Shown here in pieces: positions 1 to 64,000 of a DNA stretch of 64,000 nucleotides. The stretch comes from Trichopria drosophilae. Taxonomy: Eukaryota > Arthropoda > Insecta > Hymenoptera > Diapriidae. The stretch spans positions 42,568,501 through 42,632,500 of the forward strand of contig CM059587.1 in NCBI GenBank assembly GCA_030407085.1, given 5' to 3'. The position numbers and the translations under genes were made by a program. Positions within the stretch are counted from its first letter, which is position 1; each line of letters opens with the position of its first letter. The notes beneath the pieces were generated by a model. It searched no databases, was not told the origin of the DNA, and saw only the letters and a program-made list of their open reading frames with translations.

Positions 1-419
1 GTAAATAGTAGGAGAGGCTTGCAAGTTGTTTTCGTTCTGGAAAAATGTCTAAAAACATAAAAAACTTAAGTAAAAACGTATTACTTCAAGCGTTGCTATA
101 TAGCTATGGCGGGTAGAAATAACAAAGTTATAAAAATTCCTTGAAACTAGTTTCTTAAGAGTTATTGGGGAAGCTACTCATGAATATAAAGTCATATTTT
201 AAAATTAAAATTTTATTGATGCCAGAGTGACAAAAGGTATCATCGAAAAACTGATAAGGTAATTTGAACGATTTTATTGCCCTATTAAAAATGTTAAAAA
301 ACTTAAACAGTAAATACCTGCACGATGCTCATTGGTTTCTGTTGAATAAATAAACTGTTATTCAGTAAGTTTTTTATAGGTTAGTCTAATGTTCTCGAGT
401 GGAAAATTATTCAGACTGG
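1..419. other. AT-rich stretch without recognised feature
   Basis: I see no open frame of note, no repeat structure and no RNA-like fold in this stretch. It is ordinary AT-rich sequence. Confidence 0.5.
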
Positions 420-1210
420 AATCGAGTCCTGATCATGAAGCCTGTGAACAAAAACAGATCTTGATATGTCCCCTTATCAGTCCCTGGCATATTGTGTAAC
501 GCTTTGTCTATTAAGGCTCTGATCAGGCAAATGTAGAGGACCTGATCAGGACCTTACAATTATATTTCGTGTGCTTTCCAAACTTCATGGTGAAAATATT
601 TACAATAGTATTACGAAGCAACAAATTAATTTTTAATGGTTCATTACTATGTGACAAGTAAAAAGGCTGCAAAATAAAAAAATATTATTTACACATATAT
701 CCGAATCGTATACATATCCATCACATAGAATGTGTAAAATATGCTGTGCCGAAACGTTCCTACAAGTAGGCTAATATACAAAATAGAAATACATTTCCTT
801 AACAGGAATGAAGTAGATGCGCGATCACGCCTAGTGACGTCAGAACGAATTACATAAAATTTAGAAGTTAAAAAATTCAGACGTCCTTAGCGGGCTCTGA
901 GCAGGCCCCCTGATTTGCTGCTGATTGGAAATTTCTAAAGCAATTAGAGATTCCCGGAAATTGAAAACAAGGCAAGCCTTATCAATTCATGGTTGGGTCT
1001 TGATATGGAAATTCACAGGCTTCTCTATATCAGCTACACTTTATTTTAACATAATCAGGGTTTAATCAGGGCATATTCCGGCGAACCTATTCAGAATAAC
1101 TTAATGGAACCTGCTCATGTCCTGATCTGGGTACATTCAGGAGTACCTGATCAGGAACGCCTTACTGGAGCCAGATCAGGCCCTGGTACATATTTAGGGG
1201 GCCTGATTAA
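420..1210. repeat. Cluster of CCTGATCAGG-type motifs
   Basis: The 10-base palindrome CCTGATCAGG occurs exactly at 541-550 and 1146-1155. Close variants occur near 427-438, 517-527, 906-915, 1053-1071 (twice), 1121-1130, 1135-1141, 1170-1185 and 1200-1208. Spacing is irregular, so this is not a clean tandem array. It resembles a degraded mobile element built from short internal palindromes. No clear terminal repeats or target duplication were found. Confidence 0.45.
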
Positions 1211-1527
1211 ATTTCCGCTCGGATTACTATTAGATCTTTCTAAAATGTCTAAATACCAATTGAAATGGTTCTAATCATTCTGCTGGTCCATCAGCAAAGG
1301 CTTTGACTGTAGCGACAATATTTTTCCGAGCATTTTTGTAATCAAATTACATTAACATCAGAATAAACAGACAGAATACTATTCCTTCTGCACCAGAAAT
1401 TCAAAGGCACATCGCTTATTTTCCAGTAACATAAACAGTATTCCCAACATAGCTAAACCGGTCTTAATTTATTACACATCAGTCGTAATATTACCATTCC
1501 CTCAGGCGGTAACGTAATAATAAAAAT

Positions 1528-1960
1528 TCATAAGTCACAGAATGATAAATAGCAAAGATGAAACGGAGCGAACGCCGTCGCGTAAAGCCACGATCCCAGT
1601 TTACTCGGAGAAAAACCGTTTTCGCATGATTCGACCCTGGAGCGAAGTGGAAAGATGGAAGTTGGCGAGGTTTCTCTCACTGGAAATATTAAATTGCCCG
1701 AAAGTTCAATTTCGTTGTAGGCGGAGGGCGCACTACTTCCGCAGCACGGTGCATCAAAAGGCCTCGTCGACGATTCCGCCCCCGCTTTCCACGACCAGCC
1801 ACTCGGCACGGCGTGTTATCTACGCCACGAATCGAAACAAGGATTTGGGTAGACATTTCAATATGTCGGCTTACCAAAGATGCAGTTTTCTTCTCATGAT
1901 TCGATGTGACCCTCGGTTGCTGGGGAAGACCTAGATCCAACATCTGTTCGATTGCCATGT
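1528..1960. other. GC-richer patch with open frames on both strands
   Basis: This segment is visibly richer in G+C and CpG than its flanks. It is open for about 130 codons on the plus strand (1542-1934) and for 90-95 codons in two minus-strand frames. None of the conceptual proteins resembles a family I know. Simultaneous openness on both strands suggests few stop codons from base composition rather than a gene. It could be a conserved non-coding element or a first-exon/promoter region. Confidence 0.25.
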
Positions 1961-2787
1961 CAGGATCTGATCGAGTGTGAAATTATCGACATTGTTATCA
2001 AATATAAAATACGGTATGATTGTTTTTCTGACATTTGCATCAACTTTGATATTCCTAGAATATTCAGATGTCGAGTGTGGTTATATTTGATAATTACGTC
2101 GGATTAGCAAGACGATTCCAGAAAACAATTATTTGTGTTCTCCATTGGCTTCCCCACATTCGTTTCATCCTATCCCACTTCACCAATTGAAACACATCAT
2201 CTTCTGATACTGAAATACTTCAACATAAGGACACTTCATTTAATGTGGATTTCTATTCTGCATACCAATTTTAATATTATTTGATGAGTTAAAAAAAGCA
2301 ACAAGGAAAGATACTTAAAATAATCTGTTTGATGTCCTTTTTCAAACGTAACAGAGAGAAAATCTGAAAAGCTTTGAGCAACATCCAGCACCAGTCGCCT
2401 GTTGATACCTATTATATTTGAATTCTCGTGCAAATAAACTCCACCGTAATCTGATTACCAAAAATTCCGCGGACCGCTTTCTTTGATCAAATCATAAATG
2501 ACGAAGCTTCCGCATTTTTCAACATTAACAACAATTTGAATAACGCCATCAATTTTTGTGCAAACATTTGCTTTACTTTTCCGATCTCTATCGTTGACGG
2601 TACACGACTATTCAACCCTTGCAAGTATGGATCCTCAATCAGGATGCTTTACTTGAAAGAGCGACTGCGCGTCGCGCCGACCACAGGACAATTGCTATTG
2701 GTGCAATGACTGTATGTTGAAAAGTCGTATGTTGAATTTCTGTGATGAAATGTCGCATGTTTAAAAGTCGTATATTTTATAGTCCTA
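1961..2787. other. AT-rich stretch without recognised feature
   Basis: No gene, RNA or clear repeat was found. Short words such as TCGTATGTT recur near 2715-2770 but do not form a regular array. Confidence 0.45.
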
Positions 2788-3133
2788 CACTGAGAGAGAA
2801 AAATAGTGAAATCTACTAAAAAATGACTATCTTGTGTAGTAAATAGACGGGAAAACTATTGCCCATAGTCACATGAGTGACTATCATCTGTAGTAAGAGG
2901 TTACACTAGCAGAAATGCAGTCAAAATTACTAATCAAAAGTAATTTCTACTATTTTCTATTGTAAGATATCGTATTCTTTTCGCGTAAACATAACCTGCT
3001 GTTACACGAAAAGCGATAAATTCGGATAATATATTTAATATTAATTTTTATTTAATTTAAAGAGCAATAAAAATGATGTACACTTTTAAAGACATTATTT
3101 ATAACTTCTAATGATATTCTAATGATATTCCAA

Positions 3134-3149
3134 TCCATAATAAAATTTA
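3134..3149. repeat. Target-site duplication (left) of SINE copy 1
   Basis: The 16-mer TCCATAATAAAATTTA is repeated exactly at 3622-3637 on the other side of the SINE. Confidence 0.85.
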
Positions 3150-3621
3150 GACGGCGTGATGGTCGTTAAGGCGTCAGTCTTAGTCCGCCTGAACTGAACG
3201 TCGCGAAGGGCCCGAGTTCGAATCCCCGTCCTGCAATTTTCTCTGCTTATGTCCAGTGTGGAATAACCGGGGAACTTTGCTGGGCGAAGGTACGAATTTG
3301 GGACCGCTGCCGACCCCCGTCGGCAGTTATCGGTACCGTCAGCGTCTTATCCGCGGTCGGTACGTCGTGGGTCTTATCTCGGATAAAGAGGGGATAAGCT
3401 CCGCGTCGTACTCGCTAAGGCACAGACCGCCGAATCTGCTGGTGGTACCGATATTGGGGTAGGGGGGACTGGCTCTGGGTGGGTGTTGTGTTGTATATGC
3501 CTAGTTCTGTCATTGTACTGTCTGTCTCTGTCCTGTACCTCTCCACCCGAGAGCCGACCCGCAAATAGACAAATCGTCATTAACGCGGGGGAAAATAACC
3601 TGTCCTTTGTCCTTTTTTTTG
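3150..3621 (+). mobile_element. tRNA-derived SINE, copy 1, with 16-bp target duplication
   Basis: The first 90 bases resemble a class II tRNA, closest by eye to tRNA-Leu. A box-A-like TGGTCGTTAAGG lies at 3160-3171 and a box-B-like AGTTCGAATCC at 3215-3225 (10/11 to consensus). An unrelated GC-rich body follows, ending in a short repeating tail of TGTCCTT units. The flanks 3134-3149 and 3622-3637 are identical 16-mers (TCCATAATAAAATTTA), a target-site duplication typical of LINE-mobilised SINEs. Copy 2 at 46518-46940 shares the whole body, but copy 1 lacks a few bases in the head and has about 50 extra body bases. Open frames across it are not coding. RNA polymerase III transcription is expected from the family, not shown. 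Confidence 0.85.
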
Positions 3622-4092
3622 TCCATAATAAAATTTAATAATCCATAATAAAGTTTATTCGAGAATTTAAAAAACTATATTTGTTCCCTCTTTCTAGTAA
3701 TTTTCACTCAATTTTATTTACAATACTTTTAAATTACAAATTTCTAGAATGTAACGCAACTCTATACAAATCTCTGCAGTTGCACGTTTATTGTTTTGAG
3801 TTTTGAAACCGACTTTATGTTTCGGTTTGGACGAAAAAAGGAAAAAATATATTTTTATCAATTAAAATTGTTTTTGTAATTAAGTTAAAAACTAAATTGA
3901 TATACATACATAACGTGTCATTTCACTAATATGTAGTAAATTCTACTATTTATTTAGTCCTGACTCTTGCTACATTCGAGTAGTACAAATCACTATCTCG
4001 TAGTACATGTTACTACATAAATGATGAAAATGACCAATTGATTATCGACTATTTCTACGACAGTACATATGACTAAATGTTTCTCCCAGTGT

Positions 4093-5030
4093 AGTACCAT
4101 CGTTGACAGCAGTTAAGAAAATGGAAATCGTATATGAACCGACTACTTACGTTTTTCATACTTATTTGATGAGCAAAAAAATATTCATTGCAAAGTTTTG
4201 TTGTACTCTCCTTGCTAAACATCTTTTTTATCGTAAGTTTGGTTCTTAGTAACCGTGACAGGCTTTTGGAGTTTGACTTTGGAGATTCCAAAAAATATCA
4301 ACAATAGAAAAATAGCGTCACCAGTAATTACAATGCGCTATAAAAGGATGAGTCAGTATTTAGTGCAAGGCACAAAAGAATAAATGAATGCAGCGCAGAT
4401 ATCGCGATGGAACGTCGCAGTCCTCGGAAATGTAACAACCGAAAGGAGGTAAGGTAAAAGAGTCAAGTGGGTATTCGCGCCGTAATGAGCTATCCTGGGT
4501 GATTAAGCTCCCCTTGTGTATTCCGTGGGCTGTCGGCGCTCATGTGTAATATGTATCATGCACTGCGTGCTTTCGAACTCCCGTGCCGTGTTTAACTTAC
4601 CCGCATTTCGTATAAACGCGGAGAACAAGCCGAAATGTCAGAATTAATTTAGACCGAAATCCCGACTGGGAAGTCGTTATTGTCGCCGTGAAGTCTCTTA
4701 AAGTTTACCGTATGCACGTTGCGAATGTGTAGGAATAAGACCGACGGACCCGGTAAGGTACAGGGAAGAAATGAAATTACTGGATTACCATGGCGAGTGA
4801 TATTCCGAAACTTTAGGATGCGGAATTCAAGGGGCCAGCAGATATCACGAATGTGGAAAGTTACATTTTCAGTGAATTAAATTAATTAAGAAAAGCAGTG
4901 CTTTCCAAACTAAAGGGTAGGACTCTTCCCTGATCCCGTTGCTTCATGTTGCATTTGAAGATCATAATTCCTCAACTTTTAAGAGGAATAGTGTTTATGG
5001 GATAACGGCTACTAATTGGCATGAATCGCG
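4093..5030. other. Unique sequence, moderately GC-rich in part
   Basis: No repeat or open frame of interest was found. 4430-4860 is richer in G+C and CpG than its surroundings and could be a conserved non-coding block. I cannot support a specific role. Confidence 0.35.
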
Positions 5031-5503
5031 AGCTGTATAATTAGTAGAACATTTGCCCGGCAATCGAAAGGTTCCAGGTCCGAGTCTCTGTGCGTCGAGT
5101 CTGGGTAAGTTCGATTCCCATATTTATATAAAAAAAAATCGTCAAATATCGGTTAACGCACTGGACTACGAAGTCGTAGGTCGTGAGTTCGATCCCCGTC
5201 TGGTGAACAATTTTTCGATTTCGTTTCCAAGCAGCAGCTCGCTGTTGGTAAGACGAGCCACGTTGTTTGTGTTTACGTTTCGAAAGTATTGTTTATCTGG
5301 CGGAAATCGACTCATGACCGCCGCTGTACTTGGTGTAGGTTTCTGCAGTCCTACATTTCATACACAAATGTGAAGTATGGCGCCATCTTCGTAAGTCGAT
5401 CTGCAGCTCTCGCAAAATCATATAGTAAAATAATAAGGCAACAATTTAGTAAAAAGGGCGATTCCGCCCGTTAATTAATTAATGAAAAAAAAAAAAAAAA
5501 AGA
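5031..5503 (+). mobile_element. Probable tRNA-derived retroposon with poly(A) tail
   Basis: Two tRNA-like blocks follow one another. The first (about 5035-5115) has TAGTAGAAC as a D-arm-like word and GGTCCGAGTC as a weak box B. The second (about 5145-5210) has TATCGGTTAACGCAC as a box-A-like word and AGTTCGATCCC as a good box B. Further sequence follows and a run of A starts at about 5484. This order (tRNA head, body, A tail) suits a SINE. Neither head folds into a clean cloverleaf by eye and I found no target duplication, so tandem tRNA pseudogenes remain possible. Confidence 0.45.
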
Positions 5504-6010
5504 AAAATATGTTTCATTATTTATCATTATGGCAATTGAATTTCTGACTTTTCGGATATTAAACAAAAAAAATTGTATTTCCATTTTAAGGGTAGCTTAA
5601 GTCGATTTATGTCCATTAACGTTTCTTGTAAAGCATGGTAAATCCAACATATTTATTTCAATTGAACATTTACTTATATAATTTAGTTTCTGCTATTTTA
5701 TCAAAGATTAGAAGACTATTTTAACAAGAACTTTCTTATTTAATGATTTTTCTCGCACTCGAAGAGCAAATTACTAATTTTCTCCTTATATTACGGGATC
5801 AAAGCAGCACTTTCTCTCCCTAGGGAACAAAATAAATATCTCCGGAAGCGAAATATGTTTTTGTCACATTCCGAGAAAAAATTAGTATTTGTTTATAAGT
5901 GTTTAATAACACCAAAGCTCAGGTGGTTCGGATTCCGCCTTCATTTAGTCCCATATGGGTTCAGAAAAGTCGACTTAAAATAATATTAAAATAAAGCGGT
6001 TGTGACCCTT
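5504..6010. other. AT-rich stretch without recognised feature
   Basis: No gene, RNA or repeat could be supported here. Confidence 0.45.
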
Positions 6011-6160
6011 AGCGAGTCGAAATAATAACGTCCCGATCAATCTCTCGTACGGACGTACGTACAAGATCACGGACACAAATTATTTTATTGTTTTTTTTTG
6101 GGTTCTTTGGGGTCTGAAACGTCGACATTTGATGAAAAACTGTAGGGTAATTTTTTGGCG
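6011..6160. repeat. Interspersed repeat fragment shared with 31758-31852
   Basis: The words GTACGTACAAGAT, then a T-rich run, then CATTTGATGAAAAACT and GTAATTTTTT occur in the same order here and near 31758-31852. This is direct evidence of a dispersed repeat with at least two copies in the window. The family is not known to me. It may continue at 6480-6840 on the far side of the foldback element. Confidence 0.6.
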
Positions 6161-6180
6161 GGAAGCGACCAAATTCAATA

Positions 6181-6210
6181 CTTCGTCCAGACCTTTGGTC
6201 TGGGTCGAAG
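6181..6210. repeat. Short hairpin
   Basis: CTTCGTCCAGACC and GGTCTGGGTCGAAG are inverted copies separated by three bases, giving a compact hairpin with one unmatched position. It abuts the foldback element at 6232-6400 and may be part of its degraded left end. Confidence 0.5.
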
Positions 6211-6231
6211 TAATAACACTATACATAAGCC

Positions 6232-6400
6232 GACAATTCAGAAAACCGACAGTCAAAAAGCCGACAAATAAAAAAACCGACTAGTAAAAAATCGGCATAT
6301 TGTAAAGAGAATAATACTTTTATCGTGTCGGCTTTTTAATATGTCGGTTTTTTACTTGTCGGCTTTTTGATATGTCGGCTTTTTTATTTCTCAGTTTTTT
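6232..6400. mobile_element. Phased GCCGAC foldback element, copy 1
   Basis: The left half holds about 15-bp units beginning GCCGACA or ACCGACA separated by A-rich spacers. The right half holds the same units inverted (TGTCGGC / TGTCGGT with T-rich spacers), so the element can fold into one long interrupted hairpin. GCC and ACC versions tend to alternate. Related copies lie at 27891-28110 and 47157-47462, with a degraded half copy at about 25076-25146. It has no coding capacity. The left terminus is decayed relative to the other copies. I do not know the superfamily. Confidence 0.7.
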
Positions 6401-6479
6401 GACGCGCATCAACAGTTTCCTCACGAAAAATGACGGAATTTGTTAAATAATATCATTTTTTCACGTTATTTGTACTATT

Positions 6480-6840
6480 TTTACTACTTTTTTTTTGAAT
6501 AACTCGAAAACTGCTCAGCCGATCATGTTCAAAATCTAATCAACACGAAGTTAGGTCAGGACGCATCGATTAAAAAAAAATTAATCAATTCGCTTCATCC
6601 GTTGAAGAGAAATCGTTGGACAAAATTTGGTTTTCATCCGCACACACACACACACACATACATACACACGCACGCACACACGCACGCACGCACGCACGCA
6701 CGCACAGACAGACATCTCTCTAAAAATGTGTCAGTTTGCTTCTAGTGGTCACAAAACGTGGAGATATCATGAAATTAGCATTTTCCATTTTCGAGGTCAT
6801 TTCAATAACTTCCCTGTAGACCGGGAAGTTTAAAAAAAAA
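6480..6840. repeat. Interspersed repeat containing a CA/CACG microsatellite
   Basis: A stretch with the phrase AAACGTGGAGATATCATGAA follows the microsatellite at about 6640-6715. From general memory this resembles a type of dispersed insect repeat, but no second full copy is in the window. The open frames here are simple-sequence artefacts. Confidence 0.35.
6640..6715. repeat. (CA)n / (CACG)n microsatellite
   Basis: A CA repeat passes through ATACATAC into CGCA tetramers and then CAGACAGAC. It is a compound simple-sequence array. Confidence 0.95.
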
Positions 6841-8690
6841 AAGAATGTGCAACAATTTAGAATAGATGATTCCCCACTCATATTAATTGCCGTCCTAGCA
6901 AAAAAGTGATACTTCACTTTAGTTAAAAAATCTGTCTCTTACAGTGAATTCGCATGCAAAAAATTGCGAAACGAACCATCCATTCTATTCAGAACAATAG
7001 CCAACCGTATTTAAAATTCCATGATGTCTAAGAGATGAAAAGTTTTTTTATTTAATTTATAATGAAAAAAATCTCATTCAAGTCAGGGGGGCATCTTAGT
7101 AACCCAGAATTTGAAATAGTCGAAAACCGGCAATCGTAAAGGAGCCTTTTTACCCGTGTATGCTTTACACACGAAATGTTTTGGAATTGTACTATTCTAA
7201 ATAGAAAAGTCTTGGATTCAAATAAAGGCGGCCCTTCCCCTCGCGTTATTCGTCGACGAAGGAGACATTTGTCTTTGTTGCTGCTTAGCATTTGCCGGAG
7301 AGACCTTTGCGCAGAAAGAAGCAATTCTTCTTTTTCATCTTCGACGTATGTAGATTACAGATACCCAAGGGCTGATTCAGCCGCAGAGCACAGAGCGAAG
7401 AGGGTTTTGCAAGTCAAATACGGCGCGACCGCTCGATAAATCTGATTTATTGTAATAAGGTCTTTCCGCGCCGTCTGAGAGGAATTCGCATCAGCGATAG
7501 CCGCAGCAGACTTAAGTTCACTACCGCGAAATCAAATTCGCGGTATCTGACTTGAAATTGCCGACCCTCGCCCTCCCCCCAGAAATCGACCAGAAGCGTA
7601 ATTTCCATCAGGAGACCACTGATGCGACTTCATCCCATTGAAGAAATTGCCGGGGGATAGAAAGAAGACTTATGAAAGTTACTCGTCATTACCTTTTGAT
7701 TTCAGAAGTTTGTTATTAGAGAAATTTTAGTACATCGCCATACTTCATTTTATGCGGAGGAGAGTGCAGTTCCTTTAAAATTCATATTTTTAGGTATGAT
7801 AACAAGATGTTTCATCGTTGTAACTCATAGGCACCTGTTGCCTTAACTTGTACTTTTCTTCAAGTAAGGAAAGATAGTAAACGTCTGATGCAATGTCTGA
7901 ATTCCTTTGAAGAAACCGCTTTAGGGAATTGGGATATTAAACTACTTTGTTCCCATTCCCTTTATAGTTTTATGAAGCCTCAAAGTTTGATAGGAAACTT
8001 GAATGCGAGAGTTCACTTATGTTTTGCAAAAGCTACTCGCAGCGATGCTTTTGCAGAAGGTAATGAATAGAAATGAGAACTCATTATTAATAATGCGCTT
8101 ATAATTCATGAACAGCTTCGCCGCAATAAGGATAGCGCCTGATCCCCTGGACAGCGCAATATCACATCGGGAGTCTGCCAATTAGTGAATTCTCGTAACG
8201 AGGATCGGAAACAATGCCGCAGAGGTACCGTGGACGACTAACTAGTTAAACTGATCTTCAGCGTTGCCCGGCATTTGCACTCGATCGGCCATGTTGCGGC
8301 GAGGCGTCAAGTGTGAGCATGTGTCAAGTTTGCACTAACAATTCAGCTTTACCCGTTCAGTTTCACCAGGACGTGCGAGCAAAAGCGATTGTGACAAAAT
8401 GTCCCTCAATCGGTATGTTGCATTGCAGCCACGAATAACTGTCGATCTAGTCTTGTCAACTATGCAACGTCCCTAGCATACCAAACTTACGCTCCTATTC
8501 CGAATGCTGAGCGTTGACTGACTAGACTATATTGCACCTGAATTTGGAATCACTTTAATTGTTTTATCTGATAGTTCATTTTATAATTTGATCAATTAAA
8601 TAAAATCGAATGACCCAGAAAAGAAAATAATAATCTCTTAGGATAGTGATTCCTTTAAGATTACTACCCAAGCAGCGAAATAGGGCGTAA
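6841..8690. other. Mostly unique sequence with GC-richer patches
   Basis: No recognisable gene. 7195-7620 and 8100-8530 are richer in G+C and CpG than the flanks. A plus-strand frame at 7176-7439 and a 60-codon frame at 7888-8070 show no known domain. These patches could be regulatory or conserved non-coding DNA, but the sequence does not say which. Confidence 0.3.
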
Positions 8691-10375
8691 TTACCTCTTT
8701 TCGACCTTCCATCAGGGCGAGAAATTTTCTCGACCACATCTTATTTACCTAAAATAGAAGTCGAAGTACGGTAAGTGGGGACAAAAGTAGAAGTCCTTTT
8801 TTGGTCGAAATTTGGTAATACAGGGCATTTTTCCCAATAGGTTCGAGTCTGCATTTGGTAAAATCGACCTGTACTTGTGCGAAAATTGGTCATTTTTACG
8901 TAATTTTTACCTCGTTTCGACTTAATTCTGACCAAATCCATACTCCTTTTGTTTCGAACTTTTCTTCTTTGTACGTGGCAAGCCTGACTGCGTACTTTTA
9001 TCCTCATTTACTCATGTCATGGTATAGTAATGCAATACTTTAAAGCATTCCTCAGAATACAAAGCAAAGGAAACAAATATATAGACTATGTCAGTTTTCA
9101 GATAATGAAATCAAGCACGATATACCGTTAAATTTAAGTGCGACAGAAAATTTCCTGTTCAGAATGTTATGCTACCCCGATAAGAATTAACGCGCCGTGA
9201 AAATAAGAAATTTAAAAAAATAATTAATTGACCATGGAAAAATCGGTAATTTTATTTTACGCTTAAATCACCTTGAAATATTTTTTATTTAATTCGTATA
9301 GCAAAAGTGATAAAAGATATGTCTTATTTTCATTTACAGATGAAATAGAACAGCGGAATTGAATTACTAAGTTACTAGCGAATTTGAGAGGTTATGCTAC
9401 ATGCTAATGGCAGACATAAAATTATACGCGATTCTGACTTTCGACCTAACAGTAAAATATTCGACATATAAGTCAAATTGCCTTATTTAGGGAATTTTGA
9501 CTTCAAATTTCATAACTTTGAAGTCCAATTATCGACCGATACGCAATTTGTATATAGTGTGCACATAAACATATAAATATGTATAATTTTGTGTTCGACT
9601 CCTGTAGTTTAGTATCGATTCTTCGGTAAATCGATCTTCGATACAATATGTATTTTGACAGTGATATTTTGTCAATTATTGACTTTTCTTCGGCAGCGTC
9701 GCACTCGTGACGTTCCAAATTAGTGTCATCAGCTGCGATTAATTCATCCAGTAGTAATGGAGAATTACATAGTTCGCTCGTCGTGAAATCGACGGTAATA
9801 TCTTCAGGAAAATTGCCTGCAGAAACATCTGTAGTCGAACTTGTCAATTGTACAATATCGCGACTGGTACCTACAATTGTTTTTCTGTGTATGAAACGCC
9901 GATGAAAGTCGGAACGGTCTTTTTCGAGTCATTACCGTTTACAAACATTTACTCAATACGACCAGTATTGACGTATATAGTTTGAGATTAGTTTTTTTTC
10001 GTTATTTTGTTTGTGTCGTCGACTATAACCTTATTAGTCGAAATGTCTTATAAGTAATTTTTCGCGATAAATTCGACTTTTAGGTCAAACGTGCAGCACA
10101 CCATTGGGTATTAATTTTAACCTGTTAGTCATAATATAGACTTATATAACGCATATTGACCAATTAAGATATTTCGCCCTCGTAGTCGAAAAAGGTAAAC
10201 GTGCAAGGTCATATTGACTTAAAAGTGGGCATGATATCGACTTATTCGACTTTGAAGACATATTTTTGGTCCAAATTTGGTAATTTCGACCTAATGTATA
10301 ACTTTGAAGTCGTAGGACTTTAAAGGCATTTCTTAAGTTATATTTAGGTGATTTTCGACCTGCGTTTAGGTGTTG
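8690..10375. mobile_element. TCGAC-rich inverted-repeat element remnant
   Basis: Words of the type TTCGACC/GGTCGAA are strongly enriched across this segment in both orientations. Longer shared pieces include TTTGGTC(G/C)AAATTTGGTAAT near 8811 and 10264, and ATAACTTTGAAGTC near 9512 and 10305. The outer parts look inverted: ACCTAAA...GTCGAAG near 8747 against the complement near 10350-10372. A coding-like minus-strand fragment sits between them. I read this as a decayed DNA transposon with repeat-rich ends. The exact termini and the superfamily are not established. Confidence 0.4.
9503..9928 (-). pseudogene. Coding-like fragment inside the TCGAC-rich element
   Basis: The minus-strand frame is open for 142 codons, bounded upstream by a stop complementary to 9929-9931, with no ATG in its first part. 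The first 85 or so residues are rich in acidic and small polar residues (Ser/Thr runs, then Asp/Glu/Leu) and look more like protein than the AT-driven frames elsewhere. The C-terminal part becomes AT-codon noise. I recognise no catalytic motif. Given its place between inverted TCGAC-rich arms, it may be a piece of a transposon-encoded protein. Chance openness is the alternative. Confidence 0.3.
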
Positions 10376-12382
10376 AAAGTTTATTTGGAATAATATGTAA
10401 AGTAATCGATGGATGGCATCAATTTTGGATTTGTCATTATTGAATTAAAAAGAATTGAGAATTGCCTAAACAATATTATTTTGAAATTAAAAAGCAATTG
10501 ACTTTCTTTTAAATTGTAAAATCATCATGTCGACAGGAAAACTCACCATGAATTATATGAGAAATTTCGAGAAAATTTGACTTACAGTGCGTGTGACATA
10601 AAATGGAATTAAGGATGACTGCGGGAAATGGCGAATATCGTAAAGTAATCTCCGAAATATCGGCAGAAGCTCAAAGGTGATAGATTCCAGTGCACAATTT
10701 GGTAAACGCCTTACAATAGTAATATGGAATTCTCAACAGAAGAAGCCTGTCACTAGCAGTCACGAAGTTTGCTCGCGGCGTGGCAAGGTTGTAAGTTATT
10801 GTCGATAATATAGCATAGACGGTAGGTGGAGCAAGGGACGCTACTGCTGAAATCGTGTACGAGATGCACTAAAGTTCAAAAGTTACCGACTTTTAAGTGC
10901 TTCACCCAGTGAACTGCCAAAGTGCTGGTTGCGGGAATGTCGATATTTCGTCAAAACGCAACTGTCGAACTAAGTAAGCGTCGCACCTGCCTTTGAACTA
11001 GTAGATGTGCACGAGGGGCTTCCTACTCCAAGTATATAATGTACTCATGCTTGCGTTAAGAGCCCATTTACCTTATGTGGTGTTAACGTAGTCAGCGACT
11101 CTGAATTCAAAACTTGGCTTTTCTAATTAATAAGGTTGCTTCGGTGGTACTATCCTAAGTTTTCAATAGATAATTCAAGAGTAATCAATATTTCTAATGA
11201 GTGAAATTAAATTTTTCAAATTATTATGGGTAAATTAGTAATGTTGCTAGTATAAAATAAATTGTTGCCAACAAAACATCATTTCCTAACCATTTCATGA
11301 TTTAGTTATGGAGTTTGTACAAAACAGTGAGAATAATGTTTTTGTAAATCATTGGTTGGACAATTTCACTATTATAATTATCCCTTTAGTGATAATTTTA
11401 ATGCCTAGTATTCATTCCTAAAATCAGTTGGAAAAACGTTTCATGACATGCGTGTTGTTAGTAATAATATATTTCAAAAACAAAATAAAAATGTATATTA
11501 TTATCGATATATCGATGTATTTTATTGTAAAAACTGTCAAATTAGAAAGAACAAAATAAAATTGAGAATCTGAGATAATGACAGTTCTATGCGAATGAAA
11601 TAACAATGCTTGAAGATTTGGATTCTGTGAGCATCAACAAGCTCCTTTGACGAAAAGCAATGTGTAAGGGTCTTTGTCAGGTTATATCAGATGCTCTTTA
11701 CGAGTCTTGTAATATTTTCCTACTGTTTGCAATTTAACAAGCAGTTTTATTTGTGACTGATGGTTTAATTAATAAGCGTTATTTTTATATTTTCAGTGGT
11801 AATTGCTGTTTATAATAGGCAATCCACCGACTTAGTCATTCGTATGGAGATGAAAGAATATTTAGCAAATTTTATAAGTCTCAAGAGTACAGAAAAAACG
11901 TTTTAACAACCGATTAAAAAAAAATTATGAAAAAAGGCATTTTCGAGGACTTCCTCAACATTTTGTATATTTTACATTGGGAATCGTTTGAACGTTCTCC
12001 AACTTATTGTATTGTGTAATTTGCTATTTCGTGTAAGCGTTTGCAATGCAGGTCTTTAGAGGGCTGATGTGAATGTGGTAGATTATAGCCCTTAATCCAC
12101 GGAAATTCACATGCGATGTAAAGTCGTCCACTTCGTAAGGATATACGTATAGATTCGATACAACGAACAATAAGACTTGTTAAAGCTAGTTTGCTCAAAT
12201 GAACATTGTTAGTTCCGAAATCTAATTATCATTTAACAACAATCATTAATATCACTTATCAGGCGTTGTATGCGTATTTCGATGTATTACTTTGCTCCTA
12301 GTATTATATTTAAAAATATAATTAAATTCAACCGTTTTTTGGAAACAATTTTAATGAGGGGAACGGAGGGAGAAACATACCA

Positions 12383-12386
<4 letters not shown>
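10376..12386. other. Unique AT-rich sequence
   Basis: No repeat, RNA or convincing frame. 10600-11090 is somewhat richer in G+C. Nothing specific can be supported. Confidence 0.4.

Positions 12387-12461
<75 letters not shown>
12387..12461. repeat. (TC)n microsatellite
   Basis: An uninterrupted TC dinucleotide array of roughly 37 units. On the minus strand it reads as GA repeats. The Ser-Leu or Arg-Glu frames across it are translation artefacts. Confidence 0.98.
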
Positions 12462-12464
<3 letters not shown>

Positions 12465-13993
12465 GTCAAAGATAATAAAAAGAAAGTGACCAAGGAAAAA
12501 CTGGTGATACGTAAAAACTTTGGCCGATGGATATACATACTAAAATTTTGATTTTTAAAATGAAAAGAAAATTATATTAAGATCTAGAAGGATATATTAA
12601 GATATCTGCAAATTGATCTTTAGTGTTTCTTTGACCTGGAAATGTAGTTTTTTCAATTCCATTGTCGGAAGAATTTTATCTAAAATTTGTGTCTGCTGAA
12701 AAATTACAATATTTACAAGTTTATACATTCTGGAAAATTAAAAATTATTATTAAATACTTTATTATTAATCATTATTAATTATTCTAAATTAAATATTTT
12801 TGAAGGGCACGATTAGAAAAATGATAATTTATTTAGGGTTTGTTGCAATATTATTAAAGAAAATTGTAAATTATTGATTATTTTTGTAAATCCTTGAAAA
12901 ACTTGTATTTATTTTTAGTATAACAGAAAAAATATAAAAGAAAAATTATTACAAATACATCTGAAATGTCGCTAAGTGAATTAAAACTTAAATGCCATTG
13001 AATGAGACAAATTCAATTCGTAATATTGATGTATTTTGATTTAAGATAATTTCGTTAAAAAATGAGTTTACATTTTAATATGAAACATTAATTTTTATTT
13101 ACAAAATATAATTACTTATAATAAACTTAATGTTTATATTAGTATTTTCGAAAATTTTCAATTTTTCTGCGATGTTTCGAGCACAATTCGATTTTTACTT
13201 TTATAATCTCATGAATATTTTAGTTTCAATCATATTATTCTATGCACATTATAGACTAAAATCATCTTTAATATAGGTGTACCACTAATTATTGTTTTGC
13301 AAATAACCTGCAGCCCGTTGCTTTTTAACAACGTATATTTCTTTTTACTTTTTCCACTCCACTTTTGTATTTTCTGCGTTTCCACTCGTCTGGCCTATAT
13401 GTGACCCATGTATGCGATGCACATGCAGCCCCTCGAATGCTTTAACATTCAGTAACCTGTAGAACAAAAGCTCACAACTTCACTACTTTCAGTCCGGAGT
13501 CCCTGGAGATCCGAGTTTTCCACTCGTTGTCAATTGCTGAGGAATTATTCTCACTTTAGAATTTACAGACTACAGTTCTATTTAATGTTAGTCTTAGATG
13601 CATTTGAATATTTCATATTCTTTAATGAAAACCAAGGGTATAAACGTAAATCACAATCGCCTTCCGATAAATGATTACTTCTTTTGAATCTACTGAAATT
13701 TCTGTTTGTATGAGGAACGTTATTTATTTCCAAAATGGAATTTTTTTCTTAAACCTTTTATCAGTAGAATCTTTTTCCTTTGATCTTTCATAACAAAATT
13801 AACGACTAAATATTTCTGTGTAGCTAAATAAGTCTTGTAGATGTTACGAGACTTCAAATGCTTAATAAAAAAAAAAATTACAAGCGGGACCGATTTCGAT
13901 AATGTTTAAAAATATTTAATAGATTTTATGAAAAAGCAATAAATTTTACCATATTTTATGACAATTTAATAATATCCTTGATAATGCACGTTA
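12462..13993. other. Very AT-rich sequence without recognised feature
   Basis: Nothing beyond AT-rich low complexity. 13300-13530 is slightly more balanced in composition. Confidence 0.4.
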
Positions 13994-14902
13994 GGGCTCA
14001 ATATACTTTAACCCAAAGTGTCTTGCATATGCGACTTTTTTTTCTGTTTTCACTTTCGGGAGGTCTAACAAACATGTTGACACCAAAAAGAAAAAAATCG
14101 TTTGACGGCCGTTTATTGAAAAAAAAAAACGATTTTTCGTTATTTGATGAGTTTAATTACAATAATTTCATGATAATACCTTAAAAATGATTTTTTATCA
14201 ATTTAATAGTTTCATTTTACCATCAAAATAGAGTAACTATAATTGAAATACCAATTTATAACTTTAATTTTTAAACAATTATCAGACAAAATTTACAAAT
14301 AATGATTTTTCAATTACGACGTCGCCGTGTTGCAAATGAAAAATGTTGAAAAATCACCCAAGATTATACGGTGAAAATCGTCAACGAATTTGTTTATTGT
14401 GTCTTAGAAAGACGAAGAAAATGGTATCAGTATAGGCTAAACTTGTGCTAGTTAATTCGGAAAAAAAACAAAATTAAAATGATCAATTAATGATGTTTAT
14501 TGGTAATTTGGATTATTGAGTACTTTTTTTTACTTTTGTAATAAATTTCATGCGATTTAAATATTCCGTAGTTTCATTTAACGTAAAACGCATGCAATAA
14601 AAGAAATATTCAGTAATTCTTTTAATATTCTAGTTACAAATTGGTATTTCTATTATAGTTACTCTATTTGTATGGTAAAATGAAAGTATTAAACTGATAG
14701 AACTTAATTTTTAAGGTATTATCATAAAATGGTTGTAATTAAACTCATAAAATAAAAAAAATGGTTTTTTTTTCAAAAACGGCCCTAACGATTTTGTTCT
14801 TTTTGGGCTCAACATGTTCGTTAGACCTCTCAAAAGTGCAAACAGAAAAAAAATCGCATATACAATTATACAAGACACCTTGGGTTAAACTATATCGAGC
14901 AC
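13994..14902. mobile_element. Long imperfect palindrome (about 0.9 kb)
   Basis: The left arm (13994 to about 14275) and right arm (about 14625-14902) are imperfect inverted copies. Matching landmarks include TTTAACCCAA near the outer ends, GTTAGACCTC against GAGGTCTAAC, and ATAGAGTAACTATAA against its complement near the inner ends. The spacer is AT-rich. There is no coding capacity. I see no clear target duplication, so the class is open. It is a foldback or MITE-like element. Confidence 0.65.
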
Positions 14903-15185
14903 CACCGTGAATGTTCTAGTCTCCTCGATTTCAAAAAAGTTGTGGAATTTTTATAAGAACTACTTTTTCCCGTATCTCCCTCACATTTAGAACACAAAAT
15001 TCAGATCAGATCAATTTAGTTCACATATTACTTTACAATCAGTAAGCTAATGGATCCAATATAATTAGTAAATGTCTACTGATATAAAATATGCAAAACT
15101 GTCTTCTGCATAATTTTATAATAAATATCTCTAATAATAACAACAATAAAAAGTAATAAATATCATCTCATATCCATGCATGTGA
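14903..15185. other. AT-rich spacer between two palindromes
   Basis: No feature recognised. Confidence 0.4.
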
Positions 15186-16507
15186 TTAACCCATTTCGTC
15201 CCAAAGTGTCCGTTTTGTCCGTCAATGTTCAACGACGTATTACTATATATTTTCAGCCCCTAAAAGAATTGCCAAAGCCATAATCCACTATTTTCGAGGT
15301 CGCTCTATCGATTTATGCCATTTAGAAAACGGAAAAACAATGTCCTAACCCTCATTTTCTTCAATTAAAAAAAATAAAGGGTAATTTTAAGGCTATTTTT
15401 TTCAAAAAAGTGCAATTTTCAATACGAAATACACCATAAAATTCAGTGAAATGACCAAAAACAGGGCGGACGAGGTCCATAATAAAGAGTTATGATATAT
15501 ACTTATTTTATTTGTTACATCTAAGGGTTGCAAAACCACCCTTAACCCGTAATAGTCAAACGGAAACAAAAATGACGAATTGTCGGAAAATCGTAGACTT
15601 TTTGAAAAATTTTTGTTCAATAAAAAGTTCTTAGAATCGATCAAAGAATGTGCTGAATTTTTTGAATATTTTTTGAAATTTTCAAAATCTAAAAATTGGA
15701 AAAAATTCAAAAATTGTTCAAAAAATTCAGCGTGTTCTTTGATCGATTCTGAGAACTTTTTGTTCAGCGACGTTTATTATATCGGTAACAGTAACGGTTA
15801 TAGTACTGGCTAAAGACGTTGTATACAAAGCAGCTGCAAAAATGGAACTTCTCGAATGGTCGAAATTCAGGAATTTTTTATTCGAAAATGAGACTCTTTC
15901 GGAATAAACGTCGCTGAACAAAAAGTTCTCAGAATCGATCATAGAACACGCTGAATTTTTTTCAGCATTTTTTGAACAATTTTTGAATTTTTTCCAATTT
16001 TTGGATTTTGAAAATTTCAAAAAATATTCAAAAAATTCAGCACATTCTTTGATCGATTCTAAGAACTTTTTATTGAACAAAAATTTTTCAAAAAGTCTAC
16101 GATTTTCCGACAATTCATCATTTTTGTTTCCGTTTGACTATTACGGGTTAAGGGTGGTTTTGCAACCCTTAGATGTAACAAATAAAATAAGTATATGTCA
16201 TAGCTCTTTATTATGGACCTCGACCGCCCTGTTTTTGGTAATTTCACTGAATTTTATGGTGTATTTCGCATTGAAAATTGCACTTTTTTGAAAAAAATAG
16301 CCTTAAAATTACCCGTTATTTTTTTTAATTGAAGAAAATGAGGGTTAGGACATTGTCTTTCCGTTTTCTAAATGGCATAAATCGATAGAGCGACCTCGAA
16401 AATAGTGGATTATGGCTTTGGCGATTCTTTTAGGGGCTGAAAATATATAGTAATACGTCGTTGAACATTGACGGACAAAACGTACACTTTGGGACGAAAT
16501 GGGTTAA
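15186..16507. mobile_element. TTAA-flanked long palindrome, piggyBac-like MITE
   Basis: The element begins TTAACCCATTTCGTCCC and ends with its exact complement, so TTAA lies at both ends and the ends start CCC/GGG as in piggyBac-type elements. Arms of about 595-600 bp (15186-15779 and 15905-16507) match closely with few differences. The unique spacer is about 125 bp. Each arm contains its own hairpin: a 45-bp module around GATCGATTCT(A/G)AGAACTTTTT occurs four times in alternating orientation. The mirrored open frames on both strands are simply arm copies. Non-autonomous; mobilisation by a piggyBac transposase is inferred from the termini. Confidence 0.8.
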
Positions 16508-18900
16508 GAAGATTCAGGAAAATGGATTATATTTAATTAATATAATTTTGATAGAATAAAATTAATTATATTTAAAAGATGCAGTAGGAGAGAAAAGAAC
16601 AGGAAAAGAGTCGGAGAAACAGAAAATTTAAGGGACGTTGCGCATATTGTCGAAATAATCCATTAAAACTTCCATGAAAAAAAAGCTGCTGTTGAAAATC
16701 AAAAATATAAGTTATATGGTCTCAAGCGTTAAAATATATAATAAAATCATTAAATGTATGCGTTAAAAGTTGAATAAAATGTACTGACTTAATTTACCAC
16801 TAATGCAATTCAAAGATATGTAGAACAAACGACAGCACGAAATTACAATAAATTAATTTTCTCGAATAACCATTTTTTATCAATTACCTAACATTTTCTC
16901 AGGCGCAACAGGTTCGCCAAGTAAAATTGAAGTGAGGAAGGCAGAATGAACTAAGTTCTTAACGAACCAAAATTAAACAAAGTCTTCAATTTAACATCTC
17001 ACATGATTTTTTCGGAGCACACAATATTAACCAAGTAATATGTCGCGAAGCCATTCACATGTCAATGACGTAATGAACACCTCTTTCCTGATTTATTGCA
17101 GCAACCTTCTTTTTATGCAATACACTGTAAACGGTGTCGACATCTTTTCCAGCACTTTTAGTTACATAAATTTGATTATACACATTCAAAATAATTAAGC
17201 AATTGACATGTTCGTTAAAAGTATTTACTCGAATGCTCGCTGGAATCGATTAATAAAAGAGTAAAACAATGCAGGTGTTACATATGTAAACCTTTCCTGT
17301 TTTAATGATTGATTTTTTAGTTATTTCATAACCGATTTATATTTCAATATATTTAAAACACAACAATTTTGAATACACGCATGTTTGCACATTAATAACA
17401 AATTATTAGTATTGATCGAAATAAATATTTATTATTTAATTAAATTGAATATGTGCATATTTTCATCATAAAATATTAACAATTTCAGTGCCGTAATTTA
17501 ATTGAATTTATTCTAAATAATAATTATTAATAAAGCAGAATTTTATGAAAATTTCAAATTTTACAATTATTCTTTGGCGTGAGGATTGTTAGTAAATTAC
17601 CTAGTGACGTTATTTCATTCGTGTTGTTATTTAATTAATTATTTGGTGGAAATGCAGCATCCATTAATTTAATTAAACCACAAATATCGGGAGTAAAAAA
17701 TAAATGTATATTACGCCAATGAGCAATCGTCGGTATCCGAAAATCTCTCGAATTTCAATGCGAGCGTTTTAATGCATTTTCGGCATCGGCTTGACGTGGA
17801 ATTTCGCACTATGGAAATGTGCTCGTAAATTCGGAAAGTCGTATAATGTGACTACGAGCTATCATTATCGAGCGGTGGCTCGCTGCAATTATCGCGTGAG
17901 ATTATCAAATATTTCCACGATTGGCTCGCGCCAAAAAGAGACTCGAACTGCATTCGCCCAGAATGCATAACGCGACCAAAACTTTTGCCGCACGCTTTAT
18001 TTAGCCTTTAATATATAAAATACTCGTTTTACCCAAAACGAATATTCGCGAAAATATTTAATTGAAAATTTGCTTATCTTTGGGGCTCGATGAATAGATA
18101 AAGCTTTGCGCAAATCCCAAATTTATTCCTCTACTAAAGAGCACGATTAAAAATGTAAAACGCTAAATTCAATTTCGGCGTTTGCGAAAGTACGTATTGA
18201 AAAAGCCAAATTAATTAAGCGTTTAAATTCTATTCGTTTGTTCGAATGTCAGTTCGTCAATTTTGATCGTAATTGTGTAAATTATTATAGTATTATTTAT
18301 TTTTCATGGGTTTCATATAAATTTTGTCGGATTTTATCAGTCAAAATTAATTTTTGAAAATTTATTTTGATATTTTATGAGTAGAAGAAAAAAACGTTTA
18401 TTTTCGATTTGCAATAATTTCGAAATTGAAGATTTTTCAAAGAAGAGTTTAATTTATTTCCCTAATTCCGTCTTTAAATTTTTGTTTCTTTATAAACAAT
18501 TATTTATAAAATTGGCATTTCAATATTTAATAGTCTTTATAGAAAGCGTTCTTTTTGATGAACTACATTTTTAATCAGTTTTTCCTTCGATCTCTTGAGG
18601 ATAATCTAGATAATAAATCATACCTCATCGTTAAAAAGGAATTGATTCTAAATATATTAGTCTGATAAAGATTAAAGGTCTAGAGAACCCAGATAGATAA
18701 CTTGGCTTTCATTGTTAATTCAAGTTTGATGTCTAACGTTAATTACTATAGGTACAAAGTTAGGCATAAGTGCTAAGAAACGAATACACTCGTTGTTAAA
18801 AATTAGACTCAACACGTTTGCTGTCCGTCCTTCACTGTACCTGCAAAATAATAATAATAATAAAGGCATCTATAATACGATGCGAAATTAATTTCTTCTC
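16508..18900. other. AT-rich sequence, one GC-richer block
   Basis: No gene or repeat recognised. 17690-17970 is richer in CpG and could be conserved non-coding DNA. The rest is AT-rich low complexity, including a 65-codon frame at 18377-18574 with no recognisable content. Confidence 0.35.
18845..18864. repeat. (AAT)n microsatellite
   Basis: A short run of AAT trinucleotides. Confidence 0.8.
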
Positions 18901-18910
18901 GATCATTTGT

Positions 18911-19345
18911 AATAATATAATAAAATATGAATTTATTTCACGGTTTGATCGATCAACTGACTTGTAAGTAGAAACATTAAATAACAAAATGTGTTGTCTA
19001 TGTACAACTACTTTAAATGTTAAAAGTGAATGATAAGGTATTAAAAACGTAATAATTCCAACGATACGATGCATTACAATAGACATTTGTTTAAATATTA
19101 TCGCCGGATACTGAATCTGGTTTTAAAGTATATCCATAATTCTTATATATTTCATCAGTAAAAAAGAAATTCAGTCGCGATAATATTCGACAATTATTAC
19201 GTTTTTAATACCTTTTCCTTCACTTTTAACATTTGAAGTAGTTGTGCATCGACAACATATTTTCTTACTTAATTTTTCTACTTACTAGCCAGTTGATTGA
19301 CTAAATAACCGAGAAAAAAATTCATATTTTATTATATAATGATGA
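18911..19345. mobile_element. Inverted repeat with about 145-bp arms
   Basis: 18911-19056 is an imperfect inverted copy of about 19192-19345. Shared landmarks are ATAAAATATGAAT, ACTTTAAATGTTAAAAGTGAA and TTAAAAACGTAATAATT (complementary on the right). The spacer is about 135 bp. The structure suits a MITE or a local inverted duplication. No target duplication was seen. Confidence 0.6.
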
Positions 19346-22300
19346 TAATTGTTTGTTAAATTTATTTTACATTTTTAAAAACAAAATGAAAATGAACTGT
19401 GAAAACTTTGAAGCTTTAGATCGACAACAAATGTAGCTAAAAATAATGTTTAGTGCAAAATTTAGTCAAAAACACCTTTTCGAAAGAAAGAGTTACAAAT
19501 GATGATTACAGCTTTCCCGAGTAGGGGAATTTCTTTCTGTCCAGTTAAACCTAGATATAAAACTAATAATAATTCACTCCTTAAAAATAAGATTTTATTT
19601 TTAAAGAGTAGAACCTTGGTCGTCACAGTAAATAATAAAATAATACAGGACAATTGTCTAATATTGACTTAATGTTCACTCCGCAGATATGTACCATACT
19701 TCAAGAAATTTAGAGATTATAGAACGAATTTTACAAATATGTTCCGTTTTGTTAATACAAGTTAGTCGACGCAACTTGCGAACCACTCCGATATAGGTTC
19801 ATATTCAACAGATATCCTTGAATTTCCGAGTAACCTCTGGACCTCGTTCAAAATAACCATTCTTGCGATCGTTCAAGCTTTTGTGAGGTTTGTCAGTACT
19901 TCAACTGTACTTCTTCTGGAATAATCACCAAAGCTGAATGGACTTTCAAGTTGGTAGGTACGCTGATAGAACAGTACTCATTTAATCTAAATCAGTGAAA
20001 ATATAGCCAAATGCATCAGCCAAAACAATTTTTGCTGTTAAATCAGTTAATTTCACTGTATAACTAGTTGATTTTACTATTTACCCAGTCGAAATATTGT
20101 ATTTACTGAAACTCCTACAGAACTCACCCCTAATGCCCACTATTTCATTGGTTCTTCAATTGTAAATTCTTTTAACACCGATCACTGCACATAACCAGTG
20201 ATTAGCTGTTCAACCTACATAAAACATCTATATGCAATTTCAATAAAAATTTGGGTTGTTTTCCAAATTTCGACTCTAATACAAAAGGAGCAAATATTTT
20301 CAAGAAATTAAAAAAAAATTTAAAAAAAAAGGTATTTTTCACACGTAACGGTACGTTTGTTATGAAATCCCTTAAATACAACTGTGATATGGAATAAATA
20401 ACGAATACGTAATATACAAGATTACAAAGGTAAGTATTTTTATTTTAATCATCAGTATAGTAGTGTTAAAGCAATCAATCTTATAAAACGTCATGTTTTT
20501 TCAATAATACGTAAATACAATAAATCTTGTCTAAGAATCAATATCTGTAAATAATGTACACATTTTATCTTAATTTTCTACTGAAAGGCGCAATTTCACA
20601 AATCGTACAGTTTGCGAGAGATACGCCAGGAAAACATTAAATAAAGATTACAAAACAATAGACACTTATCGTCTATTAGTGTGGTACCCGTCGACGAGAA
20701 ACGTGTAATTTACATAGTACAGGTAAGAATTGACAGGATGGCAAGAGTATAGGGTTGTCAAGCAAAAAATGTAACAGGTGTACACGAATCGATTTGCCGG
20801 GCGACGCCGCAGCAGATAATGCAATAGGATGATTGGTGATCGCAAATTACACAATAACCTCGCGATGTATCGTCGGTCACAGTCTTGCTGGAAAAGTCAT
20901 TGTTCTGCTGGTGCAGCATTTTCTCGAGTGAGAGATCGACCTTGTAATACTTGAGCGAAAAAATGGCAAAAAAAAGGCACTAAGCCGCAGGAAGAAGACC
21001 TTTCACTATCCGCTCCTCTGTGTTCCAATATGTAATGTGGATTATACATTCAGTGTCTTTCATAAAGATGATGCCTATTTGCGTTTTACCATCCTATGAA
21101 ATATTCATTTGGAATGCTGTTTGTATACAATGTCGTTCTTGGAATATTGATACATCTGCAGTGAATGTACCAATGATTTCTATCCATTCTTTGCGATTTT
21201 TATGGCTGTCAAATTATAGGTTATGTGAATTTCCATAATTGCGCTTTGCGCGTGAAACCCGATGCAAAGACACTTTATTTACATAATGTCATTTTCTGGC
21301 CACAAAGACGACAAAGAACTGTAGCATACGAGAAGTAAGTTGCGTCAACAATTAGAGTGACAACACTCCACTAAGCAAATAATGGTCTATTTACAGTGGT
21401 ATTCATCTAATAAATTTTTAACTTTTGAACAAATTTTTAGGTAACTTTGAGCGACATTTTTTAAAAGCTTGCGAAAGCTATAAGATGCGTCTCAATGAAG
21501 TTATTTGAAATTTTATGGAAATCGGATGTTCCCGAAATAGCAAAATCACAATTACTCTTCTATCAATTGTAGTGCTAAATTTATTAAGTGAAACGAATGC
21601 ACATATATTGGACTTTTTTCTATTACAGTATCTAACATTTATAAACACTTTACTATCCTCCCTACAGTTTCCGCCACTAACCGATGTAGTACGAATCGGT
21701 TACTGTTTGTCTTCAGCGTTCTTTTGCTTGCTTGGTCGTGGCAAAAACGTTCTACAAAATAAAATACTAATTATCTCCAACAAGCAAAGATATTTGTATT
21801 TTTTTTATATTTGAGCACGTAACTCCTTTCAGAATTCGTCGAATATCATCTTCGAACGTCGATCAATAAAATGTTTGATTCCCGGAATCCACTACACCAT
21901 AAATACTTATAATATATACATTAAAAATATGAATTTTTTATATGTCAAAATAATTCAATTCATTGTAAGGTACACAAAAATAAATAAACTCCTTCAGAAT
22001 TTTACCTCATTCCTTATAATTTTTAGTTTTTGAAAGTCAACATAATAACGCATGCAAGCGTTGTCTAGTTTTCCCTACACTGAAAATATGTTTTGTAATA
22101 TTAATAGAACAGCCTCAGTGCCGTGTAATTTTCGGAATACGGCTACGGTAAAGAACCACAACAGAGGCATCTAATCAAGTTAAATAAGTTACGTCAACAA
22201 TTTAAGTTACGTCACGCGACTAAACATATAATAAACATTCCATAGAAGTTTTCATTATCTAAATTTCCGGGTCCTTTCATTTAGTGAATAGCTTAGTGTT

Positions 22301-23500
22301 ACGGACGTTTGGCTTTTCAAAGTTCTGCAATGTTTTTGAATAGCTTGTAACGTAAGTCTGGCAGTTTCACGATAAACGAACAAAGTTCTTACATACAAAC
22401 ATTGCATTTACTAATTTAATAAAATCAAGTAATCGAGTGACCTCATTTTTCTGAAATATTATCTGACAGTCACTATTTTATGGACCGTGCTTTCATCGGA
22501 AGTTCTTAGTTTAATAAAAATAAACTTTCTTTTAGTTAGAACGAACAATTTAGTTTATGACTCGTAATTGGACTATAGTATGCTTTGAAAATCGGTTATT
22601 AACATAATTTCTGAAAATCCGTGCACTGTTTTTTTTATTAATATATTTTATAACTTTAAGTATCACAAAACCTACTAAAGTGGACTTATTTCTTGAGTTT
22701 TTCTTATACTGTTATCTTTAATGCAACCTGCTATACTAGTCATAATGACCGAGAACCAAGTAGCACTACTGAACGAACGTCAGCTGGTACGCGTGTGTGT
22801 TTCTTTAAAAATTACACGAGAAAGCAAGTAAATTTAAGAAAGTGTAAAAGTATTATAGACGAACGCAAAAATGTCAAGTAAATGACATGAAAATATATTA
22901 CATGAATTGGTATGCTTTAAGTACATATAGCGAGAAAAGTATTATACTTAATTTGCACTTTGGCGGAACTGCACTGAAACAAATTTCGCTAATATCAAGA
23001 GTATTTATTTCAAATTATTTGGCTTCAAGCAAGTCATTGTTTTGATAGTTGTAGAAAAGTGTGCGGTACTTAAAAACTTCAGTTTTAATTAGATCAAGTG
23101 AATGGATTTTTAGTGTATTAGTAATATTAACTTACTTAATCAAGTAAATTTTCATCGTAACCGCGGTGTATTTTTTTTACTCTTACTAAACAATGGACAT
23201 AAAAGTTTTGTTGGCATCTCATATTTCGCTTTTTCTCGCCATTAATTGTGATTTTTTTTCAGTTTTATTTCTATTTGAATTTGTAATGTGTGTGAAATTG
23301 GCCCCCTATTTGACGAAAAACAATAATAGTGACAGTTCTCGATGCCCCCCCCCCACAGTTCTGAAGTTTTTTACACATTTTGAAAATAGTTTTTATTGAT
23401 TTGAATAATAAAAATGAATTTAAAAATGTCGGGGGCCAACTTTACAAATTACAAATTTTAAAAGCCTGCAGTTTCGTCAGTTTTTATCGCATCGAAAAGT
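19346..23500. other. AT-rich sequence without recognised feature
   Basis: Several short frames (for example 21515-21814 and 20666-20854) show no known domain and AT-driven codons. 20690-21010 is slightly GC-richer. A run of ten C lies at 23345-23354. I see no RNA gene or clear repeat. Confidence 0.4.
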
Positions 23501-23505
23501 TTCAT

Positions 23506-23780
23506 AAGGAAAAGTCGTGGAACTCTTCGGGGGTAAAAGGAACACCGGAAGGAAAATCGTTTTTTCGAAAATTACAAAATTTTGTATTTTAGTTAATTAA
23601 CAATTAAGGAAAAGTTGTGGAAAAATCGATTTTTTTTCTCCGGAGTTCCTTTTGCCCCCGAAGAGTTCTACAACTTTAGAAACTTTTTGAACCAATGAAT
23701 ATATTGACCTAGCACATGCCTTTAAAGATTAGTTGTTAATTAACTAAAATAACAAATTTTTATTTTCGAAAAATTCGCGT
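23506..23780. repeat. Interleaved inverted repeats
   Basis: Two pairs of inverted repeats are interleaved rather than nested. About 23511-23560 pairs with 23622-23675 (around GAACTCTTCGGGGG and CCCCCGAAGAGTTC). About 23566-23617 pairs with 23725-23778 (around TTTTAGTTAATTAACAA). A direct repeat AAGGAAAAGT(C/T)GTGG lies at 23506 and 23606. Probably two overlapping decayed copies of one palindromic element. Confidence 0.55.
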
Positions 23781-25075
23781 TTTTTCACATGTTAATAGAC
23801 TATAACTCTTGCACTAGTGCATTGTACTTCCAACACGACTGGTCCCTAAGTGTAATAGAATTCACCTCGCCGAACAACTCTTCGAGCATATCCGTTTAAC
23901 TGAATGTAATAAATTTTCATTAACCCGACGTAACCTTGTGGTAATATCCTTTATTTATGAATTTTCAATTACATTTCCTGGAAAGATGACATGGTCCAGT
24001 AAACCTGCACAATGAAAACTTCGCAATTTACATCTTCGTTTCGTATTTTGTTCCTTTTTTTGATTTTCGTACCGATTGACTCCTGAGTTCCTCCTGTTCC
24101 GCTTCGATGCAGAGCTCTTTTGCTTGCATTTTGCAAGGGTGTTGGTCCTGCATATAGAAACGTTCGTCGATTGGTATATGTACGAATTCGCGATTCCGCG
24201 CATCGTGAACGCACTTATATAGGCGCATGCATCGATCGAGCCTCCATTCGCTTACCATCGGCAATGCACACGTCCCACGTAACCTTCAATAATTCCATCA
24301 ATTGCACTCGATTCTGATACTTGCATAATGCAGACGTAATATTTCGCCTTGCCGGGGCGCCGAGAGATTTTATAATATTTTCCAGAGATTATTCTAGCAT
24401 CGACGGAAAGGTCCAAATCACGCACACCGCCTCCTCGTTGCGATTCCGTTCCGTTCAACGGGCTCTGTTAAAAAAAGGAATGGTTATTAGAGTTTTATGT
24501 ATCGGCAAAAGTCGTTCTACCTAAAAAATGCGATTTGCATTTTTACCTTCCACCGGACAAGTATACGATCTGTAAAGAGCACGTTTCAGAAATTAGTAAC
24601 AGCTACTTTGTAATTGCATATTCATCTTTCGTAATGTTATTTCGATTGTAAAATGGCGAGTGATCAATTAGAATGATGGATGTCCTTAATTTCGCAATAC
24701 GTATTTGATAAATGTGATCCAGTACATATTTTATAAAGAACGTTGCAAGCAGGTAAAGAAAACATTTTTGTATTACGAAAAAACCGATTCGGTTCCATGT
24801 GGTTTCTTACAATTAAACAATTGTTTAATTCCAAATGAATTTACTTATAAAATTCAAACATTTTGGTTGCAACAACCGAATAATTTGGTTATGACAATAC
24901 TCAAATGTCAGTAGCAATGTTTATTGTCAATGTTATAAGTATTCACTTGATCTCCAATTACCCTCAATGCCGATATTATTGATCAGGATTATTAATTTGA
25001 AAACACAACAATATATCAAAACTGAGATTACAAATCTGAGATTACATTTGAGAGTCTCAAAGCCGAATATCGGAT
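23781..25075. other. Sequence with a GC-richer patch at 24000-24520
   Basis: No gene recognised. 24000-24520 is CpG-rich, with several overlapping frames of 65-82 codons on both strands, none with known content. It is a candidate conserved non-coding or promoter-like block. Confidence 0.3.
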
Positions 25076-25146
25076 GCACCTCAAAAATCTGACAAATCAC
25101 AAACCAGACACATAAAAACCCCGAAATTCAAAAACCACTCTTCATA
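25076..25146. repeat. Degraded half copy of the GCCGAC foldback family
   Basis: Units of the form AAAAATCTGACAAATC, ACAAACCAGACACAT and AAAACCCCGAAATTC follow each other at about 15-bp steps. This resembles the left arm of the element at 27891-28110 with substitutions. No inverted right half is seen. Confidence 0.4.
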
Positions 25147-26570
25147 AAAATATAATCCCGGGTCCCCGTCCTTGAGGTCTCACAGGAAGGTCATTTCAAG
25201 GTAAAAAATGCTTGACCAAGTGATTATGTAGGTTACTTGAAGGTCAAATCAGAAGAATTCCCGGTCACAATGGTATTATATTTTCGTGTTAATTAACTAC
25301 ACTTGTCAGAATTTTATTATTTCGATCTCTCGGAAGGTTCGTCACAGACTGACTCGAACGTGATACAATTAATTAGCGCTAGTCTCGCTCGGAAGTGACG
25401 TATCCCTATCTCTTAACTATAAACGTTATTTTAAAATTCCTTTCCTTGTTTTCTCTTACAAGCTTATTTAGAATTCAATCATTAATTACATTTTCATTCT
25501 TTTGTCACGAAAATCATTGATAAAAAGTTTTTATTTAAATCTGAAATTCTAGAAAAATCGGATTCTAGAATATCATTCATGAAGATATATGGTAATAAAA
25601 GTTCATTCACTATTCTAGCGATCAACGCCTCGCTTCTCACTCGTAAAAGACATTGAAAAGGTTAAAACCGGTTAGTTTGGTACAAAGCAAGAGAGGGGAA
25701 AAGTTAGCAGCGGCGCCAGGGTAGAAAAGTTAGGTGTAGAAATTCGTGTTAAATTCAGTCACGCAAGCCGCGTGCAAAAGGCGCATCTTTACCTGCAACA
25801 CGTGCTGGGGCGCTTATGCAGGTGTGTACGTGCCTGAATACCTAAGTCCATTAGGCTACGTGGGTGCATATAAGGAATAAGCTATGTGCGCTCGAGGATG
25901 TTGCAAACTAACCTAACGCCCGGAGCATGGGAACATCCTGCGCCTCTCATGGCTGTACCTGTTAAACAACCAACTTTTTAGATGGTGCCAGTGAATGCCA
26001 CGTGATTCTCCTAGTTCCATCGACCCTTCAAATCGAATATTCCGCCAAGATATTCAACGAACTTTAGTGTCGGACTATTAATGTTTGCCAAGTTTCAACG
26101 CTCGGAGAAGAACACGCGAACGGTCCGTTTAGCAAACACAAGCATCCGTCCGGCAACAATAGAATTACGTTTTCTGAAACTTACAATCAAATTACCTTTT
26201 ATATCATTTTTCTAACTACCGGTGTAATATTGTTAATTACATGTGTCATTTTTCCAAGTTGTTACGTACATGATAATGTTTTATGATAAAACTGAAATCG
26301 ATAGAAAGTAGGGTAGGATGTAATCGGTAAGACTTTTTAATGGAACAATCACTAATATCACTTTGAGAATTCACTATATAGTAAATTTTCCATATTTAGC
26401 ATTAATACCATTTATATAATACAACTATTTTTCTGTATCATTGCTGCAGACAATCTGTTAGTAGTAAAAAACATGTAACTAATATATAGATGTTTCGTCC
26501 ATATTCAATCTATCTGCAGTCAGTGAATTATATAATTACATAATATATAATAAATTGATTGATGGTATTA
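25147..26570. other. Mixed sequence with a GC-richer block at 25660-26130
   Basis: The GC-richer block contains E-box-like words (CACGTG near 25799, CAGGTG near 25820) and no open frame of note. It may be regulatory, but this is only composition plus short words. Confidence 0.3.
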
Positions 26571-26731
26571 TTAACCTTTAGTTCCAACGGCTATTTTAAG
26601 GCCTTTTCATCCCACTACCTGGGTCAAATATGTCCTGCCCTTTAAAAATGCTTAGAGTCGTGTAATTTATAAAGTACATTTTGAATTATCTTTGGATCGA
26701 AAACGACCCATGCGTCGGGATTAAGGGTTAA
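26571..26731. mobile_element. Small TTAA-flanked MITE
   Basis: The left end TTAACCTTTAGTTCCAACG and the complement of the right end, TTAACCCTTAATCCCGACG, agree at most positions. TTAA lies at both borders (26571-26574 and 26728-26731). At 161 bp it is the smallest member of the TTAACCC-ended group here. No coding content. Confidence 0.6.
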
Positions 26732-27811
26732 TAAATACCATAGGCAAAACTTAATGTGTCACTGACTGGGGATAGTGCCCTAACTTTATCTGATAAGGTG
26801 CCAGAATATGATAAAATCTAGTGATTGACAAGAAATTGTGACGTTTTTCCAGGCAAATCCCACCTTCATTTAGATATTAGACAGGAACAAGACTAGCTAA
26901 TGAGATACTAGTGTTGCGCTGGAAGTCTAGTGTGTTGATAGCCCAGCATCAGGAACTGACCTGATAATTTATTACCAGGGTATATAAATATAAACAAAAA
27001 ATCCTTAATATGCAAGAATAACTAAACATATTAATTTCATATTTTCCAATTTCCCTTTGTCATGCTAGAGAATTAATAAATAATTGACTTAAAAAACTAT
27101 ATCATTAAAATTTGTTCAATAATTAAAACATTTTCAGTCACAAATGATCAGGGCCTTAATATATTTCTGCCCGAGATAGTTACCGTAGAAATAATTCGAA
27201 CAATATGATAGCACTTTGTTTCGGAGCAACAAAAATGAACCTCACTTGAAATTACAAAAAATACAAAAATTATAATGTTCCTCTTCACCCCGTCAAATAG
27301 TTGCCATATGACACATGTTAAGCTCTGTGTTACTATTTCTCCAAATTCATATAAAAAATAGAGTATCGCAGATAGAAATTAGTACCTGGGATATAGCATG
27401 AAATTCTTCAAAAGCACAATTCAAAATACAACATACAGTTCAACTAAGTGCACACCTTTTGCTTTTACTACAGAAAACAAACATTTCAAAGTAACCAAAA
27501 TCTCCTCTAATATAATCGCAGCTATAAATGTTACGGATGTCATGCGTCTCTTGCATGATTAATTGATCAATTCTTTAATTAAAACCAAAATAAAGGTAAA
27601 CTAATGTTAATAATTTTAATGAAATAAATTCCAAATTAAATGAAATAATTATTAGAATTTCTAATTCTTAAATTAAATGTATAAACATTTTTATTTCTAA
27701 TTTATATAATTTATTTAAAATATTATTTTTTCAATATAAAAATATAAAATACCTTTCAAGAACTGACATTTTTAAAACAATATCCTTTCTTCCCCTACAA
27801 TTTTAGGATAA
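26732..27811. other. AT-rich sequence without recognised feature
   Basis: Nothing supported. Confidence 0.4.
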
Positions 27812-27875
27812 AAAGGGTTCTCGACGCGAAATCGAAAGGTCGTGGGTTCGTCCCCACCGGCTGCGAAAGTGCTTT
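27812..27875 (+). repeat. tRNA-like fragment (anticodon and T-arm side)
   Basis: GTGGG-TTCGTCC-CCAC (27843-27858) forms a T-arm-like hairpin, preceded by a GACGCGAAATCGAAAGG stretch like an anticodon arm plus variable loop. No acceptor or D arm is present, so it is not a tRNA gene. It is best read as a SINE or tRNA pseudogene remnant next to the foldback element. Confidence 0.35.
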
Positions 27876-27890
27876 TACACCCCATTTTTT

Positions 27891-28110
27891 GGGTGCGGGT
27901 CGAAAATCCGACAAATCAAAAAGCCGACAGGTCAAAAAACCGACAGTCATAAAGCCGACAGTCAAAAAACCGACAGTCAAAAAGCCGACACATAAAAAAT
28001 AGACACATCGACAAAAGGACAATCATATTTTGAACTGTCGGCTTTTCGATTGTCGGTTTTTCGACCTGTCGATTTTTTGATATGTCGGTTTTTCGACCCT
28101 TACCCCATTT
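27891..28110. mobile_element. Phased GCCGAC foldback element, copy 2
   Basis: The left arm from 27891 carries GGGTGCGGGTCGAAAA and six consecutive CCGACA units at about 15-16 bp, with GCC and ACC versions alternating. The right arm (about 28035-28106) carries the inverse and ends with the complement of the same terminus. Because the unit is close to 15 bp, the minus strand translates as a spurious VGFLT-type pentapeptide repeat. The 12-mer ACCCCATTTTTT lies on both sides (27879-27890 and 28102-28113) and could be a target duplication or part of the ends. Confidence 0.75.
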
Positions 28111-28560
28111 TTTTCAAGTGGTTTTTCTCCGTTTCGTTTTTCTGAATTTTCTATTATTTATCATCTTAATTTCACATTTTAAGAATCATTCTTAAGATTC
28201 TTTAATTTAATTTAAAAATTCGTGTCATATTCCATTTAAAATGAGTTTCAATTTGATTGGCTGGCAAAATGTTTGTCGCGCGAAATTTGAAACTTAAACA
28301 CTATTGGTTCGGATTACCGATAAATTCATTGATTATTTATTAAAAAGAGTTCTATTAGAGTAACTAAGAATTACTAAACTGTTATCCAATTTTTGGAAAC
28401 AATAACCGAAGTGTTTCGCTGGTATCATTTCGAAAAATTACTGGAAACAAAATTTTAGTAAAATCGTAATTGTAAAAAAAATGTTCAGTTACATTTTCAG
28501 AAAATTTCGATGGTATAAAAGTTTCTAATATTGTAGTGGGGGCCGCAATAGGAAGAAAAG
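28111..28560. other. AT-rich sequence without recognised feature
   Basis: Nothing supported beyond the tail of overlapping chance frames. Confidence 0.4.
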
Positions 28561-29045
28561 ACAAAGTAATGTGTTCGAGTACCGGAAACATCATCCGAAT
28601 GCATTTCCCACGAAAGTTCCGAACCGCATTAAAAAAAATTTTCTCACCAAGGCGAGAAAATGGAGTATCGTCGAGAGTTCCTTTCGCGAAAGGAGCGGCC
28701 GCTCGGGTTATATAAAATGTGCAAAGTCGCGAATTCGGTACGGTGGATCGGAACATCGGGACGGTTCGGTAAGTCGCCATAGGCGAGTAACGAGAGCGAA
28801 GTTGCAATCTCTCGAACATGAGCCGGGGACGAATACGTCATTGAGCCCGTTCTGCAGTTGCATCCTTAGGAGTGCGGCCCCGAGATCCGCTTCGACGGAC
28901 TTAGCAAACGGATCCGAAAGTTACGAACGAGTCGTGCATTACACGGGATTTCGTCGTCGCTTATACGACGCTTCTTCGGATTTCCCCGAATTATCCCTTA
29001 ATCCGAGCCGCTATCAGCTTTTTGGGCTTTAATCTGCCATTCTCG
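28561..29045. other. GC-rich block, possible promoter/first-exon region
   Basis: This is one of the most GC- and CpG-rich blocks in the window. It is open for 153 codons on the plus strand (28571-29032) and up to 145 on the minus strand (28382-28819). The conceptual products are Arg/Ser-rich and match no family I know. Openness on both strands argues for composition rather than coding. The TATA-like and donor-like sites inside are listed separately. Confidence 0.3.
28708..28774 (+). promoter_or_regulatory. Possible TATA promoter plus 5' splice donor
   Basis: TTATATAAAA at 28708-28717 is a good TATA box within GC-rich sequence. A consensus-like splice donor, CG|GTAAGT, lies at 28769-28774, so a short first exon of about 25-30 nt could lie between. 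No downstream exon can be identified, and both signals are short enough to occur by chance. Confidence 0.2.
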
Positions 29046-29273
29046 TCTAGTGATTCGTGCTGCCTTTGTTCCCAGATTTACCATTCTATGCGATTCTAAC
29101 GCTTCATTTTCTTATGGTTCCCGTCGGGATTTCACTTTCGCCAACAATTTCCAAACTACATTGTTCCAATCCCGAATTTTCATCTAGTCATTTACATATT
29201 ACCTTGTACGAATGCATTTATCCAGGTTCTTCGTTATTAAATTCCATGAACTACATAATTTTTTAATAAATTA

Positions 29274-30058
29274 CGCAGGTCTACAAAAAAGGGGGTCTTA
29301 GATATTGTGGAGAAGCTGTGGGTCATTTCTGACGTAATTGCATGCGTAGAATCCAAACTCGAAGTCAGAATTGGTCCATCAGGTCACGTTTTTGAGATAT
29401 TTGAGGTCATGTACTCGAAAAACGCATTATTTTGCTATGTTTGAGGTTACGTACAGGACGCAACAATTTCTTTTGGCCAAATACTACTTGCATCTTTTAG
29501 TACTACATTTACCCTTCAAAATGAGGTTTTATTTAATCACCTAAGATTTTCTCTTACAAAGTTACGGCCATTTTGAAATTACGAGATATATTCCATTAAC
29601 GTTATCAAAAAAACAGTCACAATACTGAAACGTGATTTTAGTTATTAGTATCCATATTTTACATAGTTGTTCATATTTATATAGGTTTCATGACATTGAA
29701 TTTGACCTTGAGCTTGTTCTCCAAGAGCATTTCAAGGTAAATTTGTTTACATGTATATCGTATTTTCAAATTGGCGTATCTTGGTGAAGAAAAGTCGTAA
29801 TTGGATTCTGCGCATCGCATATTGAAGAAAAAGAGTAGTATCACATGATCCAATGAACGGAAAAACTCCTAAAAATGTTTTGTCTTCTGTACACGACCTC
29901 AAAAATAGCAAAAAACACGTTTTTCGAGTAAATAACCTCAAATATCTCAAAATCCTGACGTGAGGGGCCACTTCTGATTTCAGATTCTGATTCTACGCAC
30001 AAAATTATCTCGGAAATGACCCACAGCTTCCCAACAACAAAACCAGGTTGACCTGTGT
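29274..30058 (+). mobile_element. TA-flanked element A, copy 1
   Basis: Both ends carry inverted copies of a block including GAAGCTGTGGGTCATTTC, and the right end closes in ACCTGTGT. TA flanks both sides (29272-29273 and 30059-30060). Inverted similarity extends well inward (TCGAAAAACGC, ACGACC/GTACAGGA blocks). The same element lies in reverse orientation at 41425-42205 with good similarity throughout. No transposase frame. A Tc1/mariner-type origin is inferred from TA only. The left tip reads CGCAGG where copy 2 has ACACAGG. Confidence 0.8.
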
Positions 30059-30065
30059 TATCCTA

Positions 30066-30708
30066 CACTGAACAAAATTCTTGGTTGATTTGACTACTTT
30101 TTAACTACTGAAAGTATTTCTATAGGTCCGCACCGAAATTTTATAGGTTATAGCTACAACCATAAAGGAGTTAAATCAACAAAAAATATAGTTATGGAAA
30201 CGACATTTTGGCAGTTACTTCTACTACATTTAAAAACATTTTTTAGAATCTAACTACCTAGTACACTAAAAATTATTCAACATGCTGGAGCGATATATTT
30301 TTAATTGAATTTAGCAGAACTACGTTTTAAGTTGATTTACCATCTTTACGGTAGTAACTGCAACTTTAGTTGATTTACCATCTTTACGGTAGTAATCAAC
30401 TAAGAATTATTCTGGCCATTTTTTTAGTGGTATTATTTTTAGAGCTGCTATCGGTGGTTGCTTTTTTATTATATTCGTGCATGACTTTTTAAATTTTATG
30501 CATAGTATCGCATTTCTTGATCTCCAATCATTTGAAATACTTTTGCGTTTACTGGGTAAATAATATTAACTTAGTAGTAACTTAGTTGTAAAAATAGTAC
30601 AATTACGAACATCAACAAAGTTATACTAACAAAAAAGTATTTCTTTTCACTACTCTCGGCTCAACTTCTCAATGGTACTTGAAATTGTCAAGTCAATTTT
30701 TTTCAGTG
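30066..30708. mobile_element. TA-flanked CACTGA-ended MITE
   Basis: The left end reads CACTGAACAAAATT and the right end AATTTTTTTCAGTG, with TA at 30064-30065 and 30709-30710. The interior repeats TTTACCATCTTTACGGTAGTAA twice near 30338-30402 (ends of the two copies differ). Only seven bases separate it from the element at 29274-30058. It has no coding content. Confidence 0.65.
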
Positions 30709-30710
30709 TA

Positions 30711-32160
30711 CTTTTAAAGATTTATATTGTTTTCTTAATTATAATTATAAAAAAAGCATAAAAAAATAAAACAATGGTTTTTTGTACAAATATTTAACTC
30801 GAGTAAAATTTACGACTTTTTAACCCTAAAAAATTGTCCTGTAAGTCCTCATTTGAGCAATAATTTGGTATTTAATCTGACATTCAAGTCATGAAAAATA
30901 CGGAAATATATATAGCCTAAAAATGCTTGTCAAATTGCATAACTTGCAAGTTACTTTATTAGTAAAAGTAGGCAAAAATTATCAAATTTAAACAAAAAAT
31001 ATCTCCTGGCTCCAATAAACTTTTAAGTTAGTATCGCGATATAAACTAGGAATCTTGCACGATTACTTTACTTCGTTTATCGGGGTGAAATGTCTTATTC
31101 AATGTGCTTAGCAGTGTAAGTCCTTTGACTAACAGTAGGTTTAATAGTGTGCTACAAATTCAACCTAAACGTTAAATTTAACGTAGAAAACTAATGGCTT
31201 CGATCCTGAGGCAAAACTTTTTTTTTCAAAACTTCAACAGCAGATGTCAACTGGAGGGTTATCACACTTATTTCAGAAAAATGAATCTCAGGCGATTTTT
31301 TTTTTGTATTTAATAAATAAGTAATGCCATCCCATTCCAAATCACACTATTTACTAGAACATATTGGACACGTCAACTTATTTGTTTATTTTGTATGTTC
31401 ATTCGTCTTCTATACGGCATTACCGCTGATTTTATGAAGAAAATGCATAAACTTTTTTTAATGTGATTTGTATTTTTTAAAATAAATGCAAAAAGAGTGA
31501 TTCTTTTATGTTTATTTGTCATTTATAGCACAACCATAGATTTTATGAAGAAAATGAATATAACTGTTTGGTTAGAAAATTTGATGGTCTATCTTTTTTG
31601 TTGAAAACCCTTTTTAGTATTTTTGATAAAAAACGTATTTTTCAGCTATATTTTATTCAACCTCCACATAATCTCGTATGGACCAACTCCATACTCTAAT
31701 CACTAATCAGATCTAAGTTAGGCAATGACAAACTCAAAAACTTGTTGAACTTTAAAATCGGTCCTACGTACGTACAAGATTAGGGACAAACATTTTTTTT
31801 TGCGATCTACAGGATATGAAAAGGCATTTGATGAAAAACTATAGAGTAATTTTTTTTATAGTTATATGGAAAGTCCTCAGTTGAGTAATAATTTGGTATT
31901 TAACGTAATTCTGTTGTGTTGTTCTTTTTACAAATTAATTCAGTTAATTTAAAATATCGGACATAAGAGATTATCTGAGATTACGAATCTGTATCTAATT
32001 TAATCTCGATAAAGCATGGTTTGATATTTCTGTCCATCATTTTTGAACCGCCATTTTCATTTTTTTGTTTGAAAAAAATATATGCAATATAATAAGGTAT
32101 GGAGAGAGTGTAAAAAAAACTTCCAGGGTCAAGTTGTAGACATGTCGGAAAAAACAGTGA
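30711..32160. repeat. Region of internal direct repeats
   Basis: A block around GAGCAATAATTTGGTATTTAA at 30841-30885 recurs around 31865-31905. A block around GATTTTATGAAGAAAATG recurs at about 31429 and 31546. The segment 31758-31852 matches the interspersed repeat at 6047-6150. I read this as decayed interspersed repeats. No gene is visible. Confidence 0.45.
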
Positions 32161-35100
32161 TTTTTTTTCCTAAAAAATATTCGTTTTAATATAAGAAATT
32201 GCGATGTTTCCAGATGTGATGAAATAATTCGTACACGACGACGTCAAGTATGTATCTCCAATTTACAGAAGCATTTTAATTTTTTAATTGAAATCAAACT
32301 ATTTCTTATTTCAGTGTCTTGATTGAGTTCATAGTGATTATACCTACTAATACGCAGATTCTTAGGTTATAATAATTGATTAAAGACTTTATACTCTTCA
32401 TTAATTTACATAATCTTCTATTATAAATTTCTCCAATGTACAAATCTTGTATAATTACTGATAACTGCATATATGACTATTTAATTACGTATACGGATGT
32501 ATAAAGTAACTTATTTAGGTGCATCTACTTCCTTAATGTTGAGTATACTTGCCGATGCTACATATCGTCTGCATAATAATGTGATACGTACGAAATAACA
32601 TCGACGTCTCTAATGCACGGTGAAATTAACTTACATAAGCATCTAACGTGAACAACATGGAGTATATAATAGAATAATAATGGAATAAATAGAAACCAAA
32701 CCAATTAATAATTTTTCCCATAAAATTTAAAGAAATTATGTATTTTACAATTAATTATAGTTTACTCTAGTTGTTTTCACATTGATGCGTGGATTTAATC
32801 CATAATGTAATTAGAAGCAATTTGACAAATACAGATTCCCAGCAAATTGGCTAACCTTATAACTTTTGCTCTAATTAGCTTTGAACAGTTTTGAACTCGC
32901 AAAGTTGACAGTAGTTATTATTTATTAAATCACAGCTTCGACTGCATTATGAAGATTTATCCTGAGAGATGGGTAAACTTTATTCTACACAATTTTTTCA
33001 TTAGTTTGTGTTTACGAACTCTATAGCGCCATTGATGTACAAAATATAGAATTCGAATTATAAACAAAAGGGAATCGTAAAAAAAAATAAAATCCAAAAT
33101 TTTAAATCAAATTATTACAATTTTATAGAAATAAAAACTATACTTTAAGAATTCTCGGATATTGTAAAAGTTATTATTTGTAAGTTTCAACATTCAAATA
33201 TAATTGTTATCTGATGTATTTAAGTATTTGTACTAGGTTCTCTTTTAATCTTTAAGGAACAAACATAACTGGTTAAAGTTTTTAATGTTTCATTATAGCT
33301 AATAAAGATGGGCGACGAGCAAGAATATATTTTGTATTTTTGAGAATAACAGCATTCTATTAGGTATAATTATTTTAAAGGTAAATTGTTGAAAATATCA
33401 AACATGAAAGAATTAAGTTAGAAACTTCCAACTTTCAAATAAAAATGTTAAAAGTGCATACTGAGAAAATAGCATGTAGCACGGAACCAAAACACTTATG
33501 CACTCTTTTTATTTTACATTTTTTATTATTAAATTCCTACTTTATCATACGAGTCTGTTGCATTATTTATTTTTATCCATTATGTAATGTCTTCGTTTCT
33601 CATAGTTATTCTAGTGATTTGTCGAAGACTCGTTCATCAAAATGTAATACTTTGTCGATTATTGAAATAATTAGTAATGAACACATTTAATTAATTACAG
33701 GAACTATTACAAACCCCATACTTCTATTTCTATTAAAGATAACAATATTTATTCCTTTATTAACTACGGAATACAGTATTGGTAAGGCACATAATATTTA
33801 CTTTCTTCCGCAACTAGTTGCAATTGTACCAGTCAAAACTATTTCGTGCAGTTTTTCTTGGACAATAAGTGAAGTTATTACTCATCTTTTTTATTTATAA
33901 TAATATTAATACTATTAATTCATTACTTACTTCAACCATTGATGGCAATTGCATTTCTTGAACGCGTCATAATAACTGACAAGAGTGCCGCTTCTAGTAT
34001 AAGTTTTTTAATCCTAACACACTCATAATGCACATACTAACAGTTACATAGCGAGCATCCGAAGTTTGTAACATTTCCCGATACTTTCCAATTTTAGACT
34101 TATGACGAAGTTATCTGTAAAAAAATTAGTCATAATAAAGTTGCGAGTAAATAAATACAGTAATAATTCACTATTTATTATACTCAATCATCTTGAAAAA
34201 TACATTAATTACTGTTTGATTGTAACTGTTGTAGACGCATAATTTAAAATAAAATTGATAATATAAATTTTATTTTTACAAAAACCCAAAACCTTTTTTA
34301 TTTACATATAATGGAAATTTATTGCAAGACGATTTAAATGCGTAATTTTTAATAATTTCAGACCATTATACGCGATTACTATTTCTGTATAATTGTTGGT
34401 TCTATTAAGTATCCATTTAAAGTAATCCACGAAATTTTATTTTTACTTAAATCCCATTCAGTCGATCAATCTTGATTACTTTTTGTTCGTTTATAACTGC
34501 AGCACTAATGGCTACTCTCTGTACATATAATATTAATCCATGATGCTCAATCCATAGGAAACGAAAATTATTCCTATTGTGAATAGTCACTGTAGTTTGT
34601 CATTCAAATCTCAATATTCATTATCAAATTCTTTTCAAAAGCACCATTAATTAATCATATTATATTTTATTCTCACTACTATCTAGTAGTCATTATTAAA
34701 CATTATCTTAAAATTGTGTATCTGTTTTCATTATAGTCCTTTAATGAAAAAACTTGAACAATTTAAGAAAGCAACAATTGAAATTCACATAAATATTTTG
34801 CATTTTAATTCAAACTGTCAGAATTCAAATATTAACGAAAATGGACTGTTTAGTGGGCCTGTCAAAAGAGGTCGAACAAATTAAAAAACAATTAGAACCA
34901 ATAATTTAAAATATTGAAATTATTCCAATTTCAAATTTTAATCGATTTAAATTGTAAGCTGGAAATTAAAAATCAGTAAAAAAATAATTCATCTCTTTCG
35001 ATTTGATATATTAATATTTATTGTGACGTGTTTTCTAATATTGTTAAATAAAATATACCTATCGTTTCAGATTCATCATCTTTAATTGAAATGAAAACAA

Positions 35101-36843
35101 AATTAAAATAGCCGTTCGAAAAAAGCAATATCTACTGTAGTGCGACACATCTGAATGTGTTGTTGATTGATAAATTTCTCGTTTATTTAATTTAATTTAA
35201 TTGTTTTTATTCGGTTATAACAACTGGCAAATTATCTGAAATATATACAATAACATGTCACAAAAATCATTGCAACTTTTTATAATCTGCGTATTTGTAG
35301 GACAAATTACGAGTATATGATGATATCATTTTTACTTCAGCTCATTCACGTACTGAAATATATGTAAACCAGTTTTCTATCACAAGACTCCATGTTGCAG
35401 ATCGGTAGCCTTAATTTTATTAAATTTAAATTCATAAATTCACTTTTAAGATGATTGGTTATCAAAGTAGGACTTGTTTCAGAAGAATTAATTAGTATAT
35501 TTAATTTGGATTAAGATATGCAATTGAAAAGAGATCATAAAATCGATATTTGGGTCGATCTATTTCGACCCAATATACGACTTATTTACAGTTACATAAA
35601 TGCTTAAGTGTATGCGGCAATACTTCACTTAAATTAAAAATAAAACAAATTAACTCTTCATCATTCATTTTTATCGGCAAATTTAGAATAATAACAACAA
35701 TAATGAGTCTGTATGCAAGTCCATATTCAAATAATAAACTGAATATGTCAATAGTCTGCTCTCATTGCCAAGTTTAGGCAGAATTATTATGGTAAATATA
35801 GGCAATATTCGCAAGTCTAATCAACATCGTGAAAAGAGCGTTAATAAATAAAACTGTATATTATAATTGGAAAAGAGATTTCGCAGACAATTATTACTAA
35901 CTTAACCAAGTTTATATATTTAATACATTAATCGAAACAAATAAATTTAATGCGTAGTTGATTATATTTATTTTCCACATATGAAGTTGACCTTATTTTT
36001 TTTCTTTAGTCCGAATGCTCTTAAAATGCTTGCAGTTTTAAGTAGGGTTTTGTGTTCCATTATCTGACGAAAGTGCAATATCGCGTCATATCGGAAAAGC
36101 TAGACGTTTTCAAGATTTTGTGCACTTGAAAGTGTTAAAGAATTCATTTATCCATTTCAGGACGAGAAGACACTGGAGGCGCTCATATTCATGCATGGAA
36201 TTTTTTAGCAGGCTTCTAAAAGGAAAACAGAATGACGCCACCGTTTTAGATAAAGTGTATTTTACGGTTACATCTCTTTTTAACATTCGCGCATGTTAAT
36301 AACTTAGAAAAATGGCTATTATTAGTAACTTAAGTTCAGTGTGAAAATGCAATTCTCGTAATCATTTTGCAAGTGGATAACGGTTTGTTTTTTGTATGGA
36401 AGTGGCAGATACCAGAACTGGTTTAGCTTCATAATATGTCTTGAAATGTATTTGAAATTTAATTATTTTTGTAAATTTTATTTTTCATGATTTTAAAAAA
36501 TGAACTGGATTAGATGTAATAAAATTACATGTTTGAAGGATATAAGGTTTACTATACGAAGCCACTTAAATTTTTTTATAATCAGATTTTTATAAAAAAA
36601 AACACAGGAGACTACATTAATACAACAATGATGACTATTTATAATCTAAAACATCTTATTTAAATTAACTGATGTTTTGTTATTAAGTTCGCGTGTCGTT
36701 TTTCTTTTAATAATATTCCATTAAAGTAAATACTATGAGAATCTTAAGACGATTATCGTTTTCAACGACTAACAACGACAAAGGGGATTTAACCATTATT
36801 GTTACGTGAACCAGACATACCATGAAAAATTACTTAATCATCC
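32161..36843. other. Long AT-rich stretch without recognised feature
   Basis: No gene, RNA, palindrome or repeat array could be supported. Short frames at 33445-33690 and 35550-35777 have no recognisable content. It could be intron or intergenic. Confidence 0.45.
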
Positions 36844-37087
36844 TTAATCTCTTAATTGCCGATGGCGAAGATTTTGCAAAAATTGTAAAAACTGCAGTTT
36901 TACATATTTAAAATCTTCTATTTAAAACAATGTTTTTGAAAATAGACGACAGCATCTTATTTCGTATACCTTAGACCGTCTGAAAATGATCTAATATTAA
37001 TTAAATTTGCATCAATAGTTGAATTGGTTAGCCTAATTTATATTTAGCATAAAAAATCTTCGTCACGAGCAGCAGTTAAAGGGTTAA
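36844..37087. mobile_element. Possible small TTAA-flanked MITE
   Basis: TTAATCTCTTAATTGCCGAT at the left and the complement of the right end (TTAACCCTTTAACTGC) agree over the first part, and GGCGAAG / CTTCGTC blocks also match. TTAA at both borders (36844-36847, 37084-37087). It is more diverged than the other members, so less certain. Confidence 0.4.
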
Positions 37088-38298
37088 AGATGAATATGTC
37101 TTTGTCGCCAATTATTTATAAAAACGATATAAAAAATATAATTTATTCAAATATATTGTATTAATTAATAATTAATAAAATAATATAATAATTATTATGA
37201 CATAATTACAGATATATTGCATTGTAATGGTGAATTTTACATAGGGAGTGCAATATTATACGGAACAACGTAAATTTAAGTACTAAACTTAAAGCACACA
37301 TTTATCGACAAGTTTTATTTACTCAGGCTCTTAGTTTACGAAAGTTTAACCACAATTCCACCTTCATATATAATCGCGGAAAACTATAGATACGAATGGA
37401 ACGAAGCACCTGCGTCCAGAGGATGTCAAACGCAGTCTACAGCGTGCAACAGGTTCCTCTCTCTCTTACTCCTCCAAAGGGACTGGAAAAGAACGATAAA
37501 GTGATTGAGAGACAGCACAAAAGGATGGAATAAAAATTATTCTACTTTCTAAGAGTGATACTTCACTCTGTCGTGAGTGACATCTTCGATTCACTATTCA
37601 ACTAGTGGAATTACGTCAATCATCAAACGGTATACTTTCCTTCGTTTTAATGCCACGTGTAATCCACATTCCATTTTCTTTTTTATAAATTTACGCCTTT
37701 GTGAGAATATTTAATATTTTGGAGAATTTGAGTAAATTATTTTAAAAGTGATTTTTGGCGAATGTAATTCCATCTTGGATGTGCAATCATGCAAAGTAAG
37801 ACGAAACGTTATGTAAACGTGACATACATGAAAAGGCAGGATGCTGCAGACATTTATTACAGAGGAAATTTAAAATTTAAAATTGTTTGACTGATCCAAA
37901 TGGAATATTTATATGAATTCGTAATAAAAAGTATGCTGAAAAAGCGATTTTGTTATAAAGAAGACTGCTTTAAACACGGCAAAGTTCATGTTTGACGATT
38001 AAAATGCTCTATTTCACTGCAAATTTGACATTTTAGTAGTTAATAATTGTTATTTACTTGCCAGACGTAGTTTGTTTTCCCATATTTATAGAAACCTTGT
38101 TAACCCGTTAACGGCAGGACAGACACACTTTTTAATAATTTCTAATGCTTTTACGAAATCTGCTAATAACATTTCAAACAAATAAATTTATGGCCATTAA
38201 AAAGAAGAATGTTGACAATTTTGTTTCAGATATTATTTTTTTTACATCGTAAGTAGCCACAATACCCTTTCACCTGGAAATAACTCAATCACAATATA
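37088..38298. other. AT-rich sequence, GC-richer near 37380-37500
   Basis: No gene recognised. A single end-like sequence TTAACCCGTTAACGGCAGG at 38100 resembles the TTAACCC element ends, but I find no matching right end. Confidence 0.35.
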
Positions 38299-39019
38299 GT
38301 CCAGATGCTGACAACACTTCTGTATGCATTGAAAGGCCCATTCGAAAACCGCAATTATTCTTATAGGTTTTGATCTCCTGAATACGAATCTGTCAGGTAT
38401 TTTTCCAAAAAAAGCCATAGGTTAATTATTATAAACAATTTAATTGTTTAAATCGCTATATCTCGGAAACGATTAGAGACCTTTCACATGACACTCTTAC
38501 AATTACAGAAAAAAGTAATACAACAAAGTTACAGGGGGTTTTTTAAAGAAAATCGTCAAATTTTCTTCGTTTTTCAATTTTGAAGCTTGTTTTTGTTGAC
38601 CTAGTTTGATCAATGAACTTCAATAGCATAAAGTTATTGTATCATAAATCCAAAAGTTCAAGAGGGGCCATTTTTCATTCCAAAATTTAAAATGGCGGCT
38701 TCAAAAATGGCCATAGAAACCTGAAAACCGAAAATTTGAAAGCATATTTGCGAGCAATGACCTGTCTATTTGAAAACTCGAGTGGTTCTCAAATATCTCA
38801 ATAAATATACGATATATACGGAAAAATTAGTGAAAAGTTTTTCTGTTTAAAATAAGTAGTGGAACATTTTTTAATCAGAAATTTTTACCCCTCCTCTAAT
38901 CGTTTCTGAGATATAGCGATTCAAACAATTACAACAACAGGAGGTCAAAATCTATAAGAATCATTCCGGTTTTCGAATGGACCTTTCAATGCATACAGAA
39001 GTGTTGTCAGCGTCTGGAC
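38299..39019. mobile_element. TA-flanked palindromic element (721 bp)
   Basis: The left end GTCCAGATGCTGACAACAC and the right end GTGTTGTCAGCGTCTGGAC are inverted copies with one mismatch. TA lies at 38297-38298 and 39020-39021. Arms continue inward through TATGCATTGAAAGG and, further in, ATCGCTATATCTC-type blocks (about 38445 and 38917). The interior includes AAAATGGCGGCTTCAAAAATGG, a word type also seen in other elements here. No coding content. Confidence 0.8.
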
Positions 39020-39066
39020 TAATATCCCTGCATTAAATTATGGAACGAACTTTTTACATTTTTAAG

Positions 39067-39255
39067 AATGCGTGTCTCGAAAGGCCACATAAGGGTTATT
39101 GTTTAGCTATAAATATTAATATTGCCGATTATATTTTGGGAATTATCCAGCTTATTTTGAAATATGCAACTCGTGAAGCCGCTGCTCAAGATCCGGAAAT
39201 TAAATTTAAAAAATACAAAGTGGAGGATTCATTATGTCCGGTGGTAATATTATAG
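39067..39255 (+). pseudogene. Coding-like terminal-exon candidate of unknown function
   Basis: A T-rich tract ending in TTTTTAAG closes at 39066 like a 3' splice site. The frame that follows runs 62 codons to TAG at 39253-39255, with AATAAA at 39311-39316. The product has a mixed, protein-like composition (a hydrophobic stretch near the middle, then an Ala/Glu/Asp/Lys-rich segment) unlike the AT-noise frames nearby. I do not recognise it. It abuts a TA element, so it may be a gene remnant, a real last exon or chance. Confidence 0.25.
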
Positions 39256-39319
39256 GAATTGGTCATTTTTAAACTTAGTATTCGAGGGTTTTCACATAAA
39301 CTTGAATAGAAATAAATAA

Positions 39320-40970
39320 TTTTACAAGTATAGATTCTGAAATAAACATTATGTTCAAAATTATATAAAAAATGATTCTCATAAAATTGTTTGACGTGCC
39401 AAGAAACAGGCAAAATTAATAGCAAAACTGGATGAAAAAGCTTGGCGTTGAAAAATTCATGACAAATAAATTGTTTTTTTATTATAAACAAATTTTATAA
39501 TAGATCGTGTTTTAAAATGACTAATTTATGAATTTGTTTATCATTTGAATTAATGTTTTTTAACAATATATGTATATTTATAACTATAATATATGTCGTG
39601 CTGGTTACATTGTTGACAATAAATATTAGTTTCAAATAAAACAAAAATCATTATAATTTTCTTACATTATAATTTATTTCCACATTTGTTATTCGTATTA
39701 TACGTGTTTTATAACTTGTGAATTTTGCTAGTCGATGTTCTAACACTCCCTCATGTAACTACTTACATGGATGCACAGTGGATTAAAGCGAAAGGCCAGT
39801 GGTATTTCGATCTTGAAACGGGTATAACATGCCCACAGATTCTACAATGAAGTCCTATTAATTGTTTTTCAACGCAGAGTGCTAAATTTACAATTAGTTT
39901 CAGATAACTTATCTACTCATTTTTTCATATATAAAAAATGGTATCTTTAAATCTAATAAGTAATGTCTTTGAATTCAGAAAGCAAACATGATTATTTAAT
40001 TCATCAAGGATAAAATATTTGAATTGTAATACGAGTCAAATTATATTATTAAATGCGATTCTGATAAATAGAAATATTATAAATAATCGCATTGAATAGT
40101 AATTTTGAAAGATTTATTGAAACCTTATAATTCAACTAAAAACATTAGTGTCAACAATTTTAGATATTCTGATATTACGTAAAATAGCGGTTAAAACTAG
40201 TGGTACTATTGGTTTCCGCTTTATTTCAAAATTATTTCTGCCATTTTTAATTTTCAAAAATTAACTTCTTTCGGATCGCCGACCACGATTTTAAGAAAGA
40301 CAATGGACATCAGTAGCTACATTTAGAGTCAATTAAAATGTAACTTTTATAATCTAGTACCTTATAGTGCGATGTTTATACCGTGATATTTTAATATGAA
40401 AAATGACAGAAAAAGATGTCGACATATATTTATCAATACTCATATCAGAATATATCAGAATGGTCCATGGTACTGAAGTCCATTTTCTTTTTTAAAATAA
40501 GAGTCACTACTACTAAAACAACTAGTCCTAACACGTCTCGTTATTTTGGTTTGTCAGGAATCTGATGTTTCAAATATTGAAAATGGCTAATCCATTATGG
40601 AATTTGTTAAAATATGGCAATTGAATTTGTTAAGGTCGTTCAAAATCATACTTGGTGCTCAGTTTTGATTGTAGCCACTAGTTGCGACTTCCATGATGTT
40701 TAATATTTCAAATCCAAACTGGTTATTCCAATTCCACGATATGATTTTGAAAAATCTGAAACTAATGCCAATAACAAGCAAATCGACAATTTATAAAATA
40801 AATGTGCAAAAGTGAAAACCAAAGAATTGTAAAAAGGGAAAAAACATAATTTGTTCTCACCACAGGTTGAGACTCCTACATCATTATACCTATTAAAATT
40901 ATTCTGATAACTAAGACATTGCTTATAAGAACAGCCACTGTAAAAAAATTGACCAGAAGTGCTGACAGGC
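39320..40970. other. AT-rich sequence without recognised feature
   Basis: No feature supported. A minus-strand frame of 162 codons (40700-41188) is the longest in the window but has no recognisable motif and runs through a hairpin repeat. Confidence 0.4.
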
Positions 40971-40973
40971 TTA

Positions 40974-41043
40974 CCAGATTCTGCACAGATCTTTTGGCAG
41001 AATTTTCCCAGAAAGTATGAGAGGATCTGCCCAGAATCTGGTG
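40974..41043. repeat. Hairpin with CAGAATCTGG-type arms
   Basis: ACCAGATTCTGCACAGATC and GATCTGCCCAGAATCTGGT are imperfect inverted copies facing each other over about 70 bp. Similar words recur at 41314-41335 (AAGATTCTGGCC, ATATCTGGTC). This may be a decayed short-motif element like the CCTGATCAGG cluster at 420-1210. Confidence 0.5.
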
Positions 41044-41198
41044 AAGGAATGAGGTTATATGTGACACTGCTAAATCGTTGCCGGATTCTTAGCGATAATC
41101 TACATATTAGACAACTAGATTTCTTGATACTTTTCACAATTATAAACGTTGTGCAATTTGTTTCATACCAATCGGATGAAATTATCATGTTGAAACAG

Positions 41199-41266
41199 TC
41201 GAAACAAAATAATAAAAAAATTGAGCACGACTCGGTCTTGAATATTTTATTATTTTGTTTCGACTT
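41199..41266. repeat. AT-rich hairpin
   Basis: GTCGAAACAAAATAATAAAA and its exact complement lie 26 bp apart, giving a 20-bp stem. Confidence 0.7.
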
Positions 41267-41424
41267 TCTTTGTGCCTAAGCTAGAATCTACCAACCGGCT
41301 AGAAATTAAACAAGATTCTGGCCAATATCTGGTCAATTTTCTTATAGGGCAACTAGGCAGAGATGATTCTCATGCAATAAATGATAAAAATAGCGATAAA
41401 TGAAGACAAGATTGCAAAATCATA

Positions 41425-42205
41425 ACACAGGTCAACAAGGTTTTGTTGTTGGAAAACTGTGGGTCATTTCCGACGCAATTTTGTGCGCAGAATCAGAATC
41501 CGAAGTCAGAAGTGGCCCATCACTTCAGGATTTTGAGATATTTGAAGTTATTTACTCGAAAAACGCGTTTTTTTGCTTTTTTTGAGGTCATGTACAGAAG
41601 ACACAACATTTTTAGGAGTTTTTCCTTTCGTTGGATCATGTACTCTTTTTCTTTAATATGGCATGCGCAGAATTCCATTACGACTTTTCCTCACCAAGGT
41701 GCGCCAATTTGAAATTACGATATACATGTAAACAAATTTACCTTGAAATGCTCTTGCAGAACAATCTCAAGTCAAATTTAATGTCATGAAACCTAAATAA
41801 ATATAAACAACTATATAAAATATGGATACTAATAACTAAACTCTTGTTTCAGTATTGTGACTTTTTTTTGATCACGTTAATGGAATATATCTCGTAATTT
41901 CAAAATGGCCGTAACTTTGTAAGAAAAAATCTTAGGTGATCGAATAAAACCTCATTTTGAAGAGTAAAGGTAGTATTAAAAGATGCAAATAGTACAGAAG
42001 ACCAAAAAAAATCGTTGCGTCCTGTACGTAACCTGAAACATAGCAAAATAACGCGTTTTTCGAGTACATGGCCGCAAATATCTCAAAAACTTCACGTGAT
42101 GGACCAATTCTGACTTCGAGTTTGGATTCTATGCATACAATTACATCGGAAATGACCCACAGCTTCCCAACAACATCCAAGACCATCTTTTTTGTAGACC
42201 TGTGT
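41425..42205 (-). mobile_element. TA-flanked element A, copy 2 (reverse orientation)
   Basis: The ends ACACAGGTC and GACCTGTGT are perfect inverted tips with TA at 41423-41424 and 42206-42207. The whole 781 bp matches the complement of 29274-30058, including GACCCACAGCTTCCCAACAAC and the AATGGCCGTAACTTTGTAAGA block. Two copies in opposite orientation about 12 kb apart define this family and its borders. Confidence 0.85.
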
Positions 42206-43034
42206 TATTTAGGTTACATCGCGTTTTCAAACAGTTCAATGGATCACGTTAAATTTTTGTACATTTGGTTTTTAATCGAATAATATCGTTTCAAATGCAT
42301 TGAAAAAATTACAAATAAATTTGATGTCTGAAATTTTGAATACAAATTCTACACAACCCATTTTGGTATAAATAATGCGAAAGTTTTTTTTTTATTTCAA
42401 GAGTGTTTTGCTAAGTACTGCACTCGAGAGCCGAAGAAATTGATTGCAACCAATAGTAAAATTGATGTTCGAGGCTCTTGTTCCATTGTTAACAAGGGAT
42501 GAAGTGCCACGAATTTCGGTACATAGTGGACCACCGAAAGGTTCACGTTTATACGGATTGACCGGAGAGCTGCAAATTGTGTCATTATCGAACGTCAATG
42601 CGAAAACGGTTATCGTGTCTCCGTCAACATAAACAATCGAGTGTGCGGGTCGAGAGGAAATTATAGTTGGTGATAGACAAAGCAAGTGGAGTGGCACGGG
42701 CCGAGCGAGAGCTTCGTGATTCATGATTCGAGTGATTGTGCGTGCGAATGACATCGCGATACGTCAGCGTAAATTCATTCGACGACTCCGCGCCTCGTTT
42801 TGCCGATTGTGTCGCATAAATCGCCACAGCCGCCGGACGTGACTAGGACAATAATTTTGAAGGGCGTAAATAATTTATTGAAGCAATTGAACAGGAAATG
42901 TGCCAATAAAGAATCCTATGCATTTAACTCGATAAATTTAATCTATTTTTATTTGTTCATATATTTTGTGTACTTCATTTCAAATACTTCGAACACAATC
43001 GATCGGTAAATATGCTGCAACCATTTTTATGTTT
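42206..43034. other. Sequence with a GC-richer patch at 42640-42850
   Basis: CpG-rich short patch with overlapping frames on both strands. No domain recognised. Confidence 0.3.
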
Positions 43035-43440
43035 TCAACCCTTAAAGCGCCAACCTATATAAAAATGACACAAAGCGCCATGTGGGGTCGTGGGAGACCC
43101 CAATCCGAAAATAATATCGTCCTGCGCAGACAGTTTTCGTTATTTCGTTTCAACAAATTATTGGATATTCTCCAAGTGTCATTTTACCGCGTAGATAAGT
43201 TATCTTGATAAATAAAATTATTGGCGCCCGTCATAAAAAATGAAATACAAAAGTGACATTTTTCACATAAAAACCATAACTCAGCCAATTTTCAACATTT
43301 TTTCCTAAAAATTTAACTTGTGCCTCTTGAAATGTTGCTTTTTAAGATAAAAATGCTGGAAATGTGCAGTTTTAGAAGGGAAAGAATGTAATATTTGTGT
43401 GTGGGATCTCCCAGTACTCCCAGAGCGCTTTAAGAGTTAA
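43035..43440. mobile_element. TTAA-type MITE with AAAGCGC ends
   Basis: The left end TCAACCCTTAAAGCGC and the complement of the right end, TTAACTCTTAAAGCGC, match except for two positions, so the left TTAA has become TCAA. GGGGTCGTGGGAGACCCC near the left end forms a small extra hairpin. It belongs to the TTAACCC-ended group. Confidence 0.6.
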
Positions 43441-43486
43441 AAAAACAAGATAAAAATTTGATTCTTAAAATAAAAAAAAAAATAAC

Positions 43487-43868
43487 TTAACCCTTTTTTG
43501 CAGGCACGTAAACATCAGCTCAGTTTGTACAGTAGAAAGAATTTTTTTTTAATTTTTGGAAAATACATTTCCGATTATTAAGTGTGCTCTATCGATTCCC
43601 GTCGAGAAAATGGCCAAAAAACGATTTGTTAAATGAAAAATTTTTTAAGGTCATTTTTTTTATTTTTCACGATTTTCTTCATCAAAACGGATTGTAATCA
43701 TTGAAATATATATATAAAAAGTGATCACGTTTGTTGAATATAAATAATTTACTAATAGAATATTATTTAGAAGCAATGGCCGATTCAAAATGGCCCCGGA
43801 ACGTAACAAATTTTTTTAAAATGATGTTAACATACCTGCTTCTCTCATTTTGGGCAAATAAGAGTTAA
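43487..43868. mobile_element. Possible TTAA-flanked MITE
   Basis: TTAACCCTTTTTTGCAGG at the left and the complement of the right end, TTAACTCTTATTTGCCC, agree over the outermost 15 bases only. TTAA at 43487-43490 and 43865-43868. Palindromy is weak inside, so this is less certain than its neighbours. Confidence 0.4.
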
Positions 43869-44476
43869 TAAATTATTTTTAACAACTTTTTCGAAATGAT
43901 AGAATTTTAATAATTGAATGGCAAACGCCAAGTAGCTTGATGCAATAAAAAATTTCAAAGGTAGTATTCTCTTTAAAATAGTAAGTATGTTCCATATCTT
44001 CAATACGAAATGCGCAATTTGCATTTAAATTAAAACATTTCATTGCTTCTTCGTGGCAGTCAACCTTTCAGTGTATTTTAATATATCAGACATGTATCTG
44101 ATAAGCACTTTATTAATTCAAATCACTGTAACCTACATAGTCTCCAATAAACTAGATGGTATATGGTTCGCGAAAATGATATAGTTACGTCAGTAGTAAC
44201 ACGAAGTGCAGGTCAGACCAGTAGGTTAGGTTAATAAAGACCACAAAATGTAAAACAAACGATGATTACATAAAACTCTGATTTTTCAAGATTGTAGGTT
44301 CCATGTCGTCGATGCTAATGGGTCACGTGTTCATTTAAACGTATCAAGATCTTTTCGGAATACTGCTCTAAGCAAATCACGGGAATGTGTTTAAATTCAT
44401 TCCTTACTTACGGACCTATTATTTTAGCCAATACTTACTTCCTCTTTTAAGTTATTTGATAATATCCTCCAATGTA

Positions 44477-45381
44477 TTAACCCATTAAGGACCAAATTTA
44501 CATAAATTTAACACGAAGTTTGTTAGTAATTTTTTGTAATGGACGAAGTGTTAAAAATTGTTGAAATGGACGTTTTTTATTGCCCAAACCAGGCTTTTTC
44601 GAATGGTGCATCGTAAGTTGCTGCAAATTAAAAAATAAACAAACTACGAGAATTTATTTAACAAAAATCACGATTTTTTCAGGTCTTCTTTTCACTTATC
44701 GTAATTTTTTTGTCATTACCCATATCCAAATATATCATATGGGTATAAATTTCGCGTCTAAAATGTATTGGCTAGAAGATAGATGTAAAGAAAAAAAAAC
44801 ATTTATCAAAGTGGCGGCTCAAAAATGGCTACTAAAATCGATTTTCTTGTCCACAATCATAGTCGCGGGTACAGAACGCACGAAATCACTTTAAACTTGG
44901 TAGCCGGGGGTTTTTATGGTCACTGACTACGAATTCGAAGTCAGTTTTCAACATTTCAAATTGGCGGATCCAATATGGAGGACGAATTTATGTAATTCAA
45001 TCAAAATTGTTGCAAAATTGATACCTGGGACCATGATTTTGAACAAAAAATCGACTTTAGTAGCCATTTTTGAGCCTCCATTTTGAACATTTTTTTTCAT
45101 TACTTCTACCTTCTAGCCAAACATTTTTGACGCGAAATTTATATCCATCTGAGGTATTCGGATACGGGTATTAAAAAAATTACGATCAGTGAAAAGAAAA
45201 CCTGAAAAAATAAATGCTCGTAGTTTGTTTATTTTTTAATCTGTAGCAATCTGCGATACACCACTCGAAAGAGCGGGGTTTGGATGATAATAAACGCCCG
45301 TTCCAACAATGCGTTTTAATACAAAAAATCACTGACAAACGTCGTGTTAAATTTATGTACATTTGGTCCTTAATGGGTTAA
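44477..45381. mobile_element. TTAA-flanked long palindrome (905 bp)
   Basis: The ends TTAACCCATTAAGGACCAAA and its complement are matched, with TTAA on both sides. The arms (about 44477-44872 and 45020-45381) are inverted copies through several landmarks such as ATTTTTTAAT, GACCTG/CAGGTC and AAAAATGGCTACTAAA. The spacer (44906-44983) contains a unit also found in the tandem repeat at 51229-51523. The 104-codon frame at 44580 is within an arm and is not coding. Confidence 0.8.
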
Positions 45382-45700
45382 CTTGCATGATACGTATAGA
45401 ACCAGTAGAGTCAAAATTATGTTAATTTCAGAAAATAAGGAAAATTAATTCTCAATTAAGAAAAATCGTGGTTTCACGCAAAATGACAGCAGCCACATTT
45501 GTATAAAACGATGAATTTTAATTCTTATGTAACTAAATATGAATTGTCATTTATAATTTGTTGATGTATATTTTTAGTGTTATAACATTTTCAACAATGG
45601 CTTATGTAAATAAAAAGAATTTTTGTTTAACAAGCAAAAAGGATTTATTTTGGTACTAATGAAATTTGCATATAATATAATACGTATAATAATAACACAA

Positions 45701-45903
45701 CCCAACGGGCACGAAAGTCCCGAATATTTCTAAAACGTTTTTAGAACGTTCCAGAAACGTTCCTAAAACGTTAAATGTCTGCAACTTTTACGGAACGTTT
45801 TATAAACGTTTCATCCATGTTGCAGACATTTAACGTTTTAGGAACGTTTCTGGAACATTCTAAAAACGTTTTAGCAACATTTGGGTCCTTCGTGCCCGTT
45901 GGG
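45701..45903. mobile_element. 203-bp palindrome with phased ACGTT units
   Basis: CCCAACGGGCACGAA at the left and its complement at the right bound a near-perfect palindrome. Inside, AACGTT/ACGTTC words recur every 13-15 bp (AAAACGTTTT, GAACGTTCC, AAACGTTCC, AAAACGTTAA, then inverted). It is a foldback MITE. Flanks give no clear target duplication. Confidence 0.8.
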
Positions 45904-46517
45904 AATATTATATCATTATAATAGCTTATCCCTTTTTAACAATACTTGTTTTTGTTACATTTTTAATGTAACCTGCTAATGATCTTAAATTAAGGCTAAT
46001 TTTTCAAGTGAACTTGTACGTCTGATAATGTTTGCAATGTTACTACTTGACTGGACACCGGATTTGACACAAAAACCCCGAATCGAATTTAAAACATTGA
46101 TATCTGGAACAAAATTAAAATTCGACTAAAATCTTGTCGCAAAAAACTTTTTTTTTTTACCAACACAAATTATCCGATAATAAATATTCTAAAACACTAT
46201 AGAGAGAGCTGCGTCGAATGGACCTGGTTAAACATAAGTCTAGCCATGGCTGCAGCCCTCTCTGTGTTGTTGTATCGATGAGCAATGTTACTACTTGCGA
46301 CAACCTATACAAGTAGTTATGCCCTGTGTAGATGAGACATGCAAAATTGAGAATTTCTACATCTGTTTCTCGCTAAACTCAACAGTTTCTAATGGTGAAT
46401 TGGATGATTTTCGTTAAAATTGTTATGAAACAAATGAGAAGAAAGATTTTGTACTTGAACAGAATTTTTGCTTAATGACGACGAGTAATATCATGATGAT
46501 TCACTCATTTGTTTTAT
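45904..46517. other. AT-rich sequence without recognised feature
   Basis: Nothing supported. Confidence 0.4.
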
Positions 46518-46940
46518 CGGCGTGATGGTCGTGCGAGCTAAGGCGCCAGTCTTAGTCCGCCCGAACTGAACGTCGCGAAGGTCCCGAGTTCGAATCCCCG
46601 TTCTGCAATTTTCTCTGCTTATGTCCAGTGTGGAATAACCGGGGAACCTTGCTGGGCGGGGGTACGAATTTGGGACCGCTGCCGGTACGTCGTGGGTCTT
46701 ATCTCGGATAAAGAGGGGATAAACCCCGCGTCGTACTCGCTAAGGCACAGACCGCCGAATCTGCTGGTGGTACCGATATTGGGGTAGGGGGGACTGGCTC
46801 TGGGTGTTGTGTTGTATATGCCTAGTTCTGTCATCGTACTGTCTGTCTCTGTCCTGTACCTCTCCACCCGAGAGCCGACCCGCAAATAGACATATTCGTC
46901 ATTAACGCGGGGGAAAATAACCTGTCCTTTGTCCTTTGTC
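46518..46940 (+). mobile_element. tRNA-derived SINE, copy 2, with target duplication
   Basis: Same family as 3150-3621 with a better-preserved head: the tRNA-Leu-like GTGCGAGCTAAGGCGCCAG at 46531-46549, and box B AGTTCGAATCC at 46587-46597. The GC-rich body lacks about 50 bases present in copy 1, apparently lost between short CGGTA repeats. The tail is TGTCCTTTGTCCTTTGTCC. The flanks 46502-46517 and 46941-46956 match at 15 of 16 positions, a target duplication. The nearly intact duplication suggests a relatively recent insertion. Confidence 0.88.
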
Positions 46941-46956
46941 CACTCATTTGTTTCAT

Positions 46957-47156
46957 AGGAGGTGGCCCATCATCAAGAAACTCCGTTCGATCATCTCGGG
47001 AAGCCCGAAGTCGGATCGGGACCATTTTCGGCGCGATAGTTTGACCTTGTGGTTTTCGACCTTGCGGTTTCAGGATTTGAAAACGTCACAGTGTGCTGCC
47101 GAAATTCCTGTCTTTTATTTCCGCCTTCGTCCGAATATTTACAAATATTTTAGGGA
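46957..47156. other. Unique sequence between SINE and foldback element
   Basis: Slightly GC-rich. No feature recognised. Confidence 0.35.
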
Positions 47157-47462
47157 TGCGGATCGAAAAACCGCCAAATCAGAAAACCAACATGTCGAAA
47201 AACCGACACTTCAAAATGCCCGCAGTAGAAAAACTGAATTCTCATAATACCAACAGTCAAAAAGCCGATAGTAGAAAAACCGACAGTAATAAAACTGACA
47301 CTTCCAAAATTGAAATGTGTCTATTTCTTTTGTGTCGGCTTTTTGGCAGTCGGTTCGTCGAAGTGTCGGTTATGTAACTGTTGATATTATGATAATTCGG
47401 GTTTTCTACTGTCGGTTTTTTATCTGTCGGCTTTTTGATTTGTCGGTTTTTCGACCCACACC
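47157..47462. mobile_element. Phased GCCGAC foldback element, copy 3
   Basis: The left terminus GGGATGCGGATCGAAAA and the right terminus TTTTTCGACCCACACCCC are inverted counterparts and agree with copy 2. The left arm carries about ten 15-bp units; several have drifted from CCGACA. The right arm (47330-47455) carries TGTCGGC and TGTCGGT units. It is the longest and most degenerate of the three copies. Confidence 0.75.
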
Positions 47463-48658
47463 CCATTTTAGATGATTAACCTAAGGAATTGAAGATTATT
47501 TTTTCAATAATTCGTATTTGCCATTAGGAAATTGACGACAATGTAAATTTTTGTACAAAATGCCAGAATATTTGTATTACATATATTTTAAACAATACAT
47601 GTGTGCTCTTTTGAATTGAACGGAGAGAAAACGCACGTTGTCATGTTCCTGCCTACCTGCGAGAAATTAATCATTTCGCAATAGAGCAACAATTAATCGA
47701 TTGATACTTGGGAAAACAAAGATCCAAGTTATAAGCTCATACGATGTGCGGCATCGACGGAACTTCAATCCGGGTTAAGCGAATGCCACTCATGTCGAAC
47801 AATGCCACTATCCGGAAGGGCTTCATTGTTTTGTCGGCGCCATTGTAATGATCTGAAGTCAAAGTCAAAGCTTCTGAGCGTCGACAATATACCTTCGGTG
47901 GTGCACAAAGCCGAAAGCTTATACCCGACTCACCGAGCATGCCGTTCTTTTATCGCGAACGATCACACTTGCAAACTAGGGGACGCTTCGCACACCACCG
48001 CTAGTTTCCAACTTTGTATGATTGATACGCCTTACTTAAGTTTTCTTTGCATTATGCTATGTAATTTACTTCACGTTTGTACTCTTATTGAGGTTGTACA
48101 TCAAAGATGTTGCTCGCAGAGCTAAATAAATTACAATTACAAGTTTCCCTGCGTTTACTTGGTACGAGAAACCAAATTCAAATTCAATAGCCCTTGATAA
48201 ATCGTATTAGCTTCAGATTTTATCCGGCTTCGAGTTCAGTATGACTGAAAACTTTTTACATTTGCATGTTCAAACTTATATCGTAGAGATCGAAAATACC
48301 CTACGTTCGAGAGGTTTTCCCTTGTTCCCAGAAACTTTCAGACTTAAATACTAACAGTTCTGATAAAGATGGGGGCTCTGGGAAGAACCTAATGAAAAAT
48401 AAATTTTAATAATAATTAAAACACAGTATGTTTAAAATTAATTTAAACCGGAAGAACCTTACGATGTGCCTATGCATGTCCTATATTCAACCACATAATT
48501 TAATTCTGCCTTATTTTCAGTATTTTATCATTTTCACCAATTTTATTGTTGCACTGACATCGCATAAAAACCAATGTCTTGATATTAAAATCAGTCTTCA
48601 ATAAACAAGCAACATGACAAGTAATAATAAACTAAATTGCCATTTCATTTTTGTATGC
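47463..48658. other. Unique sequence with moderate GC at 47600-48130
   Basis: A 107-codon plus-strand frame (47802-48125) is Cys/Leu/Ser-rich and resembles nothing known to me. No splice, signal-peptide or domain evidence supports it. Confidence 0.3.
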
Positions 48659-49674
48659 TTAACCCTTTAGGTCCCAAATGTGCACACTTTTAACATGGAT
48701 TTCAGCATCTCTTTATTTATCCCATAAAAATTAAAAAAAAATGGAAACATCAATATCTGCCTAGTTTTAAGGGCGCTACTGAAATTTTCGAGAAATGACG
48801 TTTACCACGTTTTTCCTAAAAATATTGAAAAACGCGATTTTTAACCACAATTTTTTGTGTTGTCAGAAACGTGTTTCCGATTTTTTTACTTCAAAATTAT
48901 ACATTCACATATTTTGATTTATTTTGTTCTTCATTTCAAAATGGCATCTGAACGTTGAAAGTTTTTGAAATGGATGAAATTGTTATTATTTTGGATATGC
49001 TAGGGTTTCTTTGTAGTAAAATCGGACAAATAAGTTATTACGAGTTTTCCATGATCTGTTTTGATTTACGGAAGCAGTAATATACCATAAAATCCGATTT
49101 GAAGATGGCAACTGCCATTTGTCGAGTAGAAATATGTGTATTTCGAGTTTTGTTAAAAATAAAATTCGTGTAAAATTTGCCAATTAACAATCTATGGGAT
49201 ATTACTCTTTCCGTAAATCAAAATAGGTCACACAAAATTCGTAACTTATATGTATGCTTTTACTACAAAGAGAACCAGCAGTTTCGAAATAAAAGCAATT
49301 TCAACAATTTTCAACATTCAGACGCCATTTTAAAATGAAAAACAAAATTCATCAAAATATGTGAATGTATAATTTTGAATTAAAAATTCGGGAACATGTT
49401 TCTGATAGGTTAAAAGGTAATCCGAAATGAGTATCATAGTTAAAAATGAATTAAAAAAAAGAAATTGTGGCTAACAAATCGCTTTTTTCAATATTTGTGT
49501 AAAAAAAATCTGGCAAACGTCCTTTCTCGAAAATTTCAGTAGCGCCAATCGAAAGAGCGACTTCAAAACTAGACGGATATTGATGTTTTCATTTTTAAAA
49601 AATCATTATTGTATAAATAAAGCGATGTTGAAATCGGTGTGCAAATTATGCACATTTGGGACTTAAAGGATTAA
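48659..49674. mobile_element. TTAA-flanked long palindrome (1016 bp)
   Basis: TTAACCCTTTAGGTCCCAAA at the left and the complement of the right end, TTAATCCTTTAAGTCCCAAA, are near identical. TTAA at 48659-48662 and 49671-49674. Palindromy runs almost to the centre near 49150 through landmarks such as GAAATTTTCGAGAAA, TATACATTCACATATTTTGAT and TTGATTTACGGAA. Divergence between arms is higher than in the element at 15186. No coding capacity. Confidence 0.8.
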
Positions 49675-49934
49675 CTCATTAACCGCCAAATGCACTGGAA
49701 TTTTACTTCGAGTTCAGTATTTATCTCTCTCATGAAACATATAAGCATAAAAAAAGTACATGAATTTCATTGTTTCAAGGTCGCTCTTTCGAATGCGGAT
49801 GAGACAATTTTCAAAATATTGTAATTTCCAATATTTTCTTACAAAAATATATAAAATCATGATTTTAAGACTCATTTCTTTTCGTTTCTCCTAAAATTGA
49901 TTGTCAAAACGTATTTGTATCGACTTAAAATAAG

Positions 49935-50144
49935 TCATAAACATGGACTCGATGTGTCCACTAGTCCACTAAAGGAATCCATCATACTTGATTTTTGTTG
50001 TCTTGTCTTGTCAACAAAATGCGGCACTCTTAGAAATAATTGTTTTCCTGTAAATGGATCGTCCTCTTGATCACTGTCTTCTTGAGGCAAAAATATTTCC
50101 ACTTCCGCCAAAGAGATTCTTTTTGACGTCAAATAAGCAATCAA
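49935..50144 (-). pseudogene. Possible piggyBac-like transposase N-terminal remnant
   Basis: A minus-strand frame (open to about 50183, no ATG at its start) encodes a hydrophobic/acidic string followed by Asp/Glu-rich residues (DSDQEDD) and then FTGKQLFLRVP. From memory, N-termini of piggyBac-like transposases often have an acidic stretch after an IxIxPP-like segment and then a GxQL motif, which this faintly resembles. No catalytic DDD domain is present. The setting inside a TTAA-type element makes the reading plausible. Chance similarity is a real alternative. Confidence 0.22.
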
Positions 50145-51228
50145 AAGCGAATTCCATTTGACGGGAGAAGAAATTCGCTTGGCTCAAGTGGATCTACACG
50201 AATAGTGCACAATGCAGTCTGCATGTGTATAACGAAATCACGGTAACGAAACCAATGTAACGAAACTACGGTGTCGGTAGTGAGATAAGATGTATTGAAA
50301 CCCAATATAAAACATAAACTCCATTTATGTAAACAAAATTGAATAACATACTCTATTCATTCAATATTTATTATTGGAGTTGAGAATAGTTTTAATGTGC
50401 ATATATTTATGCGAATTTTAAAATATACCTTGGCAAAATGTAAAGGGCATATCATTATCGAGGTATACCCTGATGTATTTATAACCGTTATATTTATAAA
50501 TGTTTGTTGTAATAATTTGTAAGCTAAACAGGTCTTGATATTTTGTGGATATTAGTGTCAGTTCTTATTATTTTATTATGTTATATATTATTTAATTGTA
50601 TACTTTATAAACAACTATACAAAATGGGCTAGGAGTTATGTCGAATTGGAGGTTAACCTAAAATTCAATTAGAGGTACATAACCTGCTAAGAAAGAAAAA
50701 CTGAAAATTTATTTAAATAAATACTTTCAATTAAGTTCCACGTGCGGTAGTTTTTGGAGGTTAACAAATTTTTCGTTGGGAAATATGAATCCGAAGGCTG
50801 CATGCAGACCCATCAATGGTTTTTTACAATGGCTTTTTACATGAGTGCGTTTTAAACGCTGTAAGTGTAGAACTTTTGAGCTTACATTTTATAATTACTG
50901 TACACGAATCTCACTTTTTCTATTAGCAGCAAAATTACAATCTCTTTGCGGGAAACTCATAGTTCTGGAGTGGATATGCTACTTGATGCAAATATAAAAT
51001 CGTTTTCCAGCAAGCGGATTCTCTGCAAAAAGATTATACTCTTGCAGCAAGAAGAAATCTGATTACTCATATATCAAGTGGATTATCCATTTGCGGCAAA
51101 TATATTCCACTTGCAGCAAGAGGACTGTTCTGAGAGTGCGGTCGATACGACGAAATATTTGTGCGTTTTACAAAATTACCCATCATCGTAAACGAAAGTA
51201 ATTCTAGTTAAACAAAACTCATTACTCG

Positions 51229-51523
51229 GGGGTTTTTGAGGTTGCTGACAAATCTGTTGTTGGTTTTGTTAAATACAAAATGTCGGATCCAATATGGCGG
51301 ACCCAAAATATTAAATATTCACCGATTTTTGTGACTTTCAGTATCTTTATTTCTTTTGGGTCGTTGAATCTGAATTTATGATTAGATTTTTAAAATTCAA
51401 GATGGTGGAACCAATATGGCGGGGGGAGAATATCAAATATTAATCGATTGTTGATTTTCAATATCCGCCTGTTTATTTGGACGCTGATCATGAATTTGTA
51501 TTCAGATTTTCAAAATGTCGGAC
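51229..51523 (+). repeat. Tandem repeat, about 2.5 units of 113-122 bp
   Basis: Each unit contains CAA(A/G)ATG(T/G)(C/T)GGA followed, in two of three, by CCAATATGGCGG: at 51276-51300, 51398-51422 and 51511-51522. Upstream parts (GTTGAATCTGAATTTATGA, GCTGATCATGAATTTGTAT) also align between units. A related single unit sits in the spacer of the palindrome at 44906-44983. Confidence 0.65.
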
Positions 51524-51655
51524 ATAATCTCTAAGATTTCAAATTACTCAAATGAAAAAAGTTTCTTCTTATTTTATGCAATATTGTAAAGAAAAAGAGT
51601 TTCTTGCGATTTTTACCTGAATGACACTATTTCCGAGAAATTAATGCGTTAAAAT

Positions 51656-53491
51656 AGTACTAACATAAAATAATAAATACAATATTATCAAATGAATGTA
51701 TAAAATTAGTAAATGGAGAACGTGTAACAGATGACATGCACTCCTCCGAAACCATGTGAAATTGCACTGAATCAAAACTTAACACACTAATTTACGAAGG
51801 TGTATAACAATTTAAATGATGAATTTTCTATTTTATGAAGAATTGAAACGAAAAGTAAAAGAATTCCAATCATATTTAAACAAATTAATAAAAAGAAATT
51901 CTTCTGTGATAGAAGAAATAAGGAAATAATTTTATTTATAAAAGAAAAATATAAAAAAAAACTAAATACAATGCCATTAACTTTAATTCTACCTTTTTTG
52001 GGTATTTAATATTTTTTAATTTCTAACATTAAGTAATATATCATCAATTACATTTCTTTGAAAACTTTGAACAATTTTGAAATAAAAATATACAATTTTT
52101 ATAGCGAAATCTAAATATCAATTAAGAATTTTATTTGTGGAGAAAATTGATGTCCACTTCACTGTTAAAAAAAATATATTGATCCCCGGTAGGTATGCGT
52201 CACAGTTTGACAGGAGGACATAAATTATAATGATTTTTACGCACAATCGTCATAAAACGAAACACTAGAGTCGTTATTTTTGCACTATGGGTACAGATGT
52301 CACGAAACCCAGTTTCGTTAAGATTAATGTTCTATTGAAAACGTCACAACAATGAATTGATTAATACAAAACAATTATTTTTTTAAATTTCAAGTATTAT
52401 CAAACTGTCAATTGAAAAACATTTAATTTTACATACCACCGATTTAAAATGAAATTATGTAAGTGATGTATTCGTTCATACAATAATTCAAAATTGATTG
52501 AAAACAAATATTCCATTAACCTAGTTCCTGTATACTACATTCACATTTTGACTCTTTCAATAGGTAATATAAATATAGATAGAATGTTTAAACATTCATT
52601 ATGTTAAATGCTGTCTATTTTTCCCAATCGTGCATTTATGTCCAAATTCGGGTTTGCGCAAAATTATTAACCAGGTTTACTGGAATTTGTTTAGAAACTT
52701 CTATACTATCGATAGACATTAACATTAACAAGTTGTTAATTGTCAATTGAATTAATAAAATATTAATCTCGTTACTAGTGCATAACGTCGATTACTCTCG
52801 AACGCGGCCTACTTCATATATTATTTATTGGCGTGCGGATATGTATTTGCCTATATGAATTATTAGAAAATCGAAATTTTTTCATTGACTCACCACTGCT
52901 GAACTTCATCAATGTGTTAATGAAATAACGATTGCTTTACGTACCTGAAACAAGCAACAAATTATAATTTAATTTTACAGTGTGGAAAATTTTAATTCAG
53001 TATTGTTAATCAAGCATAAAACAACCTTTTCATTTTTATATTTATTAAAATTTACAGAACAACATTATATTTCAATATGGCGTGCCTTAAATTCAGTAAA
53101 TTCAGATATCATAAATTTATAAAACTTGTTAAAAAATTGTAAAAGTAAAATACTTAATAATAAAACGTAGTTACAAAGGTATTTTTCATACATGGCAAAC
53201 TAAATAAATTTCAAAGTATAAAAATGCATTTGGTAAGAGTTAAAATATTATATTTTACTTATTACACCTTATGTTAACATTAAACGTTCTTGAAAAAGTA
53301 AAAGTTGTTGAAACACAACATGGAAATTCTAAAAAAAAATTGTTTTTGTTAAAATGGAATTATTGTATTTTTATTTTTGTGTGTCATATATTTTTTTGTT
53401 TCTAAAGTTGCATGTTTAATGGTCGTAATACGATATGGAATGCACGGTTTACAATTCAGAACTATTTATAGATTAATTAAATCATATTTCA
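51656..53491. other. AT-rich stretch without recognised feature
   Basis: No gene, RNA or repeat was supported here. Confidence 0.45.
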
Positions 53492-53499
53492 TGAACTGT

Positions 53500-53761
53500 A
53501 CACAAAGAGAAAGGAAATAGTTAACGGAACCGGTTATAATCGTTAAACGCGTAAATCCAAATAGTTGTTGCATTAACTATTTCCATGGTAATCGGTACAA
53601 TAAAATAGTTCCATTTACTATTTTCCGATTGTTAAATCGTTCGTACATAACCTCAAATATCAACTCTAATCTTACATATAGTTAATTCTACTACTTAAGA
53701 GGTTAACATCGATTCTACGATATTTCGTGGTTCCATTAACATTCTTTTTTTCTCTCTCTGT
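53500..53761. mobile_element. Small MITE, hAT-like or CACTG-group
   Basis: The left end CAAAGAGAAAGG and the complement of the right end, CAGAGAGAGAAA, are similar, followed by TTAACGGAACC and TTAATGGAACC in matching positions. The 8-mer TGAACTGT occurs on both sides (53492-53499 and 53761-53768), which would suit an 8-bp hAT duplication. The ends also resemble the CACTGAGAGAG terminus at 2788, so the class is uncertain. Confidence 0.5.
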
Positions 53762-53768
53762 GAACTGT

Positions 53769-55400
53769 TCTCGTTAATTTGATATGTAAAAATTTTACTG
53801 TGGTGTTTATTATTGATTTAAACTTTCTTTTCTTCGTATACTTTAAAGCTAAAATTTCATTCATAAGGATATTCTGACAAAATGAAGGGTGGTAGATAAA
53901 AAAATATAACATGTATGGATCCAGCCATATGATTTTGAATCTTATTCGATTTTTTAAAATATTCAATGATTAATACAGTGCATGTAATACAGGATAATAA
54001 CACTCGAAGAATTAAAAAAAAAACAAATTGAGATTTTTGTTTATATGGTTGTATAATATATTTATAACAAATTTGTTGAATCTGAGAAATGAGAGCTTTA
54101 TTAAATTTTGTTTTTAAAATTGGAAGATGGATTTAGTATTTCTCTTTATATACTAAGAATGTTCAATTTAATTAAACTGGAAATAACACTTGTCGCAAAG
54201 TAAAAGAAATCCTCGTAAAAAGAGAAATACGATCCCCACAGTGAATCGCTTTCCACCGTTGCTTGATTAAAATTTTGCTCTATGAGAATACAATTTAAAT
54301 TCCGGGAGATAAAATGATATCGTTAATCACAGGTTAGATCAATTTTATTAAATCATCGCACTAAATTAATAAATCGATATTATATTTTAACACGGTTTGA
54401 TTTGAAACCAATTTATTAATTGTCCTGGACAACTGTCTGTGGACAAAATTACAATAAAAAAAAATACAGAAATACAAAGAAGACTCTAGTAAACATCGCG
54501 AAATTTGTCTGATATAGAGGAGTTCGAGTTCAAATATTTCATATAGTGTGAATGTAATAGTACATTTGTTTGTTGATTCGTGTATAATGGATTCATCATT
54601 TTTAAATATTATATTAATAATTATCAAGCAAACGTTTCATCCAAAAACTCGACAACAGTTTTCAAGAGAATCCACTTAACATTTTTCTCACTTCCATGCG
54701 CAAATGGATGGAAGAAACACAAACAATCGATATAAATGCTAGTTTATGAAGATAATGCAGACATTTTGAATCCCGTAGTGAATAGAAAACAATGCCAGTT
54801 AAATCGAATGTTTGTACTGATGCGAGGCAAGGATTTAAGGGCTTCACATGAAATCCATAAACAAGCAGCAGTCTCCTGTTGCGGCTGCAGTGAATCAGTG
54901 GTTGCGCATACACTGATTTACAATCGTTCTGGGATTTCGAATTCCCCCAAGAGTGACAAAGAGAACAATTCCTGAATGGAGGGAGACAGAAGTAGAATAG
55001 TACAAAGAGTGAGAGGGAGATTTGGGAAAAAGAAGAAAAGAGACGGAATGAGTGACAGACAGGAGTGAGTGAGCAAGGAAGCTGGAGACAATGACTCAAA
55101 TCCATATAGATATAAAATGGAATACCTAGAAGAAGACGGCACGGGATAAAGTGCTAAGGACGACAGAGGAAAGGCGTAGATGAAAGAGGCGATAGAGCCA
55201 TAAAGTCCACAGCACTGGAAGTTTATGGACGTTATACGCGGGTTTATCACGAGCCAGCTTCTAGGTTCCTCCGAGACTTTCGGGTTTGCATCATTGCCAC
55301 CCCAAAACCCAATATCTCTTTACATTTGTATACTTGCTCAGAATAGTTTTGGCATCGATCGCCCAATAAACCTCAGCGTCATGACGTTCAACGCCTAGCT
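53769..55400. other. AT-rich, with a purine-rich patch at 54950-55200
   Basis: The purine-rich patch gives long minus-strand Ser/Leu/Pro-rich frames (54662-55105 and 54918-55250), which I attribute to strand composition. No gene was recognised. Confidence 0.35.
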
Positions 55401-55559
55401 TTCTGCGGTACTTAGTCCGTCTAGCCCCATATTACAACTGTTTTATGGGAATTCTGTAACTTGGAACATAAGGCTAGGTAAATCTCGAAGGTCCAAGTCG
55501 TCAAAATGCAATATTTTTTGTGCCATAATTGCTCATTTAAGGCTAATTTAATGTGGCAA

Positions 55560-55800
55560 TGCCAAAATTCACCATCAAGCTAGAAGAACCATGCTAGAAA
55601 ACAGACAAAAATTTGCGCGATTTACGAAATTTTCCCTTTACGCCCTTCCAAGGGATTTGCAGCTACCTGGGGGGGGGGGGGTCTCAATGGATATTGGGAA
55701 CATTAAATGAGACTTAAATTCCTGCCGTGGAAGAATGTCGCTAAAACATATTTTTGTCTGTTTTCTAGCATGGTCCTTTCAGATTGACGCTCAAGTTAGT
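55560..55800. repeat. Inverted repeat around CTAGAAAACAGACAAAAAT
   Basis: GCTAGAAAACAGACAAAAAT near 55591 and ATTTTTGTCTGTTTTCTAGC near 55753 are exact complements. Further inverted similarity extends outwards through CCATGC/GCATGG. A run of 13 G lies between them at 55669-55681. It abuts the TA palindrome starting at 55847. Confidence 0.65.
55669..55681. repeat. Poly-G tract (13 G)
   Basis: Uninterrupted run of 13 G in otherwise AT-rich DNA; length may vary between individuals or be a sequencing-sensitive site. Confidence 0.9.
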
Positions 55801-56003
55801 ATGTCCATGTGTTTTTTATTTAAATAAAGAGCCTAAAATTAGGCTACCTTTTGAATGAGCATTTTAGAAGTTAGCCTCTTCAAACGTGTATTATACAGGG
55901 TCATCGAAAAGTATCGGACCCCCCTAATATCTTCAGTTAGAATGCACTTAGGAGAAAATGTCCAATAACAAAGTTGTATGGTTTCAAGCGGGGAGTAAGA
56001 TGA

Positions 56004-56053
56004 TGACCTTGACTTTGACCTTGACCATGTCCTTCAAGGTCATTTCAAGGTCA
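56004..56053. promoter_or_regulatory. Cluster of TCAAGGTCA nuclear-receptor-type half-sites
   Basis: Four exact TCAAGGTCA/TGACCTTGA nonamers lie at 56004-56012, 56016-56024, 56034-56042 and 56045-56053. The mirror arm holds four more (56498-56506, 57149-57157, 57167-57175, 57179-57187). TCAAGGTCA is the known monomer site of FTZ-F1/SF-1 and ERR-type nuclear receptors. Whether anything binds here is unknown. Confidence 0.4.
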
Positions 56054-56911
56054 ATCTTATTTTTTTAAATAGAACTCCCTACATTTTATTGCATATTCTT
56101 ATAGCTTATCTCGAGAGCTTTCCAAAACACTATAATAAAATATTTTTTTATTAAGTACTTTTTGAGTTATAAAGGTTTGAAGTTAACAATTTGTTAAGTG
56201 GTGTGCGAGTCTTACTAAAAAAATAAGGGGGGGATCCGATTAATGTATTTTCTTTAAACCAATTAATTGGTCTCATTATTCCACGCACAAAAGTATTAAG
56301 GTTATGATTACTGAAAACTAAATAATATTTTACAAGATATTCTACATTTTGTGTCAAAAAATTGTTAACTTCAAACCTTTATAACTCAAAAAGTACTTAA
56401 TAAAAAAATATTTTATTATAGTGTTTTGGAAAGCTCTCGAGATAAACTATAAGAATAAGCAATAAAATGTAGGGGGTTCTATTTAAAAAAATAAGATTGA
56501 CCTTGAAATGTGTTCCGGATCGCCACGCGACGAAGCTCCTAATAACCGTTTAGGTCGAGTGGGATAATATTACAATAAAATTCCTGTAGAATTAGGAGGA
56601 AAATATGAATTAACTTCTTTGCAATTAGTTTGTTTTGGGGCGTGGTTGTTGTTTTCCGAAGTCCTGCCTCTAGTAAACAAATTATCCGAACCCGAATAAA
56701 CGGGCCTGTGGAAGGCACCTTCAGTCAGTTGATCGTTGGGTTCCGAGACGTTCGGACCAGTTTTACCATTATAGTTCGAGTATATCAAAGAGCCAGAACC
56801 TTGAGGTGCGTTGGTGGTGACTTCCCGGGTCGCTTCGCGGTCTCGTCGGTGGGTGAGTAATGATTCAATATATCTGTTATATTGTATATCATATTATTTA
56901 TTTATATATTG

Positions 56912-56918
56912 TATAAAA
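56912..56918 (+). promoter_or_regulatory. LTR TATA box
   Basis: TATAAAA lies about 33 bp before the predicted hammerhead cleavage position, at the usual distance to a transcription start. If used, RNA would start almost at the cleavage site. Confidence 0.4.
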
Positions 56919-56930
56919 ATGACATATTTA

Positions 56931-57014
56931 TTGGCGAGATATGTCTGGGGCAGGGTCCGCTCATAAGCCCCACTGAAGAGTCCGTGAGCGGACCCGGGAC
57001 GAAACATCAGCCAA
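56931..57014 (+). ncRNA. Type III hammerhead ribozyme motif
   Basis: Core: CTGAAGA at 56973-56979 (consensus CUGANGA), GAAA at 57001-57004 and the cleavage triplet GTC at 56943-56945. Stem I: TGGGGC (56946-56951) pairs with GCCCCA (56967-56972), six perfect pairs. Stem II: GTCC (56980-56983) pairs with GGAC (56997-57000). Stem III: ATGT (56941-56944) pairs with ACAT (57004-57007), then, after a small internal loop, TTGGC (56931-56935) pairs with GCCAA (57010-57014). The loops of stems I and II contain GGGTCCGCTCA (56953-56963) and TGAGCGGACCC (56985-56995), exact complements. Cleavage is predicted after C56945. Self-cleavage activity is inferred. The competing fold is an 11-bp hairpin joining the two loops. 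Confidence 0.8.
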
Positions 57015-57347
57015 CCTATTTATTTGTGTTTGTCTAATATTTGCATGTGACTTAGCATGACGTAGCAGGAAAATACAGGATCATTTATCGAAATATATAT
57101 TCGACCCCTGTAAACGCGCGACAACCCCCTTCCCTGTAAGTAACAAAATGACCTTGAAGGACATGGTCAAGGTCAAAGTCAAGGTCATCATCTTACTCCC
57201 CGCTTGAAACCATACAACTTTGCTATTGGACATTTTCTCCTAAGTGCATTCTAACTGAAGATATTAGGGGGGTCCGATACTTTTCGATGACCCTGTATAA
57301 TACACGTTTGAAGAGGCTAACTTCTAAAATGCTCATTCAAAAGGTAG

Positions 57348-58469
57348 TTTGATATACTGCAAATTCAGTATTCATCTAATATGATTGTCATTCACAGCAA
57401 ATATAATATAATGAAAAAGGTAAAATCAGTTTCATACATTGATATTTGGTTGATGTGCAAACTGAGTCCGTTATTTCCTTCAATTTCATATTCAAAATTA
57501 ACTAGAAGTTCGTGTTATTCGGGTGGTCATATGCAGTTAGTTTATATATAGTTTTCGTATACCGTTTTTCAAAGTCAAGTTTGCTACAAACATAAATATT
57601 TAAAGAAAAACTAATACCGAAAATAAAAATATATCATGTACCCTGGTAGAAATGAAAATATTTTTTGTTCAATTTTTATATAAGATTCTTATTTACTATG
57701 TTAAAGGTATAGGGGCAATGGATAGTGTAAGAAAAAATGTACAAATTTCTAAAAGGGTACTACTCTAACTAATACGGATAAAAATTTCAAGGACATTGGA
57801 CAATGCTGCCAAAGGTGGTGATGACGACGACAAATAGCAGGAATGACACTGGACCATTAGCTGATTTATGACGCATATACGCTATAAGATAGAGGTACGT
57901 GGAATTAGGAATAGTTAAAGAAATTAGTCGATGATCAATGTGTTGTTAATTTGGTAATTGTTATTTATAATTAGATATTTATGCTAAACATTCAGCTTTT
58001 TAAATTACGATATATTTCTAGCAAACTTATCGGATTCAATCCTGACTCACAAATCCATGGAGGAAAAGAAAAAAACATTTTGAAATATTTTATAAAAAAT
58101 TTCGAAATTTGCACTGGATCTCTGTTTTGCCTATTTTAGCGATTGAAGAGTACGATATCGAAAAAACGTAATTTACTTCTACTACTTTATCGCACGCCAT
58201 TGAATAATAGTGGTGAGCACTATATGTGTCTCTAATTAGACGCTTAACATCAGGTATGAAGACAAAGTCGACGATATTCAGCATCATGTGAGGATAATTA
58301 GGAAGCTTACGTTTTTGTTTCATATTGAAAGTTCAACTTTTCCCCACGGTCGGGAGAACGCAAAGCCAAAATTAATCTTAAAGCACAACTTATACATATA
58401 TGCAACATTGTGACTTTTAAAAAGACATGGATACATCAATTGAATAAAAACATACGATTCAAATGCATA
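57348..58469. other. AT-rich sequence without recognised feature
   Basis: Nothing supported. Confidence 0.4.
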
Positions 58470-59404
58470 GGGGAGGCGTGGGGTGTACCGCTCACCTAAG
58501 GAAAGTATCGCTTTTAATAAATGCATAAATAATTTTAGATTTGTTTAACGATTGAAATCGATTCTATAAAGCCCCGACAGTAATATACAAGAAGATCTGA
58601 ATGTTTACTAACGCTAAACGTATTGAATTATAGAATTTAATAAATATCAGAGATCCAACAGTATCTCCTGTCAATGTGGGTAATACCGCTCACTAAATTT
58701 AAGTTGTTAAACTTATTCATATACACTTACAAACAATGTAATGAAAATGTAATGAAGATGTAATGAAGAAATATCAGTACAGGCAATGAAAATGGTAAAG
58801 AAGAATGGATTCAAATTAATGATTCATAAATAATGAATGTACCTAACCTATGAAATTCAATGATATTATAAATCAATTTGTTGTTAACTCACTTGTGTAC
58901 ATTCAATGTATATGATTAATTACAAGAAGTTCCATTTCAAATTTCCATTATTTTAGTACTTTCTGTACATTTATTTGATCAACAATATGTGAAATATGCC
59001 ATAAACTCTGTGAGCGGTGTTACCCACTAACGCGCCGCGTTGAAAAGTAATGAATAATTAAAAGTCAATGTTGTTTTTAGTAGTTTACCAAATACCATTT
59101 GGTAATTAACAGTACAACAAGTCTATTTGTTCATATTTTTTCCCATTGGGTACTAGTAAAAAGATGGAAACCCGTATATTGTAAAGACCAATTCTTATCG
59201 TATTTATGTCAACTACGTTACAAAACTTTCCAATTTTTTTTTAATCAACTTTTAGCAATAAACTATGTAAATTTTTTGTTGAAATTAGATTTTGACATAA
59301 AGTTCTTTAGTAAAAAAATATAAAAAATAATTTTAACTTAACGGAAGGTTGAGAAATATGAGTGAGCGGAATTACCCACTGAGCGGTACAACCCCCGCCT
59401 CCCC
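58470..59404. mobile_element. TA-flanked element with GGGGAGGCG ends and internal repeats
   Basis: The left end GGGGAGGCGTGGGG and right end ACCCCCGCCTCCCC are inverted copies, followed on each side by TGTACCGCTCA-type sequence. TA lies at 58468-58469 and 59405-59406. The 18-mer GTGGGTAA(T/C)ACCGCTCAC or its complement recurs at 58676-58693, 59010-59027 and 59362-59379, which may be transposase binding sites. No transposase frame; the interior is AT-rich. Confidence 0.75.
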
Positions 59405-59406
59405 TA

Positions 59407-62030
59407 TCACTTTATTTTACAGTTGGTTTTTTTCTTTTTAAGTAGATAGCTAAAAACAAATAAAATAAAAAAAACTGTTATGTTGATACTTTTATGTTTA
59501 TTTTTACATTATCTAATAGCATCTCGGTAAGATCAGAAAAATTAGTAATTGAAGGTCAACTGATTACATAAAATTTCAAGTTGGTCCAATATTGATCGCA
59601 GATGTTTAAATCGTGTTCAGTGTTTGATCTAAGGAGTAAGCATAGCAAATCGCGTAAGGCAAAATCGCAATCATCAACATGAATCTAAAATTAAAATACC
59701 TGCGAATATGCTGTTTACAAATAGTACACTTGTTACAAAATCATCTTCAGGCATCCATAGTTAATGAAAATAAACTACTCAAGCCAATCAAGAAAGAAGT
59801 CTAATAATGTACTAAAATAGATCGATCAATTAAATGACTGTGAATAGGATATGTTATGGAATCATATTAATGTCAACAGATAGCATAAATTATGTTTTTT
59901 CTTTCTTCATTCTAAATTATTAGATGAAAATTAAAACAAACTGATGAAAATTTATGAGTTGGAAAATGTTACTTGATTATCTTATGTTAAGATATGTTCA
60001 TAAATATGACTCTGGTCATAAAGGACGAAATAAAAGAAAAGAGTCAGATATTGTTTAAATAAATAAAAGATTGTTCTTTATGTAATATTAATAGTACAAT
60101 ACTTCAATCGATCTTAACGTATCCCTATATAAATTACGCATTTCCTTATTTGTTACAGTTTATTTTTAGACATATTTCACACGTGTTTCTCCACACTATG
60201 TACATATTCCATATTAGAATATCAGGAATTTGCTTTATATGGCTTTAATAGAAAAACAAATCCTAAGTAATATTAGTCTGTTTATTTGAAATAGACAAAT
60301 TATGAGAATTTTTACACGAAATAAGGAAAGAATCTTCATTGTTCACGACAGTAAAAACTAGGTGACGATGTAATAAACTCCTTTCTAAATATTATAGTAA
60401 CCTCATTGCATCACTACACGGTAGCATCTAATCACGAAAGGAAACTATTTCTCAGCAATTATTAAATTCGCAGTGCTATACAATTTGGTTCAGCTGACGA
60501 AAATATGAAGAAATGATTAATTTAAAATGAAAATGTTGCTGCAATATCTAATAAAAGAAACAAACGTATTTTGTTCTCCTACTACGATAGTACTGTAAGA
60601 CTCATTTTTATTTATATTCTCTTTCAAAACTGGTATACTAAGACAAGTCGTCGTTATATGGACACAGCAAGCTGATCAAGGTTACTAAAAATTATTTGCA
60701 TAGGGCAGTTTTATTGTCATAACTATAATATAGTTTTGTATCTTTATGAAATTGGACCATTGACACAGAAAATCTTATTTACGAAAAAGTAGTGTTTACT
60801 TCTTTTGAAAAAGTTATTAAGGATTACTATATTAAGGATCCTTTCTTATTAGGTTGTCTAGAACCTTTCTTGTTACGTTATTAGATTCCTCTGTTCTAGA
60901 GGTTATATAAGAAACTTCGTTTTTAGCTATAAAATGCATCTTATATATTACTTTATTACAAATATAATGTTGATTGGCTCCTCAAACCTAACCTCAAACT
61001 ACAAAAGTATTATCTTAATTAAATGGCAAGTTTTGTCGTAATTTCGGCTTTGATATGAGCGTCACTCAGACATATTTCTGTGGGTTTGTTTAAAATTTGG
61101 GGTGGATGGACTTTTTCAAAAATCAATAATGTTTCGTTGTTGATAAAACAAGTAATTAATCACCAAAAATGATCAACTATTTTCACCTAGGATTCTTTAT
61201 ACAGTACCTTGTAGCATGTAGAACTACAGTACCAGAGTTTAAATTTTGATCAATCTGAGCTTAGTTTTTTTTTTGACCATTGATACTTTAAACTTCCATA
61301 ATGATTTATAATTTGGTACACTTTGGTAATATTAAAATATAACGTAATCATTTGAACGTGGTTCCTATCTTTATTGCGTTTTAAAATTGAAAAGTCTTAT
61401 TTGCTACTGGGACAATAAAGCATCGCGTGCAAGTACAGTGGAACTTAGCATACAGTATTGTTAACCTCAATTACAATCTGCAGTAAAGGAGAGAGATATA
61501 TTCCTTAGTAAACAATATCATTTAACATTTAATTTGATGTCAATCTTACTTGCAAATAGTTCTCTACAGAAGTTACTCATGAAACGACATTCTGCGAGTA
61601 CTCTAGTTACGCATAAAGGTATTGACCCTGCGTTTATTCTACCATATTGGGATTTAACTATTTATATATTTCTCAACTTTTAACGACTGCTAACTTATCC
61701 CAGTTTGCGTTTATATTAAAATTGTTACATATTTTTAGAAAAGTATATTTCATGTGGCAATTAATATTTGCTGGCACATCTTCTATTCCTATTTGGATCA
61801 TGTTTTAGGTTAGCATAGGGTTCTGTTGTCAACCTGCAATGTTTTTTTCTCAGCTAAACTCACAAGTCAGATGGTCCTTTAATTACTAAAATTCCAATAT
61901 GATTAATAAACCGTTCTGTCATTATAGTTCTAATTAAAAAAAGAATGTAATATAAAATCCATAATGAAGAAGCCGTATTAAAGCTCCTATACTGATAGAA
62001 ACCAAAGAAATTAGAGAAGAAATGCAATTT
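59407..62030. other. Long AT-rich stretch without recognised feature
   Basis: No gene, RNA or repeat supported. Confidence 0.45.
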
Positions 62031-63700
62031 ACAAATTCAGTTGGCATCCAACGCGGAAATCCTGAAACATACACACACGTCGTCCTCGACTTGGCATAGA
62101 ACAAGATATAACCTAGTTTGTGCAGGGGTCAGTTGAACGAGAAGAGATCGATCGAGTGGGTTTTCCGCATGTAGACGTTAAAGCATATGACGGGTGGCAT
62201 GGAAACGACATCTCAAGTGTACTCCTGAAAAAACGACGCCAAGGGATGCCAAGAAAAATATGTACATGTGCATGTACGACTAAGTGTCTATAAATATGTA
62301 TTTGCAATATCCAACTTTCTGTAAATATGTACGTACATGTGTGCAATATTGAACCTCAATTTTTTGACGTTGCGTTGCTGCGGGTCACAGGCTATATATA
62401 TTCAACGTTAGAATATTCTTGAAAGGGAAGAAAATGGAAATATTAATATTCATGTTCGATGAATAAAACATTTTGCCGGTCCAGAATTACGTATTCTTTA
62501 TGTGTGAATTGCGGATCTTTTACGAGCAGCTGCACGGATTTCATGTCAAAGCTTGCGAAGCTCCGGAAATAAAGTTCGTGTACAATTATGTAAGCTTCTT
62601 CCTGTTGTACCCATTCGATAATGGAAGTAGGTAGCAATTTTGATAATGGAGATATGTAGGGGAGATATAATCAAATAAACAAAATTTTCATTTCGTAATG
62701 AAAACCATGGACATTCAAAGTTGGTGCATTATTTTGGTTGAGGCTGCATTCCATATATTGGAATATATGTAGCTGATTAATTCTACATTTTGAGATCTGC
62801 AACAACTTTGTAGAAGATGCCAGTAAACATGTGAAAATAGAGTGGAAAAAAGAAAAATTTGAGTACGAATTGAAAGTCAGAAAATTGACATTTTTCTGTT
62901 GGATAAACATAAATGCAAAATATCAACTGTTAAATGTTAAATAGCAGGTAGCAGGTGATAATAGGTTATTTTTAAGGATAGTACTATAGTATAGATATTC
63001 TATTAAATAATGCAAATAAGTATACATAACCTCAAATGTTTCCTAACCTAATTGACCGAATCTATCCTGGAATGCTAAGCAGAAAGTTAATTCAGAAAAT
63101 AACCCACAGTTTGCTTTTTCATACACGAAAGGTTTCTTGGTAATTCAGAAATGTTAGACAAATTTAATAATTAAGATGTTATTTGGCTTTCATGTCATCG
63201 CAAATCTGTGCTCGAGAATTAACCACTAGGTTCCGTTCCCTATCAGTAGTACAGTACTGATTCTGCTTCGAAGCTCTATACGGGCATGCAGTACTAGGTA
63301 AGTACTTTGCAGGTAGTTAACGACGTACTACGAAAATGTCTATCGAGATAAAAAGTCTCAGTTACTTATTTCAAAGGAAGTGAATATGAATCTATCCTAT
63401 TTGTGTATTGGTTTAAAAAGCACTCTTGCCCCCGAAAATTTTTACCGTGTCTCAACCACCTTCCGACAAATTATATTAATGTTCCTGAAAAATGGTTAAA
63501 TCTGTAGGGAATCCCAGAACTGAACCATTTACCCTATGTGTCACAGAATTCAAATTTGAAAATATCAAAACCGATTGGGTTACAAACAAAACTCTATTAT
63601 TATTGTTTAAAGTTCAACCCTTCTTTACAATTACTGATTCATATGTAGCTAACTCATCTATCAGACATCTTGTATAATATGTCATCATCGCGATAACTCC
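62031..63700. other. Mixed composition, no recognised feature
   Basis: 62040-62400 is more GC-balanced, with CATGTACGTACATGTG-type alternating words near 62265-62340. Short frames at 62113-62346 and 62443-62637 have no recognised domain. Confidence 0.35.
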
Positions 63701-64000
63701 TTTGAGCATATATTTAAACGTAATAAGGAAACGCATATGTTTCTACGTGTTTGCGCTCATGCACGTAAGCAAATAATATATTCTCGAATGCACGTACGCC
63801 TCCGCATGAAAGCTCGAGAGTGCAGGATGGCATCTCCCGACCGACGACCCTTTCACGTCGTAGCTTTTGGTGCAGGTGTATCTGCAAATGCTTTAATTCT
63901 GTAGAGTGCATCGTCTGCGTTCTTCCACCCTTGCCCTCGCCCCCTTCGTCCCTTGGCCCCCAGTTCCTTCCGGGAACAGAATTGTTAAAATTCTCGCGGA
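63701..64000. other. GC-richer right edge
   Basis: The last 250 bases are clearly richer in G+C and C-rich on the plus strand. They may be the edge of a promoter or exon beyond the window. A 65-codon minus frame (63714-63911) is not recognisable. Confidence 0.3.

Follow-up and report, generated by a model that had tools for sequence, protein, structure and literature searches.

The window, which is the whole stretch of 64,000 nucleotides of Trichopria drosophilae DNA analysed here, possesses a solo LTR of 635 bp at 56511..57145 on the plus strand. The LTR begins with TGTTCCGGAT and ends with GTAAGTAACA (TG..CA), and the target site duplication AAATG is found on its left (56506..56510) and on its right (57146..57150). 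These ends and flanks confirmed the solo LTR with a 5-bp target duplication proposed in the initial annotation. The LTR and its relatives were named family A. It is inserted into a long inverted-repeat DNA element, of which the left part (inverted repeats I1 and I2) is situated at 55844..56510 and the right arm (I1) at 57146..57347. The I1 arms are 202 nt long and 100% complementary while those of I2 are 155 nt long and 97% complementary. The inverted-repeat element (55898-56510 and 57146-57300) shows TIR-like ends ACAGGGTCATCGAAAAGTATCGGACCCCCC, and the empty site is visible in its uninterrupted arm. Ten of the 14 frames of at least 110 aa in the window were scanned, and no Pfam match was found among them at E 0.01.

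Within the LTR, a type III hammerhead including a distal stem III was identified at 56931..57014 (plus strand) on the basis of fold, Rfam match and conservation. It is composed of stem I of 6 bp (56946-56951/56967-56972, UGGGGC/GCCCCA), stem II of 4 bp (56980-56983/56997-57000, GUCC/GGAC) and stem III with a proximal part (56941-56944/57004-57007, AUGU/ACAU) and a distal part (56931-56935/57010-57014, UUGGC/GCCAA). The core is formed by CUGAAGA (56973-56979), GAAA (57001-57004) and a GUC triplet with its last nucleotide at 56945. The motif has CUGANGA, GAAA and an NUH triplet along with three stems, and its stem III is open as in type III hammerheads. When hammerhead numbering is applied, self-cleavage is predicted 3' of the C in GUC, at 56945..56946 on the plus strand. 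Re-reading of 56931-57014 showed that the coordinates and core words of the initial annotation were all correct, and its stems I, II and III of 6, 4 and 4+5 bp can all form.

A search of 251 nt with the Rfam model Hammerhead_3 (RF00008) gave a match at 56938-57010 with E 7.1e-6 and a score of 33.9 bits. The gathering score, 48.5, is not reached, and an Rfam scan of the whole window at the gathering threshold listed no hammerhead. The low score is likely due to the long loops, which are insertions to the model.

Family A elements and conservation of the hammerhead

To collect family A, 40 of 490 first-look candidates were scored and 30 loci, including that of the window, were cut out. Ranking was by similarity over the full LTR and not by the hammerhead motif, so that close copies are favoured in this set. 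The LTR spans positions 1-635 in 29 loci and 1-634 in one, and its ends were identical at 11 loci including the window. Most of the loci (21/30) are solo LTRs flanked on both sides by the same 5 bp. In 4/30 loci the LTR is followed by the primer binding site (PBS), which reads AAATGGTGCCGAAACCCGGGA or nearly so, and in 3/30 it is preceded by GAGAA, the end of a purine-rich tract, while the flanks do not match in 2/30.

Two full-length elements with matching target site duplications (ATACC and GCTGT) were found. They contain a PBS-like TGGTGCCGAAACCCGGGA 3' of the 5' LTR and GGGGGAGAA 5' of the 3' LTR. Family A thus possesses the TG..CA LTR pair, short target site duplication (TSD), PBS and polypurine tract (PPT) of an LTR retroelement. 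The PBS-like sequence presumably matches tRNA-Phe. The two LTRs are spaced by about 5.1 and 6.0 kb, and the LTRs of each pair differ at 5 of 634 aligned positions, which indicates recent insertion and mobility of family A. The hammerhead is present in both LTRs of the two elements (L027/L038 and L036/L039), with one core change in L038.

Coding content was searched in one full-length family A element in pieces (L007, L010 and L009), in a 3.9-kb piece of a third copy (L103) and in family B pieces. No gag or pol of their own was found in these internal pieces. The first full-length element has no sense open frame of at least 100 aa inside; a frame of 111 aa lies upstream of the element and another, of 100 aa, runs in the antisense direction. 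In a Pfam scan of eight stop-to-stop frames taken from A, B and flanking DNA, no match was credible (best E 0.065). The sense stop-free lengths of the A pieces, including the 3.9-kb piece, were like those of shuffles, and a 225-aa stop-free stretch in a B piece was within its own shuffles (maximum 321). As judged from sequence, family A represents non-autonomous LTR retroelements, with no recognisable genes and no coding capacity in the internal parts examined. The LTR is therefore not the apparently ordinary one of the initial annotation.

The mean divergence among the 30 copies was 0.0077 in the 82-nt hammerhead and 0.0353 in the rest of the LTR, i.e. the hammerhead is 4.6-fold less diverged. 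As little divergence was found in 1.8% of all 82-nt windows of the LTR, and a second conserved stretch is present near LTR positions 121-160. CUGANGA, GAAA and a permitted triplet are kept in 29/30 copies, the exception being L038 with CUGAAGG; the triplet of L044 is GUU, which is still permitted. The initial annotation had named loss of the core in other LTR copies as one observation that would speak against the motif, and nearly all of these copies keep the core. Other departures were seen in single copies, in stem I (L042), stem II (a G-U pair, L045), stem III (L028) and the loops (L025, L034 and L047).

Hammerhead matches across the genome

The genome of 936 Mb in 509 contigs was searched with the strict pattern CTGANGAGTCC N(3-24) GGACGAAAC. 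It gave 730 forward and 732 reverse matches, 1,462 in all, which represent core and stem II only with all families together. The same pattern reversed gave no match on either strand (0+0). Core words alone are not significant, as they were matched in 45/100 shuffles of the window, and to this extent a chance resemblance could be considered. Against it stand the 1,462 matches with none for the reversed pattern and the covariation described below, by which chance is refuted and its probability is practically nil. The view of the initial annotation that chance is unlikely was borne out by the genome matches and by the low divergence among LTR copies. More than a dozen loop II sequences occur among the matches listed, all of which lie on the first part of one contig. 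Loci found by pattern were read from 30 of the listed matches and from 20 further regions. Viral contigs showed no match to the loop pattern of families A and B.

A genome scan with Rfam hammerhead models had also been proposed in the initial annotation. Among 68 places scored of 124,751 candidates, the model matched eight, namely six of family B, one of family A and one lone variant. None of the eight was over the cut-off (best 44.5 bits), and further scoring also gave 0/7 over the gathering cut-off. The lone variant, at L013:1493-1575 on the minus strand, has a shortened loop II (AAACG) and the best Rfam score, 44.5 bits. Another hammerhead variant, in L066, has loop II AAACGGGATCCTG.

The hammerhead is present in at least two other LTR families. 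The LTR of family A is 635 bp long, that of family B 713 bp (L018, TSD ATCAG) and that of family C 510 bp (L099). Significant homology among the three LTRs is restricted to the hammerhead surroundings, with 65 columns at 88% between A and C, 66 at 85% between B and C and 151 at 78% between A and B (E <1e-15), while the next-best matches had E >=0.04. Families A and B have internal sequence in common (470 columns at 91% and 1,450 at 94%) despite their differing LTRs. The occurrence of similar hammerheads in at least three LTR families and one tandem-repeat family of the same genome is a further contradiction of an ordinary LTR. The motif may also be thought of as inherited by copying from one active ancestor with no present role, and the family A copies read are mostly solo LTRs and similar to each other, which fits this. 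Such passive inheritance is very improbable, since the hammerhead has diverged far less than the rest of its LTR and is the main homology left between the LTR families.

The family C locus (L099:701-4107) is a tandem of three LTRs of 510 bp separated by two internal parts of 939 bp, with a unit of 1,449 bp. LTRs 1 and 2 are identical, LTR 3 differs by two gaps, and no matching 5-bp flanks were found. A triple-LTR tandem is expected from copying of a circle but is not unique to circles, and recombination could give the same. The internal part of L099 contains repeats of GAAATGATATATACC and a stretch at about 1628-1694 which looks tRNA-like by eye, where ARAGORN found no tRNA.

Family E (L100:700-1590, L067 and L105) has a 536-bp unit of low GC with a kissing type III hammerhead. 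Its units are arranged in direct tandem, about 8 at most in one array, with inverted units flanking (e.g. C1:119901595-119907746). By its arrangement, the family looks like a non-LTR retrozyme or a Penelope-like element with a type III motif. One insertion, at L100:700-1590, with a 13-nt duplication AAGTTTTCTACGT on its flanks, apparently starts where the hammerhead would be cut. Such element ends were considered as proof of cleavage and rejected, as no cluster of starts was seen there among the family E matches listed. Four other loci (L053, L085, L096 and L098) contain inverted pairs of hammerheads a few hundred bp apart within long palindromes, and in several of them a TGTAACGACATCCCGTTACC-like word is found upstream of the hammerhead.

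Proposed pairing between loop I and loop II

The initial annotation gave the anatomy of the motif correctly and missed its most telling feature, the complementarity of loop I and loop II. Loop I (56952-56966), AGGGUCCGCUCAUAA, and loop II (56984-56996), GUGAGCGGACCCG, are complementary over 12 positions with one U-G pair. The 5' strand of the proposed kissing helix is at 56953..56964 and the 3' strand at 56984..56995, both on the plus strand. When both loops were shuffled 200,000 times, 12 pairs were reached by none and 11 by 5 of the shuffles. The 12-bp kiss may form only in part, because full pairing leaves almost no linker in loop II. Single kissing pairs are broken in the three family A copies with changed loops (L025, L034 and L047).

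For covariation, an alignment was made from 16 of 26 distinct hits, giving 15 distinct rows; it leaves out two chance hits of L023, the lone variant L013 and seven family A rows including L038 and L045. With the kissing helix 96.2% of alignment cells were paired, compared to 28-47% in slid versions. Doubly changed kissing pairs were seen from U-A to C-G between A and B (6 rows) and from C-G to U-A in L049 (1 row). Of 500 shuffles, none reached the covariation score, three the cells paired and one the cells changed on both sides. The outcome of this control was mixed, as doubly changed pairs were reached by 103/500 and further pair types by 500/500. The covariation which the initial annotation had sought in the stems is slight within family A because the stems hardly vary; strong covariation was found instead in the loop-loop helix, which it had not reported. 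Copy-specific compensation was rejected as the main proof. The double change of L049 has one occurrence in the genome and carries little weight, and the real evidence is the pairing across loop clusters.

This evidence was drawn from 98 hammerhead hits (loci L013-L100) with 54 loop combinations, of which distinct combinations only were used because a place is repeated in some loci. Hits were required to have a stem I of at least 5 pairs, an NUH triplet, at least 2/4 pairs of stem III and a loop I of 9-20 nt. This filter kept 87 hits and dropped 11, and the 87 represent 45 combinations in 13 loop clusters. Loop complementarity was not used for picking. Core, stem II, stem I and triplet give no independent evidence here because the pattern fixes core and stem II, and stem I and triplet were picked as the best available. 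The mean contiguous run was 8.2 for cognate loops (Watson-Crick 7.4) and 4.7 for loops from different clusters (3.4), with a permutation p of 5e-5, the minimum possible with 20,000 permutations. In a fixed register, counted from nucleotide 2 of loop I and the last-but-one nucleotide of loop II, 88 cells paired compared to 68 when permuted (p 5e-5). At least 8 of the first 10 places are paired in 35/45 combinations, while the runs in 3/13 clusters reach no more than 4-5. As A, B and C belong to a single cluster, the test rests on other clusters too.

The same two loop strands can form a 12-bp hairpin, and a fold restricted to nested pairs favours it (MFE -34.0), giving stems I and II a probability of zero at three-digit precision. 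In the nested model the hammerhead has an energy of -14.1, or -19.7 with distal stem III. Nested models cannot score a kiss. By estimate, a loop duplex of about -24 kcal/mol, less a penalty of unstated size, would make the kissing hammerhead at least comparable to the hairpin. The selected structure may also be this hairpin, or an intermolecular kissing dimer acting in packaging or dimerisation, with the hammerhead core as a passenger. Dominance of the hairpin in nested folding and covariation of the loop-strand pairing are in line with it. A hairpin alone would not require the core and stems to be kept, yet family A copies found by LTR similarity keep the core and stems I and II almost unchanged, and the core region is common to A, B and C in spite of their different LTRs. 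In the 16 alignment rows stem II is invariant and stem I barely varies (L045, with its G-U pair in stem II, is outside these rows). A passenger core is accordingly considered improbable. Retention of the core by the family A copies and across families A-C argues for the hammerhead as the selected form, and the window motif is almost certainly a real and selected kissing hammerhead.

An antisense-like stretch, a possible attenuator, is found upstream at 56823..56853 on the plus strand. It forms inverted repeat I4, is 77% complementary to 56969-56999 and complements the 3' half of the hammerhead; the MFE structure of 56800-57014 uses this pairing. The duplex z value was -7.1 for the window copy and -7.9 for a second family A copy. 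Elsewhere it was -0.4 to -5.2 in six B sequences, -3.1 to +1.0 in five C-like sequences, -2.2 in L065 and -0.7 to +0.5 in three others. The value of -17.3 in L072 reflects, we think, an inverted copy nearby. An attenuator as a general feature was rejected, as, of 18 sequences tested, the pairing is strong in the two family A copies, moderate in most of the B copies and weak or absent in most others. A catalytic antisense hammerhead at 56823-56853 was rejected as well, since the equivalent of CUGANGA is CCGACGA on the minus strand (by eye) and B differs again. Both the hairpin and the upstream pairing compete with the hammerhead, so the RNA may be bistable.

Proposed processing of element RNA and relation to known systems

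A core promoter is predicted at 56695..56730 (plus strand), with AATAAA at 56695 in the TATA place and TCAGT words at 56721 and 56725 which resemble the initiator consensus. TATAAA precedes TCAGT by 30 nt in family B and by 27 nt in family C, and TATA-like words are found 26-30 nt 5' of TCAGT in all of A, B and C. The presumed start is 223 (or 219) nt from the cleavage site in A, 236 nt in B and 136 nt in C. A rival promoter place, TATAAA at 56912..56917 (plus strand), is 34 nt before the cleavage site; transcripts starting from it would lack part of stem III. Neither AATAAA nor ATTAAA occurs 3' of the hammerhead within the family A LTR, and presence of the hammerhead at the transcript 3' end is therefore uncertain.

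The explanation preferred for the whole is a type III kissing hammerhead borne by the LTRs of non-autonomous insect LTR retroelements, which cleaves their RNA and serves a circle route, and it is considered fairly probable. The hammerhead would be carried in the R/U5 part of the LTR. Transcription probably starts at the TATA/initiator pair about 220 nt upstream of the cleavage site, which would place the 5' hammerhead in the transcript leader. A kissing helix of about 9-12 bp would hold stems I and II next to each other, and self-cleavage would take place 3' of GUC at 56945/56946. Most likely both LTR copies would be cleaved, releasing a unit-length RNA able to circularise; two cuts would require a poly(A) site beyond the 3' hammerhead. 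Closure of the unit-length RNA into a circle could be the work of a host tRNA-type ligase. An autonomous LTR element could supply the reverse transcriptase and integrase to copy the circle, with priming by tRNA at the PBS. The route through unit-length or circular RNA, taken by itself, is on balance plausible; the initial annotation had likewise suggested that the hammerhead could process element RNA or yield circles.

Alternatively, an active hammerhead may only trim or uncap the 5' leader or destroy full-length RNA, thereby regulating expression or packaging, with no circle formed and uncleaved RNA retrotransposed. With the presumed start 136-236 nt upstream of the cut in all three LTR families, transcription of the 5' copy is probable, whereas for the 3' copy it depends on where the poly(A) site lies. 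Pairing with the complementary sequence upstream could also leave a part of the RNA uncut. Both points suit leader trimming. On the other hand, ordinary strand transfer depends on the R region, which cutting would remove, so that permanent cleavage would presumably be costly unless a circle is made, and the core is kept in nearly every family A copy. Leader trimming is thus unlikely, though it is the most probable of the alternatives.

The circle route resembles that of plant retrozymes; known systems are compared here from the available parts of the cited sources. Plant LTR retrozymes (PMC4918200) also have a type III hammerhead in the LTRs of non-coding elements with PBS and PPT, many solo LTRs and probable mobilisation in trans. 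They differ in host (plant versus insect), in LTR length (300-400 bp versus 510-713 bp in the three families measured here), in TSD (4 bp versus 5 bp) and in unit (0.6-1.0 kb versus a predicted 1.4 kb in C to 5.1-6.0 kb in A). Their PBS is for tRNA-Met, as against the presumed tRNA-Phe here. Their loops make short non-Watson-Crick contacts (PMC7936874), in contrast to the long Watson-Crick loop pairing of the present motif. By analogy, family A-type elements would work like plant LTR retrozymes, yet they depart from them in TSD and size. Linear and circular unit-length RNAs are reported for plant retrozymes (PMC4918200, PMC7761336), and in a Nicotiana benthamiana retrozyme the hammerhead cuts the LTR-driven transcript and the 5' part is lost (PMC12029980).

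The metazoan non-LTR retrozymes (PMC7229834) are likewise non-coding repeats with hammerheads in animal hosts, and family E resembles them. However, they are described as type I and without LTR, PBS or PPT, whereas these three features occur in family A together with a type III motif. Type III hammerheads with a pseudoknot are also known from animals (PMC7936874), in HDV-like RNAs of toad and termite and in the genomes of termites and dipterans, and share with the present motif the Watson-Crick and wobble pairing between helix I and loop II. In them helix I is long and its internal loop makes a four-nucleotide GCCR/YGGC contact, while two terminal loops would pair over about 9-12 bp here. The termite genomic type III copies are described as isolated motifs in the available part of that source. 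The stem I/stem II pseudoknots of Perreault et al. 2011 (PMC3088659) similarly form a base-paired clamp between stems. That source links type III pseudoknots to a 2-bp difference in length between stems I and II, which fits the 6 and 4 bp here. The pseudoknots quantified there have four or more, five and six base pairs, and the available part mentions no LTR, in contrast to about 9-12 bp within an LTR here.

The initial annotation had called a type III motif unusual in animals. This holds for its place within LTRs; type III motifs in insects (termites and dipterans) are already reported, and were not seen inside LTRs in the available part of the source (PMC7936874). Insects with type III motifs are also mentioned, citing earlier and unpublished work, in PMC7761336. 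Among the titles listed in a literature search, in which subscription papers were thinly covered, none pointed to a type III hammerhead in an animal LTR. The present motif, a type III hammerhead with kissing loops in the LTRs of animal elements, is real, selected and unusual.

In the known split, type III hammerheads in LTRs belong to plants while animal retrozymes are type I and non-LTR, as given in the available parts of PMC7229834 and PMC7761336. This split would be bridged by an insect genome in which type III core matches number 1,462 and, in the loci read, belong to LTR and tandem-repeat elements. Such a genome also bears on the suggestion that plant LTR retrozymes may originate from organisms bearing type III motifs, e.g. 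bacteria or insects (PMC7761336). A tentative extension is that insects have an LTR retrozyme system of their own, with several LTR families having little in common beyond the kissing type III hammerhead and spreading by way of RNA circles of kilobase size. The 12-bp loop helix and the antisense strand would then act as a switch between a cutting and a protected fold, which would allow cutting of the nascent RNA and spare the closed circle. For ribozyme structure, the copies represent a useful natural covariation set for a hammerhead with long kissing loops, and they make circle-templated LTR retrotransposition testable in an animal.

Apart from the hammerheads, the odorant-receptor family 7tm_6, which is not known outside insects, gave 129 matches in this genome, many of them clustered, and 0/14 control genomes showed a match, which marks the host as an insect. 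Large tandem clusters of 7tm_6 exons are situated on contig C5 at about 79.1-79.4 Mb and on C6 at about 105-106.4 Mb, and some of the matches have internal stop codons.
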